The position numbers and the translations under genes are program-made. 64,000 nucleotides of DNA. It comes from Sergeia podlipaevii (taxonomy: Eukaryota > Euglenozoa > Kinetoplastea > Trypanosomatida > Trypanosomatidae). The DNA lies in the NCBI GenBank assembly GCA_030849805.1, contig JASANZ010002257.1, positions 54,512-118,511 of the forward strand, in the 5' to 3' direction. This document shows positions 1-64,000 of this stretch, piece after piece. The notes beneath the pieces were generated by a model. That model did not search any database. It saw nothing but the letters and a program-made list of their open reading frames with translations, and was not told the origin of the DNA. Every line of letters starts with the position of its first letter. Position 1 is the stretch's first letter.

Positions 1-1129
1 GAACAACAGATTGCACTGTTGCAGTACATATGCTCGAAATTCTATTTTGTTCTCTCACATAGATGAAAGCGATACGAATGTATGTATGTAGGGGAGAAAG
101 AATGAGGAAAAATATTATTATAGTTTCAACCTGTGGCGTACTAGCGGTGAGGTTTGGTTAGCATGAGTGAGAGGCACGATGGTACACAAGACGATGGTGT
201 GAACGCACGGGTCTAGTTATGTAGTCTCTGTGCAGTTCGCATTTTTTTTTTTTTGCGTTCATCCACCTTTCTTTCTTTTGATGCAGCTGTTCCCTTCCGT
301 GCGTGGTAGTCTCAGAAGCCAAAAAGCAAAAAACAAACAAAAAAAACCAAAATAACAAAGAAAAAAGAACACTGAGGGAGAGAGACCGAGATGGAAAGAG
401 CGAGCAAACTTAAATCAAGATGAAGGTAGACAGCAAGAACAGAGGGGAAAAAGCATTTACTGAAAGGACAAGCGTTATTGATGTACCTTGAAGTATATAT
501 ACTCATTATTTGTGTTGCAATGTTAGCAGACCCTTCCCTTTCTATTTTTCTTTTATACATATCTCTTATTCCTCATCGTGAAACAACGAGACAGTTTATG
601 TACTTTGACGAAGGTAATGTTCCTTTTGGAGAGGAGGACATTGTCACTTTCTCTCGTCCCCTTTTTATCCCGGTGCGTCATAGTTACATATAGGCGCATT
701 CCGTCGATGACGACATTCGTTTTTTTTTTTTGTTGTTGTTGCTGTGCACTTGCACTCTCATGGTAATTCCAGTACTATTTTTTATTGCTTTTTTTCTTAA
801 TCCATCTTTTTTCCTTTTCTCTCTCTTTCTCTTGTTTTTTCTATACATGTGAACATACACGAGGCGACCGCTTTGGTTTAAACCTTTATCGCCACTACCA
901 CTACTACTACTACTATTACTACAGCCACCGAAAGCAGAAAGAAAGTAGCGTTACATTTTGCACGTTTGATCATCGCATTGCGTAGCTCTCTTTCTTTGCT
1001 TTAAAGCTAGGTAGCTGTAGAATATTTCTGTTTTTCTTCCTGTGTTTTGATTTGCACACTTTGAAGGCCATTTTTTTTTTTGAAGGACTTTTTATCATCT
1101 TTTTCTTTTCTCTCTTTAAAGTACTTCAA
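1..1129. other. Left-flank spacer, no gene seen
   Basis: AT-rich non-coding sequence, probably the 3' UTR of an upstream gene followed by the splice-acceptor region of the GRAM-domain gene. It has long T-runs near 242-254 and 719-731, a strongly pyrimidine-rich block at about 779-845, and a (CTA)n-type triplet stretch at about 893-923. The tract at 1089-1117 followed by AG at 1120-1121 is a plausible spliced-leader acceptor only a few bases before the ATG at 1130. Short frames here look like chance. Confidence 0.6.
893..923. repeat. CTA-type triplet microsatellite
   Basis: A run of CTA triplets with few interruptions in the left spacer. It is a simple repeat with no visible coding role. Confidence 0.7.
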
Positions 1130-4126
1130 ATGGACGCTTCAGGCCCATTTAAAATATCATGTACATGCCAAAACTATAACGGGCATTTATATTTTTCCAA
1201 GGACGAATGCTATTTTTCTTCGCCGCTTTTTCGTGTCGACATTAGGTGGGATAACATAAAAAGCTCGAAACTCGACACAAAGCTTATAAAAGGAGCGGCC
1301 ACAAGTGTGCTTGCAATAAAATTGCAAAAGCAGCAGTCATCGTCCGTTCCCGCTGGCGATGCGGCTGAGAATGCGAAACAGAAACGATCTTCCTCGAAAA
1401 AGTACTACTTTTACGGATTTCAAGATTTGCTGAGCGCAGAAGCCCAATTCAAGTCACTCTGGGATGCCTTCAAGGCTAGTCACGATGTCTCCACCACTGA
1501 TGCCCCAACCAATCCGGAAGCGCCATCCAATGGGAAAAGCGGACTTCTGGAAGTGCTTAAGGAGGACGTCAGCGCGGCGGACAGCAAGGCGGTGGGCACT
1601 CCTTCAAGTGAGGTCGCTGTCGGTGGTGGTGTTGCAGAAGATGCCGCCTCTACGGCGCTTCGGCCTTTGACCGAGACTGACGACCACACTTCACGTACAA
1701 GGCGCATCCCTCAAGGGCGACGGCCTTTGCGCCCTCCATCGTCTCAACCGAAAGGACGGAAGGACACGAAGCTGGCGGGTGCTCTTAGGACTACAGTAGA
1801 CAAGGCAGTGAGCGTTCTGGTTGCCTTGCTGTTGCGACGGTGGGTCTTATACTATGTAGTAGTGATGCTTTTTAGTCTTGCTGCTTATGGCATACGTGAC
1901 TCGATGCGGGGTCCCTTTAAAGAAACAGAGAGACTCCTTAGCGAGTTACATGCTGGCAAAGAGTACTTTCATAGCCTTCACAACTACGCAAGTCTTAGTG
2001 ATTTGCAGGACTTTAAGGCGGTTTCAAACAACGCGGGTGAAAACAGTGGGCAGTGGATCCAGTCACTGGAGGCAGCCACGAAGGAGTTGTTACAACAATA
2101 CGTGACACTGCAAGCAGAAATGACTTTACTGCGTAGCAAGCGCGCCGAGAGATTATCTACCGAGGGACCGTATGAGTCACGGTTTATCAGGACAGAGAGG
2201 GGTCACAGCACCTCGGGAAAGTACTATTTGTTTGATCCAACCTCGAAGTCTACCACACAGCACAGCACGGCACGTACTCGCTGGCATGTCCCATGGCCTT
2301 CGCGACGACCAAAGCTGTTTTCAATTTATAGTGTTGCGGCTGATGTGCTTGCGTGGCGGGCACGCGTGTTCAAAACAATAAGCGGTCTACTGTTTTCTGC
2401 TTTTGGCAAAACACGCTTTAGTAGGTCGCCGTTTTGGCATGGAGCTGCCGAGAGCCCAAAGCAAAATGGGCAGACAGTTCGTTACGCTGAGGCGTTTCTT
2501 GAAGGCTACGATGTGGTAGATTATATACCCCGCCAGGAGGATCGTGATCGTCACGAATGCAAGCGTATCACACGCGATCTTCTTCGCGTAACACAGCTAC
2601 TAGAGGACGTGTTCGTTGACTTCACCACTGTTGTAATGAGCAACGCCTATGTGGAACTTGCAGAAGGCCACGTGAAGCCACGAGATTGGGCACGTGTGCC
2701 TACACCACTCACTGTTGGAGCCGCACAGCATGTGCGTCGCGGCAATGGAGTATCTACAGGCTTTGATGGGGAGCAGCTGCTACGTGTGATCTTTTTGCGC
2801 CGCTACGCTGATGCTCTTGTCCACTTGGACCCGTTAGAAGCCAACGAGCATAAGCGGCACAAGGACGCGGCACAGTACGCCAAGTCGCTGAGAGAGTTTC
2901 GCAAGGTTGAGAATGATCTCACGGTTTATTTGAACCGCACTAACAAGGACGAACTTATTCGTGCATTTGTTGAGATGACGGCGCTGAGACCTGCGTTAGG
3001 TACACCCGAAGACAGGCTGCGAAACAGCATTGCGGAGTTTAGGTTTTGGGATACTCACGAGGCACTCTGGCGTGAGCACGTTCTTGCCGTGCTACCACCG
3101 AATGAGCAAAACAATATGATGAAGATGTACGTAAATCACGTGCGCACACTCGGTAAGCACATAAACGTTTCCAGTGCCGATTTGGATGCGATTCATCAGC
3201 GCAATCTGCTGCGACTCAAGGGAGTTCCCATTTTTAGAGGTCTTTTATGCTTTACAGCTCCTCCACATGTACCAGTAGAGCCTGCGTCTGCACAACCAAG
3301 TGGGGAGCCTCAGGCGGTTTCGGGAGATGGCCCCGCTGCCGCTTCTGCTCTTGTTGTTGATGCGCAGGCAACTTCAGTTTCGATGGCTGACGCGGAGGCC
3401 ACCGATGCCGCGTCTGTGGGACAGCAACCGCCGCCGCCGCAGCAGCAGCAGCAAGCAAGTGTCCCTGTGGCAGAGCCAAAGGCTGCACCACTGCGCAGCG
3501 GCAACGAGCGAGCACGGCCTGGTGAGCATGCCAGCGCTTCATTGAAGTCATTGCGCTCGTACACGGAAATGGCGGCGGCAGTGAAGGAGCGGTGGCTGCA
3601 TGAGCTGTATCTCTTCACCATGACTCTGGAGGAAACTTCACTGCAGCGAACTTTGCCTCGAAAGCGACGACCACGGGTGTACCACTTGGAGGTTGAGGAT
3701 ACATACATTGATCCCAAGATTCCACAGACTCGACATCATTTATTTGATATCATTAGTCGTTTGAACAACTTGTACGTTATACCACTTTTTGCCGATCATG
3801 GAGCTGTGCTGCGATGGGCTGGCCGCTACCTTTGGCCTCCTTCTTGGGTAAACGTGCTGCTCTACGGCCGGAGCGAGAACACAGAGGTGGCAGCATTGCG
3901 GCAGATGGGGTCCAGGGACCCTGCCTCCCAGCTCATCTCTGCTCAACTTCTCGAGCTACCATGGGGATCTTTTCAAGATGCTCCTCTGATGGTATTCAAC
4001 AACTTCTTCCTAGTCCCACCTGACTTGCTTAAACTCCAAAACAAGTGCAAGAAGGAAATTTTCCACGCCTGGCTGCTAATGTGTGCTTCCATCGTATCTT
4101 TGATGGCTATACTTATGTTTTGTTGA
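1130..4126 (+). CDS. GRAM-domain membrane protein
   Basis: A 998-residue protein. Residues about 1-125 resemble a GRAM domain (PH-like, lipid-associated): a GHLYFSKDECYF strand pattern, a conserved tryptophan in the DIRWDNI segment, and a later KYYFYGF strand followed by a helix ending SLWDAF. A Ser/Arg-rich linker leads to a hydrophobic segment at about 238-256. A second hydrophobic helix forms the extreme C-terminus (about 976-998), as in tail-anchored proteins. A Pro/Gln/Ala-rich low-complexity stretch lies at about 705-800. The frame is open upstream through a T-rich tract, but the first ATG is at 1130. GRAM proteins with membrane anchors often act at membrane contact sites in lipid transfer (family knowledge). 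I do not see a VASt/StART-like domain, so a lipid-transfer role is only a guess. Confidence 0.75.
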   Translation: MDASGPFKISCTCQNYNGHLYFSKDECYFSSPLFRVDIRWDNIKSSKLDTKLIKGAATSVLAIKLQKQQSSSVPAGDAAENAKQKRSSSKKYYFYGFQDLLSAEAQFKSLWDAFKASHDVSTTDAPTNPEAPSNGKSGLLEVLKEDVSAADSKAVGTPSSEVAVGGGVAEDAASTALRPLTETDDHTSRTRRIPQGRRPLRPPSSQPKGRKDTKLAGALRTTVDKAVSVLVALLLRRWVLYYVVVMLFSLAAYGIRDSMRGPFKETERLLSELHAGKEYFHSLHNYASLSDLQDFKAVSNNAGENSGQWIQSLEAATKELLQQYVTLQAEMTLLRSKRAERLSTEGPYESRFIRTERGHSTSGKYYLFDPTSKSTTQHSTARTRWHVPWPSRRPKLFSIYSVAADVLAWRARVFKTISGLLFSAFGKTRFSRSPFWHGAAESPKQNGQTVRYAEAFLEGYDVVDYIPRQEDRDRHECKRITRDLLRVTQLLEDVFVDFTTVVMSNAYVELAEGHVKPRDWARVPTPLTVGAAQHVRRGNGVSTGFDGEQLLRVIFLRRYADALVHLDPLEANEHKRHKDAAQYAKSLREFRKVENDLTVYLNRTNKDELIRAFVEMTALRPALGTPEDRLRNSIAEFRFWDTHEALWREHVLAVLPPNEQNNMMKMYVNHVRTLGKHINVSSADLDAIHQRNLLRLKGVPIFRGLLCFTAPPHVPVEPASAQPSGEPQAVSGDGPAAASALVVDAQATSVSMADAEATDAASVGQQPPPPQQQQQASVPVAEPKAAPLRSGNERARPGEHASASLKSLRSYTEMAAAVKERWLHELYLFTMTLEETSLQRTLPRKRRPRVYHLEVEDTYIDPKIPQTRHHLFDIISRLNNLYVIPLFADHGAVLRWAGRYLWPPSWVNVLLYGRSENTEVAALRQMGSRDPASQLISAQLLELPWGSFQDAPLMVFNNFFLVPPDLLKLQNKCKKEIFHAWLLMCASIVSLMAILMFC

Positions 4127-4795
4127 ATGTGACACTGCTGTGATGGTGAATCCCCCGCGTCTGGCTGCTTTGTCTTCTCTCTTTGTTACCACAGAGTGTA
4201 GCACATTATGATTTACCGAAAGTGAAAGAGCCTGAGAGAGGTGCGGATGGAAAAGACAAGATAGATACAGAAGCACCGTTGTATGATTATCGGATGCGTC
4301 AGTATATATTTTTCTTTTTTTTTGTGTGTGTCTGTGCTCAAAGGATGCTGGCATATATGCAACAGCGCGGAAATTTGTAGGCGAAACAAACTTGCATTTT
4401 TTCTTTTTTTTTCCCCATGTCAACATATACTTTTTTACGCTCGTACATGGACACATATATTTCTGATTATTAGTGATTACTTTTTCTTTGCTTCCTTTTT
4501 CACTTTTTCCCGTTTTTTGTTTTACTACATCTTGATACTTGCTTCATTTCACTCATCTCTCTCCTTCCTTTATGTTCTTTTTATTTGGCTGTGCGTGCGT
4601 GTGTGTATGTGTGCAGCAGTTCACCAGTTTTACCTCAAAATATTCTTTTTTTGAGAGATAAATTCATAGATTATAAAGTAGTGTTACGTTTCCTACGACT
4701 GAAAGCCAGTGGATAGCTTTATATAGAGAACATCAAGAGGATTGCATCAGAGTTTCTTACTTTTTTTCTTTTTTCTTTCTTACGTGCTTACACCA
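4127..4795. other. Spacer with pyrimidine tracts
   Basis: AT-rich, no gene seen. Pyrimidine-rich blocks lie at about 4310-4325, 4398-4425, 4483-4580 and 4755-4785. The last block has no AG between it and the POB3 ATG at 4796, so the acceptor for POB3 is probably the AG near 4749-4752, which would place the tract inside the 5' UTR. Confidence 0.6.
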
Positions 4796-6364
4796 ATGCC
4801 GCTTCCACTAGAAAATTGGGGGCAACTCAAGGTTGCTTCTGTAAAGAAACATGATGGGAAGTCTGAAGACTGCATTCAGCTAATCTCACTTCCGAAGGAG
4901 AAGGAGAAGAGCTCCACAAGCTTCGTTCCTACAACGATGCTTAGCGTGCCCGTGCCCTTAATTGCGGCTGCGGCAGCAACCACTAAGAATGACATTAGCC
5001 TTACGATGCGTCCAAATGTCGCCAAAGCAGAGCATCCGGGATCGGATTTGGAGTTGTCTTCCATTCGTTTTGCGGTCCCCAACGTGTGTGTTGGCTATGA
5101 GCAGACGGAGGAGGCCGGAAAGGTGCTTTTGCAGGAGGTTCAGCAGTCCATGAAGGACTATCAGAAGCAGTTTCTCAGCGCGAATGATCAGAAATCTGAC
5201 GACGCCAACTTGCTTCTTTTGGCCACGATGGGCTCGACGAAGCGAGATGATGAAGTTATTGTGGCCACATTTGACGATGTTGCGCTGTCCTACCCATCTG
5301 GTAAGTACAAGATTATCATTTCTAACTACAACGTTGTTCTGGAGGACAAGAAGAAGGGCACGTCGAGTGGGATCATCAGTTTTCCATTGGAGAATATTCA
5401 GAATCTCTTTCTCTGTGACGTGCCAGCCTTTTTTGACCGCAATGGCGATGACGGCAGTGAGCCGCTCGCGCAGTATGTAGTTCTGATTCTCAAGGCACCT
5501 CTCAAGGTGCGCTCAACGTCGTATGCCCATGTGGTGATATCGTGCCCGGCCCATCTTACCCTCACTCATGATCATCCGTGGAACTGTGAGCTCACAACCC
5601 AGGAGGAGATCAACAAAGCAACTCGATTCGCAAAGCAAGAAGATGGCAAGGAATGCCCGCTTACGCCTTCGATGAGTGGTCGCGTAAGCGACATTCTTCT
5701 AAGTGTCTTCAAAGTGACAGCTCATGTTCCCGCCTATGGTGGCGTGAACAAGGATTACAAGAGTGTTCAAACGCAACGCCACTCGTGCATACCGTGCTTT
5801 TATCATGGCGCTGAGGGCCTCCTCTATATTGTGAGGAAAGGCTTTCTGTTTCTGCACCGCCCTGCCACCAAGATTGACTTTGATGATATTGCAAGGGTTG
5901 AGGTGGACGAATCAGCGAGTGGCACGGCAACGTTCCAGCTCGTTGTGTACGTGAAGAGTATCAAGGGGGAGGAAAAGATGGTCTTTTCTGGGATTGATAA
6001 AGTTGAGAAGGAGGGGTTACTACAATTCTTGTCAAAAATTGTGAAGGTGGAGCGCCACGGTATGAACAACGATGATGAAGATGAAGAGGAAGAGGACGAC
6101 GAGGGTTCCGATGAGGAGGGTGAAATGTCGGGTTCTGACGACGATGACGACTTCTCCAGTGGCGATGAGAATGAGAGCGATGACGCTATTGTCAGTGACG
6201 CTGAAGAGAAGGGCACCAGTCGCAAGCGCAGCCGTGATGAGAAGAAGCATAAGAAGGACAAGAAGCATAAGAAAGACAAGAAGCACAAGAAGGAGAAGAA
6301 GGACAAGAAGCATAAGAAGGACAAAAAACAAAAGAAGGATAAGAAGCACAAGAAGGATGAATAG
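4796..6364 (+). CDS. POB3: FACT complex subunit POB3/SSRP1
   Basis: A 522-residue homologue of Pob3/SSRP1, the partner of Spt16 in the FACT histone chaperone, which loosens nucleosomes during transcription and replication. The middle region (about 150-435) follows the family: a VIVATFDDVALSYPSGKY segment, an LKVRSTSY strand, then GAEGLLYIVRKGFLFLHRP and IDFDDIARVEV of the second PH-like (Rtt106-type) module. A long Asp/Glu/Ser tail (about 425-480) follows, as in yeast Pob3. The last about 40 residues are Lys-rich KHKKDKK-type repeats. There is no HMG box, matching the Pob3 rather than the metazoan SSRP1 layout. The region before the middle domain is shorter than in yeast, so the N-terminal PH-like domain appears reduced. 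The first ATG is used. Confidence 0.92.
   Translation: MPLPLENWGQLKVASVKKHDGKSEDCIQLISLPKEKEKSSTSFVPTTMLSVPVPLIAAAAATTKNDISLTMRPNVAKAEHPGSDLELSSIRFAVPNVCVGYEQTEEAGKVLLQEVQQSMKDYQKQFLSANDQKSDDANLLLLATMGSTKRDDEVIVATFDDVALSYPSGKYKIIISNYNVVLEDKKKGTSSGIISFPLENIQNLFLCDVPAFFDRNGDDGSEPLAQYVVLILKAPLKVRSTSYAHVVISCPAHLTLTHDHPWNCELTTQEEINKATRFAKQEDGKECPLTPSMSGRVSDILLSVFKVTAHVPAYGGVNKDYKSVQTQRHSCIPCFYHGAEGLLYIVRKGFLFLHRPATKIDFDDIARVEVDESASGTATFQLVVYVKSIKGEEKMVFSGIDKVEKEGLLQFLSKIVKVERHGMNNDDEDEEEEDDEGSDEEGEMSGSDDDDDFSSGDENESDDAIVSDAEEKGTSRKRSRDEKKHKKDKKHKKDKKHKKEKKDKKHKKDKKQKKDKKHKKDE
6236..6361 (+). repeat. Lys-rich coding repeat in the POB3 tail
   Basis: Near-tandem copies of a unit encoding K-H-K-K-D-K-K, varied by K-E-K-K and K-Q-K-K, at the 3' end of POB3. 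The purine-rich AAG/GAC composition makes it prone to length change. It probably supplies a basic nuclear-localising or nucleic-acid-binding tail. Confidence 0.8.
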
Positions 6365-7034
6365 ATATCACACATTTGTTTAACTTGACGTTGGCTTAGA
6401 TATCTGTGCTTTTTCTCTTCTTCGTTTTTTTTTTTAATCATTTCCTCTCTGTGTGCATCTGGTAGCCTTTCTATTTCATTTTTTCAGATTCATCACAATG
6501 GCACAGGAAGTTTTGTCTTGTTTTGTTTGTTTACTGAGTGGCGCATAGTGATGCACAGATATACCACACAAGTTCCGCAAACTTTAGTGTGAACAATAAA
6601 TAACTTGCAAGGGACTGATATTTCAACGACCATAATTCCACTAGATAAGAAGTATTCTTTTAGAAACATGTGCGTTGACCGAGACATCTTATTTTCTCTC
6701 ACTGTGGTCAGAGCATATAGCAATTAAGACTCTACAATAATTTGATTTTATTTACTAATTGTATCTTTTTTTATTACTATTATGTGTTGCTTTTCTTACT
6801 CCTTCATTTCATTTTTTTTTTTGTGTGTGTGTGTGCTACTCACGCTTTCTAGCGATTAGTTGCACTTTTTAGGTGAGTGCGCCATTTCTGATTCTTATTA
6901 TTTTGCTTCTTCTCTCTGTGTGCGTTACATTTTGATGGTGTGGTTGTTCACGAGTCAAAGTGCTCACCTGTAGTTATTTTATAACGGGTAATTTGTTTTG
7001 AAAAAGGATAGTTTACTAGCATCTACTGGCGTTT
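6365..7034. other. Spacer with T-run and (TG)n
   Basis: AT-rich, no gene seen. T-run at 6426-6436; a longer T-run followed by a short (TG)n at about 6813-6835 is the likely trans-splicing signal for the next gene. Confidence 0.6.
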
Positions 7035-8174
7035 ATGCAAACATCAAGGCAGCACGCTGTATATCAGCAGCTTGGATATGCATCGCTTCAGCGCTCTCCA
7101 CGCGTAAGGCAGGCTCCTGCTGCTTCAGGCGCCTCGCCGCACTACCGCACATATCACAGTGGATCCCCTAGCCCTCAGCGCCGAGCTCTTGTGACACCCA
7201 GCAGTGAGGATGTGCATTCCATGCTAACTGAGCTTATGGGAATTAGTCAGAGCATTGCGAAATATTTAGAAGCCGGAGCAGTGACACCACCAGGAAGTGG
7301 CCTTCCGACTCCGCGCACTGGCCGACAGCAATCGATACTGAAGGCACAGGAAATTGAACGTATAGTGAGGCGAGTGGAAGCACACTTTACTGCCAAGGTG
7401 ACTGCATTGACGGACGCCAATCAGGGTCTTGAGAGGCAGGTGCGTGAGCTGTCAGCAGAAATAGCCACACAGCGCGCCTTTCTGGACGGAAAAACGGTCA
7501 GTAACGTCGAAAATTGTCATAGGAGGACATCACAAGGTAATGAACGCACTTGCCAAAGGGAAGGGGAGGCGTCGCGGTGCGAGCTGGAGGCAGGTCAGTT
7601 GAGAGAGGCTCTTCAGGCAGAAAAGCGTCAGCGACTTCTCGTGGAAGAGCAAACCCAACGTCTTACAGAGCAGCACGCCAAGGTAGTGTCTACACTAGAG
7701 CGACGATTGCGTAAGCAGGAGGAGCAACTACGTGATCTTATCGGATCTTTGGACGGAAACCCCACAATTGCTAGTGGTGGCAGTAATGGGACTGACGCAC
7801 AGCAGCAGATGCACACACCGCGTCGCTTGCTCCGTCAGCAACTAGCGCAGAATCAGCAAACCCACCACCTTCTGCACGAGTACCAGCGGCGACTTGACAT
7901 GGAGAACGACAACGGCGGTGCAACTCCAAATAGTGAAGCCGCGGAAGAAGAACTGCAGCCTACCGGGGAGGTACAAAAAACATTAGTGTCCATCAAGAAT
8001 AGACGCCCATCAATTAGTGACGCTTCGGATACTGTTGCAATAGTTCCCCAGTCGAAGGCGCGGGTGGCGCCTGGTCTTTACGGTAGGAACTCCAGTGCTC
8101 TGCAAGAAGTAGATGATATAAGTGCCTTTCTAGACAACATCACTCGTGAACTTGAAAGTCTTGAAACAGAGTAG
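7035..8174 (+). CDS. Coiled-coil protein of unknown function
   Basis: 379 residues starting at an ATG. The first about 60 residues are Ser/Pro/Arg-rich and probably disordered. A helical region begins with the MLTELMGISQSIAKYLEAG segment. A long charged coiled coil (about 110-245, with a short break near 155-175) is rich in Glu, Gln, Arg and Leu heptads. The C-terminus ends in a short helix (SAFLDNITRELESLETE). No enzyme motif, signal peptide or membrane span is visible. Such proteins in trypanosomatids are often cytoskeletal or basal-body components, but nothing here proves that. I do not recognise a family. Confidence 0.75.
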   Translation: MQTSRQHAVYQQLGYASLQRSPRVRQAPAASGASPHYRTYHSGSPSPQRRALVTPSSEDVHSMLTELMGISQSIAKYLEAGAVTPPGSGLPTPRTGRQQSILKAQEIERIVRRVEAHFTAKVTALTDANQGLERQVRELSAEIATQRAFLDGKTVSNVENCHRRTSQGNERTCQREGEASRCELEAGQLREALQAEKRQRLLVEEQTQRLTEQHAKVVSTLERRLRKQEEQLRDLIGSLDGNPTIASGGSNGTDAQQQMHTPRRLLRQQLAQNQQTHHLLHEYQRRLDMENDNGGATPNSEAAEEELQPTGEVQKTLVSIKNRRPSISDASDTVAIVPQSKARVAPGLYGRNSSALQEVDDISAFLDNITRELESLETE

Positions 8175-8752
8175 TATGTAACGATACACGAGAGACTCCC
8201 GCACCGTCTCTTTCTTCTTTTTTTTTTTATTATAGTCTATTGACAGTGATGTTAAATGAGGATGCATTATGCTTTGGATTTTGATTGCGTTGCCTTTTTT
8301 TTTTTGATAAGCAGCAATATTCGGCTTGCTTGAACAATCATGCATTTATAGATTACTCTCTTGCCCTAGTCAAGTTACCTTTTTTTTTGTATATTACATC
8401 CTCCCCCCTCCCTGTGCTTGGATATGGTTTTCAGCAGTTACTTAATAGAAAGAATGCAACCATTTTCCATAATTTACCTCTTACTACATGCACCGTGGCA
8501 CATGATGGTATAATTTTGTTTCGCGCATCTTGCCGTTTTCTTTCTCTATCTTTTTTCTTGTCTTCTCGTTGCATAAGGATTTCATTTGGTGTACCTTCAC
8601 ATCAACTCTCGTGAACATAGTTATCAACGCGACACTATTTATCTTTTTTTTATATTTTTGATTGGCATCAAGTCTTTAGGTTCTTTGCCTCTTACTTTTT
8701 TTTTTTTCAACCCTTTCGGATTCACAATCTTTGCGGTGGATAGCGTGAAAGA
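8175..8752. other. Spacer with T-runs
   Basis: AT-rich, no gene seen. T-runs at about 8216-8229, 8293-8305, 8379-8388, 8644-8653 and 8695-8708; the last is closest to the next ATG and is the best splice-acceptor tract. Confidence 0.6.
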
Positions 8753-11068
8753 ATGTTTGCTGTCTCCATATCACTTGGTGCGAGCAATGCATACGTTGCA
8801 GTTGCTCCGCTGCTCCCAGGGGGTCCAGGTTCAGTGTCGCAGCCAGCTGCCATCAAGATTATTGCCAACTCTTCTGGCCATCGCGCGACACCTGTTGCAG
8901 CCGCACTGACAGAGCAGGAAATATTGTTCGGTGAGAACGCTCTTCATGCGTTTGCGCGGCAACCCCAAAAAGTGGTCCCAGGCCTCTTTACCTACAGCGC
9001 AGCTGCTGCTGCTATATCTGACACCGATGAGGAGGCTGGTGCTCTGACCTTCTTTATGCGTGCTGTTGAGCAGGCACTGAAGCGAAAGTACAAGGGGCAC
9101 TGCTCTATTGGCAAGAAGAACGGCGACGAGGTGGCAGCCCATCAGCCTCTTGGGTTCATTTACGACGTTGAGAAGGGCGACGACGTGGTGGAGGAATTTG
9201 TTGCTGCGGAGGATCTCTTTGTGAAGTTTCTGAACTACGTGAAGGAGCATTCTGTAGACGGCGTTTGCGGGCTCACTGCCAGCAGTGACGCGCCAAAGAT
9301 GGGTGTAGAGAAGAAGATCATACTGACAGTGGTGGTTCCTCGCTACGCATTCCCCGCGGCCGTGCTTGGCGGATCCCGAGAGGAGGCGGTGGAATGGCTT
9401 CAAGAAGCAGTTAACCTGTCGAATCTTGGTAGTGTTGCCTTGACTTGCAACATTATCTTTAGTGACGAAGCTTCACTGCTTGCGTTTGATAGTGCTCCCT
9501 CAAGAGCGGCGGGGGGTCATTATTTTGTGTGTCCCCCTACGGCTGGCGCTCAGCTTTCTCTGAAGCCTATACCTGCAGCTAACGTCCTTGTTGTGGATTG
9601 GGGGGCGCACACGCTGTCGCTCTCGTTGCTTCAGCTACGTGGTGGCGCAGTCACTCATCCGAAGAGCACGAAACTTGCGGCGCCGTATATGTGCTCCACA
9701 AGCCTATCCGCCCCGGAGGATGCACGTGAATTGTTTTCTCAGTGTATCAGCTGCGGTGGCGACGCACTTGACGCGGCACTGGCAGATCGAGTGGCTGCTC
9801 ACTTTATACTGCAGCAGCGCCGTGCCTTTGCTGCTCAAGTGCGTAACATGAACATTCTCAACCAGCTCGATCACAACCTAACAGCTACGTTGCATAGGGA
9901 GGGCAGCGCTGGTGCAGTGATTGCGGAGTGTATCCCAGCACGTGCGCTGCGCCGTCTGCGTCTCCTCATGGAAGAGAAGAAACTCGCCTTGAACACCAAT
10001 CCTCAGGCAGTGAGTGTTTCGGTAGAGATGGAGGCATTCTATGAGGGAATGGATTTGGTAGACAATCAAACGTTCAATCGCAATAAATTTGAGGTTGCCG
10101 TCCGCAGTGAATGGGGGCTTCTTGACATGTTTGAACGTGCTCTTTGCGAGTTCATTGAGCGCAATGGTGCCTCACTTGTTGCTGCACCGATTGACTACGC
10201 ACTTCTCACCGGAGGTATGTGCCAGATGTCGGTGGTGGCTTCCAATGTGGCCAACCTGTTGCGTCAATCCTCAAACGCCAGCATTCGTCAGGCTGTGGTA
10301 CAATCCGTGGAAGTTCTCGATTCTTCTGTTGTTGGTAATGGCGTTGCCGCGGATGAGCTAGCCGCAGTTGGAGGGTGCCTCAACAGCTACCACGTTGGTC
10401 TTGTGTGCCTCTCGGCGAAGGAGGCGAAGGCTCCACTGAAGGGCAAACGGTCCCACAGCAAGATACAACAGGCAGTACGGCGTGAGGCAGTAGAGTGTGC
10501 ATCGGTTGTTTTGGAGGCGCTTGAGGGCTCTAGTGCTGCCGCTGAACGAGACACTGAGGATGAAGCTGGGGAAACCGACACGCATGCTAGCTTTTTGCAA
10601 CGCAATGTGTACGTATATGTTGGTGAGGATATGGTTTCTTTGTTCTCAACTGGCAACAGTGGGGATGGTGGCGCTTTGATACCTGCAGAACATGCAACGC
10701 TTCTCGTAGCCAAGAACACACTTCTTCCGTCACGTGTGCTAATTCGCTGCAGCGGTTCTATTTCGTGCTCCGATAAACATCTTGCTATCTGCCTCCTGAC
10801 TGACTCTGATGACGCTGCTAGTTCAACTCCTGGCCACCTACGCCTTCGCCCAGCAACCCGTACCTGCGTGATGCTGCCGTGCCCACAGGAGGACAGTAGC
10901 GAGAAACCCAATTTTGTTGCCGTCACAGCAGCTGCGAAGGCAAGCGAAGACTGTGACGAGAGGAGAGTAGTGATTTCTCTTCAATCTGTCACAGGTGCAA
11001 ACGGTACGGTACCTTTGATTCTAACTCCCGCGAACACTTCTCCGGCTATTGAAGTTCCTCTTTACTAG
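8753..11068 (+). CDS. Divergent Hsp70-like protein (HSPA14/Ssz1-like)
   Basis: 771 residues with an Hsp70 nucleotide-binding-domain layout and an altered active site. The N-terminal SISLGASNAYVAV corresponds to the phosphate-1 loop of Hsp70 (canonical DLGTT), but the Asp and the paired Thr are missing, as in atypical HSPA14/Ssz1 members. IIANSSGHRATPVAAAL matches their region after phosphate-1. Phosphate-2 is degraded to VVDWGAHT (about 280). ALLTGGMCQM corresponds to the adenosine loop and AVGGCLNSYHVG to the following helix. The C-terminal third has a reduced beta-rich substrate-binding-like part. HSPA14/Ssz1 proteins work with Zuotin-type J-proteins on ribosomes; that role is inferred by resemblance only. 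Alternatives are another divergent Hsp70 or Hsp110-type protein. Hsp70 family membership is firm; the subfamily is tentative. Confidence 0.72.
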   Translation: MFAVSISLGASNAYVAVAPLLPGGPGSVSQPAAIKIIANSSGHRATPVAAALTEQEILFGENALHAFARQPQKVVPGLFTYSAAAAAISDTDEEAGALTFFMRAVEQALKRKYKGHCSIGKKNGDEVAAHQPLGFIYDVEKGDDVVEEFVAAEDLFVKFLNYVKEHSVDGVCGLTASSDAPKMGVEKKIILTVVVPRYAFPAAVLGGSREEAVEWLQEAVNLSNLGSVALTCNIIFSDEASLLAFDSAPSRAAGGHYFVCPPTAGAQLSLKPIPAANVLVVDWGAHTLSLSLLQLRGGAVTHPKSTKLAAPYMCSTSLSAPEDARELFSQCISCGGDALDAALADRVAAHFILQQRRAFAAQVRNMNILNQLDHNLTATLHREGSAGAVIAECIPARALRRLRLLMEEKKLALNTNPQAVSVSVEMEAFYEGMDLVDNQTFNRNKFEVAVRSEWGLLDMFERALCEFIERNGASLVAAPIDYALLTGGMCQMSVVASNVANLLRQSSNASIRQAVVQSVEVLDSSVVGNGVAADELAAVGGCLNSYHVGLVCLSAKEAKAPLKGKRSHSKIQQAVRREAVECASVVLEALEGSSAAAERDTEDEAGETDTHASFLQRNVYVYVGEDMVSLFSTGNSGDGGALIPAEHATLLVAKNTLLPSRVLIRCSGSISCSDKHLAICLLTDSDDAASSTPGHLRLRPATRTCVMLPCPQEDSSEKPNFVAVTAAAKASEDCDERRVVISLQSVTGANGTVPLILTPANTSPAIEVPLY

Positions 11069-11630
11069 CTTTCACGGGAGCAGGAAAGAGGGGAGGGGGG
11101 GGGGTAACAACAACACAAGCAACCATAACAAGAGGCTTTGTAATGAAAGAAAGCAGGACTTAATTGTGCTTGTCTTGCGCGATATATTTCATCGTGGCGC
11201 ACGTTTGCACATTTGATAATAACCACGACTAAATGTACTAATTGCACACGTTTAACAGCGCCGTATAGTCATGTTGAATTCTTTGAAGTTCACGGTGACA
11301 GTAGTATTAGTATTACCTAAGTGTACCGTTTTAATATATATAGAGAATGCGTAACATCTGAGCCAGTTTTAAGATTTCTTATCTAAAAAGAATAATTTTT
11401 TCAATTCGACATCTGTAAAAGGGCAACGGGGGTGCGCTTGAGTACTGAAGCCAATCCTCACTTCATATTATTTTCTGAAATACTTTTTTCTTTTTTGCTT
11501 TGAGTCTATTTCATTCCCTCGACACAATTTTCACCGATTTTTTTTTTTGCTTACATTTATCTCTTTTTAAAAAAATCTTTTTTACTAGTAGAGGAGCTGC
11601 TCTAGTTTTCAGAGTGACTGTTTGGGTGCT
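11069..11630. other. Spacer, G-run at its start
   Basis: No gene seen. A purine block with a long G-run lies directly after the stop codon (about 11084-11105), within the 3' UTR. T-rich stretches at 11485-11500 and 11538-11549 and T/A-rich sequence to 11585 precede the next gene. Confidence 0.6.
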
Positions 11631-11984
11631 ATGCCGTCCGACGATTCTGGTGAAGGGCCAGTGAAGCCACGGCGTAGTGTTGCCAACTATGTTGAGGGAC
11701 CCAAGAAAAATCCTTATTTAGTGAAGTTCTCCCGCTTCTACAACACCAAAATTCCAATGGGTGTGCGAGAGTTTGTCATTACAGGACCGTTGCTTCTTAT
11801 AACATTCGCTATTGCCTACTTTATCCCCGTACTTGTTCCGGTTGAGAAGTTTACTCAAGGCCTTACTCCACATGTTCAGGACATGAGAGAGTACACACTG
11901 GAGCCCATCTATAATGAAAAAGGAGCTGTGAAGGCATACCGTCATGTTAACATGCCCGAGGCAGGAGTGAAGAGACCGATGTAG
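11631..11984 (+). CDS. Small single-pass membrane protein
   Basis: 117 residues from the ATG at 11631; a TTG three codons upstream in the same frame is not used. The charged Pro/Lys-rich N-terminus is followed by one hydrophobic helix at about 48-68 (FVITGPLLLITFAIAYFIPVL) and a polar C-terminal half. The conserved-looking composition and clear start and stop support a real gene. Size, single span and basic N-terminus resemble accessory subunits of mitochondrial inner-membrane complexes, but I recognise no family and give no function. Confidence 0.7.
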   Translation: MPSDDSGEGPVKPRRSVANYVEGPKKNPYLVKFSRFYNTKIPMGVREFVITGPLLLITFAIAYFIPVLVPVEKFTQGLTPHVQDMREYTLEPIYNEKGAVKAYRHVNMPEAGVKRPM

Positions 11985-12358
11985 AACGTACGATTTGCGA
12001 TTTTATGCGCATGACATCACACATCGGTAAACAAAAGGTGTGTGTGTGTGTGTGTGTTACTAAACATATCATATAAACATAAATAAAATAAGCAGTCGCT
12101 GCGGTTCTTTTCTCCTTCTTTTTTTTTTCCCACCACATTAATATTGTTGTTATTGTTATCATTACTGTTCTCTTTCTTTTGTGACGACGTGCTTTTTCGC
12201 ATCTGCTGTCAGGGAATAGGCGGAAAACGTTAACGATACAGTCCTTACTCATTTCCATTTATAATTGTTTCCTCATGTCTTCTAGTAGCAGCATTTTTTT
12301 TTATAGCTAGCCACTTTTCTCTGAAAGCGACTCTTTTTATTTATCTATTCTCACACTA
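11985..12358. other. Spacer with (GT)n and T-run
   Basis: No gene seen. It has a (GT)n microsatellite at 12039-12057, a T-run near 12117-12129 and pyrimidine-rich sequence to 12350 leading to the next ATG. Confidence 0.6.
12039..12057. repeat. (GT)n microsatellite
   Basis: About nine GT units in a spacer, probably in the 3' UTR of the small membrane protein gene. Confidence 0.85.
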
Positions 12359-13258
12359 ATGCGACTAACCATAGAGCATGTCCGTCGCGCACCACAGTTC
12401 ACGAACGCACTGCTTCAGCGAGAGATAGACTTCCGCGGACTGGGTATTTCTGCCCTTGACGAACACGCTCTTGTGTTGCTGGAGAACAAGTTTGATGTGC
12501 TCAATTTAACATCAAACGCGTTAACGTGCCTCGAGTACTTTCCTCTTAGGAGTCTTTCATCCCAGAAAAATATTAGGATGGACCGTGTGGTGACTCTCAT
12601 CGTGCATCAGAATCAACTACAAAAAGTTAGCGTTTCCTCGTGTGTTCTTGCTTTGCCCAGTATTAGAGGATTCCACGCTGACGGTAACAACTTTGCGTCA
12701 GTGCAGAGCTTACTTTTTCTCAAGTACTGGAAGAAGCTAGAGACCGTTTCTATGGAGATGAACCCCGTAATGGAGCGCAACGCAGAGCAGTTTGACTACA
12801 GGAAAGTGCGTGCGTTTCTCGTACACATGTGCCCCCACTTAAAACTAATTGACAATGAGCGTGTTACGCTGCGCGATAGGGAGCTGGCGGCATCATTTTC
12901 AAGTGAGTTTAAGGCGCTCATAGCGCGATGGGAGGTGCCCAATGGTGCCCAGACCGCTGCCAGTACGGGGAAAAAGATACGGAAACGCGGCCGCGATGCA
13001 CCACCACCAAGTACCACTGCTCACACTACCTCAGCCGAAGTGTACGGTGAAGCTTCCGTCATGACGGCGGCAGACATGAATGGATCTTCCAGTACGATTG
13101 ACGATATAGAGCAGAGTCTGCAGGATCGCCTGGCGGAGCTTGAGGAGCGTATCATGGCCGACGATGTCACGGCGGAAGAAATTGTAGATATCGAGCACAA
13201 AATGAATGCATTGACAGCTGAAATGGAGCAAATTAGGAAGAAAAGGAGGAAGAACTAA
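12359..13258 (+). CDS. U2 snRNP A' homologue (U2-40K)
   Basis: 299 residues with the U2A'/Lea1 layout. The start MRLTIEHVRRAPQFTNALLQ matches the family's opening, in which a MVKLTxELI...A.QYTN segment precedes the leucine-rich repeats. Repeats cover about 22-150 (REIDFRGLGI, DVLNLTSNAL, VTLIVHQNQL, RGFHADGNNF, ETVSMEMNPV), followed by the LRR cap with VRAFLVHMCPHLKLIDNERV. After residue about 190 the protein is charged, ending in a coiled coil and a basic KKRRKN tail. U2A' binds U2B''/U2 snRNA and helps branch-point recognition; trypanosomes need the U2 snRNP for trans-splicing. The protein is longer than the human one because of the C-terminal extension. Confidence 0.87.
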   Translation: MRLTIEHVRRAPQFTNALLQREIDFRGLGISALDEHALVLLENKFDVLNLTSNALTCLEYFPLRSLSSQKNIRMDRVVTLIVHQNQLQKVSVSSCVLALPSIRGFHADGNNFASVQSLLFLKYWKKLETVSMEMNPVMERNAEQFDYRKVRAFLVHMCPHLKLIDNERVTLRDRELAASFSSEFKALIARWEVPNGAQTAASTGKKIRKRGRDAPPPSTTAHTTSAEVYGEASVMTAADMNGSSSTIDDIEQSLQDRLAELEERIMADDVTAEEIVDIEHKMNALTAEMEQIRKKRRKN

Positions 13259-13946
13259 TGGCAAGTGAAGGTCCTTCGGTGTATTACTGCCTTCCTTTTT
13301 TTTTTTTTAGCAGGTGATATTTGAGGAAGTTTACTTCGTAATTACGGTCGAGAGTGCACTGGGATACATTTTACGTTGTGCAAATATCGATAGTTTTTTA
13401 GCAGTGCCGGCACCGTTAGAGCGAATGCACTTTTGCAGGAGATAGTTGTGAGCACTATTAGCATAGATATGCACCGATATGCACCGATATGCACCTTTAA
13501 GAATAAATGGGAACACGTTCAATCATATTCACATTTGCATAAAACATATTTGAACGCTTATATCTATGCACTACTAGGCGCTCTAGAGGCGTATTATGTT
13601 CACAAGCTACTACTGTTTTCCCCCCCCTTTTATGGTGTTCGTCTTACTTTGACTCCGTATCCCTGCTTCTTTTTTTACTGTCCTCTCTCCCTCTCTCTTT
13701 CCCTTTCACGATCTTGTTTATATAATCAATCAAATACAAGGATTTTATACATTTGTTCTACTGCTTATTCACCTTGTGTGCTTAAGATACTTTGACGTAC
13801 GTAAGCGTACTCTGAAACACTAAAGCATCGCATTTGAATAACAAGACGACGACGACGAAAAGGTAGACGCATATAAACGCGCATACACCTTGAGAATAGC
13901 GGAAAAGTATTGCACGCCCGGAAGAATTGGGAGAAGGCGTTGAGCA
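13259..13946. other. Spacer with 10-mer tandem repeat
   Basis: No gene seen. T-run 13297-13308; three exact copies of a 10-mer at 13466-13495; C-run about 13620-13627; a CT-rich block 13667-13708 that is the likely splice tract; a short GAC triplet run near 13844-13857. Confidence 0.6.
13466..13495. repeat. Three exact tandem copies of GATATGCACC
   Basis: A direct tandem repeat of 10 bases, three copies without mismatch, in the 3' UTR/intergenic region after the U2A' gene. No function is evident. Confidence 0.9.
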
Positions 13947-14498
13947 ATGGGGCAATGGCTGGCTTCTGCGTTTAGCTCGCTTATGGGAAAGCAGGAGGTG
14001 CGCATCGTGATGGTGGGCCTGGATGGTGCAGGCAAGACGACTATCTTGTACAAACTGAAGCTTGGCGAAGTTGTTTCAAGTGTCCCTACTATTGGCTTTA
14101 ATATTGAATTTGTGGAGTACAAAAACCTCAAGTTTAACATTTGGGATGTGGGGGGCCAGGAAACCCTCCGCCCTCTATGGCACTACTACTATCAAAATTG
14201 CAACGCCATCATTTTCGTAGTGGACAGCAACGACCAGCAGCGTGTTAGTGTAGCGAAGGCCGAGCTGGACAAGATGCTTGTTGAGGATGACCTCCGCAAT
14301 GCTGTGCTCCTTGTGTTTGCGAACAAGCAGGATTTGCCCAATGCGATGAGCACGACCGAGGTGACTGAGAAGCTCGGTCTGCACTCCCTGCGCCAACGCA
14401 GCTGGTATATTCAAGGCTGCTGCGCAACGACTGCACAAGGTCTGTATGAGGGTCTGGACTGGCTATCCAATAATGTGAGCAAGTCCATGCGGGGATGA
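13947..14498 (+). CDS. ARF-family small GTPase, divergent copy
   Basis: 183 residues. Gly2 (MGQWLASAF) fits N-myristoylation. G1 is GLDGAGKTT (Gly where ARF1 has Ala, as in ARL1), switch 1 [10 protein letters not shown]3 WDVGGQE, G4 NKQD, G5 CCATTAQ. Switch-region residues differ from ARF1 ([11 protein letters not shown] instead of the RHYFQN type), so effectors may differ. The last about 75 residues are almost the same as in the ARF1 gene 2 kb downstream, with 4 mismatches over 203 bp, whereas the N-terminal half differs in many residues. It would act on Golgi or endosomal membranes in coat or tether recruitment. It may be an ARF paralogue or an ARL1-type protein; the shared 3' half makes assignment by similarity unreliable. 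Confidence 0.85.
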
Positions 14499-15180
14499 GT
14501 CTGCAGGAATTTACATAACTAGTGACTCTAGCGAGATGAAAGAGGTGCTCGGGTATTTTCAAAGAGAATTTTTTTTTTTTTTCTTGAGGGGAGGGGTGGG
14601 CTTCTGAACTCTTTTATATTTTGTAATTTTTTCGTTTCCACTTGTTCTTTAGAGTATATAGTTCCGCCTGGCAAACATATACAATATATACAAAATGGGA
14701 TTTCATTGGAATTGTTATGGCTACGTGATGATTGAGGAGTCTGCGAAGCATTTTTTTGTTATTTCGGTGCTTGTCTAGCAAATACTGGCGCGAAGAGACA
14801 TCTTTCCTACGTTCGTAAGTCTCTGGGCTGCTTACTGTTCGTATAGATAATCGCAAAAGAAAAAAAGAAAAATGTCTTTGTGTGTGACAAGGAGGTTATG
14901 CTGACAATGAACTATTTATCAGCAACAAAGGCACATGCTTTTTTTTGTTATCAAAAATAAAAGGCTATGAAGGAAACGATCACACATATAAAGATATCTT
15001 ATCTGCTGCGCACGTTTTTTTTTTGTCGTTAATGAGTAGCATTCTGTCGGCATGTAGCACACTGTTATATATATATATTGCTCAAAGTGCATCAATCTGT
15101 CTCATTTCTTCTTTTCTCATTTTTCTTTATAAACAATTACACCGTTTTTTTTTTCAACATAGCACTTCTTTTACGAAAGC
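14499..15180. other. Spacer with T-runs
   Basis: No gene seen. T-runs at about 14569-14582, 15015-15023 and 15143-15154, a short (TA)n near 15066-15078. The last T-run, followed by AG near 15162, precedes the IF1-like gene. Confidence 0.6.
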
Positions 15181-15468
15181 ATGTTTCGGTTATCGACCAC
15201 CCGGTTGTGTTCTAGTGTTGCTGCCGGCGCGGCTGGCAGCGCGGCACCGCGGCCTCACAGTTTTGAGAAGCGCTTAGAGGAGATGCGCAAGAATCAAGGG
15301 AACGCTTTCAATTCAGCCGAGTATGCATTTATGCGCGAGCAGCTTTCTAAATACAGTCGTCTTCAGCAAGCCTATGCAGTAAAGCAAACAGATGTGGAGC
15401 GGGCGCGGAAGGCAGCTCACATGTGTGGGCTAGAGTTTACAGGGAAGAAAGGAAGGATGGAAACGTAG
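15181..15468 (+). CDS. Small mitochondrial protein, candidate F1-ATPase inhibitor IF1
   Basis: 95 residues. The N-terminus (MFRLSTTRLCSSVAAGAAGS) is basic and hydroxylated without acidic residues, as in a mitochondrial presequence. The mature part begins FEKRLEEMRKNQGNAF and continues into a helix with AEYAFMREQLSKY and basic ends. Size, presequence and a single amphipathic charged helix fit ATPase inhibitor IF1, whose inhibitory segment has a similar F-x-K-R-E ... E-x-x-F/Y ... E-Q-L spacing. IF1 blocks reverse ATP hydrolysis by F1. The similarity is short, so another small helical mitochondrial protein is possible. It lies between the two ARF-family genes. Confidence 0.55.
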   Translation: MFRLSTTRLCSSVAAGAAGSAAPRPHSFEKRLEEMRKNQGNAFNSAEYAFMREQLSKYSRLQQAYAVKQTDVERARKAAHMCGLEFTGKKGRMET

Positions 15469-16489
<1,021 letters not shown>

Positions 16490-17714
16490 AGAGCATTTTT
16501 TTTATTTTGATTTTTGTATTTGCTATTTGCTGGAGTTATTAGTACAGCTGGAGTGTGTGATGTTCTGGGTGTGACTGCTCGCTTTATACACGATGTCTCA
16601 ATTAAGGGATGTGTTCATGCTGCTGCGTGAAGTTCGTTAACATTATTTTTATATTCATATATACAAAAATGGATCAACTGCACAAAGGCAAAGTTGTGAG
16701 AGCCAAAGGCGGAAGAAAAGAAAAGGAAGAAAAGGAGAAAAAATGAGACACATGCACATACACGTACGGTTGTATGATTCTTTTGTTATAGCAGGCAAAC
16801 AATCGTGAGGGGAGGAAAGAGGAACAGTATGTAGGGGAAAGAAAAGTGAATGATAAAAGTACACGTAAATAAAAATACATTTTTGTGCTTTTTGTATTTT
16901 GGTGGTGCTTGCAGAGGTGCACGTTTTTGCTAGCTTTCCTTTTTTCTCTTCTTAAAGGATAAAATATATAATTTATTATATATTTACATTTATATTTATA
17001 CGCACAAAGGACTCACCATGAATATTATATGATACTACGTTGTACTCTTTTTTTTTTTTGACGGATATCTTTTTATCGGGAAAGCATACATACACGACTA
17101 GTACCGCACCACGGATTTACCGAGATCAACATCTGTACTTCAAAGAGCGGTAGCATCACTACTTCCTTCCCTGTGTTGTGAGTTGAAATGCTCCCGGCCC
17201 TGTTGAGGTTTTTTTTTCTCGCTATTCGTGATTCCTTTGAAGATGTTCAACTGCTCTTACAGCTGGATGTAAGGCAGTCGTATGCCTAGTTGACTGTTGG
17301 AAATATACCTTTGCTGCTTTTTTTTTTCTAATTGTCTGCACACATAGCCCATTGACGTTCCTTCTTCATTTTTTTTTGAAACTTTTTTTTTTTTGTTATG
17401 CTAGGAAAGAATAAAGGACTCCATAAAATTTGATTTTTGGTTTGTGCCTTTTGTAGAGTTACTTTTGAGGAATAGAGCAGAATTAGTGAAATACACACAG
17501 CAAAACGCTACAGAAGCGACTGGAAGTCCCCATTTATTTTCAATCGCATCTTTACATCTGGTGATATTTTGAAGTTATTTTTTTTTATTGTTTTATTAGG
17601 GGATTGAGAATAGGAGTGACGAGGCGTTATCAATACTTTAGTCAATTCTTCTCCTTTTTTTTGTTCCCTGCATCCAGTAGATTTTCTATTTCTGCGTGGT
17701 ATCCCCGGACGTTT
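16490..17714. other. 1.2 kb spacer, no gene seen
   Basis: A purine-rich stretch at about 16700-16745 (plausibly 3' UTR), then AT-rich sequence with T-runs near 17048-17060, 17316-17328, 17368-17376, 17383-17394 and 17577-17587, and a pyrimidine tract 17641-17670 followed by AG near 17676. The last is the best acceptor for the next gene. Open frames here are short and T-run-derived. Confidence 0.6.
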
Positions 17715-20426
17715 ATGAACACCCAGAACATGTCGACTGATGGAAAAAAAGTGAAGTCGATCTCACCGTCTCGAAAGGCGTTGCGAACACCGCCTCCCCC
17801 AGCCGGCGATGAGGATGAAGGACTCTTCCCGGAGTTACCCCCGTACTTTGCAGAACTGAAGCCTTTGGGCAAGAACGATCCCCTGGTGCTTGCCTACGAG
17901 CGAGATGTTTTGTATGAAAGAGAGCGAATGATGACGCAAGGATATGTGGGTATCCAACGAATGTCTGCCGAATCTAGAAGATCGCCTTTGAGTGCGCTAC
18001 CAACGGCGGGCGGAGGTGCTTCCAACCACCTTCAGGATTGTGAATCCGTTGGTGGCATTTCTCCAGTTTGGAGGGGCGTGCGCAACGAGGCATTGCAGCG
18101 CATGGATACGGCCTTGGCGAACAACGACACTGATGAAGCGCTGATAGCGCATGTAACTGCACCTGCTGCCATGGTAATCTCCGCAGGAAACTTACTTGGT
18201 GTAAACGCTGTCACCACTAAGGAAGATGGGCACAAGCTGCTCAGCACACGAGTGGCAAATGAATTTTTGCAGTTTTTTCCCCATCATGATATATTGATCC
18301 GCGATGGCGAGGAGCGCATGCAATCTGAGGCGATATGCGAGTCTATTGTTCAAGACATAGTGACTCGCGCAACCAACCTTTATGTTGCCAACTGCTTTGA
18401 CTCTATGAAAGAAGGCTACACCGCCTTCACGGTGTGGGACGAGGTGAAAAATGCTGTTGCACGCTCATTCATTCCACAGGATTGCCACCAGCTTTCTCTT
18501 GTGGCACCTGCTGTTCCTCTGCACACCCGCGAGAGTCCATATTTCGCATACATCGGCGATGCGTTGGAAACTCGACGGGCAAAAAGTTCAGGTGCAAAGT
18601 CACTGCATCTCCCCCCATCGCATCATTATTTTGGGTTGCTCTCCGCGGAGCGTCCGTCAACACTTCTCCTTGGTGCAGCGGCACGTCTTTCTTTTTCAGG
18701 CGGGTGCTACGCTCGGCCTTCGCATCACGAACTTCAAGGTGCCGCTGGTCCTGCACCAGAGCGCGTACCTATTGATGATTATTGCCGGTATGTCGTCTCC
18801 ACTTACGACGATGAAGCGCACTCCCTGGCAGTGACGAATTCGATCCCAACAACGCGGCCGAACACAGAACGTGGCGCGAATAAGCGCCGCCTAGGCAGTG
18901 GCGATGCTTCCGTTAACAATTCAGTTCGACATCAGCCCACAGACGATCCTGCGGCTGCAGTACTGCCACATACCCCCCCTTCACCTCACCGCACTTTCTC
19001 ATTGCCACGACGACCGCCTGCGCCTGGACGTGCAGCAAACCGCCATTCTTCACCATCTGCCGCCATTCTTAGTCATCCCTCTGCGCCTGATAACGGTGGC
19101 CGTCTTTCGACACACGCAGCAGTGCCAGACGATCTGACAACTGCTCTACGCGAGGTACCTACTTATTTTGGCTTGACCGCACCTACAAACGGGAACAGCG
19201 GGCATCGCCCATCCGTACACGGCGGGATGGGCGTAAGCACCACATCACGGCGCTTCTCCTCTACACAACCTTCGAAGCTAGGCACGCTGCCACGCACCGC
19301 TGGTCGTGGTACTCGAAGCGCTGGCTTGCTATCTATTGAAGGGAGCGATTTAGTAGCACAACATGACGTAGATCGCGATCGTCGGCGTCCCGGGAGGTCC
19401 ACGCGGCGTGTCAACACTGGTGTCCCTGGAGGGTTTGCCGCACCTCTTGGCAACACATCAGAATTAGATGCAGTTGCACACGCTGGGGCTATGGACCTTG
19501 TGTATCGTTTGCCGAAGGAAGAAGCTGCAACTCCGGCGGTTGAGGATGCGGCGATGGAAGACACTAACGCGGGGAATACTTCAGGACGTGATGCTGCAGG
19601 ACAGCGTGAAAAGGAACTGAGTAGGAAGGCGGCGCACAACAAACGGATAGCGCAAGCCGTTGAGCAGCGGGAACGAGAGCTGACATTTGTGACGATTCAA
19701 CCCCAAACAGAAGATGTGAAGGAACAGATGAAAAAGCAGATGGAGATACAGCCGGAGGCAGGTGTTGTGGTGCAAGCTGCACCAGCGAACTCCTCTGCTT
19801 CTACTGCTTCTGCCATACAGCAGCGGGGAGGCATTGTACGCCAAGGCAGACGGAAGGACGATCACGTTGTTCTTGCCGATGGCGGTGTGTTTGTCATTCC
19901 ACCAGATAAGCATAAATGGGATGAGTATAAACCCAAAACGGATGCGCGAAGCCGCGGAGTGTCTCTCAGCGCCAAGCAAAATACCTCTAGCAATGCACTC
20001 AAGACTCCAAAATCCATTCAAGCGGCCAGTGTGTCTCGCGCAAAGGTGGTTGGCAGTGGCAATGCAGAACAATCCGTTTCTGCTCAGCTCTCATCTCGTC
20101 AGATCAAAACGACTTCTCCGTCAATCGAGCGTCGTGTGCCTACGATCACATCAAAGATACAGCCACATTTGAATAGCAATCGGCGTGGGTCGCTAGACCA
20201 ACAACCTCAGACTGGAGCTGCTGGGCGCTTTATTGCGGCGGAAAGTCGCGTTCGTCCATTGGATGCACGTCTGTCACGACTGCCCCTTGTTGTTGGCAAG
20301 CCAGACGGGCATCTTCCGCCGTTGACTTCGGCGGGGAAGTCGAGGACAGGCGGTGACGTGAGAAAGAAGGTGCAGCAGGAGCAAGTTCGTATGCTTGCAG
20401 CTGCAGTACAAGCAAGTCACATGTGA
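17715..20426 (+). CDS. Large, mostly disordered protein of unknown function
   Basis: 903 residues from the ATG at 17715; a second ATG five codons on (17730) is equally possible. In-frame codons upstream cover a pyrimidine tract and are not coding. Residues about 160-265 look folded (NEFLQFFPHHDILIRDGEERM, VTRATNLYVANCFDSM, YTAFTVWDEVKNAVARSF). Most of the rest is rich in Ser, Pro, Arg, Thr and Ala, with a helical Glu/Lys/Arg stretch at about 630-690. A short folded-looking segment follows near 710-745 (DDHVVLADGGVFVIPPDKHKWDEYKP). No catalytic motif, signal peptide or membrane span is visible. This composition is common in trypanosomatid cytoskeletal proteins, but no function can be assigned. 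Confidence 0.75.
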   Translation: MNTQNMSTDGKKVKSISPSRKALRTPPPPAGDEDEGLFPELPPYFAELKPLGKNDPLVLAYERDVLYERERMMTQGYVGIQRMSAESRRSPLSALPTAGGGASNHLQDCESVGGISPVWRGVRNEALQRMDTALANNDTDEALIAHVTAPAAMVISAGNLLGVNAVTTKEDGHKLLSTRVANEFLQFFPHHDILIRDGEERMQSEAICESIVQDIVTRATNLYVANCFDSMKEGYTAFTVWDEVKNAVARSFIPQDCHQLSLVAPAVPLHTRESPYFAYIGDALETRRAKSSGAKSLHLPPSHHYFGLLSAERPSTLLLGAAARLSFSGGCYARPSHHELQGAAGPAPERVPIDDYCRYVVSTYDDEAHSLAVTNSIPTTRPNTERGANKRRLGSGDASVNNSVRHQPTDDPAAAVLPHTPPSPHRTFSLPRRPPAPGRAANRHSSPSAAILSHPSAPDNGGRLSTHAAVPDDLTTALREVPTYFGLTAPTNGNSGHRPSVHGGMGVSTTSRRFSSTQPSKLGTLPRTAGRGTRSAGLLSIEGSDLVAQHDVDRDRRRPGRSTRRVNTGVPGGFAAPLGNTSELDAVAHAGAMDLVYRLPKEEAATPAVEDAAMEDTNAGNTSGRDAAGQREKELSRKAAHNKRIAQAVEQRERELTFVTIQPQTEDVKEQMKKQMEIQPEAGVVVQAAPANSSASTASAIQQRGGIVRQGRRKDDHVVLADGGVFVIPPDKHKWDEYKPKTDARSRGVSLSAKQNTSSNALKTPKSIQAASVSRAKVVGSGNAEQSVSAQLSSRQIKTTSPSIERRVPTITSKIQPHLNSNRRGSLDQQPQTGAAGRFIAAESRVRPLDARLSRLPLVVGKPDGHLPPLTSAGKSRTGGDVRKKVQQEQVRMLAAAVQASHM

Positions 20427-21206
20427 ATGACACTGTGCAAATATAGTCGTATCTTGTTTAGTGAAATGATGACCAATTTTCTTTTCTATCTATTATGTTA
20501 TTGTTGCTGTTCCCTTTCTGTCTCTCGTTGCCAAGCTACACTATTATCTCTTCTAACTTGCTTATTATGGTGATCATTCAGCTTCATGGAGGTATGATGT
20601 AGTATTACTCTGGATTGTTCCCATATAGTTCGATTTGGGAGTCCTGCGCTTTTTTTTTTTTGGAAATGTAAATTGACTACATATGTGCGTGTGCGCCTAG
20701 ATAGATGTACCTGAAGGGACTTTGTTGTTTCCTTGTATTTTAAGGGTTTGAGAGGGGACGGTGCTCGTACGCGTCGTTTGTTATTTTTTTTTTCTTTTCG
20801 ACGTTCAGCTGATATTTTGATCACGTAAGAGAAAAAAAAAACGACTAACCCTTGGAAAATGAAGAGAAAAGGAAGCTGCTGAATACTCTTTCATTGCTCT
20901 TACAGAATAAGGAGCCTTTTTCTTCTTCTTCTTCTTTCTATATATACAAACACCCACGCATATATATATTATATTAATACAAATCGCGATTGTACCGTTT
21001 TCAATTTCAGATATTGATCACACAAGATGGCCATTTGCTGGACTGGAATATATCATCTTTTATACACGCCTAAAGCATCTACTTGAATATATCGTGCATC
21101 TCTTCTCCCTCCCTGTTCCTTACTAAACAAAATGTTGAAAAATTAGTTTTACTACTAGAGAAGCCGCAGTGATTGGAGTGGGTGCTATCTCTATTTTCAA
21201 CCAAAC
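20427..21206. other. Spacer with T-run, (CTT)n and (TA)n
   Basis: No gene seen. T-run 20650-20661, A-run 20831-20840, a CTT triplet run at about 20919-20937 and TA-rich sequence at 20938-20980. Confidence 0.6.
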
Positions 21207-24173
21207 ATGGTTCGTAGAAATGCTGCGCGTGAAGTCAAGCCACCGAAGGGTAAGGGCAAACGCCCGGGGCGTGGTGATGATGATGAGGTTCAGCAGCCAG
21301 GGAAACTAATGCTAAACAATCCACTTATCCCTCCTGAGCTTGATGAGGACATTGACGATGACCTGGCCTTCAATAGTGAAGATGAACGCCTTTATGGGCA
21401 TTTATTCGAGAACAAAGATTCACTGCCAAGAGCCAAAAAGGACTCTAAGAAAAGGGGAAAGAAATCAAAGCTTAGCAAGACAGCATATAGCGACAGCGAT
21501 GACGACGAAGATCTTGGGGGGAAGCTGAGTGCTTTGGGGCGGTCGGAAAAGAGTCATATAAAGAAGCGCGGTGGCAAAGGTGGTGCTGGTGGCAGCGATC
21601 CTGAAAATGACGATTTGTATAACTACCATGAGGATGGGCAAAGCAGCGACGACGGCGAGGACTACATAGACCTAAGCGATATGCTCGACATGAGCTTAAA
21701 GGAGCAAGCAGAAAAAACATCTAGCAAAAAGAAGAAAACGGAGAAGAAGCCTGTTTCAATCGCCGAGGATGGCAATGCTATTGTAAAAAAACGACGCGGG
21801 GTAAGTGGCAGTGATGCAATAGAGTCCTTATACGGAGGCGCGGCTGCACAGTCAGATGGCGGCACAAATTCTTTTGGAACAGCGCTTCGCCAGTTTGTTC
21901 GTACTACTCCTGAGAACAAAGATGAAGCAGTTGTCAAGAGTCGTCTTGAGCGATCCCTGCGAAACCAGCACAACCTTCTTGGCGTGGATGCGGACGAAAA
22001 GACTAAAACGCGCTTGACCAGACGCGAAGTTCGTGGTGTGATTGAGGAAGATATGAAGAAATATAAGTCTGTGCTGCGCGAAATGAATACCTCGCAGCAC
22101 ATGCAGTTTCCTCTCACAGCCCCAATGAGCAATCCCATTCCGGCCTCTATTGGGGGTATTGTATCTGCCGTGCAAAGCAGCCTTCGAGAGCACATCATCG
22201 ATGGTGCCTCATCCTCCTCCGCGCGTTCGCCAGGCAACGCTGCTCGTAAACTGGCTAGTAAGATGGACTCACTTCTATCGAACGCTGGACTATCAGCGAA
22301 ACAGCTTTATGAAGAAGGGAGGGCTGGTGAAAATGACTCATCCGCCTTTGGGGACCACGTGCAGTTTAACGGTGGCGCTTCCGATGGTGATGAGGAGAGT
22401 CCACAGAGCGGTCCTGGGAGGGAGCAAACCCCCAATACAAGCTATATGGCAAAGCTGAAGGCGATGTTGGCATTTGAGAACAGTCGGCGCAAGCGTTTTA
22501 ACAAAATTAAAAGCAAGACGTACCGCCGCATTCTTCGCAAGGAGAAGGAGCGTGAGAAGGACAGAAGGCAAAAAGCGTTTGAGTTGCTGCACCCAGAGTT
22601 GGCACGGAAGCGGCTGGCGGAGAAGCTTTTGAAAGCTCGCATTGAGGAGCGCATTACGCAGAAGCACAAGAATACAAGCGCGTGGGTGAAGCATGCGAAG
22701 CGCTTTGTTCAGTTCGACGATGGGGCCAAGGATGCTGTCAATGAGCAGCTTGCACTGCATCAGAAGCTTATGCAGAAGATGGACCAAGATGCTGGCGAGG
22801 AGGACTACGAGCGGTATGGCGCCGGGGATAACGCGAGTGACGTCTCGAGTGAGGAAGACCGCGTCGTGGACGAACTTTTACAAGCCGCTAGCGAGGAGCA
22901 AGCAGGCGGCGTAACAAAGGACAGGAAGGCGGTGACGAGCCTCCTCTGGAAGGCTGCTGAGGGGGAAGATAATGACGGCGACGATAAGAGCACCGCGATT
23001 GCAAAGGCTCGTGCTGAACTGAAGGAGATGAAGTTTATGAAAGTTGCACGCGAGCGAGAAGAGAAGGAATATGCGGAGCAAATGGACAGTCTAATGGATG
23101 ATATTCGGCGCTATCAAACTGGTGATGATGAAAGTGAGACAGGTACAGAGAAGAAGACCAGACAGGATTCTGCGTTGCAGCAGCAGCGTATCGAAGTGGC
23201 ACCTGCTGGTCGAAAGCGGTACAAGGAAAAGACATCTGACAAGGTGGAGATGATCCGAATGAAGAAGCAGGGAGGCATTGCTACCACCTCTCTCAACGCG
23301 GTTGACGGTGATGACAGTAGCGCCGTAAGTAAGGACGATGCTGATGAATGGAGCGACAGCGAGAAAAGTGAAGAAGAAGTGACAGCGAGAGTGAACCCCA
23401 AGGCAAAAAATCATGCAGAGTCTTCGTCAGGTGTTTTGCGCCAGTTTGCTGCTGACCGTCTTGCTGCAAGCGTCGGCGTGGTCAAAAATGCTGGTAAGAA
23501 GTCTGGTAGCGTCTCTACTCGCATTACTGTGTTGCCAACCTCAGCAACAAAACGGGAGCGGGATGCCGACGACGAGTGGGCAACGCAAGAGGGAGAAGAC
23601 GACAAGTCTGTCGACGATAACGACGCGAACCTTCAGCTGCACCAAGAGTACCTAATCTCGCGTGCCTTTGCCCACGATGACGTTGATGAGGAATTCCTGC
23701 AGGAGAAACAGGCTCAAGTGGAGATGATCATGAAGCCCCAAGATAAAAATGTGAGCCTTCCTGGATGGGGTGAGTGGGGTGGCGAGAATCCACAGCTGAA
23801 CCAACATCATCAAGAGAAGCTTGCTCACTCCACTCTACAAAAAGAGATTGAAAGGACATTTCTCATGAGGAGCCGTGCTGATGCGTCATTGGACCATGTC
23901 ATTATCAACCACGATGGTGTTGAGCTGGTCCCTGATCGTATGACACTCCATATGGTGCCTCGTCCTTTCTCAAACCCACAAGAGTTTGCGAGGTCTATGC
24001 GCCAGCCTATTGGACCAGAATGGAGCTCCGCTCTGGCCTTCAAGGACGGCGTTCAGCCACGTGTGGAGGTTCGTCAAGGTCATGCAGTTGTGCCACTTGA
24101 CATCGCGCTTCGGCAAAAGAAGACAAAAACGAAGAGACGCAAGGTGGAGAAGAAGCGTGGAGCCACCAGCTAG
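21207..24173 (+). CDS. UTP14: U3 snoRNP protein Utp14
   Basis: 988 residues with the Utp14 plan. The N-terminus is acidic and Lys-rich. A central conserved box has KRFNKIKSKTYRRILRKEK (about 425-445), followed by LLHPELARKRLAEKLLKARIEERITQKHKNTSAWVKH, the family hallmark. The C-terminal region has the LPGWGEWGG box (about 851-859), a histidine-rich stretch and a basic tail (KKTKTKRRKVEKKRG). Utp14 belongs to the SSU processome, activates the DEAH helicase Dhr1/DHX37 and is needed for U3 release and 18S rRNA maturation in the nucleolus. Long Asp/Glu/Ser tracts make it larger than yeast Utp14. The start is the first ATG. Confidence 0.93.
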   Translation: MVRRNAAREVKPPKGKGKRPGRGDDDEVQQPGKLMLNNPLIPPELDEDIDDDLAFNSEDERLYGHLFENKDSLPRAKKDSKKRGKKSKLSKTAYSDSDDDEDLGGKLSALGRSEKSHIKKRGGKGGAGGSDPENDDLYNYHEDGQSSDDGEDYIDLSDMLDMSLKEQAEKTSSKKKKTEKKPVSIAEDGNAIVKKRRGVSGSDAIESLYGGAAAQSDGGTNSFGTALRQFVRTTPENKDEAVVKSRLERSLRNQHNLLGVDADEKTKTRLTRREVRGVIEEDMKKYKSVLREMNTSQHMQFPLTAPMSNPIPASIGGIVSAVQSSLREHIIDGASSSSARSPGNAARKLASKMDSLLSNAGLSAKQLYEEGRAGENDSSAFGDHVQFNGGASDGDEESPQSGPGREQTPNTSYMAKLKAMLAFENSRRKRFNKIKSKTYRRILRKEKEREKDRRQKAFELLHPELARKRLAEKLLKARIEERITQKHKNTSAWVKHAKRFVQFDDGAKDAVNEQLALHQKLMQKMDQDAGEEDYERYGAGDNASDVSSEEDRVVDELLQAASEEQAGGVTKDRKAVTSLLWKAAEGEDNDGDDKSTAIAKARAELKEMKFMKVAREREEKEYAEQMDSLMDDIRRYQTGDDESETGTEKKTRQDSALQQQRIEVAPAGRKRYKEKTSDKVEMIRMKKQGGIATTSLNAVDGDDSSAVSKDDADEWSDSEKSEEEVTARVNPKAKNHAESSSGVLRQFAADRLAASVGVVKNAGKKSGSVSTRITVLPTSATKRERDADDEWATQEGEDDKSVDDNDANLQLHQEYLISRAFAHDDVDEEFLQEKQAQVEMIMKPQDKNVSLPGWGEWGGENPQLNQHHQEKLAHSTLQKEIERTFLMRSRADASLDHVIINHDGVELVPDRMTLHMVPRPFSNPQEFARSMRQPIGPEWSSALAFKDGVQPRVEVRQGHAVVPLDIALRQKKTKTKRRKVEKKRGATS

Positions 24174-25817
24174 AACACAGTGATTTTTTCTCTTCACTTT
24201 TTGCACCTTTCGTCACGTTCCCCCCCTCCTCTTTTTTGGAGTATTGGGTTCCGACTATCTTGAATTTTGTTTTCAAGTTGCTATTGCTTTTATTCTCTGT
24301 GCGTGGAACAGCATGATTGACTCCTAGCCAATGAAGCTTCAATGCACAATAGATGGTTGAAGGCTTTGCTTTTGTATACATTTTGAATGTTTCTTTTCTC
24401 TTGCATTGCGGCTGACCTCACAGTTATCTCTTTTTTTTTTTCCTGCGCGTGAGTTAAGCTATGAACAGTCTAAAGGGCTTCCGAGTAACAGTTTCCTAGG
24501 AGACACGGATAACTAACTAGCATAATATCTTCATGGAGTAGTGCACGAGAACAATAAATGCACACCTTTTAAGAAAACCAATAATCAGTTTAATATGCTT
24601 TGTAAAAATAAACCTTTGAGTTCACATGTTTTTTTTTTAAAAAAAAACAAAAACGAAATATATACACTGAAATACAATTGTTGCGATGCCAACAAAACAT
24701 GCAATATCTTTCGTACAGACATACTCGACGCACAAGATTCTTGAGAGAGAGAGAGAGAGAGCATTTTTTTTTTTTGGATTTTGTTTCTTTTCACTTGAGG
24801 TGGCAAACGCTTAGATGCCTGGGTGTTTTGAAGATCAGTGTTACGTAGTTGCTAGCCACCTGCATCTTTTCTTTCAAGCGAAAAAGGAAGATCCGTGCTC
24901 TTTCCGCGTGCCTGACGCGCTTGAAGCTGTTCCTCTTTTTTTGAATTCTTGCAGCAAAATTGTACATGCGCTCATGGGTCTGTCTGTATGCTGGAGTTAG
25001 AGGAAACAATACAATATGCATTCTCTTTTTGTTTTGTGTGTTCTTACACATTTTCGCTTTCAATGTTATTCATTTTTTTTTTCACTTTCTTTCTGCTGCG
25101 CCATCTTCTCATACATCAACAAGGAACGAATAGCACTGATTGGGAAAGCAATTGCAGGATCGCATCGCTGCTTTCAGGACATAACATTTTATTTTATTGA
25201 AAGTTTTTAGCATAGAAAAAACCATTTCATTATTTTGAAAAATTGTTTTGCTTTTTTTTTCCTTTGTCGCTGTTTCTGCTGAAGGTATATTCGCAGTCAT
25301 TAAGCATAAAGAGGACGAACTATCGCAGTACACCAGTTTGTGGCTTCGGATTCCGAAAAGAAGAAAACTATAGCCACACACACTTGGAAGATTTATTTTC
25401 CGTACGGAGATCAAAAGGTTTGCGACATCACGAAGGTAGGAGGAGTGCCACTTAGAAACAACTCTCTTCTTCTTTTGTAGTTTATAGCGTGTGTGTACGG
25501 TGGCACGGTCAGAATATAAGTTGTACCTTTTTTTTTATTTTTAAAGAAGGACCTTTTTTTTTGTTCGTATAGCGGTTATCTTCAAAAGCAATACCGTTTG
25601 TTTATCTGGCCTTTCTTTTAGTGAATTGTCAACTAAAGGATTTTCTTTTTTTAACAATATATTTATATATCATCTAGAGATTTACTGACCAGTAGACATA
25701 CGTTGCTATATAGATTACTGTGTTTGTGTTTGGCAATTGTTATTATATCTAGTTTATCATTGATTGACTTACAGTGACACAGCTTTTTTTTTCATTTATC
25801 CAAAGCTTGGGGGGAGC
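24174..25817. other. 1.6 kb spacer, longest gene-free stretch
   Basis: C-run about 24220-24226, T-run 24430-24440, a T-run abutting an A-run at about 24630-24650, (GA)n at 24743-24761 followed by a T-run 24764-24775, and more T-runs near 25073-25082, 25251-25261, 25527-25536 and 25554-25562. Two + frames of about 61-67 codons (24541-24744 and 24815-25000) have no recognisable features and AT-rich codons; I do not call them. A short Py tract at 25783-25795 precedes the armadillo gene. Confidence 0.55.
24743..24761. repeat. (GA)n microsatellite
   Basis: About nine GA units in the long spacer, immediately before a T-run. Confidence 0.9.
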
Positions 25818-28800
25818 ATGAACACCACAGTTGATGCACAGATTGCATCAGTGCTGTGCGTGCTGTCCGCCTTTGCAGAGGAAGCGACTACGTGCCCACT
25901 GAGCATCTTCGCGCGCGACCTGCGTGAGTTGCTAGTTCTCCAGCAGAAGGACCGTGGCAATGCGCCTAGTCTTGGCGATGCCCTTGCTGAGCGCTCAGTC
26001 GAGTTGGTAAAAGAAGAAGAGAAATTAAATTCCAACAGGGAACTTATCACGCTCACTTATGACAAGCTACGGGCCGAACTTACACGTGTTGAGGCACAAC
26101 TACGGGAGCATGAACGGCACATTAAAGAGGTCTCACAACAGAAGAAATTATGCAAGGTTGCACTCAACATGCTTGTGTCTGGTGATGTACCAACATACCT
26201 TGCAGCTGGAACTGGCGGCGATATGCCTGCCATGTCCTCTGATCACGCAAAGCGTGCTGCAAAGGGCGACGCGGACGATACTCAGGGTGATGGCGAGTTA
26301 CAACCTTCCACGGCAGCTCCAGAGCCAATACCGATGAAGAGCTCCACTGCTGGCAGCGCCTTAAAAGGGGGCCCACAAGGGGAGGCCCAGTTCCATGCCT
26401 CAGTGCAGAGTACCACGCGAGCGAAGACCAACGCTGTGCCTACCCAGGCCTCATCGTCAGCTTCTTCTTCAAAGGATATCCCAGCTTCCACAGGGGTCAC
26501 ACCAGGTGCTGTCCCAGTGGTTTCGCGCGTCAATAGCAGCGTAAGTGGAACTGGACTAGTTGCAATGCTGAAGATTCCCGATGTGAAGGAAAGCTCCTTG
26601 TTACACGGAATCGAGTCATACGACCAGGAGGTGCTCTCCAAGAATAACTTGTGGATGGCAACTGATAAGTACAGCGATGTTCTTACGGTTCTGCTTTCGC
26701 TCTTGGCTCACCTGCCGCAACCGCGACCTCCTGTACAGCTGGCGGAGCTTCGTGTGCTTGGTCATGTGTTGCAGGCGTCGCCAACAAATATTGCGAGTTA
26801 TGATAAGAATGTGATGATTATGCTAGAGGCGCTGATCAATAAAGGGGATGCCATTGCGGTACTGACGAAGGTCCTCAATAGCGTCAATGATGACGTAAAG
26901 AGTGAGGTACTAGAGTGCTTATCTCCTCTTGTGTGCGGCTCTCACGCCTTGGCGGTATCAATGCCTGCCAACGCGGTGTGTGCGACAGCGCGCTGGCAGT
27001 TTCTTGAACAGACAGGCCTTGACCCTCTCGTGAACATTGTCATGTGCAGCACTTCCGAGGTGGTTCTTGAGCGTGCACTGGTGCTTCTCTGGGGGCTATT
27101 GTCACGGGAAGAGAGGACTGACGCTGAGCATAACGGCGGCAAGTCGATAAGGTCGCACGTGAGGGAGTTGGGTGGGTTGCGAGCCGTATTAGACCTATTG
27201 TATACCGACTCACTCGCTATTCTCGAGAACGTGTGTATGGTAATCGGCTACATCACTCGAGAAGATAGCTCAAAGAAGGAGATCCGAGAGATTGGGGGTC
27301 TGGAGAAGATTACGGCGACGTTGCGTCACCCATCAGATTCCATTAAGACAAAGATGGCTGGAGCTGTTTGGAACTGCGCTTCAAACCCGGAAAACCGCGC
27401 GTACCTATCTCAGCTTGGCGCAATACCAGCTCTACTAGAGTTACTTCGCCAGAAATCATCGTCAAATGACGATGCAGCCTACGAGTTTGTGCGCGAAAAT
27501 GCAGCTGGAGCGCTATGGAATCTGAGTGTTGACGCGGAAAACAAATCACAGATTCTTGACTATGGCGGTATTCCGGTGCTCATAAGCGCCATGGGTTCGT
27601 CCGGAAGCGTGGCAGTTGTCGAGAATGTTTCAGGGACGTTATGGAATTGCTCAGCTTCGGTTGAGGCGCGTCCGCTGGTCCGGAAGGCAGGTGGCATCCC
27701 TGTTCTCCTCTCCTTACTCAATGACCGAAAGCCCGCAAGTGCCGGCGCGGGCGGCGGTAGCAATGCTGTACGGCCAGTGTGTGTCAGCTCAACAATGCCG
27801 CTCAGCGAGAAGGTTCTTGACAATGTTGCCGGCACTCTCCGCAACTGCGCCATTAATGATCAAAATAAGCCTGTCATCTGCGAAGCAGGTGGTGTGGACT
27901 TGCTGCTCAGGAAGATAAAAGAGGGCTTGCTTGGGGATAAGGGCGGGGGTGGCACACGACCAATCTCAGCAAACACTATTGACAAAATGGCTTCTACGCT
28001 TTGGATACTTACGATTTCTCCTGAAATAAAGCACACCGTGCGGCTCGCTGGAGGAATTTCTACTGTCACACAGATTCTTGAGCAATCGTCTCCTCTCATG
28101 GCAGCCAAGGGGAGGCGAGAGTCCCTTAGCGGCTCGCTCTTTCCACCCATCAAGGACACAGTGAGGAGCACCGCATCTTCTCGTGACGACATTTACTCTC
28201 TGCAGTACTCACCCGCCGCACTTTCCCGTATCCCTTCCGCTACGCCACCGCTGGTGGTCAGCATGAACATAAAAGAGAAGATAGTCGGCGTACTGCGGAA
28301 CTGCAGCACAGCACCGGAGAACCGTGTACCTATGATTGAAGCCAACGCGATCAGATGTCTCACGGCAGTTGTGCTTGATTGCTATTCAACCCACACACTA
28401 TTTCAAGCCAGCGGTAGCAACCACAAAACGGGGAGCCGTCCTCAGGATCCCTCGATGCAACTCAAGGAGACGGTTGCTTCAGCTCTTTGGTACTTGGCGC
28501 GTGATGATAAGGTTTCTCCGCGAGAGCAGGGAGGTCTTGAGCTCATGTGCGCATTCTTAGCTTCCCCGCAACAGCCATCTGTTGTTCTTGAGCAGGCTGC
28601 TGGTGCGCTTTCATCGATGTCGGTGAACAATTCTGAAAACCGGGATGCGATTCGCACTTATGGAGGCTTGCAGGCTCTCATGCACTTGGTGGTATCCAAG
28701 GCTACCGTTGAATACCCTAATGGGAAAACCGGTGACAGCGCAGGTGGCGCGAAGAATGAAAGTGCATCTCACACCTATGCGGTTCTCAATGCTCTTTTGA

Positions 28801-29111
28801 CCATCCGCAACTGCACTGTTAACAATGAAGAGAACCTCAAATTCTGTGGTGATGCATCTCTGACAAATGATGCAGAGTTTGCACAGAAACTTCTTTATAT
28901 TGTAGAGCATGGGTCCGATGAGTCAGCACGTGAGGCAGCTCTTACTATTAAAAACTTATGCAGTCTGCCGAAGGTACTGGAATACCTTAACAAACATAAC
29001 GCAGTGCGGGCCATGAGCGGACTGTCCGAAAGAGCTGCATCTGATCCAGTTCGCCGTGCTGCCGCATCCGCGCTTCAAGCTCTCTCGCGGCAGCAGAAGA
29101 GCTCAAAATAG
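25818..29111 (+). CDS. Armadillo-repeat protein
   Basis: 1097 residues from the first ATG. The N-terminal 110 residues are helical, with a coiled coil (about 62-112). A Ser/Thr/Ala-rich linker follows to about 245. From about 270 to the end there are many ARM repeats with the typical third-helix core, for example MAGAVWNCASNPENR, AAGALWNLSVDAENK, VSGTLWNCSASVEAR, VAGTLRNCAINDQNK and VASALWYLARDDK, often followed by GGIPVL. Loops of 30-50 residues interrupt several repeats. ARM superhelices bind extended partner peptides. The WN(L/C)S pattern is close to beta-catenin/Vac8/ARMC-type proteins, and in flagellates related proteins act in dynein-arm docking. That link is only a suggestion; no enzyme or membrane segment is seen. 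Confidence 0.85.
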   Translation: MNTTVDAQIASVLCVLSAFAEEATTCPLSIFARDLRELLVLQQKDRGNAPSLGDALAERSVELVKEEEKLNSNRELITLTYDKLRAELTRVEAQLREHERHIKEVSQQKKLCKVALNMLVSGDVPTYLAAGTGGDMPAMSSDHAKRAAKGDADDTQGDGELQPSTAAPEPIPMKSSTAGSALKGGPQGEAQFHASVQSTTRAKTNAVPTQASSSASSSKDIPASTGVTPGAVPVVSRVNSSVSGTGLVAMLKIPDVKESSLLHGIESYDQEVLSKNNLWMATDKYSDVLTVLLSLLAHLPQPRPPVQLAELRVLGHVLQASPTNIASYDKNVMIMLEALINKGDAIAVLTKVLNSVNDDVKSEVLECLSPLVCGSHALAVSMPANAVCATARWQFLEQTGLDPLVNIVMCSTSEVVLERALVLLWGLLSREERTDAEHNGGKSIRSHVRELGGLRAVLDLLYTDSLAILENVCMVIGYITREDSSKKEIREIGGLEKITATLRHPSDSIKTKMAGAVWNCASNPENRAYLSQLGAIPALLELLRQKSSSNDDAAYEFVRENAAGALWNLSVDAENKSQILDYGGIPVLISAMGSSGSVAVVENVSGTLWNCSASVEARPLVRKAGGIPVLLSLLNDRKPASAGAGGGSNAVRPVCVSSTMPLSEKVLDNVAGTLRNCAINDQNKPVICEAGGVDLLLRKIKEGLLGDKGGGGTRPISANTIDKMASTLWILTISPEIKHTVRLAGGISTVTQILEQSSPLMAAKGRRESLSGSLFPPIKDTVRSTASSRDDIYSLQYSPAALSRIPSATPPLVVSMNIKEKIVGVLRNCSTAPENRVPMIEANAIRCLTAVVLDCYSTHTLFQASGSNHKTGSRPQDPSMQLKETVASALWYLARDDKVSPREQGGLELMCAFLASPQQPSVVLEQAAGALSSMSVNNSENRDAIRTYGGLQALMHLVVSKATVEYPNGKTGDSAGGAKNESASHTYAVLNALLTIRNCTVNNEENLKFCGDASLTNDAEFAQKLLYIVEHGSDESAREAALTIKNLCSLPKVLEYLNKHNAVRAMSGLSERAASDPVRRAAASALQALSRQQKSSK

Positions 29112-29158
29112 GCAGCAGTTGCTATTGTTTGGTACCTGTTTTAAAGTCAGGCTATCTG

Positions 29159-29191
<33 letters not shown>

Positions 29192-30258
29192 CTCCTTTAG
29201 CTGTTCGTTTAAAAGGAAAAAGGGGCTCTAAATGTGAATTACTTCACGTTTATTGCCATTCTTTTTTTCCTTTTCACGTTGTTGTGTTTTTAGAGGGTTG
29301 TCGATATTTCGTAGCGCTGCTGGTTCCTTTTACTATTGTTAAAGGGATTTAGATTTGTTTGAATTCTCTGTTAGCGAGTTCTTTTTTTCCTTGCTTATCT
29401 GTGTGTTTGTGCGTGTGTTTATGCTTTAGTGCAAGGGATTCCATAGGAGTTGGTTGTATTGTGGCTCCATAATGAACTTTATCTGCAATTGTCCTTCTTT
29501 TCTGCTGTTATAGTGTTGCTATGGCCGCTTTTATGGGAAACAAAAGAGATGAATTTGCAAAGAGTACGCTTTGCGTGTGCATGGTACTCTGAGGTTCGCC
29601 GTGGAGGATTTTGATATCGTTTTCTCAATGTGTAAAAAAAGAACTGTCACTCCGCACAAAAGTGGTTTAAATCTGCATTGCGTTGTGTCTGCATTTCAAA
29701 TGCGTTTGACGTGCGGGAGTCTGTACACGTTGTAGTTGTCTTTAAGTTCATGTCGGGATATTCTTGTTTATCATTTTCTGCACAGTTTGGTCGCAGTACG
29801 GATGCATCAATGATACATGTCAACTTAGGTATTGAGGCGTATATACCCTTGTTTGTGTTTTTTTTTCATTTTGTGTTTTTACAGTAGTTCTCAAGAACAC
29901 CTACACTCTCCCCCCTCGCAAATGTGCCCTTGTTGCTACTTATCAATTTTCTGCAAATACATATTTATGCTCTACTTTCTTTTTTGTTATATTCTGTATA
30001 AAATCGGAAGTTTTTTTTTTTTTAAGAAATATATATAACGAGCGCATATAGCTACATTAGTATTACTAGTGCACTGTTCACTCATTGACCAAACGTGTAT
30101 ATATTTGTCTTCAAGGGAAACAGGAAGAATACTATAGATCCTATCAAAAGTAAAACAAAAGCAATTGCCGGAAGAAATCTGTTCTCTTTTTTTTGCCGTG
30201 AAGTTGAATACCGTTTTATATTACTGGTTTTTTTTTAATTTTGGAAGGGAATCTTTCA
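29112..30258. other. 1.1 kb spacer, no gene seen
   Basis: TA-rich repeat 29160-29192, scattered T-runs, an A-run 29634-29641, a T-run at 30010-30022, and Py tracts at 30187-30196 and 30229-30240 ahead of the next gene. Confidence 0.6.
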
Positions 30259-30975
30259 ATGCAAACTGTATCCAATAAGCAGTTGGATGCGGAAGCTCCG
30301 CTGTTCGCGCATCTGACTGATGGTGAGCGGTTACCGTCGAATGAATACGTTCGTGTGATTGCTCAACATATGGGAGCCGATAGCAAGGTCATTCGCAATG
30401 ACTTTGCCCTTCACAATCGAGCGGCGCGAATGTGTAGGCTTCTAGATTCTCTTTTAGATTCTGTTGATATTGATCTGCGGTGCAAGGCGGATCCCGTGAA
30501 CGGTTGCATTCCACCCATTACAATCCCTCAGGCTACTAAGGAAGGCTGCGAGTGTGTGTTTGCGTATCTGGACCTCATACAAATCCGTGTGCCCACGTTA
30601 CTAAGTAAGCCGCTGCGCGCTCCTGTCGAGGAGTTGGTGCAGGCTTGGGAGATGAAGTTTTTGATGGAAAATTGCTTTGGCGCAACGATTGCTGCCGATG
30701 GTGGTTTCAAAAATACAACATCTTTTTTTAGAACAGCGGTCAAGAGTGGACCTCGAGTGATGGACCGCATCCTCGAAGTTGCCATGCTAAGCGACTTTCT
30801 TGTAATTGAGTCATTGCGCGATCTCTGTTGCGCCTTTCTGGCTTCCTTGGGGTTGTTGGCGACGTCAGAGAATGACCTTCTGCAGTTGTGTGGCCTAGAG
30901 GTTCCATTGACAGAGGAGGAAATGGAACCTCTTTACGCCCAGCTTCCCTTTTTGCGTCCCCAGCCTGATTTTTAG
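30259..30975 (+). CDS. Skp1-like / BTB-fold protein, divergent
   Basis: 238 residues from the first ATG. The C-terminal half resembles the Skp1 family: a helix RVMDRILEVAMLSDFLVIESLRDLCCAFLASL (about 172-203) corresponds to the Skp1 stretch that packs on the F-box, and an ENDLLQLCGLEVPLTEEEMEPL segment resembles its following IR-x-x-F-x-I region. An upstream SPATTI-type strand and QAWEMKFL helix fit the BTB/POZ core, and IDLRCKADPVNGCIPPITIPQ resembles its early strands. Skp1 links F-box proteins to cullin-1 ubiquitin ligases. Divergence and extra N-terminal length mean it could be another BTB-fold adaptor. No transmembrane or catalytic motif is present. Confidence 0.6.
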   Translation: MQTVSNKQLDAEAPLFAHLTDGERLPSNEYVRVIAQHMGADSKVIRNDFALHNRAARMCRLLDSLLDSVDIDLRCKADPVNGCIPPITIPQATKEGCECVFAYLDLIQIRVPTLLSKPLRAPVEELVQAWEMKFLMENCFGATIAADGGFKNTTSFFRTAVKSGPRVMDRILEVAMLSDFLVIESLRDLCCAFLASLGLLATSENDLLQLCGLEVPLTEEEMEPLYAQLPFLRPQPDF

Positions 30976-31816
30976 CTGTGATGGTTGCTGTTTGACCTAG
31001 CGTCTGTAGAATACGTGTGCGTCTGTATGTGTGTATGTGTGGTGGTGGTAGGGAGGGTGTTCTGCTCACAAAACTGTGCTGATATTGGCATGTTTCGTGT
31101 TTGCTATTGGTTTGCTGTTGTTTTGCGTTGTTGTGTAGGTGGGCTACAGTGGTGATGTGAGTGGATGGTACAAGGGAAAAAAGAGAGTGATTGTAGATAC
31201 TACGCCTTGTTGTTTGGCGCGGCATGTAGTCCAGCAGAGAGTTTACGACAATGTGACATTCGCTTATTCCTGCGTACACTTTGTCCTTGCAGCGACCGTG
31301 GGCAGCTTCTCTCATACCTGACACTTCCGTCTGTGATTTTTGTCTTTATGATTTTTAACAGTGAGAAAGACGCCAATTTCTTGCGTAAATTAGCTTTTTT
31401 TTCCCTTGATTTATTTTATCGTTACAACTATTTTAGTGCAACGTATCTTGAACATCTCACAACTCCTTATCTTTATGACTATTTTATATGTTTTTTTTCT
31501 ACTTTTATTGCTGTTATCATTTAATAAGTTTTTCTTTGTTTGATTTATTTTGATTTCCGCTTAATTTTATCATATCTATATATATAGAGAGAGGAGCTGC
31601 CGTTTTTGTTTTTGTTCTTGTGTGTGTGGTGTGAAGGAAGGCTACTTTTGAACATATAGGAAAAATACCTTTGTTATTTAGAGGTCATACAACTATAGAT
31701 TGCTTACCTACCACTATCGTCAACTTTTGGGGAAAAGTGGGTTAAAGTGGATATTCTTTTCTAGAGCACGCATACCCTTTGCTTTGCCTTTTTCTTCTCT
31801 TTTTTCATCTGCTCCA
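30976..31816. other. Spacer with GT-rich and TA/GA repeats
   Basis: No gene seen. GT-rich stretch about 31016-31045, T-runs near 31395-31404 and 31489-31498, TATA/GAGA simple repeat 31573-31594, and a Py tract at 31780-31808 just before the kinase ATG. Confidence 0.6.
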
Positions 31817-34800
31817 ATGACAGAAAGTCGAAGTGACTTGGCCTCTTCGGCATCATTAAACGACGAGGATATCAATGATCGGAGTAGCACCTCGACTGCG
31901 GGCCCTCCGCCTGATTCTAATCAGAATACTGGCCGGTTTGGCCGTCCTTCGTGGACATTTGCCACAGCAAGACAGCACAACAGCGACGCGAGCTCCGCCA
32001 CCAGCTCATACAAAACTGGGGGCGAGCGGACTGGCAGTTTTCCAGGAGTCCCTGCAAGCAATCGCACTGGGAGCTACGCTGGTCATCATAGCCGTACCAT
32101 GAGCAACACAAGTGTTTCGGTTTCTCCGATGGGAAGTAGTTCCCCTCAGCAAGAATGGGGTCGTTCCTTTAGGCTATTCAGCACCACTCGCCACTTGCCA
32201 ACTGCATCTGGGTCTCGCCAGCGAGATGGAGGCTATATGTACCGGTCAACGATGCGACACAATATGAACGGGCGAACAAGCGGTGTTGGTGCAGAAAACG
32301 AGCGGAGTGCACATATGAATGGGTCCTTGTGCCATCAGCGCCAGAGTAGTCTCTTCAGCCTCACCAATCCACATGCTAACTTTGGCGTCAGTGCTATTGG
32401 CCACAACTCGCTATCCCAGGAACCACGCTTGAGCTCAATTTTTATTGCTGGATCTCCAGTTCTAGGCCCGATAACTCAAGGGCCGGCAAGTCCACTTTTC
32501 CCAGTGTCATCTCATGCCTGGATGCATGGCAACGGTGGAGGCGTTCGTGGAGTGACCAGCGTAGCAAGTGTCCTACTGGGTGGAGGCAATAATGTGTATG
32601 ACTCGCTCTCAGACGCTCAGAAGGAGGGGCCGCTATTGCTCAACTCTCTCAGGGCCTACCTTGCGCTGAATGGGAAAACGATTATTGTCGGTGATAGTGA
32701 GCATGCCTTGGAGATAAAACGCGGTGCTCTTATCGCTGCAGGCGGATTTTCAAAAGTCTATGCCGGCCTCAACACGGTCAAGGGCGAGCTTGTGGCGATA
32801 AAAGAGATCAACATTGCTGACGTGGACGACTTCAAAGCACTTAAAGCAGTTGAACAAGAGTTTGCGCTACTGCGGTCGATTCGTCATCCCAATATTGTGA
32901 GCTACTCTTTCTTTGAACACAGCAGGTCACAGAAGGTTTGTCGCATCGTTATGGAGTTGCTTGCTGGAGATTCAACCCTCAATTTGCTGCACAAATATGG
33001 CCCTCTGACTGAGGTCATCTTGCGGAAGCTGGCACGCCATCTTTTAGCTGCGATTGCGTTCATCCACAAGGAAGGAATCTTTCACAGAGACATCAAGCCT
33101 GCGAACATTCTTGTGAGCCACCGTGGCGAGGTAAAGCTGTGTGATTTTGGCTGTAGCAAGCGCGTAACAGAACTGAGCAAGGCTTCGAGCTGTATCATTG
33201 GTACTCCCGTTTACATGGCTCCAGAACTTATCAGAGGTGAGGCTGACCACAAAGCGGATATCTGGTCTATGGCTTGCAGCTTGTTCGAACTGGCTACAGG
33301 GATACTACCTTGGTACCACTCAGGTGTACGGGATCATCTTCCTTTGATGTTTTACATCACGACAACATCCGAAACACCACTTGTACTTCCGGCCCACGAC
33401 AACGTGAAGGAGTTTTCATCAGAATTCCTTAATTTTATGGAGTTGTGCTTTACTCGTGATGTAAAAGCACGCCCTGAAGCGACTGATCTACTCAAACACC
33501 CATGGATTGCTGGGCGGCGCATGGTAATGGTGCTACCACGGTGCCCAAGCGCAGGCTCTGTTCATACGCAGACACAAGGAATGAACACCGCCCTCGGGGA
33601 AAGTCCACACCCTCAGAAACCACCTCACTTGTCACGTGCAGGTGGGGCTGCCTCCTCCCCGCACCGGCAATCTTCTCCTATCGTTGGTGCAGGTGAGAGA
33701 GAGGAAGGCAGCCAGAGCAGCACTGCCGAGATGACTTTGCCAGTAACCCCATTGGCGGTCGATGACGAGACTGTTTGTCAGCAGGAGTTGGAGGAGGTGG
33801 CTGCAGTCATCACAATTGACCTCTGCGGTAAACTTATGAACTCTCAGGAGACAATTATGCGCAACCTTGAGAGACGGCACGCCGACAACACCAATGCAAT
33901 CACTGGAACCAGTGAGACGACTTTATCAACTCCTCCCCCCTCACTTAGTCAGCGTGCAGCAACTAGTGTAAGTATGACGGATTTTCTGTCGCCGAGTGGG
34001 TCACCTGAGCATTCTATATTGCATGACAATTTTTACTACAATCAAATGCCGCTTGGAGCCTCGGCAGGCAATTTTGTTCTGCCAGCGGATATGCCCGAGC
34101 AGCCGCAACAACAGTACCTGCGCATCAACGAGTCTGGTGTCCTTGATTTTGCTACTCTGCCAGATGACGACTCTGATAAGTATTCCAGTGAAGCAGCACA
34201 TCTACGGTCGCCAAGTGTTGACAGTGGAACGTTCACGTGTAGCCACAACAGTCGCATGCTATCACCAGCACGCAATACGTCCTTTACTCCAGGTATCACG
34301 ACACCCGCCTCTAGTCATACAGCCAGTATTGCACAGCATGGACGCTTTGCCTCCCCAAAGACGCTTGCTGGCTCTTCTGTTGCAGTTGGCTTGCGCAGCG
34401 AGTCTCCATATCGTCATTCAGGTGCTCCGTCATCTTCAGCGCTCGGTATGGCGACGCCGCCTCTTCTCAGCAGGCCAACACCACCCACCTCTCCTCAGTG
34501 CACTAACTCTGTCCACTCCACTTTGCAGTTTCAGCAACCACGCCTGGAAAACTCGCTGCGCCATTCAGGTACGACCTCACATGAGTCCAGTTTTCACGAG
34601 GATGAGCACACGCCAACATCGCCGCTCTCAACCTCTACACAGCACAGCACCACTCTTCGACAGATTCAGCAGAAGTCCAAGTCACAAGCAGATGGCAAAA
34701 TGCACATGTCCTTTGTAGTGAACACTGCCCCAGGACATGAGGTGAACGTTGACCTCAACATCGATATCAACGATGTCCACTGCAGGATGGTAGACAACCG

Positions 34801-35245
34801 ACCGAACTATCTTGTTGCAATGACGGATGACATCCGAGAACAGATCACGACAAAGATTAAGGAGGTAGCTGCCCAGAGTGAAGCGGCCTCACCAATGCGC
34901 AGCTCATCAAGTAGAACCTCGCGCAGTGCGGGTAACAATACAGTAGTGGGACCACCGGAGCCATGGCCCTCAATAGGTTCAAACATTGCTGGGAACCAAG
35001 GCAAGACACACAGTCACACGCCTTCCATTCGTTCTCCACAAGGAGCTGGTTCACGTCTTTCTCTCGGCAGCGCGGCACAAAGTCCTGCAGGATCAGTTGA
35101 CGGCGAAACACTGGCAGGCGCAGCAACATCTTCCTCAACATCAAGGGCATCCACGCCAGCGGCTGGTGTGGGTGGGACTCAACGTCCGATCGGTAGCATC
35201 CTTACTCCACGCATTTCGCCACGGAAGAGTGTACGCAAAAGTTAA
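31817..35245 (+). CDS. STE/MAPKKK-like serine/threonine protein kinase
   Basis: 1142 residues from the first ATG. The kinase domain spans about 310-565. It has a Gly-rich loop AAGGFSKVYAG, VAIK with Lys329, catalytic HRDIKPAN (Asp425), DFG at 443-445, GTPVYMAPE, DIWSMACSLFELATG and a final HPWI. The YMAPE and DIWS motifs and the loop fit STE11/MEKK-type kinases. All catalytic residues are intact, so it should be active. The N-terminal 300 residues are Ser/Thr/Pro-rich and lack a known domain. The C-terminal 575 residues are mostly disordered, apart from a folded-looking patch near 970-1030 (MHMSFVVNTAPGHEVNVDL through DDIREQITTKIKEV). The many Ser-Pro sites could be phosphorylated. Pathway and substrate are unknown. 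Confidence 0.9.
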   Translation: MTESRSDLASSASLNDEDINDRSSTSTAGPPPDSNQNTGRFGRPSWTFATARQHNSDASSATSSYKTGGERTGSFPGVPASNRTGSYAGHHSRTMSNTSVSVSPMGSSSPQQEWGRSFRLFSTTRHLPTASGSRQRDGGYMYRSTMRHNMNGRTSGVGAENERSAHMNGSLCHQRQSSLFSLTNPHANFGVSAIGHNSLSQEPRLSSIFIAGSPVLGPITQGPASPLFPVSSHAWMHGNGGGVRGVTSVASVLLGGGNNVYDSLSDAQKEGPLLLNSLRAYLALNGKTIIVGDSEHALEIKRGALIAAGGFSKVYAGLNTVKGELVAIKEINIADVDDFKALKAVEQEFALLRSIRHPNIVSYSFFEHSRSQKVCRIVMELLAGDSTLNLLHKYGPLTEVILRKLARHLLAAIAFIHKEGIFHRDIKPANILVSHRGEVKLCDFGCSKRVTELSKASSCIIGTPVYMAPELIRGEADHKADIWSMACSLFELATGILPWYHSGVRDHLPLMFYITTTSETPLVLPAHDNVKEFSSEFLNFMELCFTRDVKARPEATDLLKHPWIAGRRMVMVLPRCPSAGSVHTQTQGMNTALGESPHPQKPPHLSRAGGAASSPHRQSSPIVGAGEREEGSQSSTAEMTLPVTPLAVDDETVCQQELEEVAAVITIDLCGKLMNSQETIMRNLERRHADNTNAITGTSETTLSTPPPSLSQRAATSVSMTDFLSPSGSPEHSILHDNFYYNQMPLGASAGNFVLPADMPEQPQQQYLRINESGVLDFATLPDDDSDKYSSEAAHLRSPSVDSGTFTCSHNSRMLSPARNTSFTPGITTPASSHTASIAQHGRFASPKTLAGSSVAVGLRSESPYRHSGAPSSSALGMATPPLLSRPTPPTSPQCTNSVHSTLQFQQPRLENSLRHSGTTSHESSFHEDEHTPTSPLSTSTQHSTTLRQIQQKSKSQADGKMHMSFVVNTAPGHEVNVDLNIDINDVHCRMVDNRPNYLVAMTDDIREQITTKIKEVAAQSEAASPMRSSSSRTSRSAGNNTVVGPPEPWPSIGSNIAGNQGKTHSHTPSIRSPQGAGSRLSLGSAAQSPAGSVDGETLAGAATSSSTSRASTPAAGVGGTQRPIGSILTPRISPRKSVRKS

Positions 35246-35885
35246 AGAAGACGGTCGTCCAGTACATGCGCAAATGCCCACTAGCATCTGGGCTATAGAA
35301 CATTGACAATATCTTCACTATTGCTGTATGTTATTGCAAAGAAATTTGTAGATTTTTTTTTTTGCTTTGCTGCTTATTATTGTTATCATTACTTTTGTAC
35401 GATGAGGATTTAGGCTTCCATTTTATTATTATTTTGCTGTCGGCAAGCACAAATACAAATACACACACACACATATGTTCATTTCTCTCTTTCGCATATA
35501 TTTTTTTCCTACAAGAACAACAACAAAGTGTGATTTAACAACACTCGTCAGTTAAAATGGAATCATTAGAGCATGCGTTTTTGCCATCATTGTGAGTGAG
35601 AAGGAAATAGTTCGCCTTAAAAAAAAATTGCTTCAAATAAATGTAACACTACCTTTTCATTGTTGTGCTGCCTCTATCCTGCTTTTTTGTTGGTTTATTA
35701 CATAGTATCATCTAGCGGCTTCTCAGCGCCTCCCCTCCCCCCTCTCTGACCTTTTGTTTGAAGTTGGCAGAGACTACAAAGCTACCACTGCAGCCTTATT
35801 TCATTAATATAACGCCTATTTTTTCTTTTGAGGACTTTTTTTTGAAAAGGAAATATACTAAATAAAAGAACGGTGACATTTGACA
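35246..35885. other. Spacer with (AC)n and T-runs
   Basis: No gene seen. T-run 35352-35363, AC-rich repeat about 35460-35473, A-run 35620-35628, C/T-rich block 35726-35748, and a T-tract 35820-35848 before the carrier gene. Confidence 0.6.
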
Positions 35886-36773
35886 ATGGATTCATTAGTT
35901 GCTGGCGCAGCCGCAGGTCTTTTTGTAGATCTCAGTCTATATCCTATCGACACTGTCAAAACACGAATTCAATCAAAGAACGGATTTGTTGCATCAGGTG
36001 GATTTAAAGGAGTATATAAAGGTCTGAGCGCTGTTGCTATAGGGTCTGTGCCAGGGGGAGCCCTATTCTTTCTCACTTATGATGAAACAAAAAGATCATT
36101 ATTTAAGCACTACGGAGTGAAAACTGATGGCAACACAGCAACAGATGTTAGTCGTGGTGCCCTTTATTGTCAGACGTTCGCCGCCATGTGTGGTGAGTCT
36201 GCAGCGTGCTTGATCCGCGTACCTGTTGAGATGGTAAAGCAGAACATGCAAGTTGGCCATCATCCGAGCGTGTTGGCAGCTTTGCGCTCCATCACAAATA
36301 ACGGGGCTCCTGGAGCCGCAGAAAGTATCCGAATTGGCAGCATTTACAAACTCTTTTCGGGGATGCCAATTATGCTCATGCGTGAGCTGCCATTTTCAGT
36401 CATCCAAATGTCTCTTTACGAGCTGCTAAAATTCAAAGTAAATACTTCTACATTCGCTCAGCCCTTTTACTACGCCGTACTTCCTCTTTGTGGGGCGTTC
36501 AGTGGTGGGTGCGCCGCGTTCCTGACAACTCCCCTTGACGTACTCAAGACACGCATTATGCTGTCAAGGCGCGAGGAGAGTTGTAATCGTGGCCTAGTAG
36601 CTCTTATTCGTGAGATTGCTGAGGAGACACCTCGCCCTGGCGATCGCTTTGGCACATGGCAAAAGTTTTTCCGCGGTGCTAGCACAAGGGTTTTATGGAT
36701 ATCTTTGGGTGGCGGTATCTTCTTTGGCACATATGAGTTTGTCAAGAAAGGATTTACTATTGTGCCAACTTAG
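35886..36773 (+). CDS. Mitochondrial S-adenosylmethionine carrier
   Basis: 295 residues, a full-length SLC25 carrier with three repeats and six expected membrane helices. The three signatures are PIDTVKTRIQ (about 21-30), PVEMVKQNMQ (about 112-121) and PLDVLKTRIM (about 217-226). The first repeat strongly resembles SLC25A26/Pet8: AGLFVDLSLYPIDTVKTRIQ, then GGFKGVYKGLSAVAIGSVPG and FFLTYDETK. This carrier brings SAM into the mitochondrial matrix in exchange for SAH, for RNA/protein methylation and cofactor synthesis. The second repeat has a glutamine (KQNMQ), as expected for this subfamily. The ATG is two codons after an in-frame TTG. Confidence 0.9.
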   Translation: MDSLVAGAAAGLFVDLSLYPIDTVKTRIQSKNGFVASGGFKGVYKGLSAVAIGSVPGGALFFLTYDETKRSLFKHYGVKTDGNTATDVSRGALYCQTFAAMCGESAACLIRVPVEMVKQNMQVGHHPSVLAALRSITNNGAPGAAESIRIGSIYKLFSGMPIMLMRELPFSVIQMSLYELLKFKVNTSTFAQPFYYAVLPLCGAFSGGCAAFLTTPLDVLKTRIMLSRREESCNRGLVALIREIAEETPRPGDRFGTWQKFFRGASTRVLWISLGGGIFFGTYEFVKKGFTIVPT

Positions 36774-37920
36774 TTGCGCGGCGAACGGTCGATAATGTGG
36801 GACCCCTATTTTTTTGCTTGGAAGAGTGACTTTTATGCTACGAGTAGGAAGATGGAACTCGATAGATGTTAACCATGTTGCCCAAATTCCGTACTATGCC
36901 ACATTGCGCATTACGGGGGCTTGTGATTAAAAGTGATACCAATGATGCTCGTTGTTCTAGGCATATGGACATTAGCGAGACTGGCAGAAGCATTTTTATC
37001 TCTTGTAATATATTTCTTTTTTTTTTTGGTGAAAGACGATGAACAGCGACTATTCTTTTGTTTCGTATATAACGGATGTAGTGATAATCATTGCTATAAC
37101 TTTTCAACACCATTTCAAACAGTAACATCATTATCAGCAGCAAAACTACTTCGCTTTCTTTTTTTTTCTCCACTTTATTTTCTACTCAAATTATAATAAA
37201 TGTTTTTTTTTTGCTCAAAAGCTTAGTTCCTTACATCCTTCCTTTTTCACTGGTTGCACAAAGCTTTCCTCTTGCGACAGAGTGGACTTCCAAGGCGTAG
37301 GAGAGCATTGAGGACAGGGATTTTGGCTGTTGCAAGTAGGCAAAGAACATTCAAAGGACACCTCAATAAAAACGAAAAAGGAAAATAAACACACACACAC
37401 GCACACTAAAGAACTAGGCAACAACATTTTATCTTTCTCTCTCTTACTCTCTTTTGCTTCTGACGACTGTTTGTTATTATTACAATTATTAGTTTCTTTG
37501 TTTTTTTTCAGAAGAGATATCACTCCTCCTTTGGTTGTTGTTGGTTGATTGTTTTCTTTCTTGTTAGATCGCTCTCATTCCAATTCTCCGGTAGCAAACA
37601 AGTTACTGCCCAATTTGCTCACCCACTTGCATATATTTCAGCATACAATAGCAGAGAAAAAATAGGGGGAAAGTGGAAGGAGCCTATTTAGCAGTAGGAC
37701 TCTTTGTTATCGGGGGTGACAAGTGTCTACACATAGTACAATTTGATCATCTGTATCGTCCTACTAAACGTAAATTAGGTACGTTACATTTTTGAGAACC
37801 AGAATTACATACCAATATATATATATATATATATATAAGAAGACGAGGAACCGTACTAGAATCATCTTATATATTTATAGGACCCCTTCAACGCAGAAAG
37901 AAATAGATAGAGTTGTGACA
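36774..37920. other. 1.1 kb spacer with (AC)n and (AT)n
   Basis: No gene seen. T-runs at about 37016-37028, 37158-37168, 37203-37212 and 37501-37509, AC-rich repeat about 37388-37404, and an (AT)n microsatellite at 37815-37837. The phosphatase gene follows without a strong T-run in the last 80 bases; the acceptor may lie near AG sites at 37877-37912. Confidence 0.6.
37815..37837. repeat. (AT)n microsatellite
   Basis: About eleven AT units, 84 bases before the start codon of the phosphatase gene. Confidence 0.9.
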
Positions 37921-38613
37921 ATGCCGAAGCCGCTTCTTCGGTACGCGGTACCACCTCGAACGCGGCCCAGTGCGCGAAGCGCACAAGATAAAAAGACAAT
38001 AATTCTTGATTTGGACTCCACTTTAATATACACGTATTTAGAACGGCCAGAGGCGTGCAACAGGGACGAAGATTATTGGTATCTGGACGAAGTTGTGGAG
38101 GCAGACGGATCTGTGACCCCTTATTATGTATTAATTAGGCCTTACGCGAAGACGTTTTTACAGCGTTGCATGGCGCACTATAATATCGTTTTTTTCACTG
38201 CCGCCGAGCGCGAGTACGCTGAGCCTATTTTTGAGCACCTTTGCCCAGAAGTCGGCCCCGAGCACCGATACTATCGAGACTCGTGTGTCGCTGTCAACAA
38301 TGGACTCACGAAAGACCTGAGCCGACTACCGAGTCTGAGATTTGACGCATGTCGTTTCTTTCTATTTGACGATAGTGCTCCTGGCAATACTATCCCCCGA
38401 GAGAATGGAATGTTTTGTAGCGAGTTTTTACCAGATTGCGATCGTGATGGCAGCCGCAGTGCCATTGAGAGCCTTCTTGAAGACAATGCCTTGGAGGCAT
38501 TTGCAGATCTCTTCTGCAGCGAACGCTTTTTGAACGCTGAGGACATCAGGGTTCCGATTGCTGAATACGAGAGGCTTCTGAATCAGCAGCTTGGTGACTC
38601 ATTTGAACAGTGA
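37921..38613 (+). CDS. SCP/FCP1-like HAD phosphatase
   Basis: 230 residues. The DxDxT catalytic motif of the NLI-interacting-factor/TFIIF-CTD phosphatases is ILDLDSTLIYTY (Asp30, Asp32, Thr34); the nucleophile Asp30 is intact, and Ser replaces the usual Glu/Gly between Asp and Thr. RPYAKTFLQRC and IVFFTAAEREYAEPIF match the substrate loop and second motif (normally LRP...F.....V.FTAS...YA). RYYRDSCV and LFDDSAPGN complete the core. Members dephosphorylate RNA polymerase II CTD, SMADs or, as Tim50, serve in protein import. No transmembrane segment or BRCT domain is present, favouring the small SCP type. Trypanosomatid RNA polymerase II lacks canonical CTD heptads, so the substrate is open. Confidence 0.87.
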   Translation: MPKPLLRYAVPPRTRPSARSAQDKKTIILDLDSTLIYTYLERPEACNRDEDYWYLDEVVEADGSVTPYYVLIRPYAKTFLQRCMAHYNIVFFTAAEREYAEPIFEHLCPEVGPEHRYYRDSCVAVNNGLTKDLSRLPSLRFDACRFFLFDDSAPGNTIPRENGMFCSEFLPDCDRDGSRSAIESLLEDNALEAFADLFCSERFLNAEDIRVPIAEYERLLNQQLGDSFEQ

Positions 38614-39415
38614 CAACATCAATAACATCAGTATCATAGTTTTCTTTCTAGTGTTTACGATTGTTTGTTTGTGTTGATGCAGTTTGTTTTGTACGTGGAG
38701 GTCGAACCACATGTCACTAAATGCAGCTCGTTTGGAAGAGACAGCTCGTTTCGTTCCTTGTATTACCATATATGAACACAGACACTGATTTTTTCTTCCT
38801 CATTCAAGAAAAAAAATAAAAAATAATATCAAAAATAGAACTCTAGATAGCATTCTTATGTGCTGTCACAATATGGTTGTGAAAGCAGCTGTATGTTGGT
38901 GAGTGTACGAGTGTATATGCGTGTATTTATGCCCATGAAGTCATTTATGAGTATATGCACCATACCTTCGTGTTTCTCCAACGCGTCGCGTAATGTGTTG
39001 ATGTCGTGCACGCTGCAAGCATGGAAAGGCATGGCTATCGTAGTAGGCTATATCATTACACATTAGCAGCTGCATTTTCCTTTGTTCTTGTGTGACATGC
39101 CATCAACTGCACTTCATGTTGTAGTACTTGCCTTTTTTTTTCTTGCCTTTCTATCTTTTTTTTTTTCCTAAGCATTTTTCATTTTATAGTATACTATCGT
39201 TCTCTTTATTTAAAAAAATATTGAGGATTTAGATCTCAATACTAAACGTTGTTGTTGTTGAACCACTTTGTAGCTCAAGTAATTTTTGTGACGAACAAGG
39301 AAGAAAGAATTTTCTTTGTGGCTCTGAACTGCACGAACTTACAGTTAGTCTTACTGACGTTTGGTATTTGGCCTACACTCAACGTCACCCACGCAACTGC
39401 CAGGTAGTTGAACAG
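38614..39415. other. Spacer, no gene seen
   Basis: A-rich stretch 38807-38823, T-runs 39128-39138 and 39155-39167, GTT triplets 39249-39260. A short + frame at 38860-39066 has no recognisable content and is not called. Confidence 0.6.
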
Positions 39416-39895
39416 ATGGGGATTGAATTCATAATTCTGGTCAATAGTCAAGGCCAAACACGATTGGCGGAGTACATGCACTTTTTGTCCGCTGAAGAAC
39501 GAAACGCGCTTGAAGGTGAAGGAGCGCGTAAGTGTTTACAGCGACGAGACACAGAGTGCAATGTCGTGGAACATATGGGCTATAAGCTCATCTATAGACG
39601 GTACGCGTCGCTGTTCTTCATCGTTGGGATAGAGAACTCAAAAGATACAATGACGAGTTTTCTTGCGTCTCAGAGTGAACTCGCAACGCTTGAGTTTATC
39701 CAAGTTTTAGTTGAGACCCTTGATGCGGCATTCGAAACAGTGTGCGAATTAGATGTCCTTTTTAACATGGAGAAGGTACACTTCATTCTGGAGGAACTAG
39801 TTTCAAATGGGGGTGTGGCGGAAACAAACATTTCACGCATATTGAACCCTGTTGCGTTGGCTTCGGAGCCTATTCAGCATCCATCCCTTGTTTAG
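39416..39895 (+). CDS. AP-4 adaptor complex sigma subunit
   Basis: 159 residues with the clathrin-adaptor sigma fold. It has FIILVNSQGQTRLAEY at the start (NxQGQTRL is typical of AP-4 sigma), NVVEHMGYKLIYRRYASLFFIVGIEN in the centre, and VETLDAAFETVCELDVLFNMEKVHFILEEL followed by VAETNISRILNPV, closest to the AP-4 ETNxARIL ending. An insertion of about ten residues (near MTSFLASQSE) separates the GIEN strand from the LEFIQ helix; in standard sigma subunits these are nearly adjacent. AP-4 acts at the trans-Golgi network in clathrin-independent sorting. AP-1 and AP-3 sigma are less good matches. The ATG at 39416 removes 16 codons of upstream frame and gives the family N-terminus. Confidence 0.88.
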   Translation: MGIEFIILVNSQGQTRLAEYMHFLSAEERNALEGEGARKCLQRRDTECNVVEHMGYKLIYRRYASLFFIVGIENSKDTMTSFLASQSELATLEFIQVLVETLDAAFETVCELDVLFNMEKVHFILEELVSNGGVAETNISRILNPVALASEPIQHPSLV

Positions 39896-40157
39896 CATTG
39901 GATTTACTTCTATCCTCTCCCCTTTGCTACTTTTCATTTTTATGGACATTTTCCCCTACCTTCTTAACGGGATGGATTCTTTTATTGAGTACTATACATA
40001 TTTGAAGTTCCGCTCACTGAGTTGCTTGTTATGATTTTATTTGTCTTGCTTACTTTTTTTTTTCACTTTTTTGTGTGGCTATCATCTTTTTTTTTCCTAC
40101 TTTTCATTTGCTCCCAAGTATCATATATACGCACCATTAGAAGAAGCGCACATCAAG

Positions 40158-41162
40158 ATGTTCAAGCACCAGGGAAGTATTGAGGTGCGGACGATGGGCG
40201 ATAAAGCTCAAGAGGAACATGACCGCTTGCTCATGGAACGCATACGAAAGGAGCAGGAGAACCCAATCCAAAAGGTAGCTGATAGGGTACTTGGAGTTGC
40301 TGGCAATCTCTATACAAACTATTTGTATTCTTCTGGGGTTATGTTGATCTGCTTTGCATTCTGGGCCGTCTACCCTTCTTTTGTACGCTTTCGTCATGCA
40401 CACATTCGGCGCTATCGCCGTTCACAGCTTGTTTTGCGTCGCGGTTTTTTTTCCACAAATCATATGCCCAAGTGGAATAAGAAGTACTTACAGCGCATCG
40501 TTGTGCCACCTCCCCCCAACTTTGCCACGATGACTACTGTCGCAGAACTAGTTTCACAGGGTACTTCGCTGCACACCACGCCGGCTGCATCAACAGCACC
40601 GAGTGCGAGTGCGCCGTCGTCTTCATCTAATCATGCTGAGATTGTTGAGAATCCACTTGAAACATCTGTGTGCTCTGCGATTGCCTCGCGTGAGGAGCAG
40701 GAGGCTAGTGCGGTGACTGCTTCAATGAATAGAGCAAGTAGGGAGGACGCTGGACCGTTTGCGGCACCTCGTTTTTCCGTATCCAGATCATCTCACAGTG
40801 CTTTTGCCTCTGGCGATGCAGAACGGAGTGAAACAGAGGTGTCGCGTGCTTTGGCTCGCATCAACGAGATGTACTACTCTGACGCACCGCAGCAATTTAA
40901 AGCAGATATTAGCGATCATGTTGAGTCCCCGGATATTAAAGCACAGATTATGGAAACGGTCAAAAAAGCTAAGTCAAGGGTGGTTCTCAAAGAAGATCAC
41001 TCAACGATGAGGAGCATCCCTCCCGGATGGGAAGTGTGGTGGGCTTCCGCGGATGAGGAAAAGCGTCGGAGGTTCTGCTCTTTTTGGATAATGGGTCTTG
41101 TTATGGCGCGTATCATGCAGGACCTCCTGGATATGCCAGAAATGCCAGATCTAATCAACTAG
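40158..41162 (+). CDS. Single-pass membrane protein of unknown function
   Basis: 334 residues from the ATG at 40158; an alternative ATG at 40194 would give a 322-residue form. Upstream in-frame codons are pyrimidine tract. The N-terminal segment is helical and charged (EEHDRLLMERIRKEQE), followed by one hydrophobic helix at about 67-85 (SSGVMLICFAFWAVYPSFV) and a very basic patch (RRYRRSQLVLRRG). A Ser/Ala-rich linker of about 100 residues follows. The C-terminal part has IPPGWEVWWASADEEKRRRF and ends in a hydrophobic-to-acidic helix. The positive patch after the membrane helix suggests an orientation but not an organelle. No family recognised. The spacer before it is only 262 bases. Confidence 0.7.
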   Translation: MFKHQGSIEVRTMGDKAQEEHDRLLMERIRKEQENPIQKVADRVLGVAGNLYTNYLYSSGVMLICFAFWAVYPSFVRFRHAHIRRYRRSQLVLRRGFFSTNHMPKWNKKYLQRIVVPPPPNFATMTTVAELVSQGTSLHTTPAASTAPSASAPSSSSNHAEIVENPLETSVCSAIASREEQEASAVTASMNRASREDAGPFAAPRFSVSRSSHSAFASGDAERSETEVSRALARINEMYYSDAPQQFKADISDHVESPDIKAQIMETVKKAKSRVVLKEDHSTMRSIPPGWEVWWASADEEKRRRFCSFWIMGLVMARIMQDLLDMPEMPDLIN

Positions 41163-42227
41163 CGTCTTGCCAACAGGCAGTGTTTATGAAATTCACATTT
41201 TCATACAGATAACAAGCAATTCTCATATTTTTTTTTCCCGATTCCATGCGTTCAGGCATAGTTGTGAATGAATGCCCATAATTTAATCACTTGATTTGCC
41301 AAGGGGGGGAAGGGGGCATAGGAGATAAAACCGGTTGTATCAGTGGGTACGCCGTGTCGGCGCTGGGCCGATTTGTCTTTTTTTTTTTGCCTATGTTAGC
41401 TTGCTAAGGGACAGGGATACGTTATCTTGCGTTACTTTGACTGAGAAGCAACATGCAATGACGAAAAATGAATGAGCAGGAAGCAGTTAGTGTGGCTTCG
41501 TGTAGTATGTTAACAACAAAAAAGAGCACTGTCATTTTCACATTATCGTAGTATCACCCTTTAAGGGAGGAGGGGGAAATGGGAGATCTTTACATTTTTC
41601 TTTCAACTGCTTTTTTCTCTGTTTATGTCGTGCCATTGTCTACGATGTTAAAGTTCAGTGTTACGCATCTCGGACTTTTCTTTTTTTGAAGATAGTGGAG
41701 CATACGGAAAGGGTGAGCAGTGCTGAAAACAAACAAGCTATTGTATTTGTGAAGAAAAAAGACTCTGCACTTCTTTCGCAAAACCCATTCTTTTTCTGAA
41801 TGTGGTTTTGATATAAACAATAATTATGGTGTGAATGTATTAGCTAGACCGGTATGCCAAATGCTAGTTCATCTGCCGACTTCATCCTTCCGAGTGTTGG
41901 TTGAGGTGGGGACCCCCCTCCCCTTTTCTTCGTTGATGCTATCATCAAAATTTTTGTCATCTTCTTTGCTTTTTTTTTTTCTCTTTATGACCTTAAAAAA
42001 AAATAAATTTTCAGCATTGTAAAGCAACATTTATCATCATTTTAGACAGTGTACGTTTGTGCGTGTGTTTTGCTGTGGAATCCTACGCAACAGTGGTACC
42101 AGTCAATAGCAGTACAACAACTATTCTTCGCTTTTGCAAAACTATCCTTTTTTCTTTTAATTATTTTTTTCAACAGACCATTTAGTCAAGTGTGTGACAG
42201 TGAACCCCTTGCTGAAAGATATCAACG
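41163..42227. other. 1 kb spacer with a small GC hairpin
   Basis: No gene seen. T-runs 41229-41237, 41379-41389 and 41970-41980, G-runs near 41304-41314, and a perfect 5-bp inverted repeat CGCCG/CGGCG with a 3-base loop at 41350-41362. The tract 42148-42173 precedes NMT. Confidence 0.6.
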
Positions 42228-43490
42228 ATGTCTGGAAACAACGAGCAGGAAAATCTCCACAAGTTCTGGAGCACCCAGCCGGTGCCCCAGTCTGAGAAAA
42301 CTCACTTTGTGGTTGCGGGAGCGATGGATACACCCAAAACTGTGGCTGATGTACCTGCGGAGCCGTACCCTATTGCCAGTACTTTTGAGTGGTGGACGCC
42401 TGACTTGCATCAGGCAGATGACTTGCGTGCTGTTTATGAACTTCTTCGCGACAACTATGTCGAGGACGATGACAGCATGTTCCGCTTTAATTACTCAAAG
42501 GAGTTTATTCAGTGGGCACTTGCACCTCCTGGGTACATTCGTGACTGGCACGTTGGTGTGCGCAGGAAAAGTGATGGTATGCTGCTTGCCTTCATTGCTG
42601 GTATTCCGATGACAATGAATATGGGGACCCCCAAGGACGTTCGTGATGCAGCGGAGAAGCAACAGATAGAGAAGGGTCTTGCTGTGGAGATGTATAGCGC
42701 ACCGCGCCGCATTTGCGAAATCAACTTTTTGTGCGTACACAAGCAACTACGTGATAAGCGCTTGACGCCAATTCTGATTAAGGAGGTCACCCGTCGTGTT
42801 AACCTGCTTGACATATGGCAAGCCGTGTATACAGCTGGTGTTGTTATTCCCACCCCTTTTGCCTCTGGGCAGTACTACCATCGCAGCTTGAATCCTGAGA
42901 AGCTTGTATCAATCCACTTCACTCGCATTCCTCCCAAGTACGAGAAATTTCAGAATCCTATGGCCATGCTGAAGCGTGCGTACCAAGTTCCCAGCGAGGC
43001 AAGGACGAAAAACCTGCGTCCCATGAAGAAAGAAGATGCTCCTCAAGTGGAAAAACTTCTCAACACTTATCTTGAGAAATTTGACGTACGTCCTAGCTTT
43101 GACGAGGAAGAAATCAGTCACTATTTGCTTCCACGAGACGGTGTTGTATTGACTTACGTGGTGTGCACTGATGGGAAAATTACCGACTTTTTCTCATTTT
43201 ATTCTCTTCCCTCTACCGTTATCGGGAACAGTAAGTACAACCAGTTAAATGCTGCATACGTCCACTACTACGCTGCCTACACAGTCCCATTGGAGCAGCT
43301 CATGATGGATCTTCTTATAACGGCGCACAAGGAGGGCTTTGACGTTTGTAACATGGTGGACATTCTTGATAACCGCTCCATTGCCCAGCAGCTGAAGTTT
43401 GGCCCTGGTGATGGGCAGCTTCACTACTACTTCTATAACTGGTCGTTCCCAAAGATTGATGCCGAAAGGATAGGCTTTGTCATGCTATAG
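42228..43490 (+). CDS. NMT: Glycylpeptide N-tetradecanoyltransferase
   Basis: 420 residues, full length. The HKFWSTQPVPQ opening is the family start. CEINFLCVHKQLRDKRLTPILIKEVTRRVN (about 163-192) is the first NMT signature, including the myristoyl-CoA-binding oxyanion region. KFGPGDGQLHYYFYNW (about 391-406) is the second. The protein ends in MLX-free FVML, with the C-terminal Leu420 whose carboxylate acts as the base in this family. NMT transfers myristate from myristoyl-CoA to N-terminal Gly. The two ARF-family proteins in this window, both with Gly2, are expected substrates. The gene begins at its first ATG after a Py tract. Confidence 0.96.
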   Translation: MSGNNEQENLHKFWSTQPVPQSEKTHFVVAGAMDTPKTVADVPAEPYPIASTFEWWTPDLHQADDLRAVYELLRDNYVEDDDSMFRFNYSKEFIQWALAPPGYIRDWHVGVRRKSDGMLLAFIAGIPMTMNMGTPKDVRDAAEKQQIEKGLAVEMYSAPRRICEINFLCVHKQLRDKRLTPILIKEVTRRVNLLDIWQAVYTAGVVIPTPFASGQYYHRSLNPEKLVSIHFTRIPPKYEKFQNPMAMLKRAYQVPSEARTKNLRPMKKEDAPQVEKLLNTYLEKFDVRPSFDEEEISHYLLPRDGVVLTYVVCTDGKITDFFSFYSLPSTVIGNSKYNQLNAAYVHYYAAYTVPLEQLMMDLLITAHKEGFDVCNMVDILDNRSIAQQLKFGPGDGQLHYYFYNWSFPKIDAERIGFVML

Positions 43491-44837
43491 TCAGCCTGCT
43501 TTTATGCTCCTTTCTTTTGTGCTGTAGTTCGAAGTCACCATTATTCAAAATCTGCCTTTGAGATCTATGAATTTTTTTTTTGTTGTTGTTTAAAGTACTG
43601 GATGCGTGTGTGTATCCGCGAGTTGATATGGAACAGGGAGCAAGGAAAGAAGGTGGGACGGGGAACATCATCAGATAGCATTTGCAGTAAATACTACTTT
43701 TGCGCGAGCCATTATGCCGGAGCTTTCAAATGCAGTAATACTACATTGTAGCGTGTTTTTGACCTTTTAGCGCAATCTTTGTGTTGACGACTGTTTATAT
43801 GCACGCATCGTATGTAGCGGTGCTCAGGGAGAAGTACAAGATATGAGGAAAGTGGTGTATTGGCGAAAGATCAGCGGGTGAAAAACAGGGATTGTACATG
43901 AGGTGAATTGAAGTGAAGAAAAATAAAATAAATAATGGAAAAAAGGAATGAGAACAAGAATAGCAAAAAGGGCTTGCGTATAACCGAAAAGCAACTATAC
44001 ACACACACACACACACACAAAAGAAGCTGTAGGTCGTATTATTTCGCTATTGCTTCTTTGAGAGATAAATCTCATGTTTGCTCGTGAAAACATACAATGA
44101 GGTCGCAACCTCGTGTGAAACGGACTGCGGGTGAATTTATTCGAGAAAACGTTCATCAATGAGGTTGGATCCTTTCGCTAATCTTTTCTTTTAACGATCT
44201 ATTGTTATTCCTTTATGTTTGCTCCTTTTTTTATTGTTCATCTTCCATTATGGTGTATTCGCAGTGCTTACTGCAGAAATATGGACACTTGTGAACACCA
44301 GTTATGTGTTTCTGTGGTTGTGTACTTCTATTTACTGTGTTGTTACTAATATTATTTATTGTTTTGATATATTTTTCTGACATGGGTAATTAAGCTAGTT
44401 TTTACTATTTCTATCTATATATATAAAAGCTTATAGCAGTAACTCGCTTTTGTACCACTGGTATCAGCCTCCTGTTTTTGCTCACCATCCGTACGAACTC
44501 TATACCATCCTCTTTATCTGACTTTCATTCGCTATTTTTTTTTTTTTTTTGTATTGCATGCTCTTCATTTTTTTCATCTATATTTAGAGTCTGCACTTAG
44601 ACGTACTTGGAGCAGTTGAGAACAATACGAAAATAAAGAAGGCTTAACAGAAGAAATTCCTTTGACCGCTAAGGGGAAGGATTATAGAAGACGCAAAGCA
44701 GATAGGGAAAACCGCGGTAGTAGTTTATTCATCGCGTTTTCTTACCATTTTGAAGTTTACTGTATTTTCGCTGGGCTCTTTCTTCCTCTGTTGCTGTTGC
44801 TGTTGTGAGAAATTATATCTACTTTGCTTTTGCATCG
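43491..44837. other. 1.3 kb spacer with (AC)n and long T-runs
   Basis: No gene seen. T-run and GTT triplets 43571-43590, (AC)n at 43999-44019, a small inverted repeat GAGGT/ACCTC near 44099-44112, T-run about 44535-44550, and CT/TTGCTG-rich sequence 44775-44803 directly before the WD40 gene. Confidence 0.6.
43999..44019. repeat. (AC)n microsatellite
   Basis: About ten AC units in the spacer between NMT and the WD40 gene. Confidence 0.9.
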
Positions 44838-47800
44838 ATGTCAACAAACCCAACTTGTTTCAGCACAAAACCTCACCTCATTAATGTATACGTGAAACTT
44901 CAGAGAGTCTACCCATGTGTTCCACAGGAACTAATTTTGCGACAGTACACTGGTAGTTACGGTCTATCTGATCAATCTCCCTCTTCGCTGGTGGAAACAG
45001 TCTTTCCAGTAACGGCCTTTAGTGCACCAGAAGGGTTTAGTGAAGTAGCTCTGGATACACTTAAAAAGAGTAAATCCATGCGCCTGCCTCCTATCCCAAG
45101 GGAAAACATAAAGGCGGACTTTGCTGTGCGGAGAAGTGTGCAGAGTGGCGCTGCATTTCGTTCGACTGCAGCAAAGACGGCATATGTGCGAGGTGTGGAC
45201 TCTATGTTTTCCTTTTTGCAACTTACCCAGTCATGTATTGTTGCAGCTTCGCGTATTCAGACTGTATCTTCTGTCTCTGATGCCGCCTTCACTGCCAGCA
45301 TGGGCATGCCTGCATCTGGAATTGAGGAGTCGCAGCTTGCTGTTGGATACAACACAGGGGCTGTTGTTGTGTGGCACTTGAAGCAGTATTCTGCGTACAT
45401 TGACGCGTTACGCAGTGATGCAAGTAAAGAGGAAAAAATCTTGGCTGCGGCAAGTCGTGACCCTACTACCACTTCGACTTCCTGTACTGCTGGTCCTGAA
45501 GCCTTGCTATCACTTGGCTATTCCACGTCGCCACAATGGGGCTCTTCTCGTCCTCCCGAGGGAGTTGAATTGCTGGGCTATCATTCCAACGGGAGCGTCA
45601 TGTCGGTGTCACATGATCCGTGCACCGACGTCGTTTTGAGTGGTAGCGCCGATGGAGCCATCTATCTGTGGGACGTGCATAATCGTTATGGCACATCCAA
45701 AGGAGCTCACTGCCTCTTGGACGAGGGAGCCTCATCTACGGATGAATATGCAGCAGCTGTGCGACGGCGCCGTTTGATCAGAGTCGTCGCTGGTGCTCAT
45801 AGTGGCCCTGTGAGTTGCCTTGAAACGCATGGTGGAGTTATCATTACCGGTGGATCTGATAAGACTGTGAGGCTGTGGCACAGTACGCGCACTGAGACGA
45901 CGGTATTACTTGCAGCAGTGCAGTCGTTTCAGATGCACGGATGGGTGAAATCGATCTACGCGGCACCCGTTGTGGGCGGCATTCAGTTGGATGATGTTAT
46001 TGTTACCGATGATACTGGCCTTATGATGGGAATAAAGGCACGCACTGCAAAACAGCAGCAGTGTCATCATCTTGCCGGCACAGGAGCTTCAGGGCAGCCT
46101 GCAGGCGCCAAGGGACGCTCATCACAGAAGAAACCCACATCAACTGCACACACCATTCGCCCTTCCACAGTTGGCATCATCGCCTCCAGAAGCGAGCCTA
46201 CTGTGGTTATGGGAAAACAAGACATGGCTTCAACAGGCAACTATTTCTCTACATCGCGAACTCACATGCTTTTAAGCGAGGAGTCGATTCGTGTTAGTAC
46301 TAGGCACCGCAACGAATGCCCTGAAGAGCACAGTAATACCATGTTGCGCCTTTTCCCCATACTTAACTTTGGCTTGGCGCTATGCATTAGTTATAGTCCG
46401 CATTTGCGCATTCTTGACTACACAAAATTGAAAACGTGCCTGAAGCTCAGTCACCCCTCGCTAACGGCGACCGGGAGCGAAATTGCTGCCAAGGAGGCTT
46501 CTTCTGTATATCGACAGGAGGAGGAGCGTCGGGCTGCAGTGTTTGATGAGAGAAAGTGTGAATTGCAATCAATAGAGCATAGACTTACCTCCAATTATCA
46601 CGCTGTTTCTGAGCCGCTTCGCTTTATAGATGCACTGTATGTAACGTCAAGCGATGTGGTTCTTCTCCTAGATAGCCGCAACACGGTTCTTGTGTGGGAG
46701 CGTTCAAACAACAAGTTCAGTGCGTCGGTATCTACTGGCATGTTCAATAGAGACGGCCAGCAGAAGCGCGCATTTGCTCTTTTACCATGTGGTACAGCCC
46801 ATTATACAATGGACCAGAGAAACCGCAAGCAGTCCCTTCTTGATGTCACTGGGGCTCATGGTGAGGATTTTTGCATTCCATTTTTTGTTGTATGTAACAC
46901 TGGGATTGAACTGTTCCATGTTGTCCCAACGGACAATCCAGTGTTAGAGGTTGTCGCGCACAGTACGCCCGTTGTGGGCCTATCGTATATGCAATCCGCT
47001 GATGACTGGTGGAGCACGAGCATTGGTAGTGATGACAGCGTTGTTGCGCGCCTTGCACGGGAGGGCACACCTTCTTTGGCTTCGGCGTCGCAATCTGGCC
47101 AAATAAAATGCTGGGGTGCGCAACTGCAGTGCTTGCGCGACTATCATCCCAGACGGGCACAAATACCCTGCGGGGTGGTTGTGGAGCGAGGGGGCGCCTC
47201 TACTTCTCTTGAAAGAGGACCCTCGTCAACTAAACGGGAAAGGCCATTTTTGCGTTCCCTTGAAGCTTCATTAAGCGAGGTAACTTGTTTTCACTATAGT
47301 GCACGCTGGGGCTCTCTGGCGCTAACAGGACATGAAAACGGCGATTTGTGCATCTGGAAGTGCAAGTCGGAACTCTCTGACGTTGTGCTTCACAAGTCTC
47401 TGCACACCAACAGTATATCTGGCATTGCGGAAGGTTTCACACGTCTCCACAAACCTTTGATGCCTGACGCACGCGAGGAAATGCTGATAACAGTTGGATT
47501 TGATGGTCACCTTGCCTTGTGGGGTTACCCTGAGCGCTGTTGCGCAACACCAAAAGGGCGGAGGCGCGTAACGTGGAATGAGCTGCTATGTGTTGGTTTT
47601 TGCGATTTCTCGGGACTGATTGCGGCGGGTGACTCGGAAGGTACGCTATTTGTACTTTCTGTAAAGGATCTTTCACCTGTGTACGCGTGTCCTCTCAACC
47701 CCCCACGTGCGTGCACGGACGTGGTGATGGCGGGATCTCATCAGGAAGCAGATGCGGTGAGGAAGCTCTCGTCTACAAACGATGTATCGCACACCTCTGC

Positions 47801-48314
47801 CATCACTGCACTTTGCATCGCTGATGACGCTATAGTTACTGGAGATGACGAGGGACATCTTATTTTATGGGATATGAAAGGGGGATACACACGTTATCTA
47901 CTACTGCATTCAATATGTGAGACCCACGTGATTAGCCCAAGCTATGGCACTGGCGTGCGCCATAGCCGTGTGGCCCACCAGCTACAATCCAACACACTTG
48001 ACAATGTATGCTGCTGTGGAAGTGTTTCTCATGATGACGAAAATAGCTTGCGTAGAGAATCAAAAGATGTGAGCTGTATTACGCATGTAGAGGGCAAATG
48101 CATCGTGGTAGGCACACGCTCTGGTCGTCTCTTTTTGTACAATGTGAACAAGTGTCGCCACCCAATTGGTACTTATGTTCATTACTGTGAAGTAACCTCG
48201 TTAGCAGTGGATTGCGCCTCTGTGGGCGATGGCACCTTTTCTTTTGCTGTTGGAAGTGTTGATGGTTCGATAATGCTTCTTGCGAGTCAATGTTTTCAAA
48301 GCGAATGTACATAA
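44838..48314 (+). CDS. Large WD40-repeat protein
   Basis: 1158 residues from the first ATG. WD40-type repeats are spread along the whole chain: GSVMSVSHDPCTDVVLSGSADGAIYLWDV, then SGPVSCLETHGGVIITGGSDKTVRLW at about 260-355, and further degenerate blades around 720-1000. The latter include LALTGHENGDLCIWKC, LITVGFDGHLALWGY, IAAGDSEGTLFVL, ITALCIADDAIVTGDDEGHLILWDM and IVVGTRSGRLFLYNV. This suggests at least two beta-propellers separated by a charged region (about 400-600). No BEACH, TM or kinase domain is seen. WD40 double propellers occur in flagellar (IFT/CFAP) and RNA-processing proteins; I cannot choose between them. Confidence 0.83.
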   Translation: MSTNPTCFSTKPHLINVYVKLQRVYPCVPQELILRQYTGSYGLSDQSPSSLVETVFPVTAFSAPEGFSEVALDTLKKSKSMRLPPIPRENIKADFAVRRSVQSGAAFRSTAAKTAYVRGVDSMFSFLQLTQSCIVAASRIQTVSSVSDAAFTASMGMPASGIEESQLAVGYNTGAVVVWHLKQYSAYIDALRSDASKEEKILAAASRDPTTTSTSCTAGPEALLSLGYSTSPQWGSSRPPEGVELLGYHSNGSVMSVSHDPCTDVVLSGSADGAIYLWDVHNRYGTSKGAHCLLDEGASSTDEYAAAVRRRRLIRVVAGAHSGPVSCLETHGGVIITGGSDKTVRLWHSTRTETTVLLAAVQSFQMHGWVKSIYAAPVVGGIQLDDVIVTDDTGLMMGIKARTAKQQQCHHLAGTGASGQPAGAKGRSSQKKPTSTAHTIRPSTVGIIASRSEPTVVMGKQDMASTGNYFSTSRTHMLLSEESIRVSTRHRNECPEEHSNTMLRLFPILNFGLALCISYSPHLRILDYTKLKTCLKLSHPSLTATGSEIAAKEASSVYRQEEERRAAVFDERKCELQSIEHRLTSNYHAVSEPLRFIDALYVTSSDVVLLLDSRNTVLVWERSNNKFSASVSTGMFNRDGQQKRAFALLPCGTAHYTMDQRNRKQSLLDVTGAHGEDFCIPFFVVCNTGIELFHVVPTDNPVLEVVAHSTPVVGLSYMQSADDWWSTSIGSDDSVVARLAREGTPSLASASQSGQIKCWGAQLQCLRDYHPRRAQIPCGVVVERGGASTSLERGPSSTKRERPFLRSLEASLSEVTCFHYSARWGSLALTGHENGDLCIWKCKSELSDVVLHKSLHTNSISGIAEGFTRLHKPLMPDAREEMLITVGFDGHLALWGYPERCCATPKGRRRVTWNELLCVGFCDFSGLIAAGDSEGTLFVLSVKDLSPVYACPLNPPRACTDVVMAGSHQEADAVRKLSSTNDVSHTSAITALCIADDAIVTGDDEGHLILWDMKGGYTRYLLLHSICETHVISPSYGTGVRHSRVAHQLQSNTLDNVCCCGSVSHDDENSLRRESKDVSCITHVEGKCIVVGTRSGRLFLYNVNKCRHPIGTYVHYCEVTSLAVDCASVGDGTFSFAVGSVDGSIMLLASQCFQSECT

Positions 48315-48640
48315 ACATTTGTATATTTATCAAGCGTTTACAGTTTTCTCTTTATGTCAACTACTCTTATTTTTTCTGCACTTTTCTTGCCTCCCTTTTC
48401 TCTCTTCATTTCTTTTTTCCTTTGCAATGATGGAAGTTGAACAGTGAGACATATATACATCAACACAAACGAATACTAATAACAATCTCTTTTTTTGAAC
48501 TATCGTTGCTACGATCACCCTTCACGATGCGTGTAAATATATATTTTTTGTACTTAATAATTTCATTTCCACTTATAACTCAATCACTTTTTTTGATCTC
48601 TTTTTTCTATTTTTTAATTAGATTGAAAGCCTTTTAGGAT
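48315..48640. other. Spacer, pyrimidine-rich
   Basis: No gene seen. CT-rich stretch about 48367-48422 and T-rich stretch 48588-48618 followed by AG near 48620 and 48635. Confidence 0.6.
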
Positions 48641-49579
48641 ATGATTGATCCAGGGCATATAGTGGCGCACAGGCCGCTGCCCAATTTGAGTGCACCAGTT
48701 TCCCAGACTACAGATGAGGCGTATTCTTCATCGTGCCTTAACACCGAGAGAGCCAATGATACTGCATCACACAGATACTTTCATAGCTTTTACGAATCTT
48801 TTTCAACCGGCGGTGATCTTCACTTAAAGGCGTTGATACACGAATTGAGTGTGGGTGAGGCGCGGTGTAGAAGCAAAACGATACAGATAGAAGAAAGGGA
48901 ACGAGTTCATTTTTCTCAATGTTTTGCTGATGTATTGGGCATTTACCATCCTTCACTTTTATACGTAAACAACCTTCAGCCTGTGGAAGGAGAGATGGTA
49001 CAACGACGTCGCATTACTTTTGAATACTACCAGATGTACCTTGAAGCAACGGAGATACATGAATCTATGACTAGGCGTTGCATTGCCTTTGTGGAGGAGC
49101 CGGAGTTGCGAGCAAGTATTGAAGCTATCGAGATTCCAGCGTGGATTGAAAGCCGACGTTTACAGGTAGCACGAGAACAGCAGAAGCAGCGCCATGAGGA
49201 GAGCACTGACAGATGGCATCGAGTCGCTTACTTTCAATGGAAGCAACAGCAAGCGTACCAAGTTTTTCTGTTTCAGCAGAGCGAAACACAAGAGCGTATG
49301 GATATTGAACGTCAACAACGTCTCAATGTTGGCGTTATAGCTGATCTCTTTACCAGCGAATTTCGTGATGCCCGATATCATCAGCTCAAGTATGTGATGA
49401 TGAAGCGAACTCTCAGTGGCGAAGCAAGTCATAATTTACTAGCAGAGGAAGCGGCCTGTCGCTCAGACATTTTGTTTAGACAACGAGACGTATTTCGTAA
49501 TATTCAGGGCATTGAAGTCCGATGCTTTCTAGGCACGCGAAGGAATGTTCTCATAAATGAGAAAATAGAACTTTTGTGA
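48641..49579 (+). CDS. Helical protein of unknown function
   Basis: 312 residues from an ATG. The first about 45 residues are polar and probably disordered. The remainder is largely alpha-helical and charged, with a Gln/Arg/Glu-rich central segment (about 168-235, for example REQQKQRHEESTDRWHRV and FQWKQQQAYQVFLFQQ). There is no signal peptide, membrane span or known catalytic motif. Codon use matches the neighbouring genes, supporting a real gene, but no family is recognised. Confidence 0.68.
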   Translation: MIDPGHIVAHRPLPNLSAPVSQTTDEAYSSSCLNTERANDTASHRYFHSFYESFSTGGDLHLKALIHELSVGEARCRSKTIQIEERERVHFSQCFADVLGIYHPSLLYVNNLQPVEGEMVQRRRITFEYYQMYLEATEIHESMTRRCIAFVEEPELRASIEAIEIPAWIESRRLQVAREQQKQRHEESTDRWHRVAYFQWKQQQAYQVFLFQQSETQERMDIERQQRLNVGVIADLFTSEFRDARYHQLKYVMMKRTLSGEASHNLLAEEAACRSDILFRQRDVFRNIQGIEVRCFLGTRRNVLINEKIELL

Positions 49580-50146
49580 TGGCGAAACTACTATACCACC
49601 CTGTTTTTATTTGCCTCTTCTCTTTGCATATCCGTTTTTTTTTCTTTTAAAAAACTTAATTGCGTCTTTAAGAGGAAAATTAACCATGCATATATGAAGC
49701 CCCATATGTAAACTACAAAACATCTTTTTGGATGAGAGAGGAGTGGTGTTGAGGATGCTTATCTTTACTTGCGCAGTGTATATCAACTACAGAATTTACA
49801 TATAACAATAAAGATTGTGGAAATTCCGCATTGCTACTGCAAGTGCAGCAAACGACGAGAGAAATTTAGCAGAGAGATATGTCTTACTACAACAATGAAT
49901 GTTCCAATGACTGTTTTGATCTTTTTTACTTGTCTATTTTCTTTTCTTGCCGTACACCCTTTCCTTTTCTTCCAAGGGATACATTTTGAATGCGTGTTTT
50001 TGCGCAGTGGAAACTGCCTTTGGTTGATATCACCATTTTTTTTTGTACGAATATTTAGGTCAACTCTTCCCTTCTTCTTTATCATATTCTTTTATCAATT
50101 CTTGCTGTAGCATAGCGTGAGCTCTTTGGTGACGTACGTGACAGCA
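49580..50146. other. Spacer, T-rich
   Basis: No gene called. T-run 49637-49648; a long pyrimidine-rich region 49917-50100 forms hydrophobic-looking open frames, including a 113-codon one, that are an artefact of TTT/CTT codons. The acceptor may be the AG near 50109-50114. Confidence 0.55.
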
Positions 50147-50500
50147 ATGAGCGCCTCTACAGCTCATCCACTAGCAAGAGTGTTGTCTGGAGTCACTGCA
50201 GAAAGAGGGTCACTAGTAGCTTGTCGTGACGAACCATCGTTCGAAATAGTTATGCGCATGAACCGGGAGAGCGATGGCAAGTTAATAAGTGCTGTATTTC
50301 GTGACGTGCGCGGAAGCACTTCACAAAAGTTGCCCCTTCTTTTTGTAGCTGGGGACAGGCGTGTGGAAGAAAAAATACAGGACTGGATGGACCCATTTAA
50401 ACGTACTGAGAACTCCTCACTAACTAACGATAGGCGCCGACAGCGTGATGATGATGTCTCAAGCACCGACGAAAGCGGTGAAGACACTGATGATGACTGA
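50147..50500 (+). CDS. Small acidic-tailed protein of unknown function
   Basis: 117 residues from the first ATG after an in-frame GTG. A compact N-terminal part of about 85 residues has alternating hydrophobic strands (SFEIVMRMNRESDGKLISAVFRDV, KLPLLFVAGDRRVEEKIQDW). It is followed by a basic RRRQRDD turn and a Ser/Asp/Glu tail (STDESGEDTDDD). The tail resembles casein-kinase-2 sites and is common in nuclear or nucleolar proteins. No known domain is seen. Confidence in the gene rests on codon composition, the clear start, and its position between the upstream gene and syntaxin. Confidence 0.6.
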   Translation: MSASTAHPLARVLSGVTAERGSLVACRDEPSFEIVMRMNRESDGKLISAVFRDVRGSTSQKLPLLFVAGDRRVEEKIQDWMDPFKRTENSSLTNDRRRQRDDDVSSTDESGEDTDDD

Positions 50501-50811
50501 GAGTCTATTGGTGTTCCTTTTACAAAAATAAAGAGAAACTCCCTGCACTGATAATGTCCGGTTACAGTAACGAGCATGTGATCGTTTTTTATTGCGTACA
50601 GCTTTTTTTTTTTCTGTCTTCCCTTCAGCCTACTTCTGAGACTCAAAAATTGTTTACATTATTTTATTGCTTTTTGAATAGCGAACATAACTCCAACACT
50701 ACGTGCACACAGACACACAAATAATAAAAAATATATCTGTTTTTTTTTTCATTATTTTCGCTTTTCTATTTTATTATATTCTAATCACTTTACTAGCAAG
50801 TACCGAGGACG
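50501..50811. other. Short spacer
   Basis: T-runs 50602-50612 and 50739-50749, TA-rich sequence to the next start. No gene seen. Confidence 0.6.
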
Positions 50812-51744
50812 ATGGTAAGCCAGCGTGACCGCTCGTCAGAGCTATATGCTCTCTTTGAGCAGCAGAAGGTTGCGGCTCCTTCTTTTTCAACGTCATCTAA
50901 TAGCGCCAAAAAGCCGTTATATGGCCTTCATAGCAGCATTGAGGTACGGACATTTGTTCATTATGCACAAGCTTTTTCGAAAAATGTTGCGAAAGTTTCA
51001 GAGTCCATCGGGCGGCTTACCAAACTGACACTACATCAGAATGTATTTGACGATCAAACAAAGGAGATTAGTGGGCTTACACAAATGGTGAAATCATCTT
51101 TGCAGCAACTGCATAGCGATCTTGAGACACTTGAGAATCTCAAGGAGCGCGCTGTTGCGTCGCAGAAAATGGCTGTGAGGCAGAACGCACCAGCACGCGA
51201 TAATCGTAGCGGCGATGCTATGAAGGCCTCACAGAAGCACAGTGACGCCGTCGTTGACACCTTGAAGAGTCGTCTTGCTCGCACAGGCCAAGTATTTCGC
51301 TCAGCTTTACAAACCCAAACGCGAAACATAAAGACGAATGCAACCAGACGACACATGTTTACTTCAGCTGATCGTCCACAAACGTTTGAGAGTGCTCTTT
51401 TTCAGGATCAGGAGCAGCACCAGCTGCAAGAACAACAGCTCGTTGCTGGCATGGGCAATACTCAGTATTTTCGCCAGAGAGCAGAGGCTGTTACTGAGAT
51501 TGAAGCTGCTGTAGCAGAAGTTAGCGAGTTGTTTTCCGATTTTACGCGTCTTGTCCATGAACAAGATGAGGTTGTTGTCCGAATTGACACAGATGTCGAC
51601 GAGGCGCTCCGTAACGTTAATGCTGGAAGCAACGAGCTAATGAGATATCTAGTGAATCTTAGTTCAAACCGTGGGCTCATCTTGAAAATACTTGGCCTTC
51701 TTTTTTTCTTCCTTTTGTTTTTTGGTATGATTGTGGTACGCTAA
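50812..51744 (+). CDS. Syntaxin 5-type Qa-SNARE
   Basis: 310 residues ending in a C-terminal membrane anchor (about 287-309, LILKILGLLFFFLLFFGMIV). The SNARE motif (about 220-278) has heptads with the zero-layer glutamine, Gln251, in LVHEQDEVVVRID. The run FRQRAEAVTEIEAAVAEVSELFSDFTRLV closely follows syntaxin 5/Sed5. The N-terminal MVSQRDRSSELYALF matches the Sly1-binding peptide region of Sed5-type syntaxins, followed by a three-helix N-domain with QTKEISGLTQMVKSSLQQLHSDLETL. Syntaxin 5 mediates ER-to-Golgi and intra-Golgi fusion. SEC13, for COPII budding, lies 2 kb downstream; both belong to early secretion, but co-location in such units rarely reflects co-function. Confidence 0.9.
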   Translation: MVSQRDRSSELYALFEQQKVAAPSFSTSSNSAKKPLYGLHSSIEVRTFVHYAQAFSKNVAKVSESIGRLTKLTLHQNVFDDQTKEISGLTQMVKSSLQQLHSDLETLENLKERAVASQKMAVRQNAPARDNRSGDAMKASQKHSDAVVDTLKSRLARTGQVFRSALQTQTRNIKTNATRRHMFTSADRPQTFESALFQDQEQHQLQEQQLVAGMGNTQYFRQRAEAVTEIEAAVAEVSELFSDFTRLVHEQDEVVVRIDTDVDEALRNVNAGSNELMRYLVNLSSNRGLILKILGLLFFFLLFFGMIVVR

Positions 51745-52397
51745 AAAAAGAAAAAGGAAAAAGAGAGAAGCTATTGATGTAGGATAGCCAGTGATTTTTT
51801 TTTGTTGTTGTTGTTGGCACATGGGCGACGTGTGTTGAACATTTTCTTTTCTATTTTTTCGCTATCTCACCTTGTTATGGGTGATGTTTTCGTTGTAGGC
51901 TGCATATTGGGTCACCAAGTCGTTTCACACGATGGACAGATTTATTGCTATTATTATGATTATTATTACATTTTCTGCGTATGGAATAGCACAATATGGT
52001 TGTAATCCAGCTGTTGAGCGCTTGAAAATGGATATACTGTGGCAGTGGTTGCGATGAAGTAGGAAATTGTTTCGACGAGCATTGCAATAAAAAGATGGAA
52101 TAAGCATTTATGTATTTAGTATATACCATGTGGCAGTACGATGAAATGATATAAATCTATCCTTTTGTGATACTAAACGCCTTTTCAAGTTTTTTTATCT
52201 TTTAAAAAAAATGATAATGGTGAAGGATTAAGTACTCATCGCTATAGGAAAAGAGCCATTATTGACGAAAAGGAACGCATCAGTAGCGGTGACGGAGAGG
52301 GACTCTTTTTTTTTTTTTTTTTTGAACTCGCACACGCACACACATATATATATATATAGGGACTGACACAGCCGCGCATATCTCAAGAGTTCTTAAT
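51745..52397. other. Spacer with an 18-base T-run
   Basis: No gene seen. T-run and GTT triplets 51796-51818, ATT-type triplets 51942-51971, an unbroken T18 at 52306-52323, then AC/TA-rich simple sequence 52329-52358. The T18 followed by AG near 52359 or later is the likely acceptor of the next gene. Confidence 0.65.
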
Positions 52398-53462
52398 ATG
52401 AGCGCTCCAAAGCTACATTCGAGTCAGGAACTCATTCTGCATCAGGTAACTGCTGAACAGGGCCTTTCTTCTCCAGCAACATCTAGCCGTGCTTTTCCTC
52501 AAGCCCCATCTTCTCTTCGACCCGGAGCACTTGGAGCACCACCTTTTTCTCCATCAACGCCGTTAGGGCAGACACCTGGTGGAAGCAGTAGCACTGCAAG
52601 CGCTTCAATTGTTAGACCGGAGGTGCGCTTTCGACCAGTGTGGTATGAGTCACTGCAGGACATTCAGCCATTTACGCTTCCCAGGCATCACTTATGTTCG
52701 TCTGGTGATTCATCGACAGGGCGAACAACTAGTGTACGCTACGTCCTCGACAAACACGATCGCAACTGGATAGCTCAACGCACATTGCATGGCGGTCACG
52801 GCCTTGTCGACTCTTCTTCAGCTGTAGTACGAGGGAAGACGGGGAGTGTTGGTACCAGTGCATCGTTTGGAGTATACAGCGCTCTCAGCGCATCTGTCTT
52901 TGAAGATCTTTTCACAGCCTTTGAGATGACCTCATATGACCATCCTGAGGTTTCTCTCGAGCGTTTGAACAACGTTGACAGCTGTTATATAGCAGACGCT
53001 GCGGGACATTTGGAACCTGCCATAATTGAGGAAATTCGTCAATACTGGATTCGGAAGCGTAATGCTCTTGGCGGGCATATTCCCTGTATACCCGCTCTTA
53101 GGCCAGATGTTCGTGAAGACAACCAAAGTGCCTTATGCCATAGTGATATCCTTGGAGACTGCCCACTACCCTTTAAGAACAGGGACTGGAGGGTTCTTGT
53201 TGTTGAACGCAAACTTCCACGATGTGAAAGTAACACTCGCTGCAACATTCCTCTTAAGCGCTCTAGGGACGTTGGCAGCTGTGACAACATTTGGGAACAA
53301 GAAGAGGTCTCGGCACGTCGGCTTGTCGCACTTAGCTCGGCATTGGGCAAGCAGTTACTACATCGTGAGAGAATCCTGAACGAGCATATTGATATGACAA
53401 TGTATGAACTGGCCGTTCTCAGATCGCTATCTACCTCTATTCCGGTGAAAGAGTCCATGTGA
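52398..53462 (+). CDS. Enhancer-of-polycomb-like (EPL1) protein
   Basis: 354 residues. The first about 75 residues are Ser/Pro-rich. The central part matches the EPL1/EPC and BRPF N-domain plan: VRFRPVWYESL, then YVLDKHDRNWI (normally YD.D..D..WL), FEDLFTAFEMTSYD (normally FE..MD.LE), a pair of acidic residues, and IIEEIRQYWIRKRNALGGHIPCIPALR, the signature Y.YW..KR....PLIP segment. The C-terminus is helical. EPL1 is the scaffold of the NuA4/piccolo histone acetyltransferase and BRPF of MOZ complexes, so a role in a MYST-type HAT complex is inferred. No PHD or bromodomain is seen, favouring EPL1 over BRPF. The assignment rests on motif order, so moderate confidence. Confidence 0.7.
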   Translation: MSAPKLHSSQELILHQVTAEQGLSSPATSSRAFPQAPSSLRPGALGAPPFSPSTPLGQTPGGSSSTASASIVRPEVRFRPVWYESLQDIQPFTLPRHHLCSSGDSSTGRTTSVRYVLDKHDRNWIAQRTLHGGHGLVDSSSAVVRGKTGSVGTSASFGVYSALSASVFEDLFTAFEMTSYDHPEVSLERLNNVDSCYIADAAGHLEPAIIEEIRQYWIRKRNALGGHIPCIPALRPDVREDNQSALCHSDILGDCPLPFKNRDWRVLVVERKLPRCESNTRCNIPLKRSRDVGSCDNIWEQEEVSARRLVALSSALGKQLLHRERILNEHIDMTMYELAVLRSLSTSIPVKESM

Positions 53463-53977
53463 CGTGACAAGGGTAGTACTGTCCTACACCAGCTGACGTG
53501 CAATGTTGAAGGGTTGAGAGATGAGCTGCAGCATGTATGAGTGCGTTTTGGGTGAGGTATTTTTTTTTTCTCTTAAGTGATGAAGAGATGACAGTTTTTG
53601 AAGGGCAAAAAGTCATTGCAGTTGGCTCTTGTCTTAATCTTTACAGGTTTAGTGTCACATGCTACGCATTCGTGAAACTATTTTCACTTTTTCTTTTGAT
53701 GGAACTTAACAGGTATCCGTTTGTAAGCATTTGTATCACACATTTCATGCAATAGTTGTATCTTTCTCTGTCTTTTTCGTGCTAGGTCACTTTTTTTTTT
53801 CATATATAGCCTGTGTGAGAGAAAGAGCAACTGCTTAAAAAAAGTAGGTAGGAGATATAGTGATTAACTTTTTAAAAAGAAAATCCTTGCCATTATTACT
53901 TGCTCTCAAAAACACATTTTAGATACTTTCTGTTTATTTTTTTATTATTTTTTTGAGGGGAGGGGGTTATCAGACCG
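53463..53977. other. Spacer, no gene seen
   Basis: T-runs at 53559-53570 and 53791-53800 and T-rich sequence 53935-53954 ahead of a G-rich patch before the SEC13 start. Confidence 0.6.
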
Positions 53978-55036
53978 ATGCTTCAACATCCATCCATCCA
54001 CTCTTTTGCGCCAGTGCAGCAGATGCACGTTCCACATGCTTCTGCTCAGGTGTCACAACCAATTCCAGTGGAACACACCGACGTTATTCATGATACACAA
54101 TTTGACTACTATGGTAAATTGCTTGCCACTGCCAGTTCTGATCGCACCATCGGCGTTCACTTGGCTCAGGCAGGCGCGCCTCTGCAGCGTGTGGCTACAC
54201 TTTCTGGACATGAGGGTCCCGTTTGGATGGTTAGTTGGGCTCATCCACGGTTCGGAAACATGCTTGCTTCGTGTGGTTACGACCAACGAGCAATTGTGTG
54301 GAAAGAAAAGCCGCAGGGATCACAAAAATGGGCACCTATTCATGTTGTGGATATACATCAAGGAAGCGTCAATGCAGTGCAGTGGGCCCCGCCAGAGTGT
54401 GGCCCCATGATTGCAACGGCAAGCTCAGATGGCAGTGTGGCGGTTACCACGCACGCGGAGGGATGCTGGCAGGAGAGTGTGAAACTGAGCAACAATGCTA
54501 ATCAAATTGCCCACGCCATGGGTGCGACCTGCGTTTCCTTTGCCCCAGTCAGCTCTCTTCTCAAGGATGTGTTGGTGCTTGCGTCTGGTGGCTGCGACTG
54601 CAGCATTCGCGTGTGGGTTTCCGCAGCACCTCAGCCGAGCGGCGCGCAAGCCAATTCGTTTCATTTGCATCAGACGCTTGATGGTCATTCTGAGTGGGTG
54701 CGGGACGTTGCATTTTGCCCAACATCGTCGGCGACAGGGTTCTTGATGTTGGCGTCGTGTGGCCAGGACAAGACGGTTGTTCTCCATCGTAAGTCCTGGA
54801 AACAGCTACTAGAGGAATTGCACAGCGGCACGCATAGCAGCAGCGAAGCTCCTCAGTGTAGCACATGGGAGCGGAGTGTTGTGAGCTTTGATGTGCCCGT
54901 ATGGCGCCTGTCATGGTCGGCGTATGGCCAAACCCTGGTTGTTACCACCGCAGATTCAGAGGTGTTTGTGCTTCAAGAAGCCACAGATTTCACCGAGCCG
55001 TGGATTAAGACACCATTGAGCGATTTGCAGCAGTGA
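53978..55036 (+). CDS. SEC13: SEC13, COPII coat and nuclear pore protein
   Basis: 352 residues forming the six-blade WD40 propeller of Sec13. Motifs include HTDVIHDTQFDYYGKLLATASSDRTIGVH (about 33-61), LSGHEGPVWMVSWAHPRFGNMLASCGYDQRAIVWKE, HQGSVNAVQWAPPECGPMIATASSDGSVAV, LASGGCDCSIRVW, LDGHSEWVRDVAFCPT with LASCGQDKTVVLH, and VPVWRLSWSAYGQTLVVTTADSEVFVL. The spacing SWAHPxFGxxLASCxYD and the VWRLSWS last blade are Sec13 hallmarks. Sec13 pairs with Sec31 in COPII vesicles, with Nup145C/Nup96 in nuclear pores and with SEA/GATOR components. The N-terminal extension of about 30 residues is longer than in yeast; a downstream Met at residue 15 is an alternative start. Confidence 0.93.
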   Translation: MLQHPSIHSFAPVQQMHVPHASAQVSQPIPVEHTDVIHDTQFDYYGKLLATASSDRTIGVHLAQAGAPLQRVATLSGHEGPVWMVSWAHPRFGNMLASCGYDQRAIVWKEKPQGSQKWAPIHVVDIHQGSVNAVQWAPPECGPMIATASSDGSVAVTTHAEGCWQESVKLSNNANQIAHAMGATCVSFAPVSSLLKDVLVLASGGCDCSIRVWVSAAPQPSGAQANSFHLHQTLDGHSEWVRDVAFCPTSSATGFLMLASCGQDKTVVLHRKSWKQLLEELHSGTHSSSEAPQCSTWERSVVSFDVPVWRLSWSAYGQTLVVTTADSEVFVLQEATDFTEPWIKTPLSDLQQ

Positions 55037-55950
55037 GGAAGTACGAAAACTGTGTTTCTGTGTATGTGTGTGAGTAGAGGGAAGAAGGGAAGTATGCGAG
55101 ATACAAAAGGGTAACTCAATGTTGCGTTATCAAGAATCCGCTCTCATCCTTCACAGGTTTGCTCATAATTATTTTTTTCTGTTCCTGCAATGCAAGTATG
55201 GCTGTATTTGCGTGTAAAACAGGACACACTTTTATCTGTACTATTATGTCGCCCCTTGTGGGCTGTCATACATAGGATTTGTATTGGGAGAAAATTAAAA
55301 GGGAGGTGCAGAAAGTAGAAGAGAACAGCTGCGGAAGCAGCGCTTTTCTTTTGATTTGCGTCTCTGTTTTAAGTGCGATGATTCTTCTTTTGGTTTGACT
55401 ATGAAGCGTTGTGTTGGCGATGTTTATCGAGCGCACTTGTAAAATATGGAAGGGGGCAAAATAATGGGAGAGCAAAGAGTGTATCAAAACGAAAGTGGAA
55501 TACTCTCTTTCTCTCCCTCTCTTTGGGTATTACAGACTTAATCGCTTGTAGCACTGCTGATAGAGAGAGCGGTAAGTATTACTTTGTGTTTTTTTTTTGT
55601 GTGTGTATGAGGAGCTGCCACTCTTTAATATAAACTTCACTGCGTTCACAACTACAACATGTGCCACCAAGTTTTTTTACTATTTTAAAGGTCGGCATCC
55701 GTTTTTTTTTTCTGTGTTATTCTCATCCGCACTTCTATTTGATGAATCTAAATATTTTTCTCTCAAAAGCTTTTATTTGGGTTACCAATATCTTTTCGTC
55801 CTCTCTTTTTCTACTTTTCTTTGTAGCAATTTATACATATATACATATATATATTTTAGCGGAGCAGTCATCCCTCTGTGGTGCCACAAGTTGTCGAGAA
55901 CGCGTCAAGCATTCAAACCCAAATAGACTCCCCGCCTGTAACGTTTACTA
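55037..55950. other. Spacer, no gene called
   Basis: T-runs 55588-55599 and 55701-55711 and a TA/ATATAC simple stretch 55832-55858, then AG sites near 55860-55900. Some + frames in the last 350 bases are hydrophobic because of T-rich triplets and are not called. Confidence 0.6.
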
Positions 55951-57468
55951 ATGAGCGCAACAGGGGAAGTCCGCCAGCAGCAGGGCAAGAGGATGCCCCC
56001 TTGGATGTCTATGCCTGGAGCTCCTCCTCGTCCTGACTTCGCCATATTTGGCAGAAAGATGAGCCAACTTTCTGAGGAGAAACGCCGCCTATTTGATGAG
56101 GTCAAAACTCTTCAGGCTTCTTTGCGAGGAGATGAGACACGTGATGTGATTGACAGTGAGCGAAAAGAGCTGCGGGAGCGCATGAATACTATTGATGCTC
56201 AGCGCAAGGCTGAGAAGGATCTTCGTGGCAGCAAGAACGAGGAGATTGCCAAAATTCGGAAGCAGCGGCGCGAGATTACGGACAAGCTGCGAATTCTGCA
56301 AACTGAGCTTGGTGGGTTTGATGATCTGAAGGATATAGACGCCGCCATTGACTACGTGATCAAGAAGATGGAAACCAGTGGAGGAGGGCTTAGCGCAGAG
56401 AAGCGCACTGTGAGGCGCCTCCATCAATTGGAGGAGGCCAAGTCACTTCTGCTGGAGCTTCAGCCTCTTTCCGAGGCAATCCAAGAGACAAGCGAGCGCG
56501 AGGTAGTGCTACAGCAAGAGTACCGCGAGATTCATGAACGCATTGGTGTACTCAACAAGGAATACGAAGAAGGCTTCAAGACGAAGCAAGCCAAGGACAA
56601 GGAAGCGCTGAAAACTGGCGCCGACAGGTCGTCTGTCTACAAGCAGTGCGATGAGATTCGTGCAAAAATTACGAAAATCAATGAGCAGATGAACCAGATG
56701 CGTGACACACAAAACAAGATCAGCTCCGAATGGGATGCGTGGTGCACTGAGGCCCGCGCCAAGTACGCTGCAAAGGTTGAGGCTGAGCAGGCAGAGCGTC
56801 ATCGGCAATACCTTGAGCGCAAGAACGCCTCCAAGATTGCGGAAAAGCTGACTCGCGCACGCGAGCGCCAAAACCCACATGAGGTGGAAATTCACGCATG
56901 TGACACTTTGGTTCTGTACCTAAACAACAAGAAGCATATGCTGCAGCGTGAGGAGGAGGAACACCGCAAGCGTGATGCAGCCGCAACATTCAACCCCAAC
57001 GCTGCTGCGCCAAGTGGCTTTGTGGTGCTCAATGAAAGCCAATGGAACAACTCAAAGCCGTTAAGTAAAGCTGCCAAAAAGCAGCAGCAGAAGCAAAAGA
57101 GTTCCTCTTCTACTGCTCGCATGGAAGGCGCTAATGCTGCCACCGCCAAGCCACGTGTTATGCAGCACCCCGAAGAAATGATGCGCATGATGATGATGAT
57201 CAAGGTTGACCCTCCTCTCGCCGCTGACCAAATTGATGGTAAGATAAAGGAGATCAAGGAGCGGCAACAGGAATTTAAGTCTCACATTACCACTGGTGAT
57301 TTGATTATGTCTTCCAGCGACGAGGATGTGAGCGACATGGAAGAAAACACCAGCAGCAGAAGAGAGGATGAATGTGATGAAAGAAGGACGTCCGTCAATT
57401 CTTCCGCGAATGAAATCAACAAGGTGAAGGGGGGTGATGAGGACGTAGAGGGTGCATCAAAGGACTAA
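55951..57468 (+). CDS. BFR1-like nuclear segregation protein
   Basis: 505 residues. After a short Pro-rich start (about 1-35, with PPWMSMPGAPPRPDF) the protein is one long charged helix to about 345, as in Bfr1. Hallmarks are LRERMNTIDAQRKAEKDLRGSKNEEIAKIRKQRREITDK (about 70-110), GFDDLKDIDAAIDYVIKKMETSG, LSAEKRTVRRLHQLEEAK (normally EK....EI..L.R.RK) and the later KTGADRSSVYKQCDEIRAKI. The rest holds a short CDTLVLYLNNKK segment and a Lys/Ser/Asp-rich tail. Bfr1 associates with mRNPs on polysomes in yeast. In trypanosomes, where control is post-transcriptional, an mRNP role is plausible but inferred. Confidence 0.82.
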   Translation: MSATGEVRQQQGKRMPPWMSMPGAPPRPDFAIFGRKMSQLSEEKRRLFDEVKTLQASLRGDETRDVIDSERKELRERMNTIDAQRKAEKDLRGSKNEEIAKIRKQRREITDKLRILQTELGGFDDLKDIDAAIDYVIKKMETSGGGLSAEKRTVRRLHQLEEAKSLLLELQPLSEAIQETSEREVVLQQEYREIHERIGVLNKEYEEGFKTKQAKDKEALKTGADRSSVYKQCDEIRAKITKINEQMNQMRDTQNKISSEWDAWCTEARAKYAAKVEAEQAERHRQYLERKNASKIAEKLTRARERQNPHEVEIHACDTLVLYLNNKKHMLQREEEEHRKRDAAATFNPNAAAPSGFVVLNESQWNNSKPLSKAAKKQQQKQKSSSSTARMEGANAATAKPRVMQHPEEMMRMMMMIKVDPPLAADQIDGKIKEIKERQQEFKSHITTGDLIMSSSDEDVSDMEENTSSRREDECDERRTSVNSSANEINKVKGGDEDVEGASKD

Positions 57469-58255
57469 ACTGCATCGTAGCAGTGTTTCGCAGATGGTTT
57501 GCGGAGGTAGTGTAGAACCGCACACGTGTGAAGGCAGAGGTGCACGAAAGCGCCTCTCTTATCTTCTTCTCTTTGATGAGTGTGTAGGACTATATCAAAC
57601 TGTGGAGGTACCATCTCAACAAAAGAAAGCCACACACGCACATACAAAGATCAAGACAATCAAGAAAATGCAACCACTGCATCATAGCCACCGGTACATT
57701 TCTGTGAGTGTGTGTGCTATCATGATTACTATTATTTATTTATTAATATATTTATTTAACACCTAGCGATAAATCTCTTTTTGAAAAACGTTCTTGTTTT
57801 TCAGCTTCTATCTAAAGTCAAGTCTGGATCCTTTCTATAGGATCAACGTAGGCATCTTCAACCCTCTTTTTGTTGTTGTTGTTGTTCATCACAAGATGGT
57901 GCTTGTACCGCATGGAGACAAGGAGGATGCATATACTTGGGGTACTTACTACTGTGGAAGAGAAACCTTTTCCTATAGGCTAAGCACACAACTGGAGGGC
58001 GCTATATAAAAGTGATTAGCCATTGCCTATTTCCTTCCCACTTTTCGTCGTTGGCCTAAATACTTTAAGACGGAACACAATTGACTTTTCATGTCTGTTG
58101 TCATTTACTGCATTCCTTCCAATTTGTTTATTTGCACTACTTCTCTATGTTGCTCTCACACTTTTTTTTTTTTTGTGAATGCCTGTAAAAGAAACTTTAC
58201 TGAGAGCATCAAGGTAGTGTACACATTCTTTTTTTTTTTTTGCACACAAGCACCC
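57469..58255. other. Spacer, no gene called
   Basis: Moderately mixed sequence to 57660, then TA-rich 57720-57765, TTG triplets 57867-57885, T-runs 58159-58172 and 58228-58241. AG at 58249-58250 after the last tract gives a possible 5-base 5' UTR for the next gene. Confidence 0.6.
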
Positions 58256-58663
58256 ATGTTTTCTCGTACTACATTGCGCCTTTTGGGTAGTCCCACCTAC
58301 GGCAACTGGCCATGGCCCACTAAGTTGCCTCTTAAGAAGGATTGGTATCACCGCCTTAGCCGTCGAAAGAGCATTGCCGATGAGACCCGCCAATACTTTG
58401 TCGTTGGTGACATTCTTATCTTATTTGTCCTTGCGTTTTCAGCGTATCGTGTTTTTCTCTTATCATATCGTACCGATAGTTATCAGACACACTTGTTCAA
58501 GCTCAATGCCTACCCTCCCGCTATTATCGCGAACGAGTTTGACTTTAAAAACCCAGATGCAAACCGCAAGGTTGAGCGCAAGGATTTGGACTCATACAGA
58601 GAAGAGGTGGTGACATGCAAGGCACTCGCGCGTCCACTTGAAAGTATCATCTTCAAGTACTAA
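58256..58663 (+). CDS. Small membrane protein, probably mitochondrial
   Basis: 135 residues from the ATG at 58256. The frame is open from 58091, but those codons cross two pure T-tracts with a splice acceptor between them, so they are not coding. The N-terminus (MFSRTTLRLLGSPTYGNW) is basic with few acidic residues, as in mitochondrial presequences. One hydrophobic helix at about 50-70 (VGDILILFVLAFSAYRVFLL) follows, then a charged C-terminus. Length and layout resemble accessory subunits of inner-membrane complexes (cytochrome oxidase or ATP synthase), but I recognise no family. Location and class are inference. Confidence 0.68.
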   Translation: MFSRTTLRLLGSPTYGNWPWPTKLPLKKDWYHRLSRRKSIADETRQYFVVGDILILFVLAFSAYRVFLLSYRTDSYQTHLFKLNAYPPAIIANEFDFKNPDANRKVERKDLDSYREEVVTCKALARPLESIIFKY

Positions 58664-59640
58664 ATAAATGAGAGAAGTTTAGCAGTAGTAATATAAGAAC
58701 ACATTTAGGGGCACAATCTTTTCTTGTGGTGTTTTTGTGGGGTTCACTAATGCACCAAGACATGTGATTTGTTCTTATTACATCTTCACGGTCTTTTTAT
58801 CTCCATTTTTGAAATTATTACTATGACTTTAGTGACGTTTTGCAAAATACTTTAGGGGGTTATATTGTGCGTGTGTGTATGTAATATTGTATTACCAAAA
58901 CACAATTAGTACGAATCTGGGACTTTGGATTACTGAAACAAGAAAACAGCAACAAAAAAAAACTACGTCCTGGTCGTTGTAGCACACTTGAAGAGCTACT
59001 GAATAGCTCCTGAATTACACGCGAAGTGCCACTTATATTGGTGCCTCTTTGCTTTGCACTATCATTGTTTCTCCTTCTCATTTTGTTTATTTATATTTTT
59101 AGTTTCTTCTTGTTTTCATTTCTGCTTTTTTTTTTTGCATCCACCATATAGTTGTACCATTCTCCTTTCAGTTCTCTTACACTTACCAAGTTAAAACAAA
59201 ATACAAACCTAATCCAGCGCGTTTTCTACTTGTATTGATGCCGCTAGGTTGATAATACTGTGTCTCATACTTTTTTTTGGCAGTGTTTCTTTTTATCCCA
59301 TTTCCTGTATTACTTTGTGGAGACAGCGTACAGCAGAGTGCTTAGGATCGACATTGACGTATTGCGGCTCTCCCAGAGCTCCGTTGCTGCTTGGACACTG
59401 ACTATAATATTTCATGCAATAGCGCAGCCTGGTACCTGAGTACCCTTTCTCAATTTCCTTTTTTTCTGTTTTCCATTCGTGTAGCCAGCTCGCCCCCTTG
59501 CTCTTTTGTTTTCCTTGTTCAGGGATTTGTATCTATATGTAGCGCGTGATCCAAAACAAACAAAGGAATAGAGCTCATAGCATCGTTCCTTTTTGCTTTA
59601 TGCTGCCGCCAACCCCCGTTTACTCCCCAGGTCTCAGTTC
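58664..59640. other. Spacer at the compositional boundary
   Basis: No gene seen. A-run 58951-58960, T-run 59127-59137, T-rich 59270-59290 and 59457-59470. AG sites near 59630 precede the ATG at 59641. The sequence is still AT-rich, and from about 59600 it turns visibly GC-rich. Confidence 0.6.
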
Positions 59641-61262
59641 ATGAAAGCCACGAGCGTGCTTGTCCTGCGTCTGGCGGTGCTGTCTGTCCACGTTGGGGCA
59701 GCAGACCCCGGGGGCGAGAGGAGCGTGGAGGAGGCTGCTGTGGAGGCGTACACGATTGGGATCTCGTTCTCTGCGAAGATGCAGAGTGCGACTGACAGCG
59801 TGTTACTGTCGAGCTCCCAGAGCTGCGAGGAGGCGTTGTGCACCTTCAGGGTCCCCTTTGCCGCACTGAACAGCAACACCACTCTTCTGCGCAGTGGTTC
59901 CGCGACTGTGGTGCACGTGTGTCACGCTGTGGGGCAGGCAAGCATGCAGCAGTACAATCTCGACGCAGCGACCCTATCGCCCAAGGCTGCCTCCAAGAAC
60001 ACCATGACGATCTTCCAGCTGAGCGACAACGTACCAATCGGGACGCAGGCGCAGTTTTACAAGAGTGACACATATAACTATGGCCCTGTTGGCCGCACAA
60101 TCACGCTAGCTTCGAATCGCCAGATTAGTGTGACAGCCCCAGAGACTGAAGTGATGTATGTGTGCGCCAAGACTGCTGGATCGGTGGATGAGTGGGAGAT
60201 GCTCACACCTGTTCCTGTGATTGATCCCTTCACAACTTCGCCCGCTACAGGCTTCCGATACGGGCTGAGAGAGACCAGCGCGAGCACCCCGATGGCAAAC
60301 CTCCCTTACGCCACCGACGCGACGTGCGCAGTGCCAGTCGGCGAGTACACAAAGTCTAGTGCAGCGAGCGTCGCCAGCACGCTGGGGCTGAGCGTCGTCG
60401 TGCCACGAGGCACCTACGCCGTGTGCGCTCAGTTGGCCAGAAAACTTGATCTTGGCCTCCTGCCGTCGCACACGAAGTTCACTGTGTCCGAGTACGGACT
60501 GACTGTTGAGCCCTTCATGTACGCGAACACGTCGACCCACTTTGGCTTTACGCTTGACGCCGTGTAGCGAGGCAACAATTTTGAGGCCGCCTTGTTCAGC
60601 GGTGAACGCTGCACCGGGGACGTGATTGCTGACTACAGCTCCTCTAAAGAGTGGGTGGCCGCGGCGGCAGGCATGTACTATCCGTGTGTGCGCTAGGCCG
60701 GCGTCAGCGCTTCCACTATCACTGCCTCCACCACTCCCATTGAGGTAATTGACCGCCCAGTGATTGATGTTGTGAAGGAGCTTCCAAACGACAAGGGGGA
60801 CCGCAGCGTGCGTGTGACGGTGAAGCTTGCATATTCACGGACAGATTTGGCTGCGATCGTTGGCCTGTTCAAGGACAAGAGCTGCCAGTCGTCTGTGGCG
60901 CAGGGAATTGCTCGCGGCGCCCCTCCTATTGTGTTTGCTGTCCCCGCTAACAGCCCCGACGAGGTCGTGGTGTGTGTGTCTGTGCCATTTGACCCCGCCA
61001 CTGTGCACCCCGGTGGCGGTGCGGGGGGCAGTACTGCACAAACATTGTACCCAATAATGGTGATGGTACTGACAGCGCTTGGCTTTCCTGCCCTAGCCAG
61101 GGGCCCAGCGGTCTCTCTAAGAGTGCACACGATGCCACTATCGCTTCCTGTACCATCGTCGGCGGACTTCTTCACTTATTTGGTTTGGTTGTGCTTCTCT
61201 TCTGTTGCTGGCGCAGACAGTGTCTTCGGACGTATGTGAGGGAGCATGCGGAGCGGCAGTGA
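59641..61262 (+). pseudogene. Broken surface-protein gene with cysteine-rich modules
   Basis: The ATG at 59641 opens with a signal peptide (MKATSVLVLRLAVLSVHVGA, then ADPGG). The ectodomain holds about five modules of 60-75 residues, each ending in a hydrophobic-x-V-C motif (VVHVCHAVG, VMYVCAKTA, TYAVCAQLA, MYYPCVR, VVVCVSV) with other cysteines inside. In the same frame there are TAG stops at 60565-60567 and 60694-60696, and the coding signal continues beyond both. Near 61030-61041 the signal moves to another frame, which gives a hydrophobic anchor (TIVGGLLHLFGLVVLLFCCW) with a basic tail to a TGA at 61260. Signal peptide plus C-terminal anchor indicate a type I membrane protein. Other genes here end with TAG normally, so readthrough is unlikely. 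I do not recognise the family. Confidence 0.72.
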
Positions 61263-61722
61263 CGAGCTGAGGGGGCTGCAAGGGCTCAGCGGCGCGAAGA
61301 GACTGCCATACATGAAGAGCAGCAAAGTGTGCTTACCTCATATATTGAGGAACATGACGCCTTGGCTGCGGGACCCCCTGGCGGCCGCCGCTCTGGCTGC
61401 ACAGAAGAGGGACGCTGCTTTAGCCGAATGTTACCGCCACGATGGTGATAACGTCTTGTCTGCCAGAGAAGCTGCCCACAGAGGTGCCAATGGTTCCGTT
61501 AAGAAAGGTTAGGGTGGCCACGGAAGAGGCGCTCGCGCAGGTGCTACGATCAGCGGGGAAGGGGCAATTATCGTGGAAGGGACAATGCCAGAGAGCACAA
61601 TTGCGGAGAGAAGCCTGCTTTTCGAGAGAAGGACTGCAATTGAGAGGTGTGAACAGCATTCAAGGAGTGCTTCTTTCTGTCTTTATAGCCATTTGTTTTA
61701 TTCACCAGGCAGTGGTACTGTC
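61263..61722 (+). pseudogene. Decayed tail and unassigned GC-rich remnant
   Basis: After the TGA at 61260-61262 the same frame continues as a charged stretch (AQRREETAIHEEQQSVLTS, then IEEHDALAAG). From about 61380 a second frame takes over with DAALAECYRHDGDNVLSAR and, past a TAG at 61510-61512, a Glu/Arg-rich region to about 61680. This reads like a long acidic cytoplasmic tail broken by stops and shifts, continuing the surface-protein pseudogene. It could also be unrelated degraded coding DNA. The last 30 bases before the retroelement 5' signature show no feature. Confidence 0.4.
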
Positions 61723-61800
61723 CCCTGATGATACCGGCCACCTCTTTGTGGTATCAGGGACTAGTACCCCGTGTTGGGGGAAGCCAGGAGCCTGCAAATG
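61723..61800 (+). ncRNA. Pr77-like segment, possible HDV-like ribozyme
   Basis: CCCTGAT at 61723-61729 is exactly complementary to ATCAGGG at 61753-61759. Between them CCAC (61738-61741) pairs with GTGG (61748-61751). After the second arm comes ACTAGTAC, then CCCC (61767-61770) pairing with GGGG (61776-61779), then GAAGC. This order of P1, P3, P1' and P4 is that of HDV-like ribozymes. The segment agrees with my memory of the Pr77 hallmark of T. cruzi L1Tc (CCGGCCACCT, then CAGGG followed by CTAGTAC). P2 pairing is imperfect by eye, so activity is uncertain. In L1Tc this segment is also an internal promoter. The ribozyme would cut just before 61723. Confidence 0.6.
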
Positions 61801-61888
61801 TACCTCGCGTACGTTTGCGGGGTCGTGACTTCGGCATACAAGCCCTGGGGTAAATCCTTATCTGAGAGACCTGGGACACACAGTACGC

Positions 61889-62580
61889 TTGCAACGCCCC
61901 ACAGCTGCCCGCGCCGGCTGGCAGCGCCGTCACTTACACAATGCGCCTTGTGTAAAAACCTTTTTACACCCGTGCAGCTTCTGCAAACGGCCCTACACCT
62001 CCACAGCCGACCTTGCCTTCCATATGCGCACTAAGCACCCCGAGGTGAGACAGTACACGGTTGCTGCGAAGAAAGACGTGCCTGTTACTGCTCAGAACTT
62101 TTCCACTAGACTCCTCTGCCCTCAATGCAGCAAGACATTTGCAAATGATATCTCCCTCGCATTACACTTAGAGAGGTACCACAATGATGCTCAGTACAGG
62201 GTAAAGAGAGACCCAATGGTCCCGACACACGAGGTGTGTGTGGAAACTTCGAGTCACTTCCTCATCTGCCCAGCTCTGGCAACCATCCGAAACAAGTACA
62301 AACTACAGGAGATAAAGCGAGACTACTCATCAACAGCAAGGAGCTTGCCATGTACTTGGCCGAAGTCTTCAAACTACCTGCTCCGGCTCTCATCGACTCC
62401 CCAGAGAACAATGAGGAGGCCGTCGCTGTCTCCGCTCCCGAGCAGACTGTATCCCCTCCCCTCCTCGCTTCGGCTTTGCACACAAGGATGGATGAAAAGG
62501 GTGAGGTGAAGCCCAGAAAGCGATATCGATCCACATCGAGCATCCGATCTAGCCTGAGCCCCGCACCGCCCTCCGACTGA
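61889..62580 (+). pseudogene. Retroelement C2H2 zinc-finger ORF remnant, frameshifted
   Basis: One frame (61889-62509, no ATG at its start) encodes two C2H2 fingers of C-x2-C-x12-H-x4-H form: CSFCKRPYTSTADLAFHMRT plus final KH (61973-62038) and CPQCSKTFANDISLALHLER plus final YH (62117-62182). They are followed by ETSSHFLICPALATIRNKY (about 62246-62302), the type of motif at the C-termini of non-LTR polyproteins. Near 62290-62330 the coding signal passes to another frame (LAMYLAEVFKLPAPALID, then a Ser/Arg-rich end at 62580). L1Tc carries two C-terminal C2H2 fingers with nucleic-acid chaperone activity, so the origin is plausibly an L1Tc/ingi-like element. It cannot encode a working protein as it stands. 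Confidence 0.65.
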
Positions 62581-62690
62581 GGGGCCAGTCTCCAGGTCTT
62601 CGCGCATATGGAGTTCTAGGCGATTGCTTGTAAGGAGGAATTTGGAGTGGTGGCTGGCGCGCCAGAGCAGCCCTGAAATAGGTGTTTACG

Positions 62691-62705
62691 AAGAAAAAAA
62701 AGAAG
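62691..62705 (+). other. A-rich tract, possible retroelement 3' end
   Basis: AAGAAAAAAAAGAAG closes the GC-rich segment; sequence after it soon becomes T-rich spacer. It is consistent with the poly(A) end of a non-LTR element, but short. Confidence 0.45.
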
Positions 62706-63749
62706 ATCGCTTGCTGGGATGTGCTTGATGGAGCTTCGTTTAGGGTGCACCATTATGGTAAAGAGAGTTGGCTGTGCTCTTACGGCGACAATGCAATATA
62801 ACTGGTGCTCACGTTATCTCGCTGCGTTTTTTTTTTTATAAGGCACACTTTCTTTATATATACAATTTCTATTTCTTATTCTTTTGAACTCTTTCTCCAT
62901 TCTAATTTCAAAGAGTTACCAGTTGTGCCGACAGGTACTTGCTTGTATTAACCCGCATATCTACAGATCTATTTGCTTGTACTGAGCGTACCCGTTTTTT
63001 TTTGTAAAATGCTCCAGAGGTAGAGAAGTATTTAGTAATCTTTTTTGCTCCAATTTTTTTTTAACTGCAGTTTTGTTATAGGATTTTGCTATTTTTGTGA
63101 CAGTAATATTGTTTTTGCTGTAAAGATGAGGGGGTTTTCTTATGTTGCTTGGTGTTTTTCCCTTTTTTCATTTTGAGCACAGATATACTGTGACAGTTTT
63201 CTTGCTTCATTCATAGTTGGCACGTACTAGCTAGCTGTAGTGAGCTGCTACGTATGTTATTCGACGTTGCGTTGTGGATTTCACTACTTTGCAGCTTTCT
63301 TCTTTGTTTCTTTTTTCATTGTATCAAGTATAAATACGCTGTGATCCCATAGCAAATGTTAATGTCAAGCTTCTTACTGAGACTCATTACAACTGTGAAT
63401 GTTGGAAGTGCGGTACGGAACTTTCCATGCAGTAAGAATAAAGAGGTTGCTCTAGTCCTTCTACTCGGTGGTGATGGCAACATATTATCGAATCGACCAT
63501 CATCCAGGGTCACTTGAGACACTAGCTGTCTGTTAAACTTGTATACTACTCTACTTTTGTCATATCTTTTTTCTTACTTGTACTGCGTGGCAATGCTATA
63601 CCTTCCTTATCTCTCTTGCAAATATTTTTTTTGATAGTTAAACACATTTTGTCAGCGTCTACACAGCGGACTTTCATCTGTGCACAGCGTGGCGTTTTTC
63701 AGTGTCAATTCTCTGTCACATCAGAACCTTTTGACCTGCAATCGCACTC
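62706..63749. other. 1 kb spacer before the partial gene
   Basis: T-run 62827-62839, T-rich stretches 62994-63004 and 63054-63063, and pyrimidine-rich sequence 63297-63318 and 63567-63580. A less T-rich part at about 63350-63540 has no convincing frame on either strand and could be an old remnant or a UTR. The tract near 63625-63637 with downstream AG sites could serve the last gene. Confidence 0.55.
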
Positions 63750-64000
63750 ATGACCAGTAAATGGGAAGTTAAGCGCAGGTTGACCAAACGCATGAAGAGG
63801 GCTTTGTTCACTGCCGTGTGTTTGTTCACGTTACTTCAGGTCATGCTGTTATGGTGGCTTTTCTTCTCCAGCGTACCACAACCCTCACAGCCCTCACTGC
63901 TCGGTGAGGAACAGGAGGTATACCTGCGCCGCCCGGATGGCAAGGGCGGCGAGGTGCGTGTGATGGCAGTTGTTGTCAGCACAGACATCACCGATGAGCT
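63750..64000 (+). CDS. Type II membrane protein, N-terminal part only
   Basis: An ATG at 63750 opens a frame that stays open for 83 codons to the window edge, so the gene is cut. The first 17 residues are strongly basic (KWEVKRRLTKRMKR). A hydrophobic helix follows at about 18-40 (ALFTAVCLFTLLQVMLLWWL plus FFSS), then a Pro/Ser stem (PQPSQPS) and the start of a folded part (VYLRRPDGKGGEVRVMAVVV). This is the layout of Golgi type II enzymes such as glycosyltransferases, large families of which exist in trypanosomes. No catalytic motif is in view, so that is a guess. Confidence 0.65.
   Translation, partial: MTSKWEVKRRLTKRMKRALFTAVCLFTLLQVMLLWWLFFSSVPQPSQPSLLGEEQEVYLRRPDGKGGEVRVMAVVVSTDITDE

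What the first reader, a model, noticed from the sequence alone, without database searches (positions are those of the whole stretch)
59641..61262. Unfamiliar modular surface protein, now a pseudogene
The reading frame shows a signal peptide, about five modules of 60-75 residues each closing on a hydrophobic-x-V-C motif, and a C-terminal anchor in a shifted frame. Two TAG stops interrupt it without ending the coding signal. I know no trypanosome family with this VC module. If intact paralogues exist, this is a candidate new surface family with a repeated disulphide fold.
Basis: partly seen in the sequence, partly recalled or inferred. Interest (0 to 1): 0.75.

Follow-up and report, generated by a model that had tools for sequence, protein, structure and literature searches.

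The report
Dead copy of modular membrane protein
A broken gene copy in a trypanosomatid parasite that belongs to a little-described family of surface-type proteins built from repeated cysteine-bearing modules; intact relatives exist in the same genome, and a giant relative is found in Leishmania.

Summary
Window 59641-61262 carries a signal-peptide-like start, five modules each closed by a Cys motif, two in-frame TAGs and a hydrophobic anchor in another frame. It is most likely a pseudogene: TAG ends 9 of 20 picked window ORFs, NMT included. The same genome holds an 836-residue relative without inner stops (57% identical, one transmembrane segment) and a 2416-residue giant. The giant has 9 listed relatives at 35-39% identity in Leishmania, Porcisia and Leptomonas, 8 of 9 named hypothetical or membrane-associated. 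The window gene matches the giant's first ~510 residues, modules 1-5. No Pfam family or PDB sequence fits; AlphaFold gives all-beta modules resembling Ig-like sandwiches at middling Z. So 'new surface family' is partly right: real and multi-copy, but relatives are already deposited, the genome is not clearly Trypanosoma, and modules run 81-96 residues. Two other copies share the second TAG, so a dead gene was copied together with a repeat. Function (adhesin or receptor) is inferred only.

The parts
59126..61722 (+). Gene plus flanks, part of a duplicated block shared with contigs C358 (93%), C405 (95%, from 59129 until that contig ends) and C292 (91% from 60535 on, with only short matches further upstream); by eye the left edge lies at a polypyrimidine tract and AG
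   Evidence: blastn; DNA search
59641..59703 (+). Hydrophobic N-terminal stretch, signal-peptide-like
   Evidence: hydropathy; translation. No signal-peptide predictor was available
59746..59958 (+). Module 1 (borders by eye), closing Cys at 59920; shorter than in the intact relative
59965..60219 (+). Module 2, closing Cys at 60163; the opening Cys that relatives carry is missing here
60220..60486 (+). Module 3, Cys at residues 229 and 262
60487..60747 (+). Module 4, Cys at residues 324 and 349, interrupted by both TAG stops
60565..60567 (+). First in-frame TAG; not present in the C358 and C292 copies
60694..60696 (+). Second in-frame TAG; shared by the copies in C358 and C292 (C405 ends before it)
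60748..61032 (+). Module 5, Cys at residues 415 and 445
61149..61205 (+). Hydrophobic anchor-like stretch in another frame than the modules, followed by a short basic tail; that frame ends at 61260-61262
61723..63749 (+). Dispersed repeat with a zinc-finger reading frame (61889-62509); 11 of the 70 rows begin exactly at 61723, whose first bases look (recalled) like the Pr77 start of ingi/L1Tc elements
   Evidence: query 61700-63900; 70 rows, the window itself included; 40 of 53 candidates scored; zinc fingers
63750..64000 (+). Start of a multicopy gene (76% identical over 83 residues to a 506-residue frame in C358), cut by the end of contig and window; glycosyltransferase-like by eye, no Pfam match

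Best explanation
The finding is a decayed paralogue of a trypanosomatid type I membrane protein family. Intact members have a signal-peptide-like start, a row of beta-sandwich (Ig-like) modules of about 80-95 residues that mostly carry an opening and a closing cysteine, one transmembrane helix and a cytoplasmic tail. Two sizes occur in this genome: a giant with about 18 modules and an 836-residue short form matching the giant's first five modules. Shown: homology, order of modules, Cys pairs, transmembrane segments, broken state of the window copy, and sharing of one stop with two other copies. Inferred: the sandwich fold, intramodule disulphides, surface location, and a job as a rod-like adhesin or receptor whose tail links to the cell interior. 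The window copy cannot make a protein with the modules and the strong anchor together; it was spread with an adjoining dispersed repeat after it had died.
For: Relatives in the own genome: a 57% identical 836-residue protein without inner stops, a 2416-residue giant, three close degenerate copies (C358, C405, C292) and one further broken one (C246). The giant's 9 listed relatives: 35-39% identity, 67-99% of the query covered. Window piece 1 against the L. infantum protein: 27% over 250 columns, E 6e-16; short form against the same: 27% over 437, E 4e-30. 47 columns with Cys in at least 5 of 6 giants, mostly as opening/closing pairs. In 8 proteins scanned for hydropathy (short form, giant, 6 of the 9 database relatives): a transmembrane segment after the modules in 7 of 8 (not P0001), an N-terminal hydrophobic stretch above the cut-off in 7 of 8 (not the short form, whose start is hydrophobic by eye), an extra weaker stretch inside the modules in 3 of 8. 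AlphaFold on modules 2-4 of a Leishmania member: all beta, same order of strands around the cysteines in modules 2 and 3, pLDDT about 81 and 65; neighbours are mostly beta sandwiches. TAG is an ordinary stop here: it ends 9 of 20 picked ORFs, NMT among them. The giant's tail has stretches conserved with Leishmania.
Confidence: 0.75

Rival explanations
1. The copies are not wholly dead: the C358 copy, open up to the shared TAG, makes a secreted, anchorless four-module protein, and the window copy is a recently killed version of that.
For: C358 is open from its start to the shared TAG, which falls just after the closing Cys of module 4; dN/dS before the TAG is 0.60 against 2.34 after it; window against C405 over piece 1 gives 0.49; C292 shares the stop.
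Against: The before/after difference is not significant (Fisher p 0.15-0.31; 11 substitutions after the stop). Part of the low dN/dS may date from before the copies died. C405 has another stop inside.
Confidence: 0.15
2. The gene is functional by stop readthrough and frameshifting (recoding).
For: Coding likeness continues past both stops: module 5 matches the intact relative at 46%.
Against: TAG ends 9 of 20 picked ORFs; three separate lesions would have to be passed; the two intact relatives have none.
Confidence: 0.03
3. The modules are not one repeated domain; the Cys-ending motifs recur by chance or convergence.
For: Six of ten module pairs show no profile similarity beyond controls and probabilities of the rest are low.
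Against: Four pairs exceed every control; Cys pairs recur along the giant; modules 2 and 3 have the same order of strands in the model.
Confidence: 0.1

Closest known systems
Giant 'hypothetical' or 'membrane-associated' protein of Leishmania, Porcisia and Leptomonas (1975-3352 residues; P0001-P0009)
   Same: Window gene aligns to its modules 1-5 in order, with matching Cys positions; the giant has a full-length counterpart in this genome
   Different: Window gene has five modules, not about 18, and a short tail in another frame; it is broken
KIAP1 (LmxM.01.0010), transmembrane adhesion protein of Leishmania
   Same: Type I membrane protein with signal peptide, reported to act in adhesion (passages of PMC11322530)
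   Different: KIAP1 is reported with a DUF2946 and a C-type-lectin-like ectodomain; no such Pfam match here; KIAP1's sequence was not compared
Ig-like / FN3 / alpha-2-macroglobulin beta-sandwich modules
   Different: No sequence similarity found; such Z may be only a common arrangement, and the rows also include enzyme domains and retromer Vps26

Membership tests
VC-module giant membrane protein family | Sequence homology over the N-terminal modules | tested here: met
   27% over 250 columns, E 6e-16; multiple alignment
VC-module giant membrane protein family | Signal-peptide-like N-terminus | tested here: met
   Hydropathy only
VC-module giant membrane protein family | Opening and closing Cys in each module | tested here: inconclusive
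   Modules 3, 4 and 5 have both; window module 2 lacks the opening Cys; module 1 is shortened
VC-module giant membrane protein family | Transmembrane helix and cytoplasmic tail in frame with the modules | tested here: not met
   The strong hydrophobic stretch lies in another frame behind two TAGs; the module frame has only a weaker one. Hence a pseudogene of the family, not a working member
Known Pfam trypanosomatid surface families (VSG, trans-sialidase, gp63, amastin; names recalled) | Pfam match | tested here: not met
   No family at E up to 1 for two of the three window pieces; none above cut-off for the short form, the giant, P0004 and P0005
KIAP1 | DUF2946 and C-type-lectin-like ectodomain | tested here: not met
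   No DUF2946 match; definition from passages of PMC11322530
Immunoglobulin-like fold | Two-layer beta sandwich matching Ig-like domains | tested here: inconclusive
Ingi/L1Tc (Pr77) retroelement next door | Pr77 start, endonuclease, reverse transcriptase, RNase H | tested here: inconclusive
   11 of 70 rows begin at 61723; its first bases pair as in an HDV-like P1 but the fold is no better than shuffles (z -0.26); no Rfam ribozyme match; reverse transcriptase was not searched for

The most novel reading that the evidence does not exclude
Trypanosomatids on the Leishmania side carry an undescribed family of giant tandem beta-sandwich surface proteins that evolves by swapping blocks: an L. infantum and an L. 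major member are 32-42% identical (per 200 residues) over residues 1-1000 yet 89-98% identical over 1001-2400, and two L. major entries are identical over residues 1-1800 and then only 24-28%; in this genome a five-module short form with another tail has arisen and dead copies of it have spread.
Probability: 0.45. Interest if true: 0.65.

Novelty: new variant of a known kind. Interest (0 to 1): 0.48.

Why it matters
A large membrane protein with about 18 modules and conserved tail stretches, shared by this species and human-infective Leishmania and without a Pfam domain in the members scanned, is a plain candidate for adhesion or attachment. How trypanosomatids attach to insect tissue is only partly known (abstract and passages of PMC13416946, passages of PMC11322530). 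The window gene is only a dead copy, but it led to the living family. Block-swapping between paralogues, if not an assembly artefact, would be a testable route to surface diversity.

Tried and rejected
Protein searches with the short form found nothing: residues 1-560 scored within the whole protein, none at E up to 0.1 among 7994 scored candidates; its first 560 residues alone, none at E up to 10 among 7996. Both were capped to the candidates sharing most 5-residue words, so this does not show that short forms are absent elsewhere. PDB sequence search: none for the short form at E up to 10; best for the giant E 1.8, radixin, in the tail. First structure model (window piece 1, 308 residues) mean pLDDT 42.5, discarded. 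hhalign self-comparison of the whole giant returned no rows. Two recalled spliced-leader patterns gave no match with up to 3 mismatches, so they place nothing. GAPDH hit cytosolic-type and bacterial entries first and did not discriminate. Rfam on 58600-64000: one sub-threshold hit (EBER1, 22 bits against a gathering score of 50), taken as chance. Plasmid DNA search: no match. Guessed Leishmania chromosome-7 gene ids: first set no papers, second set one paper, listing only. Seven word searches of papers listed nothing that I could recognise as describing this protein; only the top rows of each were shown. So 'undescribed' means not found. That the Leishmania gene lies on chromosome 7 is recalled from a contig length and not verified.

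Papers: PMC13416946 abstract, start of the introduction and passages; PMC11322530, PMC12278014, PMC4035085 and PMC6687205 passages only; all others search listing only.

Full report
What is there. The frame from 59641 reads a hydrophobic start, five modules and two TAG stops; a hydrophobic anchor-like stretch (mean 2.39) follows in another frame, while the module frame itself has a weaker one (mean 1.78). Closing cysteines lie at residues 94, 175, 262, 349 and 445, 81-96 residues apart; four of the five close on V-C, the fourth on P-C. In this GC-rich stretch, stop-free length alone is weak evidence (308 observed; 2000 shuffles: median 124, maximum 332). What makes it a gene remnant is homology.

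Relatives in the same genome. The genome (23.4 Mb, 576 contigs, unnamed) has six places matching piece 1, the window's own included. C574 holds an open frame of 837 codons, 836 residues from its first ATG; my queries used its last 828 residues. It is 57% identical to the window piece, with a clear transmembrane segment at 517-535 of those 828 and a tail of about 290 residues. C315 holds a frame of 2420 codons, 2416 residues from its first ATG, with an N-terminal hydrophobic stretch and one transmembrane segment at 1804-1822. C358 (92% identical, one TAG), C405 (92%, one TAG of its own, runs off its contig) and C292 (module 4-5 part, with most of the gene lost) are close copies. C246 holds a broken, 39% identical copy with two TGA stops, followed by a cysteine-rich reading frame.

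Relatives elsewhere. With the giant's residues 1-1900 as query, 9 proteins were listed, all with E below 1e-280, 35-39% identical and covering 67-99%, from Leishmania, Porcisia and Leptomonas; only the 7987 candidates sharing most words were scored. Eight are named hypothetical or membrane-associated (some uncharacterised); one L. major entry (P0007) is labelled ubiquitin-conjugating enzyme, but it is identical to another entry of the family over its first 1800 residues, so I take the label as an error. Two searches with the short form found nothing. Window piece 1 aligns with residues 94-335 of the L. infantum entry, and pieces 1-3, as separate rows, fall on its modules 1-5 in order. So the window gene is a short paralogue of the N-terminal part of the giant.

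Modules. In six aligned giants (first 1850 residues each), 47 columns carry Cys in at least five of six. Most fall into pairs, the first after a pattern like hydrophobic-x-S-x-x-x-C, the second in hydrophobic-hydrophobic-C; by eye I count about 18 modules. Profile comparison of modules 1-5: pairs 2-3, 2-4, 2-5 and 3-4 beat all 120 controls, six pairs do not, and the probabilities of the four are only 4.6-12.5%. Local alignments, without controls, put the cysteines of 2-3, 2-4 and 2-5 in register; 3-4 aligned 11 columns only. A profile of eleven late modules from six giants found window module 3 at 11.4 bits, with 1 of 2000 shuffles (of the short form's ectodomain) higher, and found nothing in the giant's own first 500 residues. 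The modules are far diverged; common descent of all five is likely, not proven.

Is it dead? I picked 20 of the 40 ORFs as likely genes: TAG ends 9, TGA 6, TAA 5; NMT, recognised by its PDB matches, is one that ends in TAG. So TAG is a stop here. The first TAG is absent from C358 and C292; the second is present in both, so it was probably there before these copies parted. dN/dS of window against C358 is 0.72 over 462 codons; 0.60 before and 2.34 after the shared stop, not significantly different. Against C405, piece 1: 0.49; against C292, pieces 2 and 3: 1.08 and 1.10; against the intact C574: 0.56, 0.29 and 0.42 for the three pieces.

How it spread. Homology between window and C358 runs from 59126 through the gene and on into a repeat that starts at 61723. 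For 61700-63900, 70 rows are listed in the genome, the window itself included and some contigs several times; 40 of 53 candidates were scored; 11 rows begin exactly at 61723. The repeat's frame has two C2H2 fingers, and its first bases look to me like the Pr77 start of ingi/L1Tc elements (recalled; the passages that I saw of PMC4035085 and PMC12278014 describe Pr77 without letters). A multicopy gene starts at 63750; contig and window end at 64000. In C246 the broken relative also has that multicopy gene downstream. I take this to be segmental copying of a repeat-rich cassette; retroposition of a co-transcript is possible and untested.

Organism. NMT and mitochondrial uL4 have their best PDB matches in entries that I recall as trypanosomatid; uL4 is slightly nearer to those I recall as Leishmania (870 against 852 bits). 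I do not name a species.

Block swapping. P0005 (L. infantum) and P0006 (L. major) are 32-42% identical per 200 residues up to residue 1000 and 89-98% from 1001 to 2400; P0006 and P0007, both L. major, are identical over 1-1800 and then 24-28%. P0001 (3352 residues) contains an internal duplication by eye. These may be real exchange between paralogues or assembly collapse.

Function. No function is shown. A signal-peptide-like start, many extracellular-type modules, one transmembrane helix and a tail with conserved stretches fit an adhesin or receptor linked to the cell interior. It is not KIAP1 as described (LmxM.01.0010, C-type-lectin-like; passages of PMC11322530).

Verdict. Real, and part of a living family that I did not find described in the papers searched; the window copy itself is an ordinary pseudogene.

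Noticed in passing
window 61723-63749 and many contigs: Dispersed repeat (70 rows for 61700-63900, window included) with C2H2 fingers and a Pr77-like start; three contigs end within or just after a copy (C499, C478, C292).
   Followed up: partly
window 63750-64000; L009 710-2245 (minus); L010 7905-9422: Multicopy gene for a membrane protein of about 506 residues, glycosyltransferase-like by eye, no Pfam match.
   Followed up: partly
L010 5260-6200: Cysteine-rich CxxC-type reading frame with a hydrophobic end, directly after the broken C246 relative; perhaps a fused or neighbouring surface gene, also frameshifted.
   Followed up: no
P0005, P0006, P0007: Leishmania giants look like mosaics: one part shared at 89-98%, another at 32-42%, and differing tails.
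   Followed up: partly
L008 2999-3631: DNA of the intact short-form gene is 81% identical to the pseudogene over about modules 2-4, against 66% in the 3' part, which suggests gene conversion.
   Followed up: no
window 13947-14498 and 15953-16489: Two neighbouring ARF-like small GTPase genes share a nearly identical C-terminal part (by eye), again like gene conversion.
   Followed up: no
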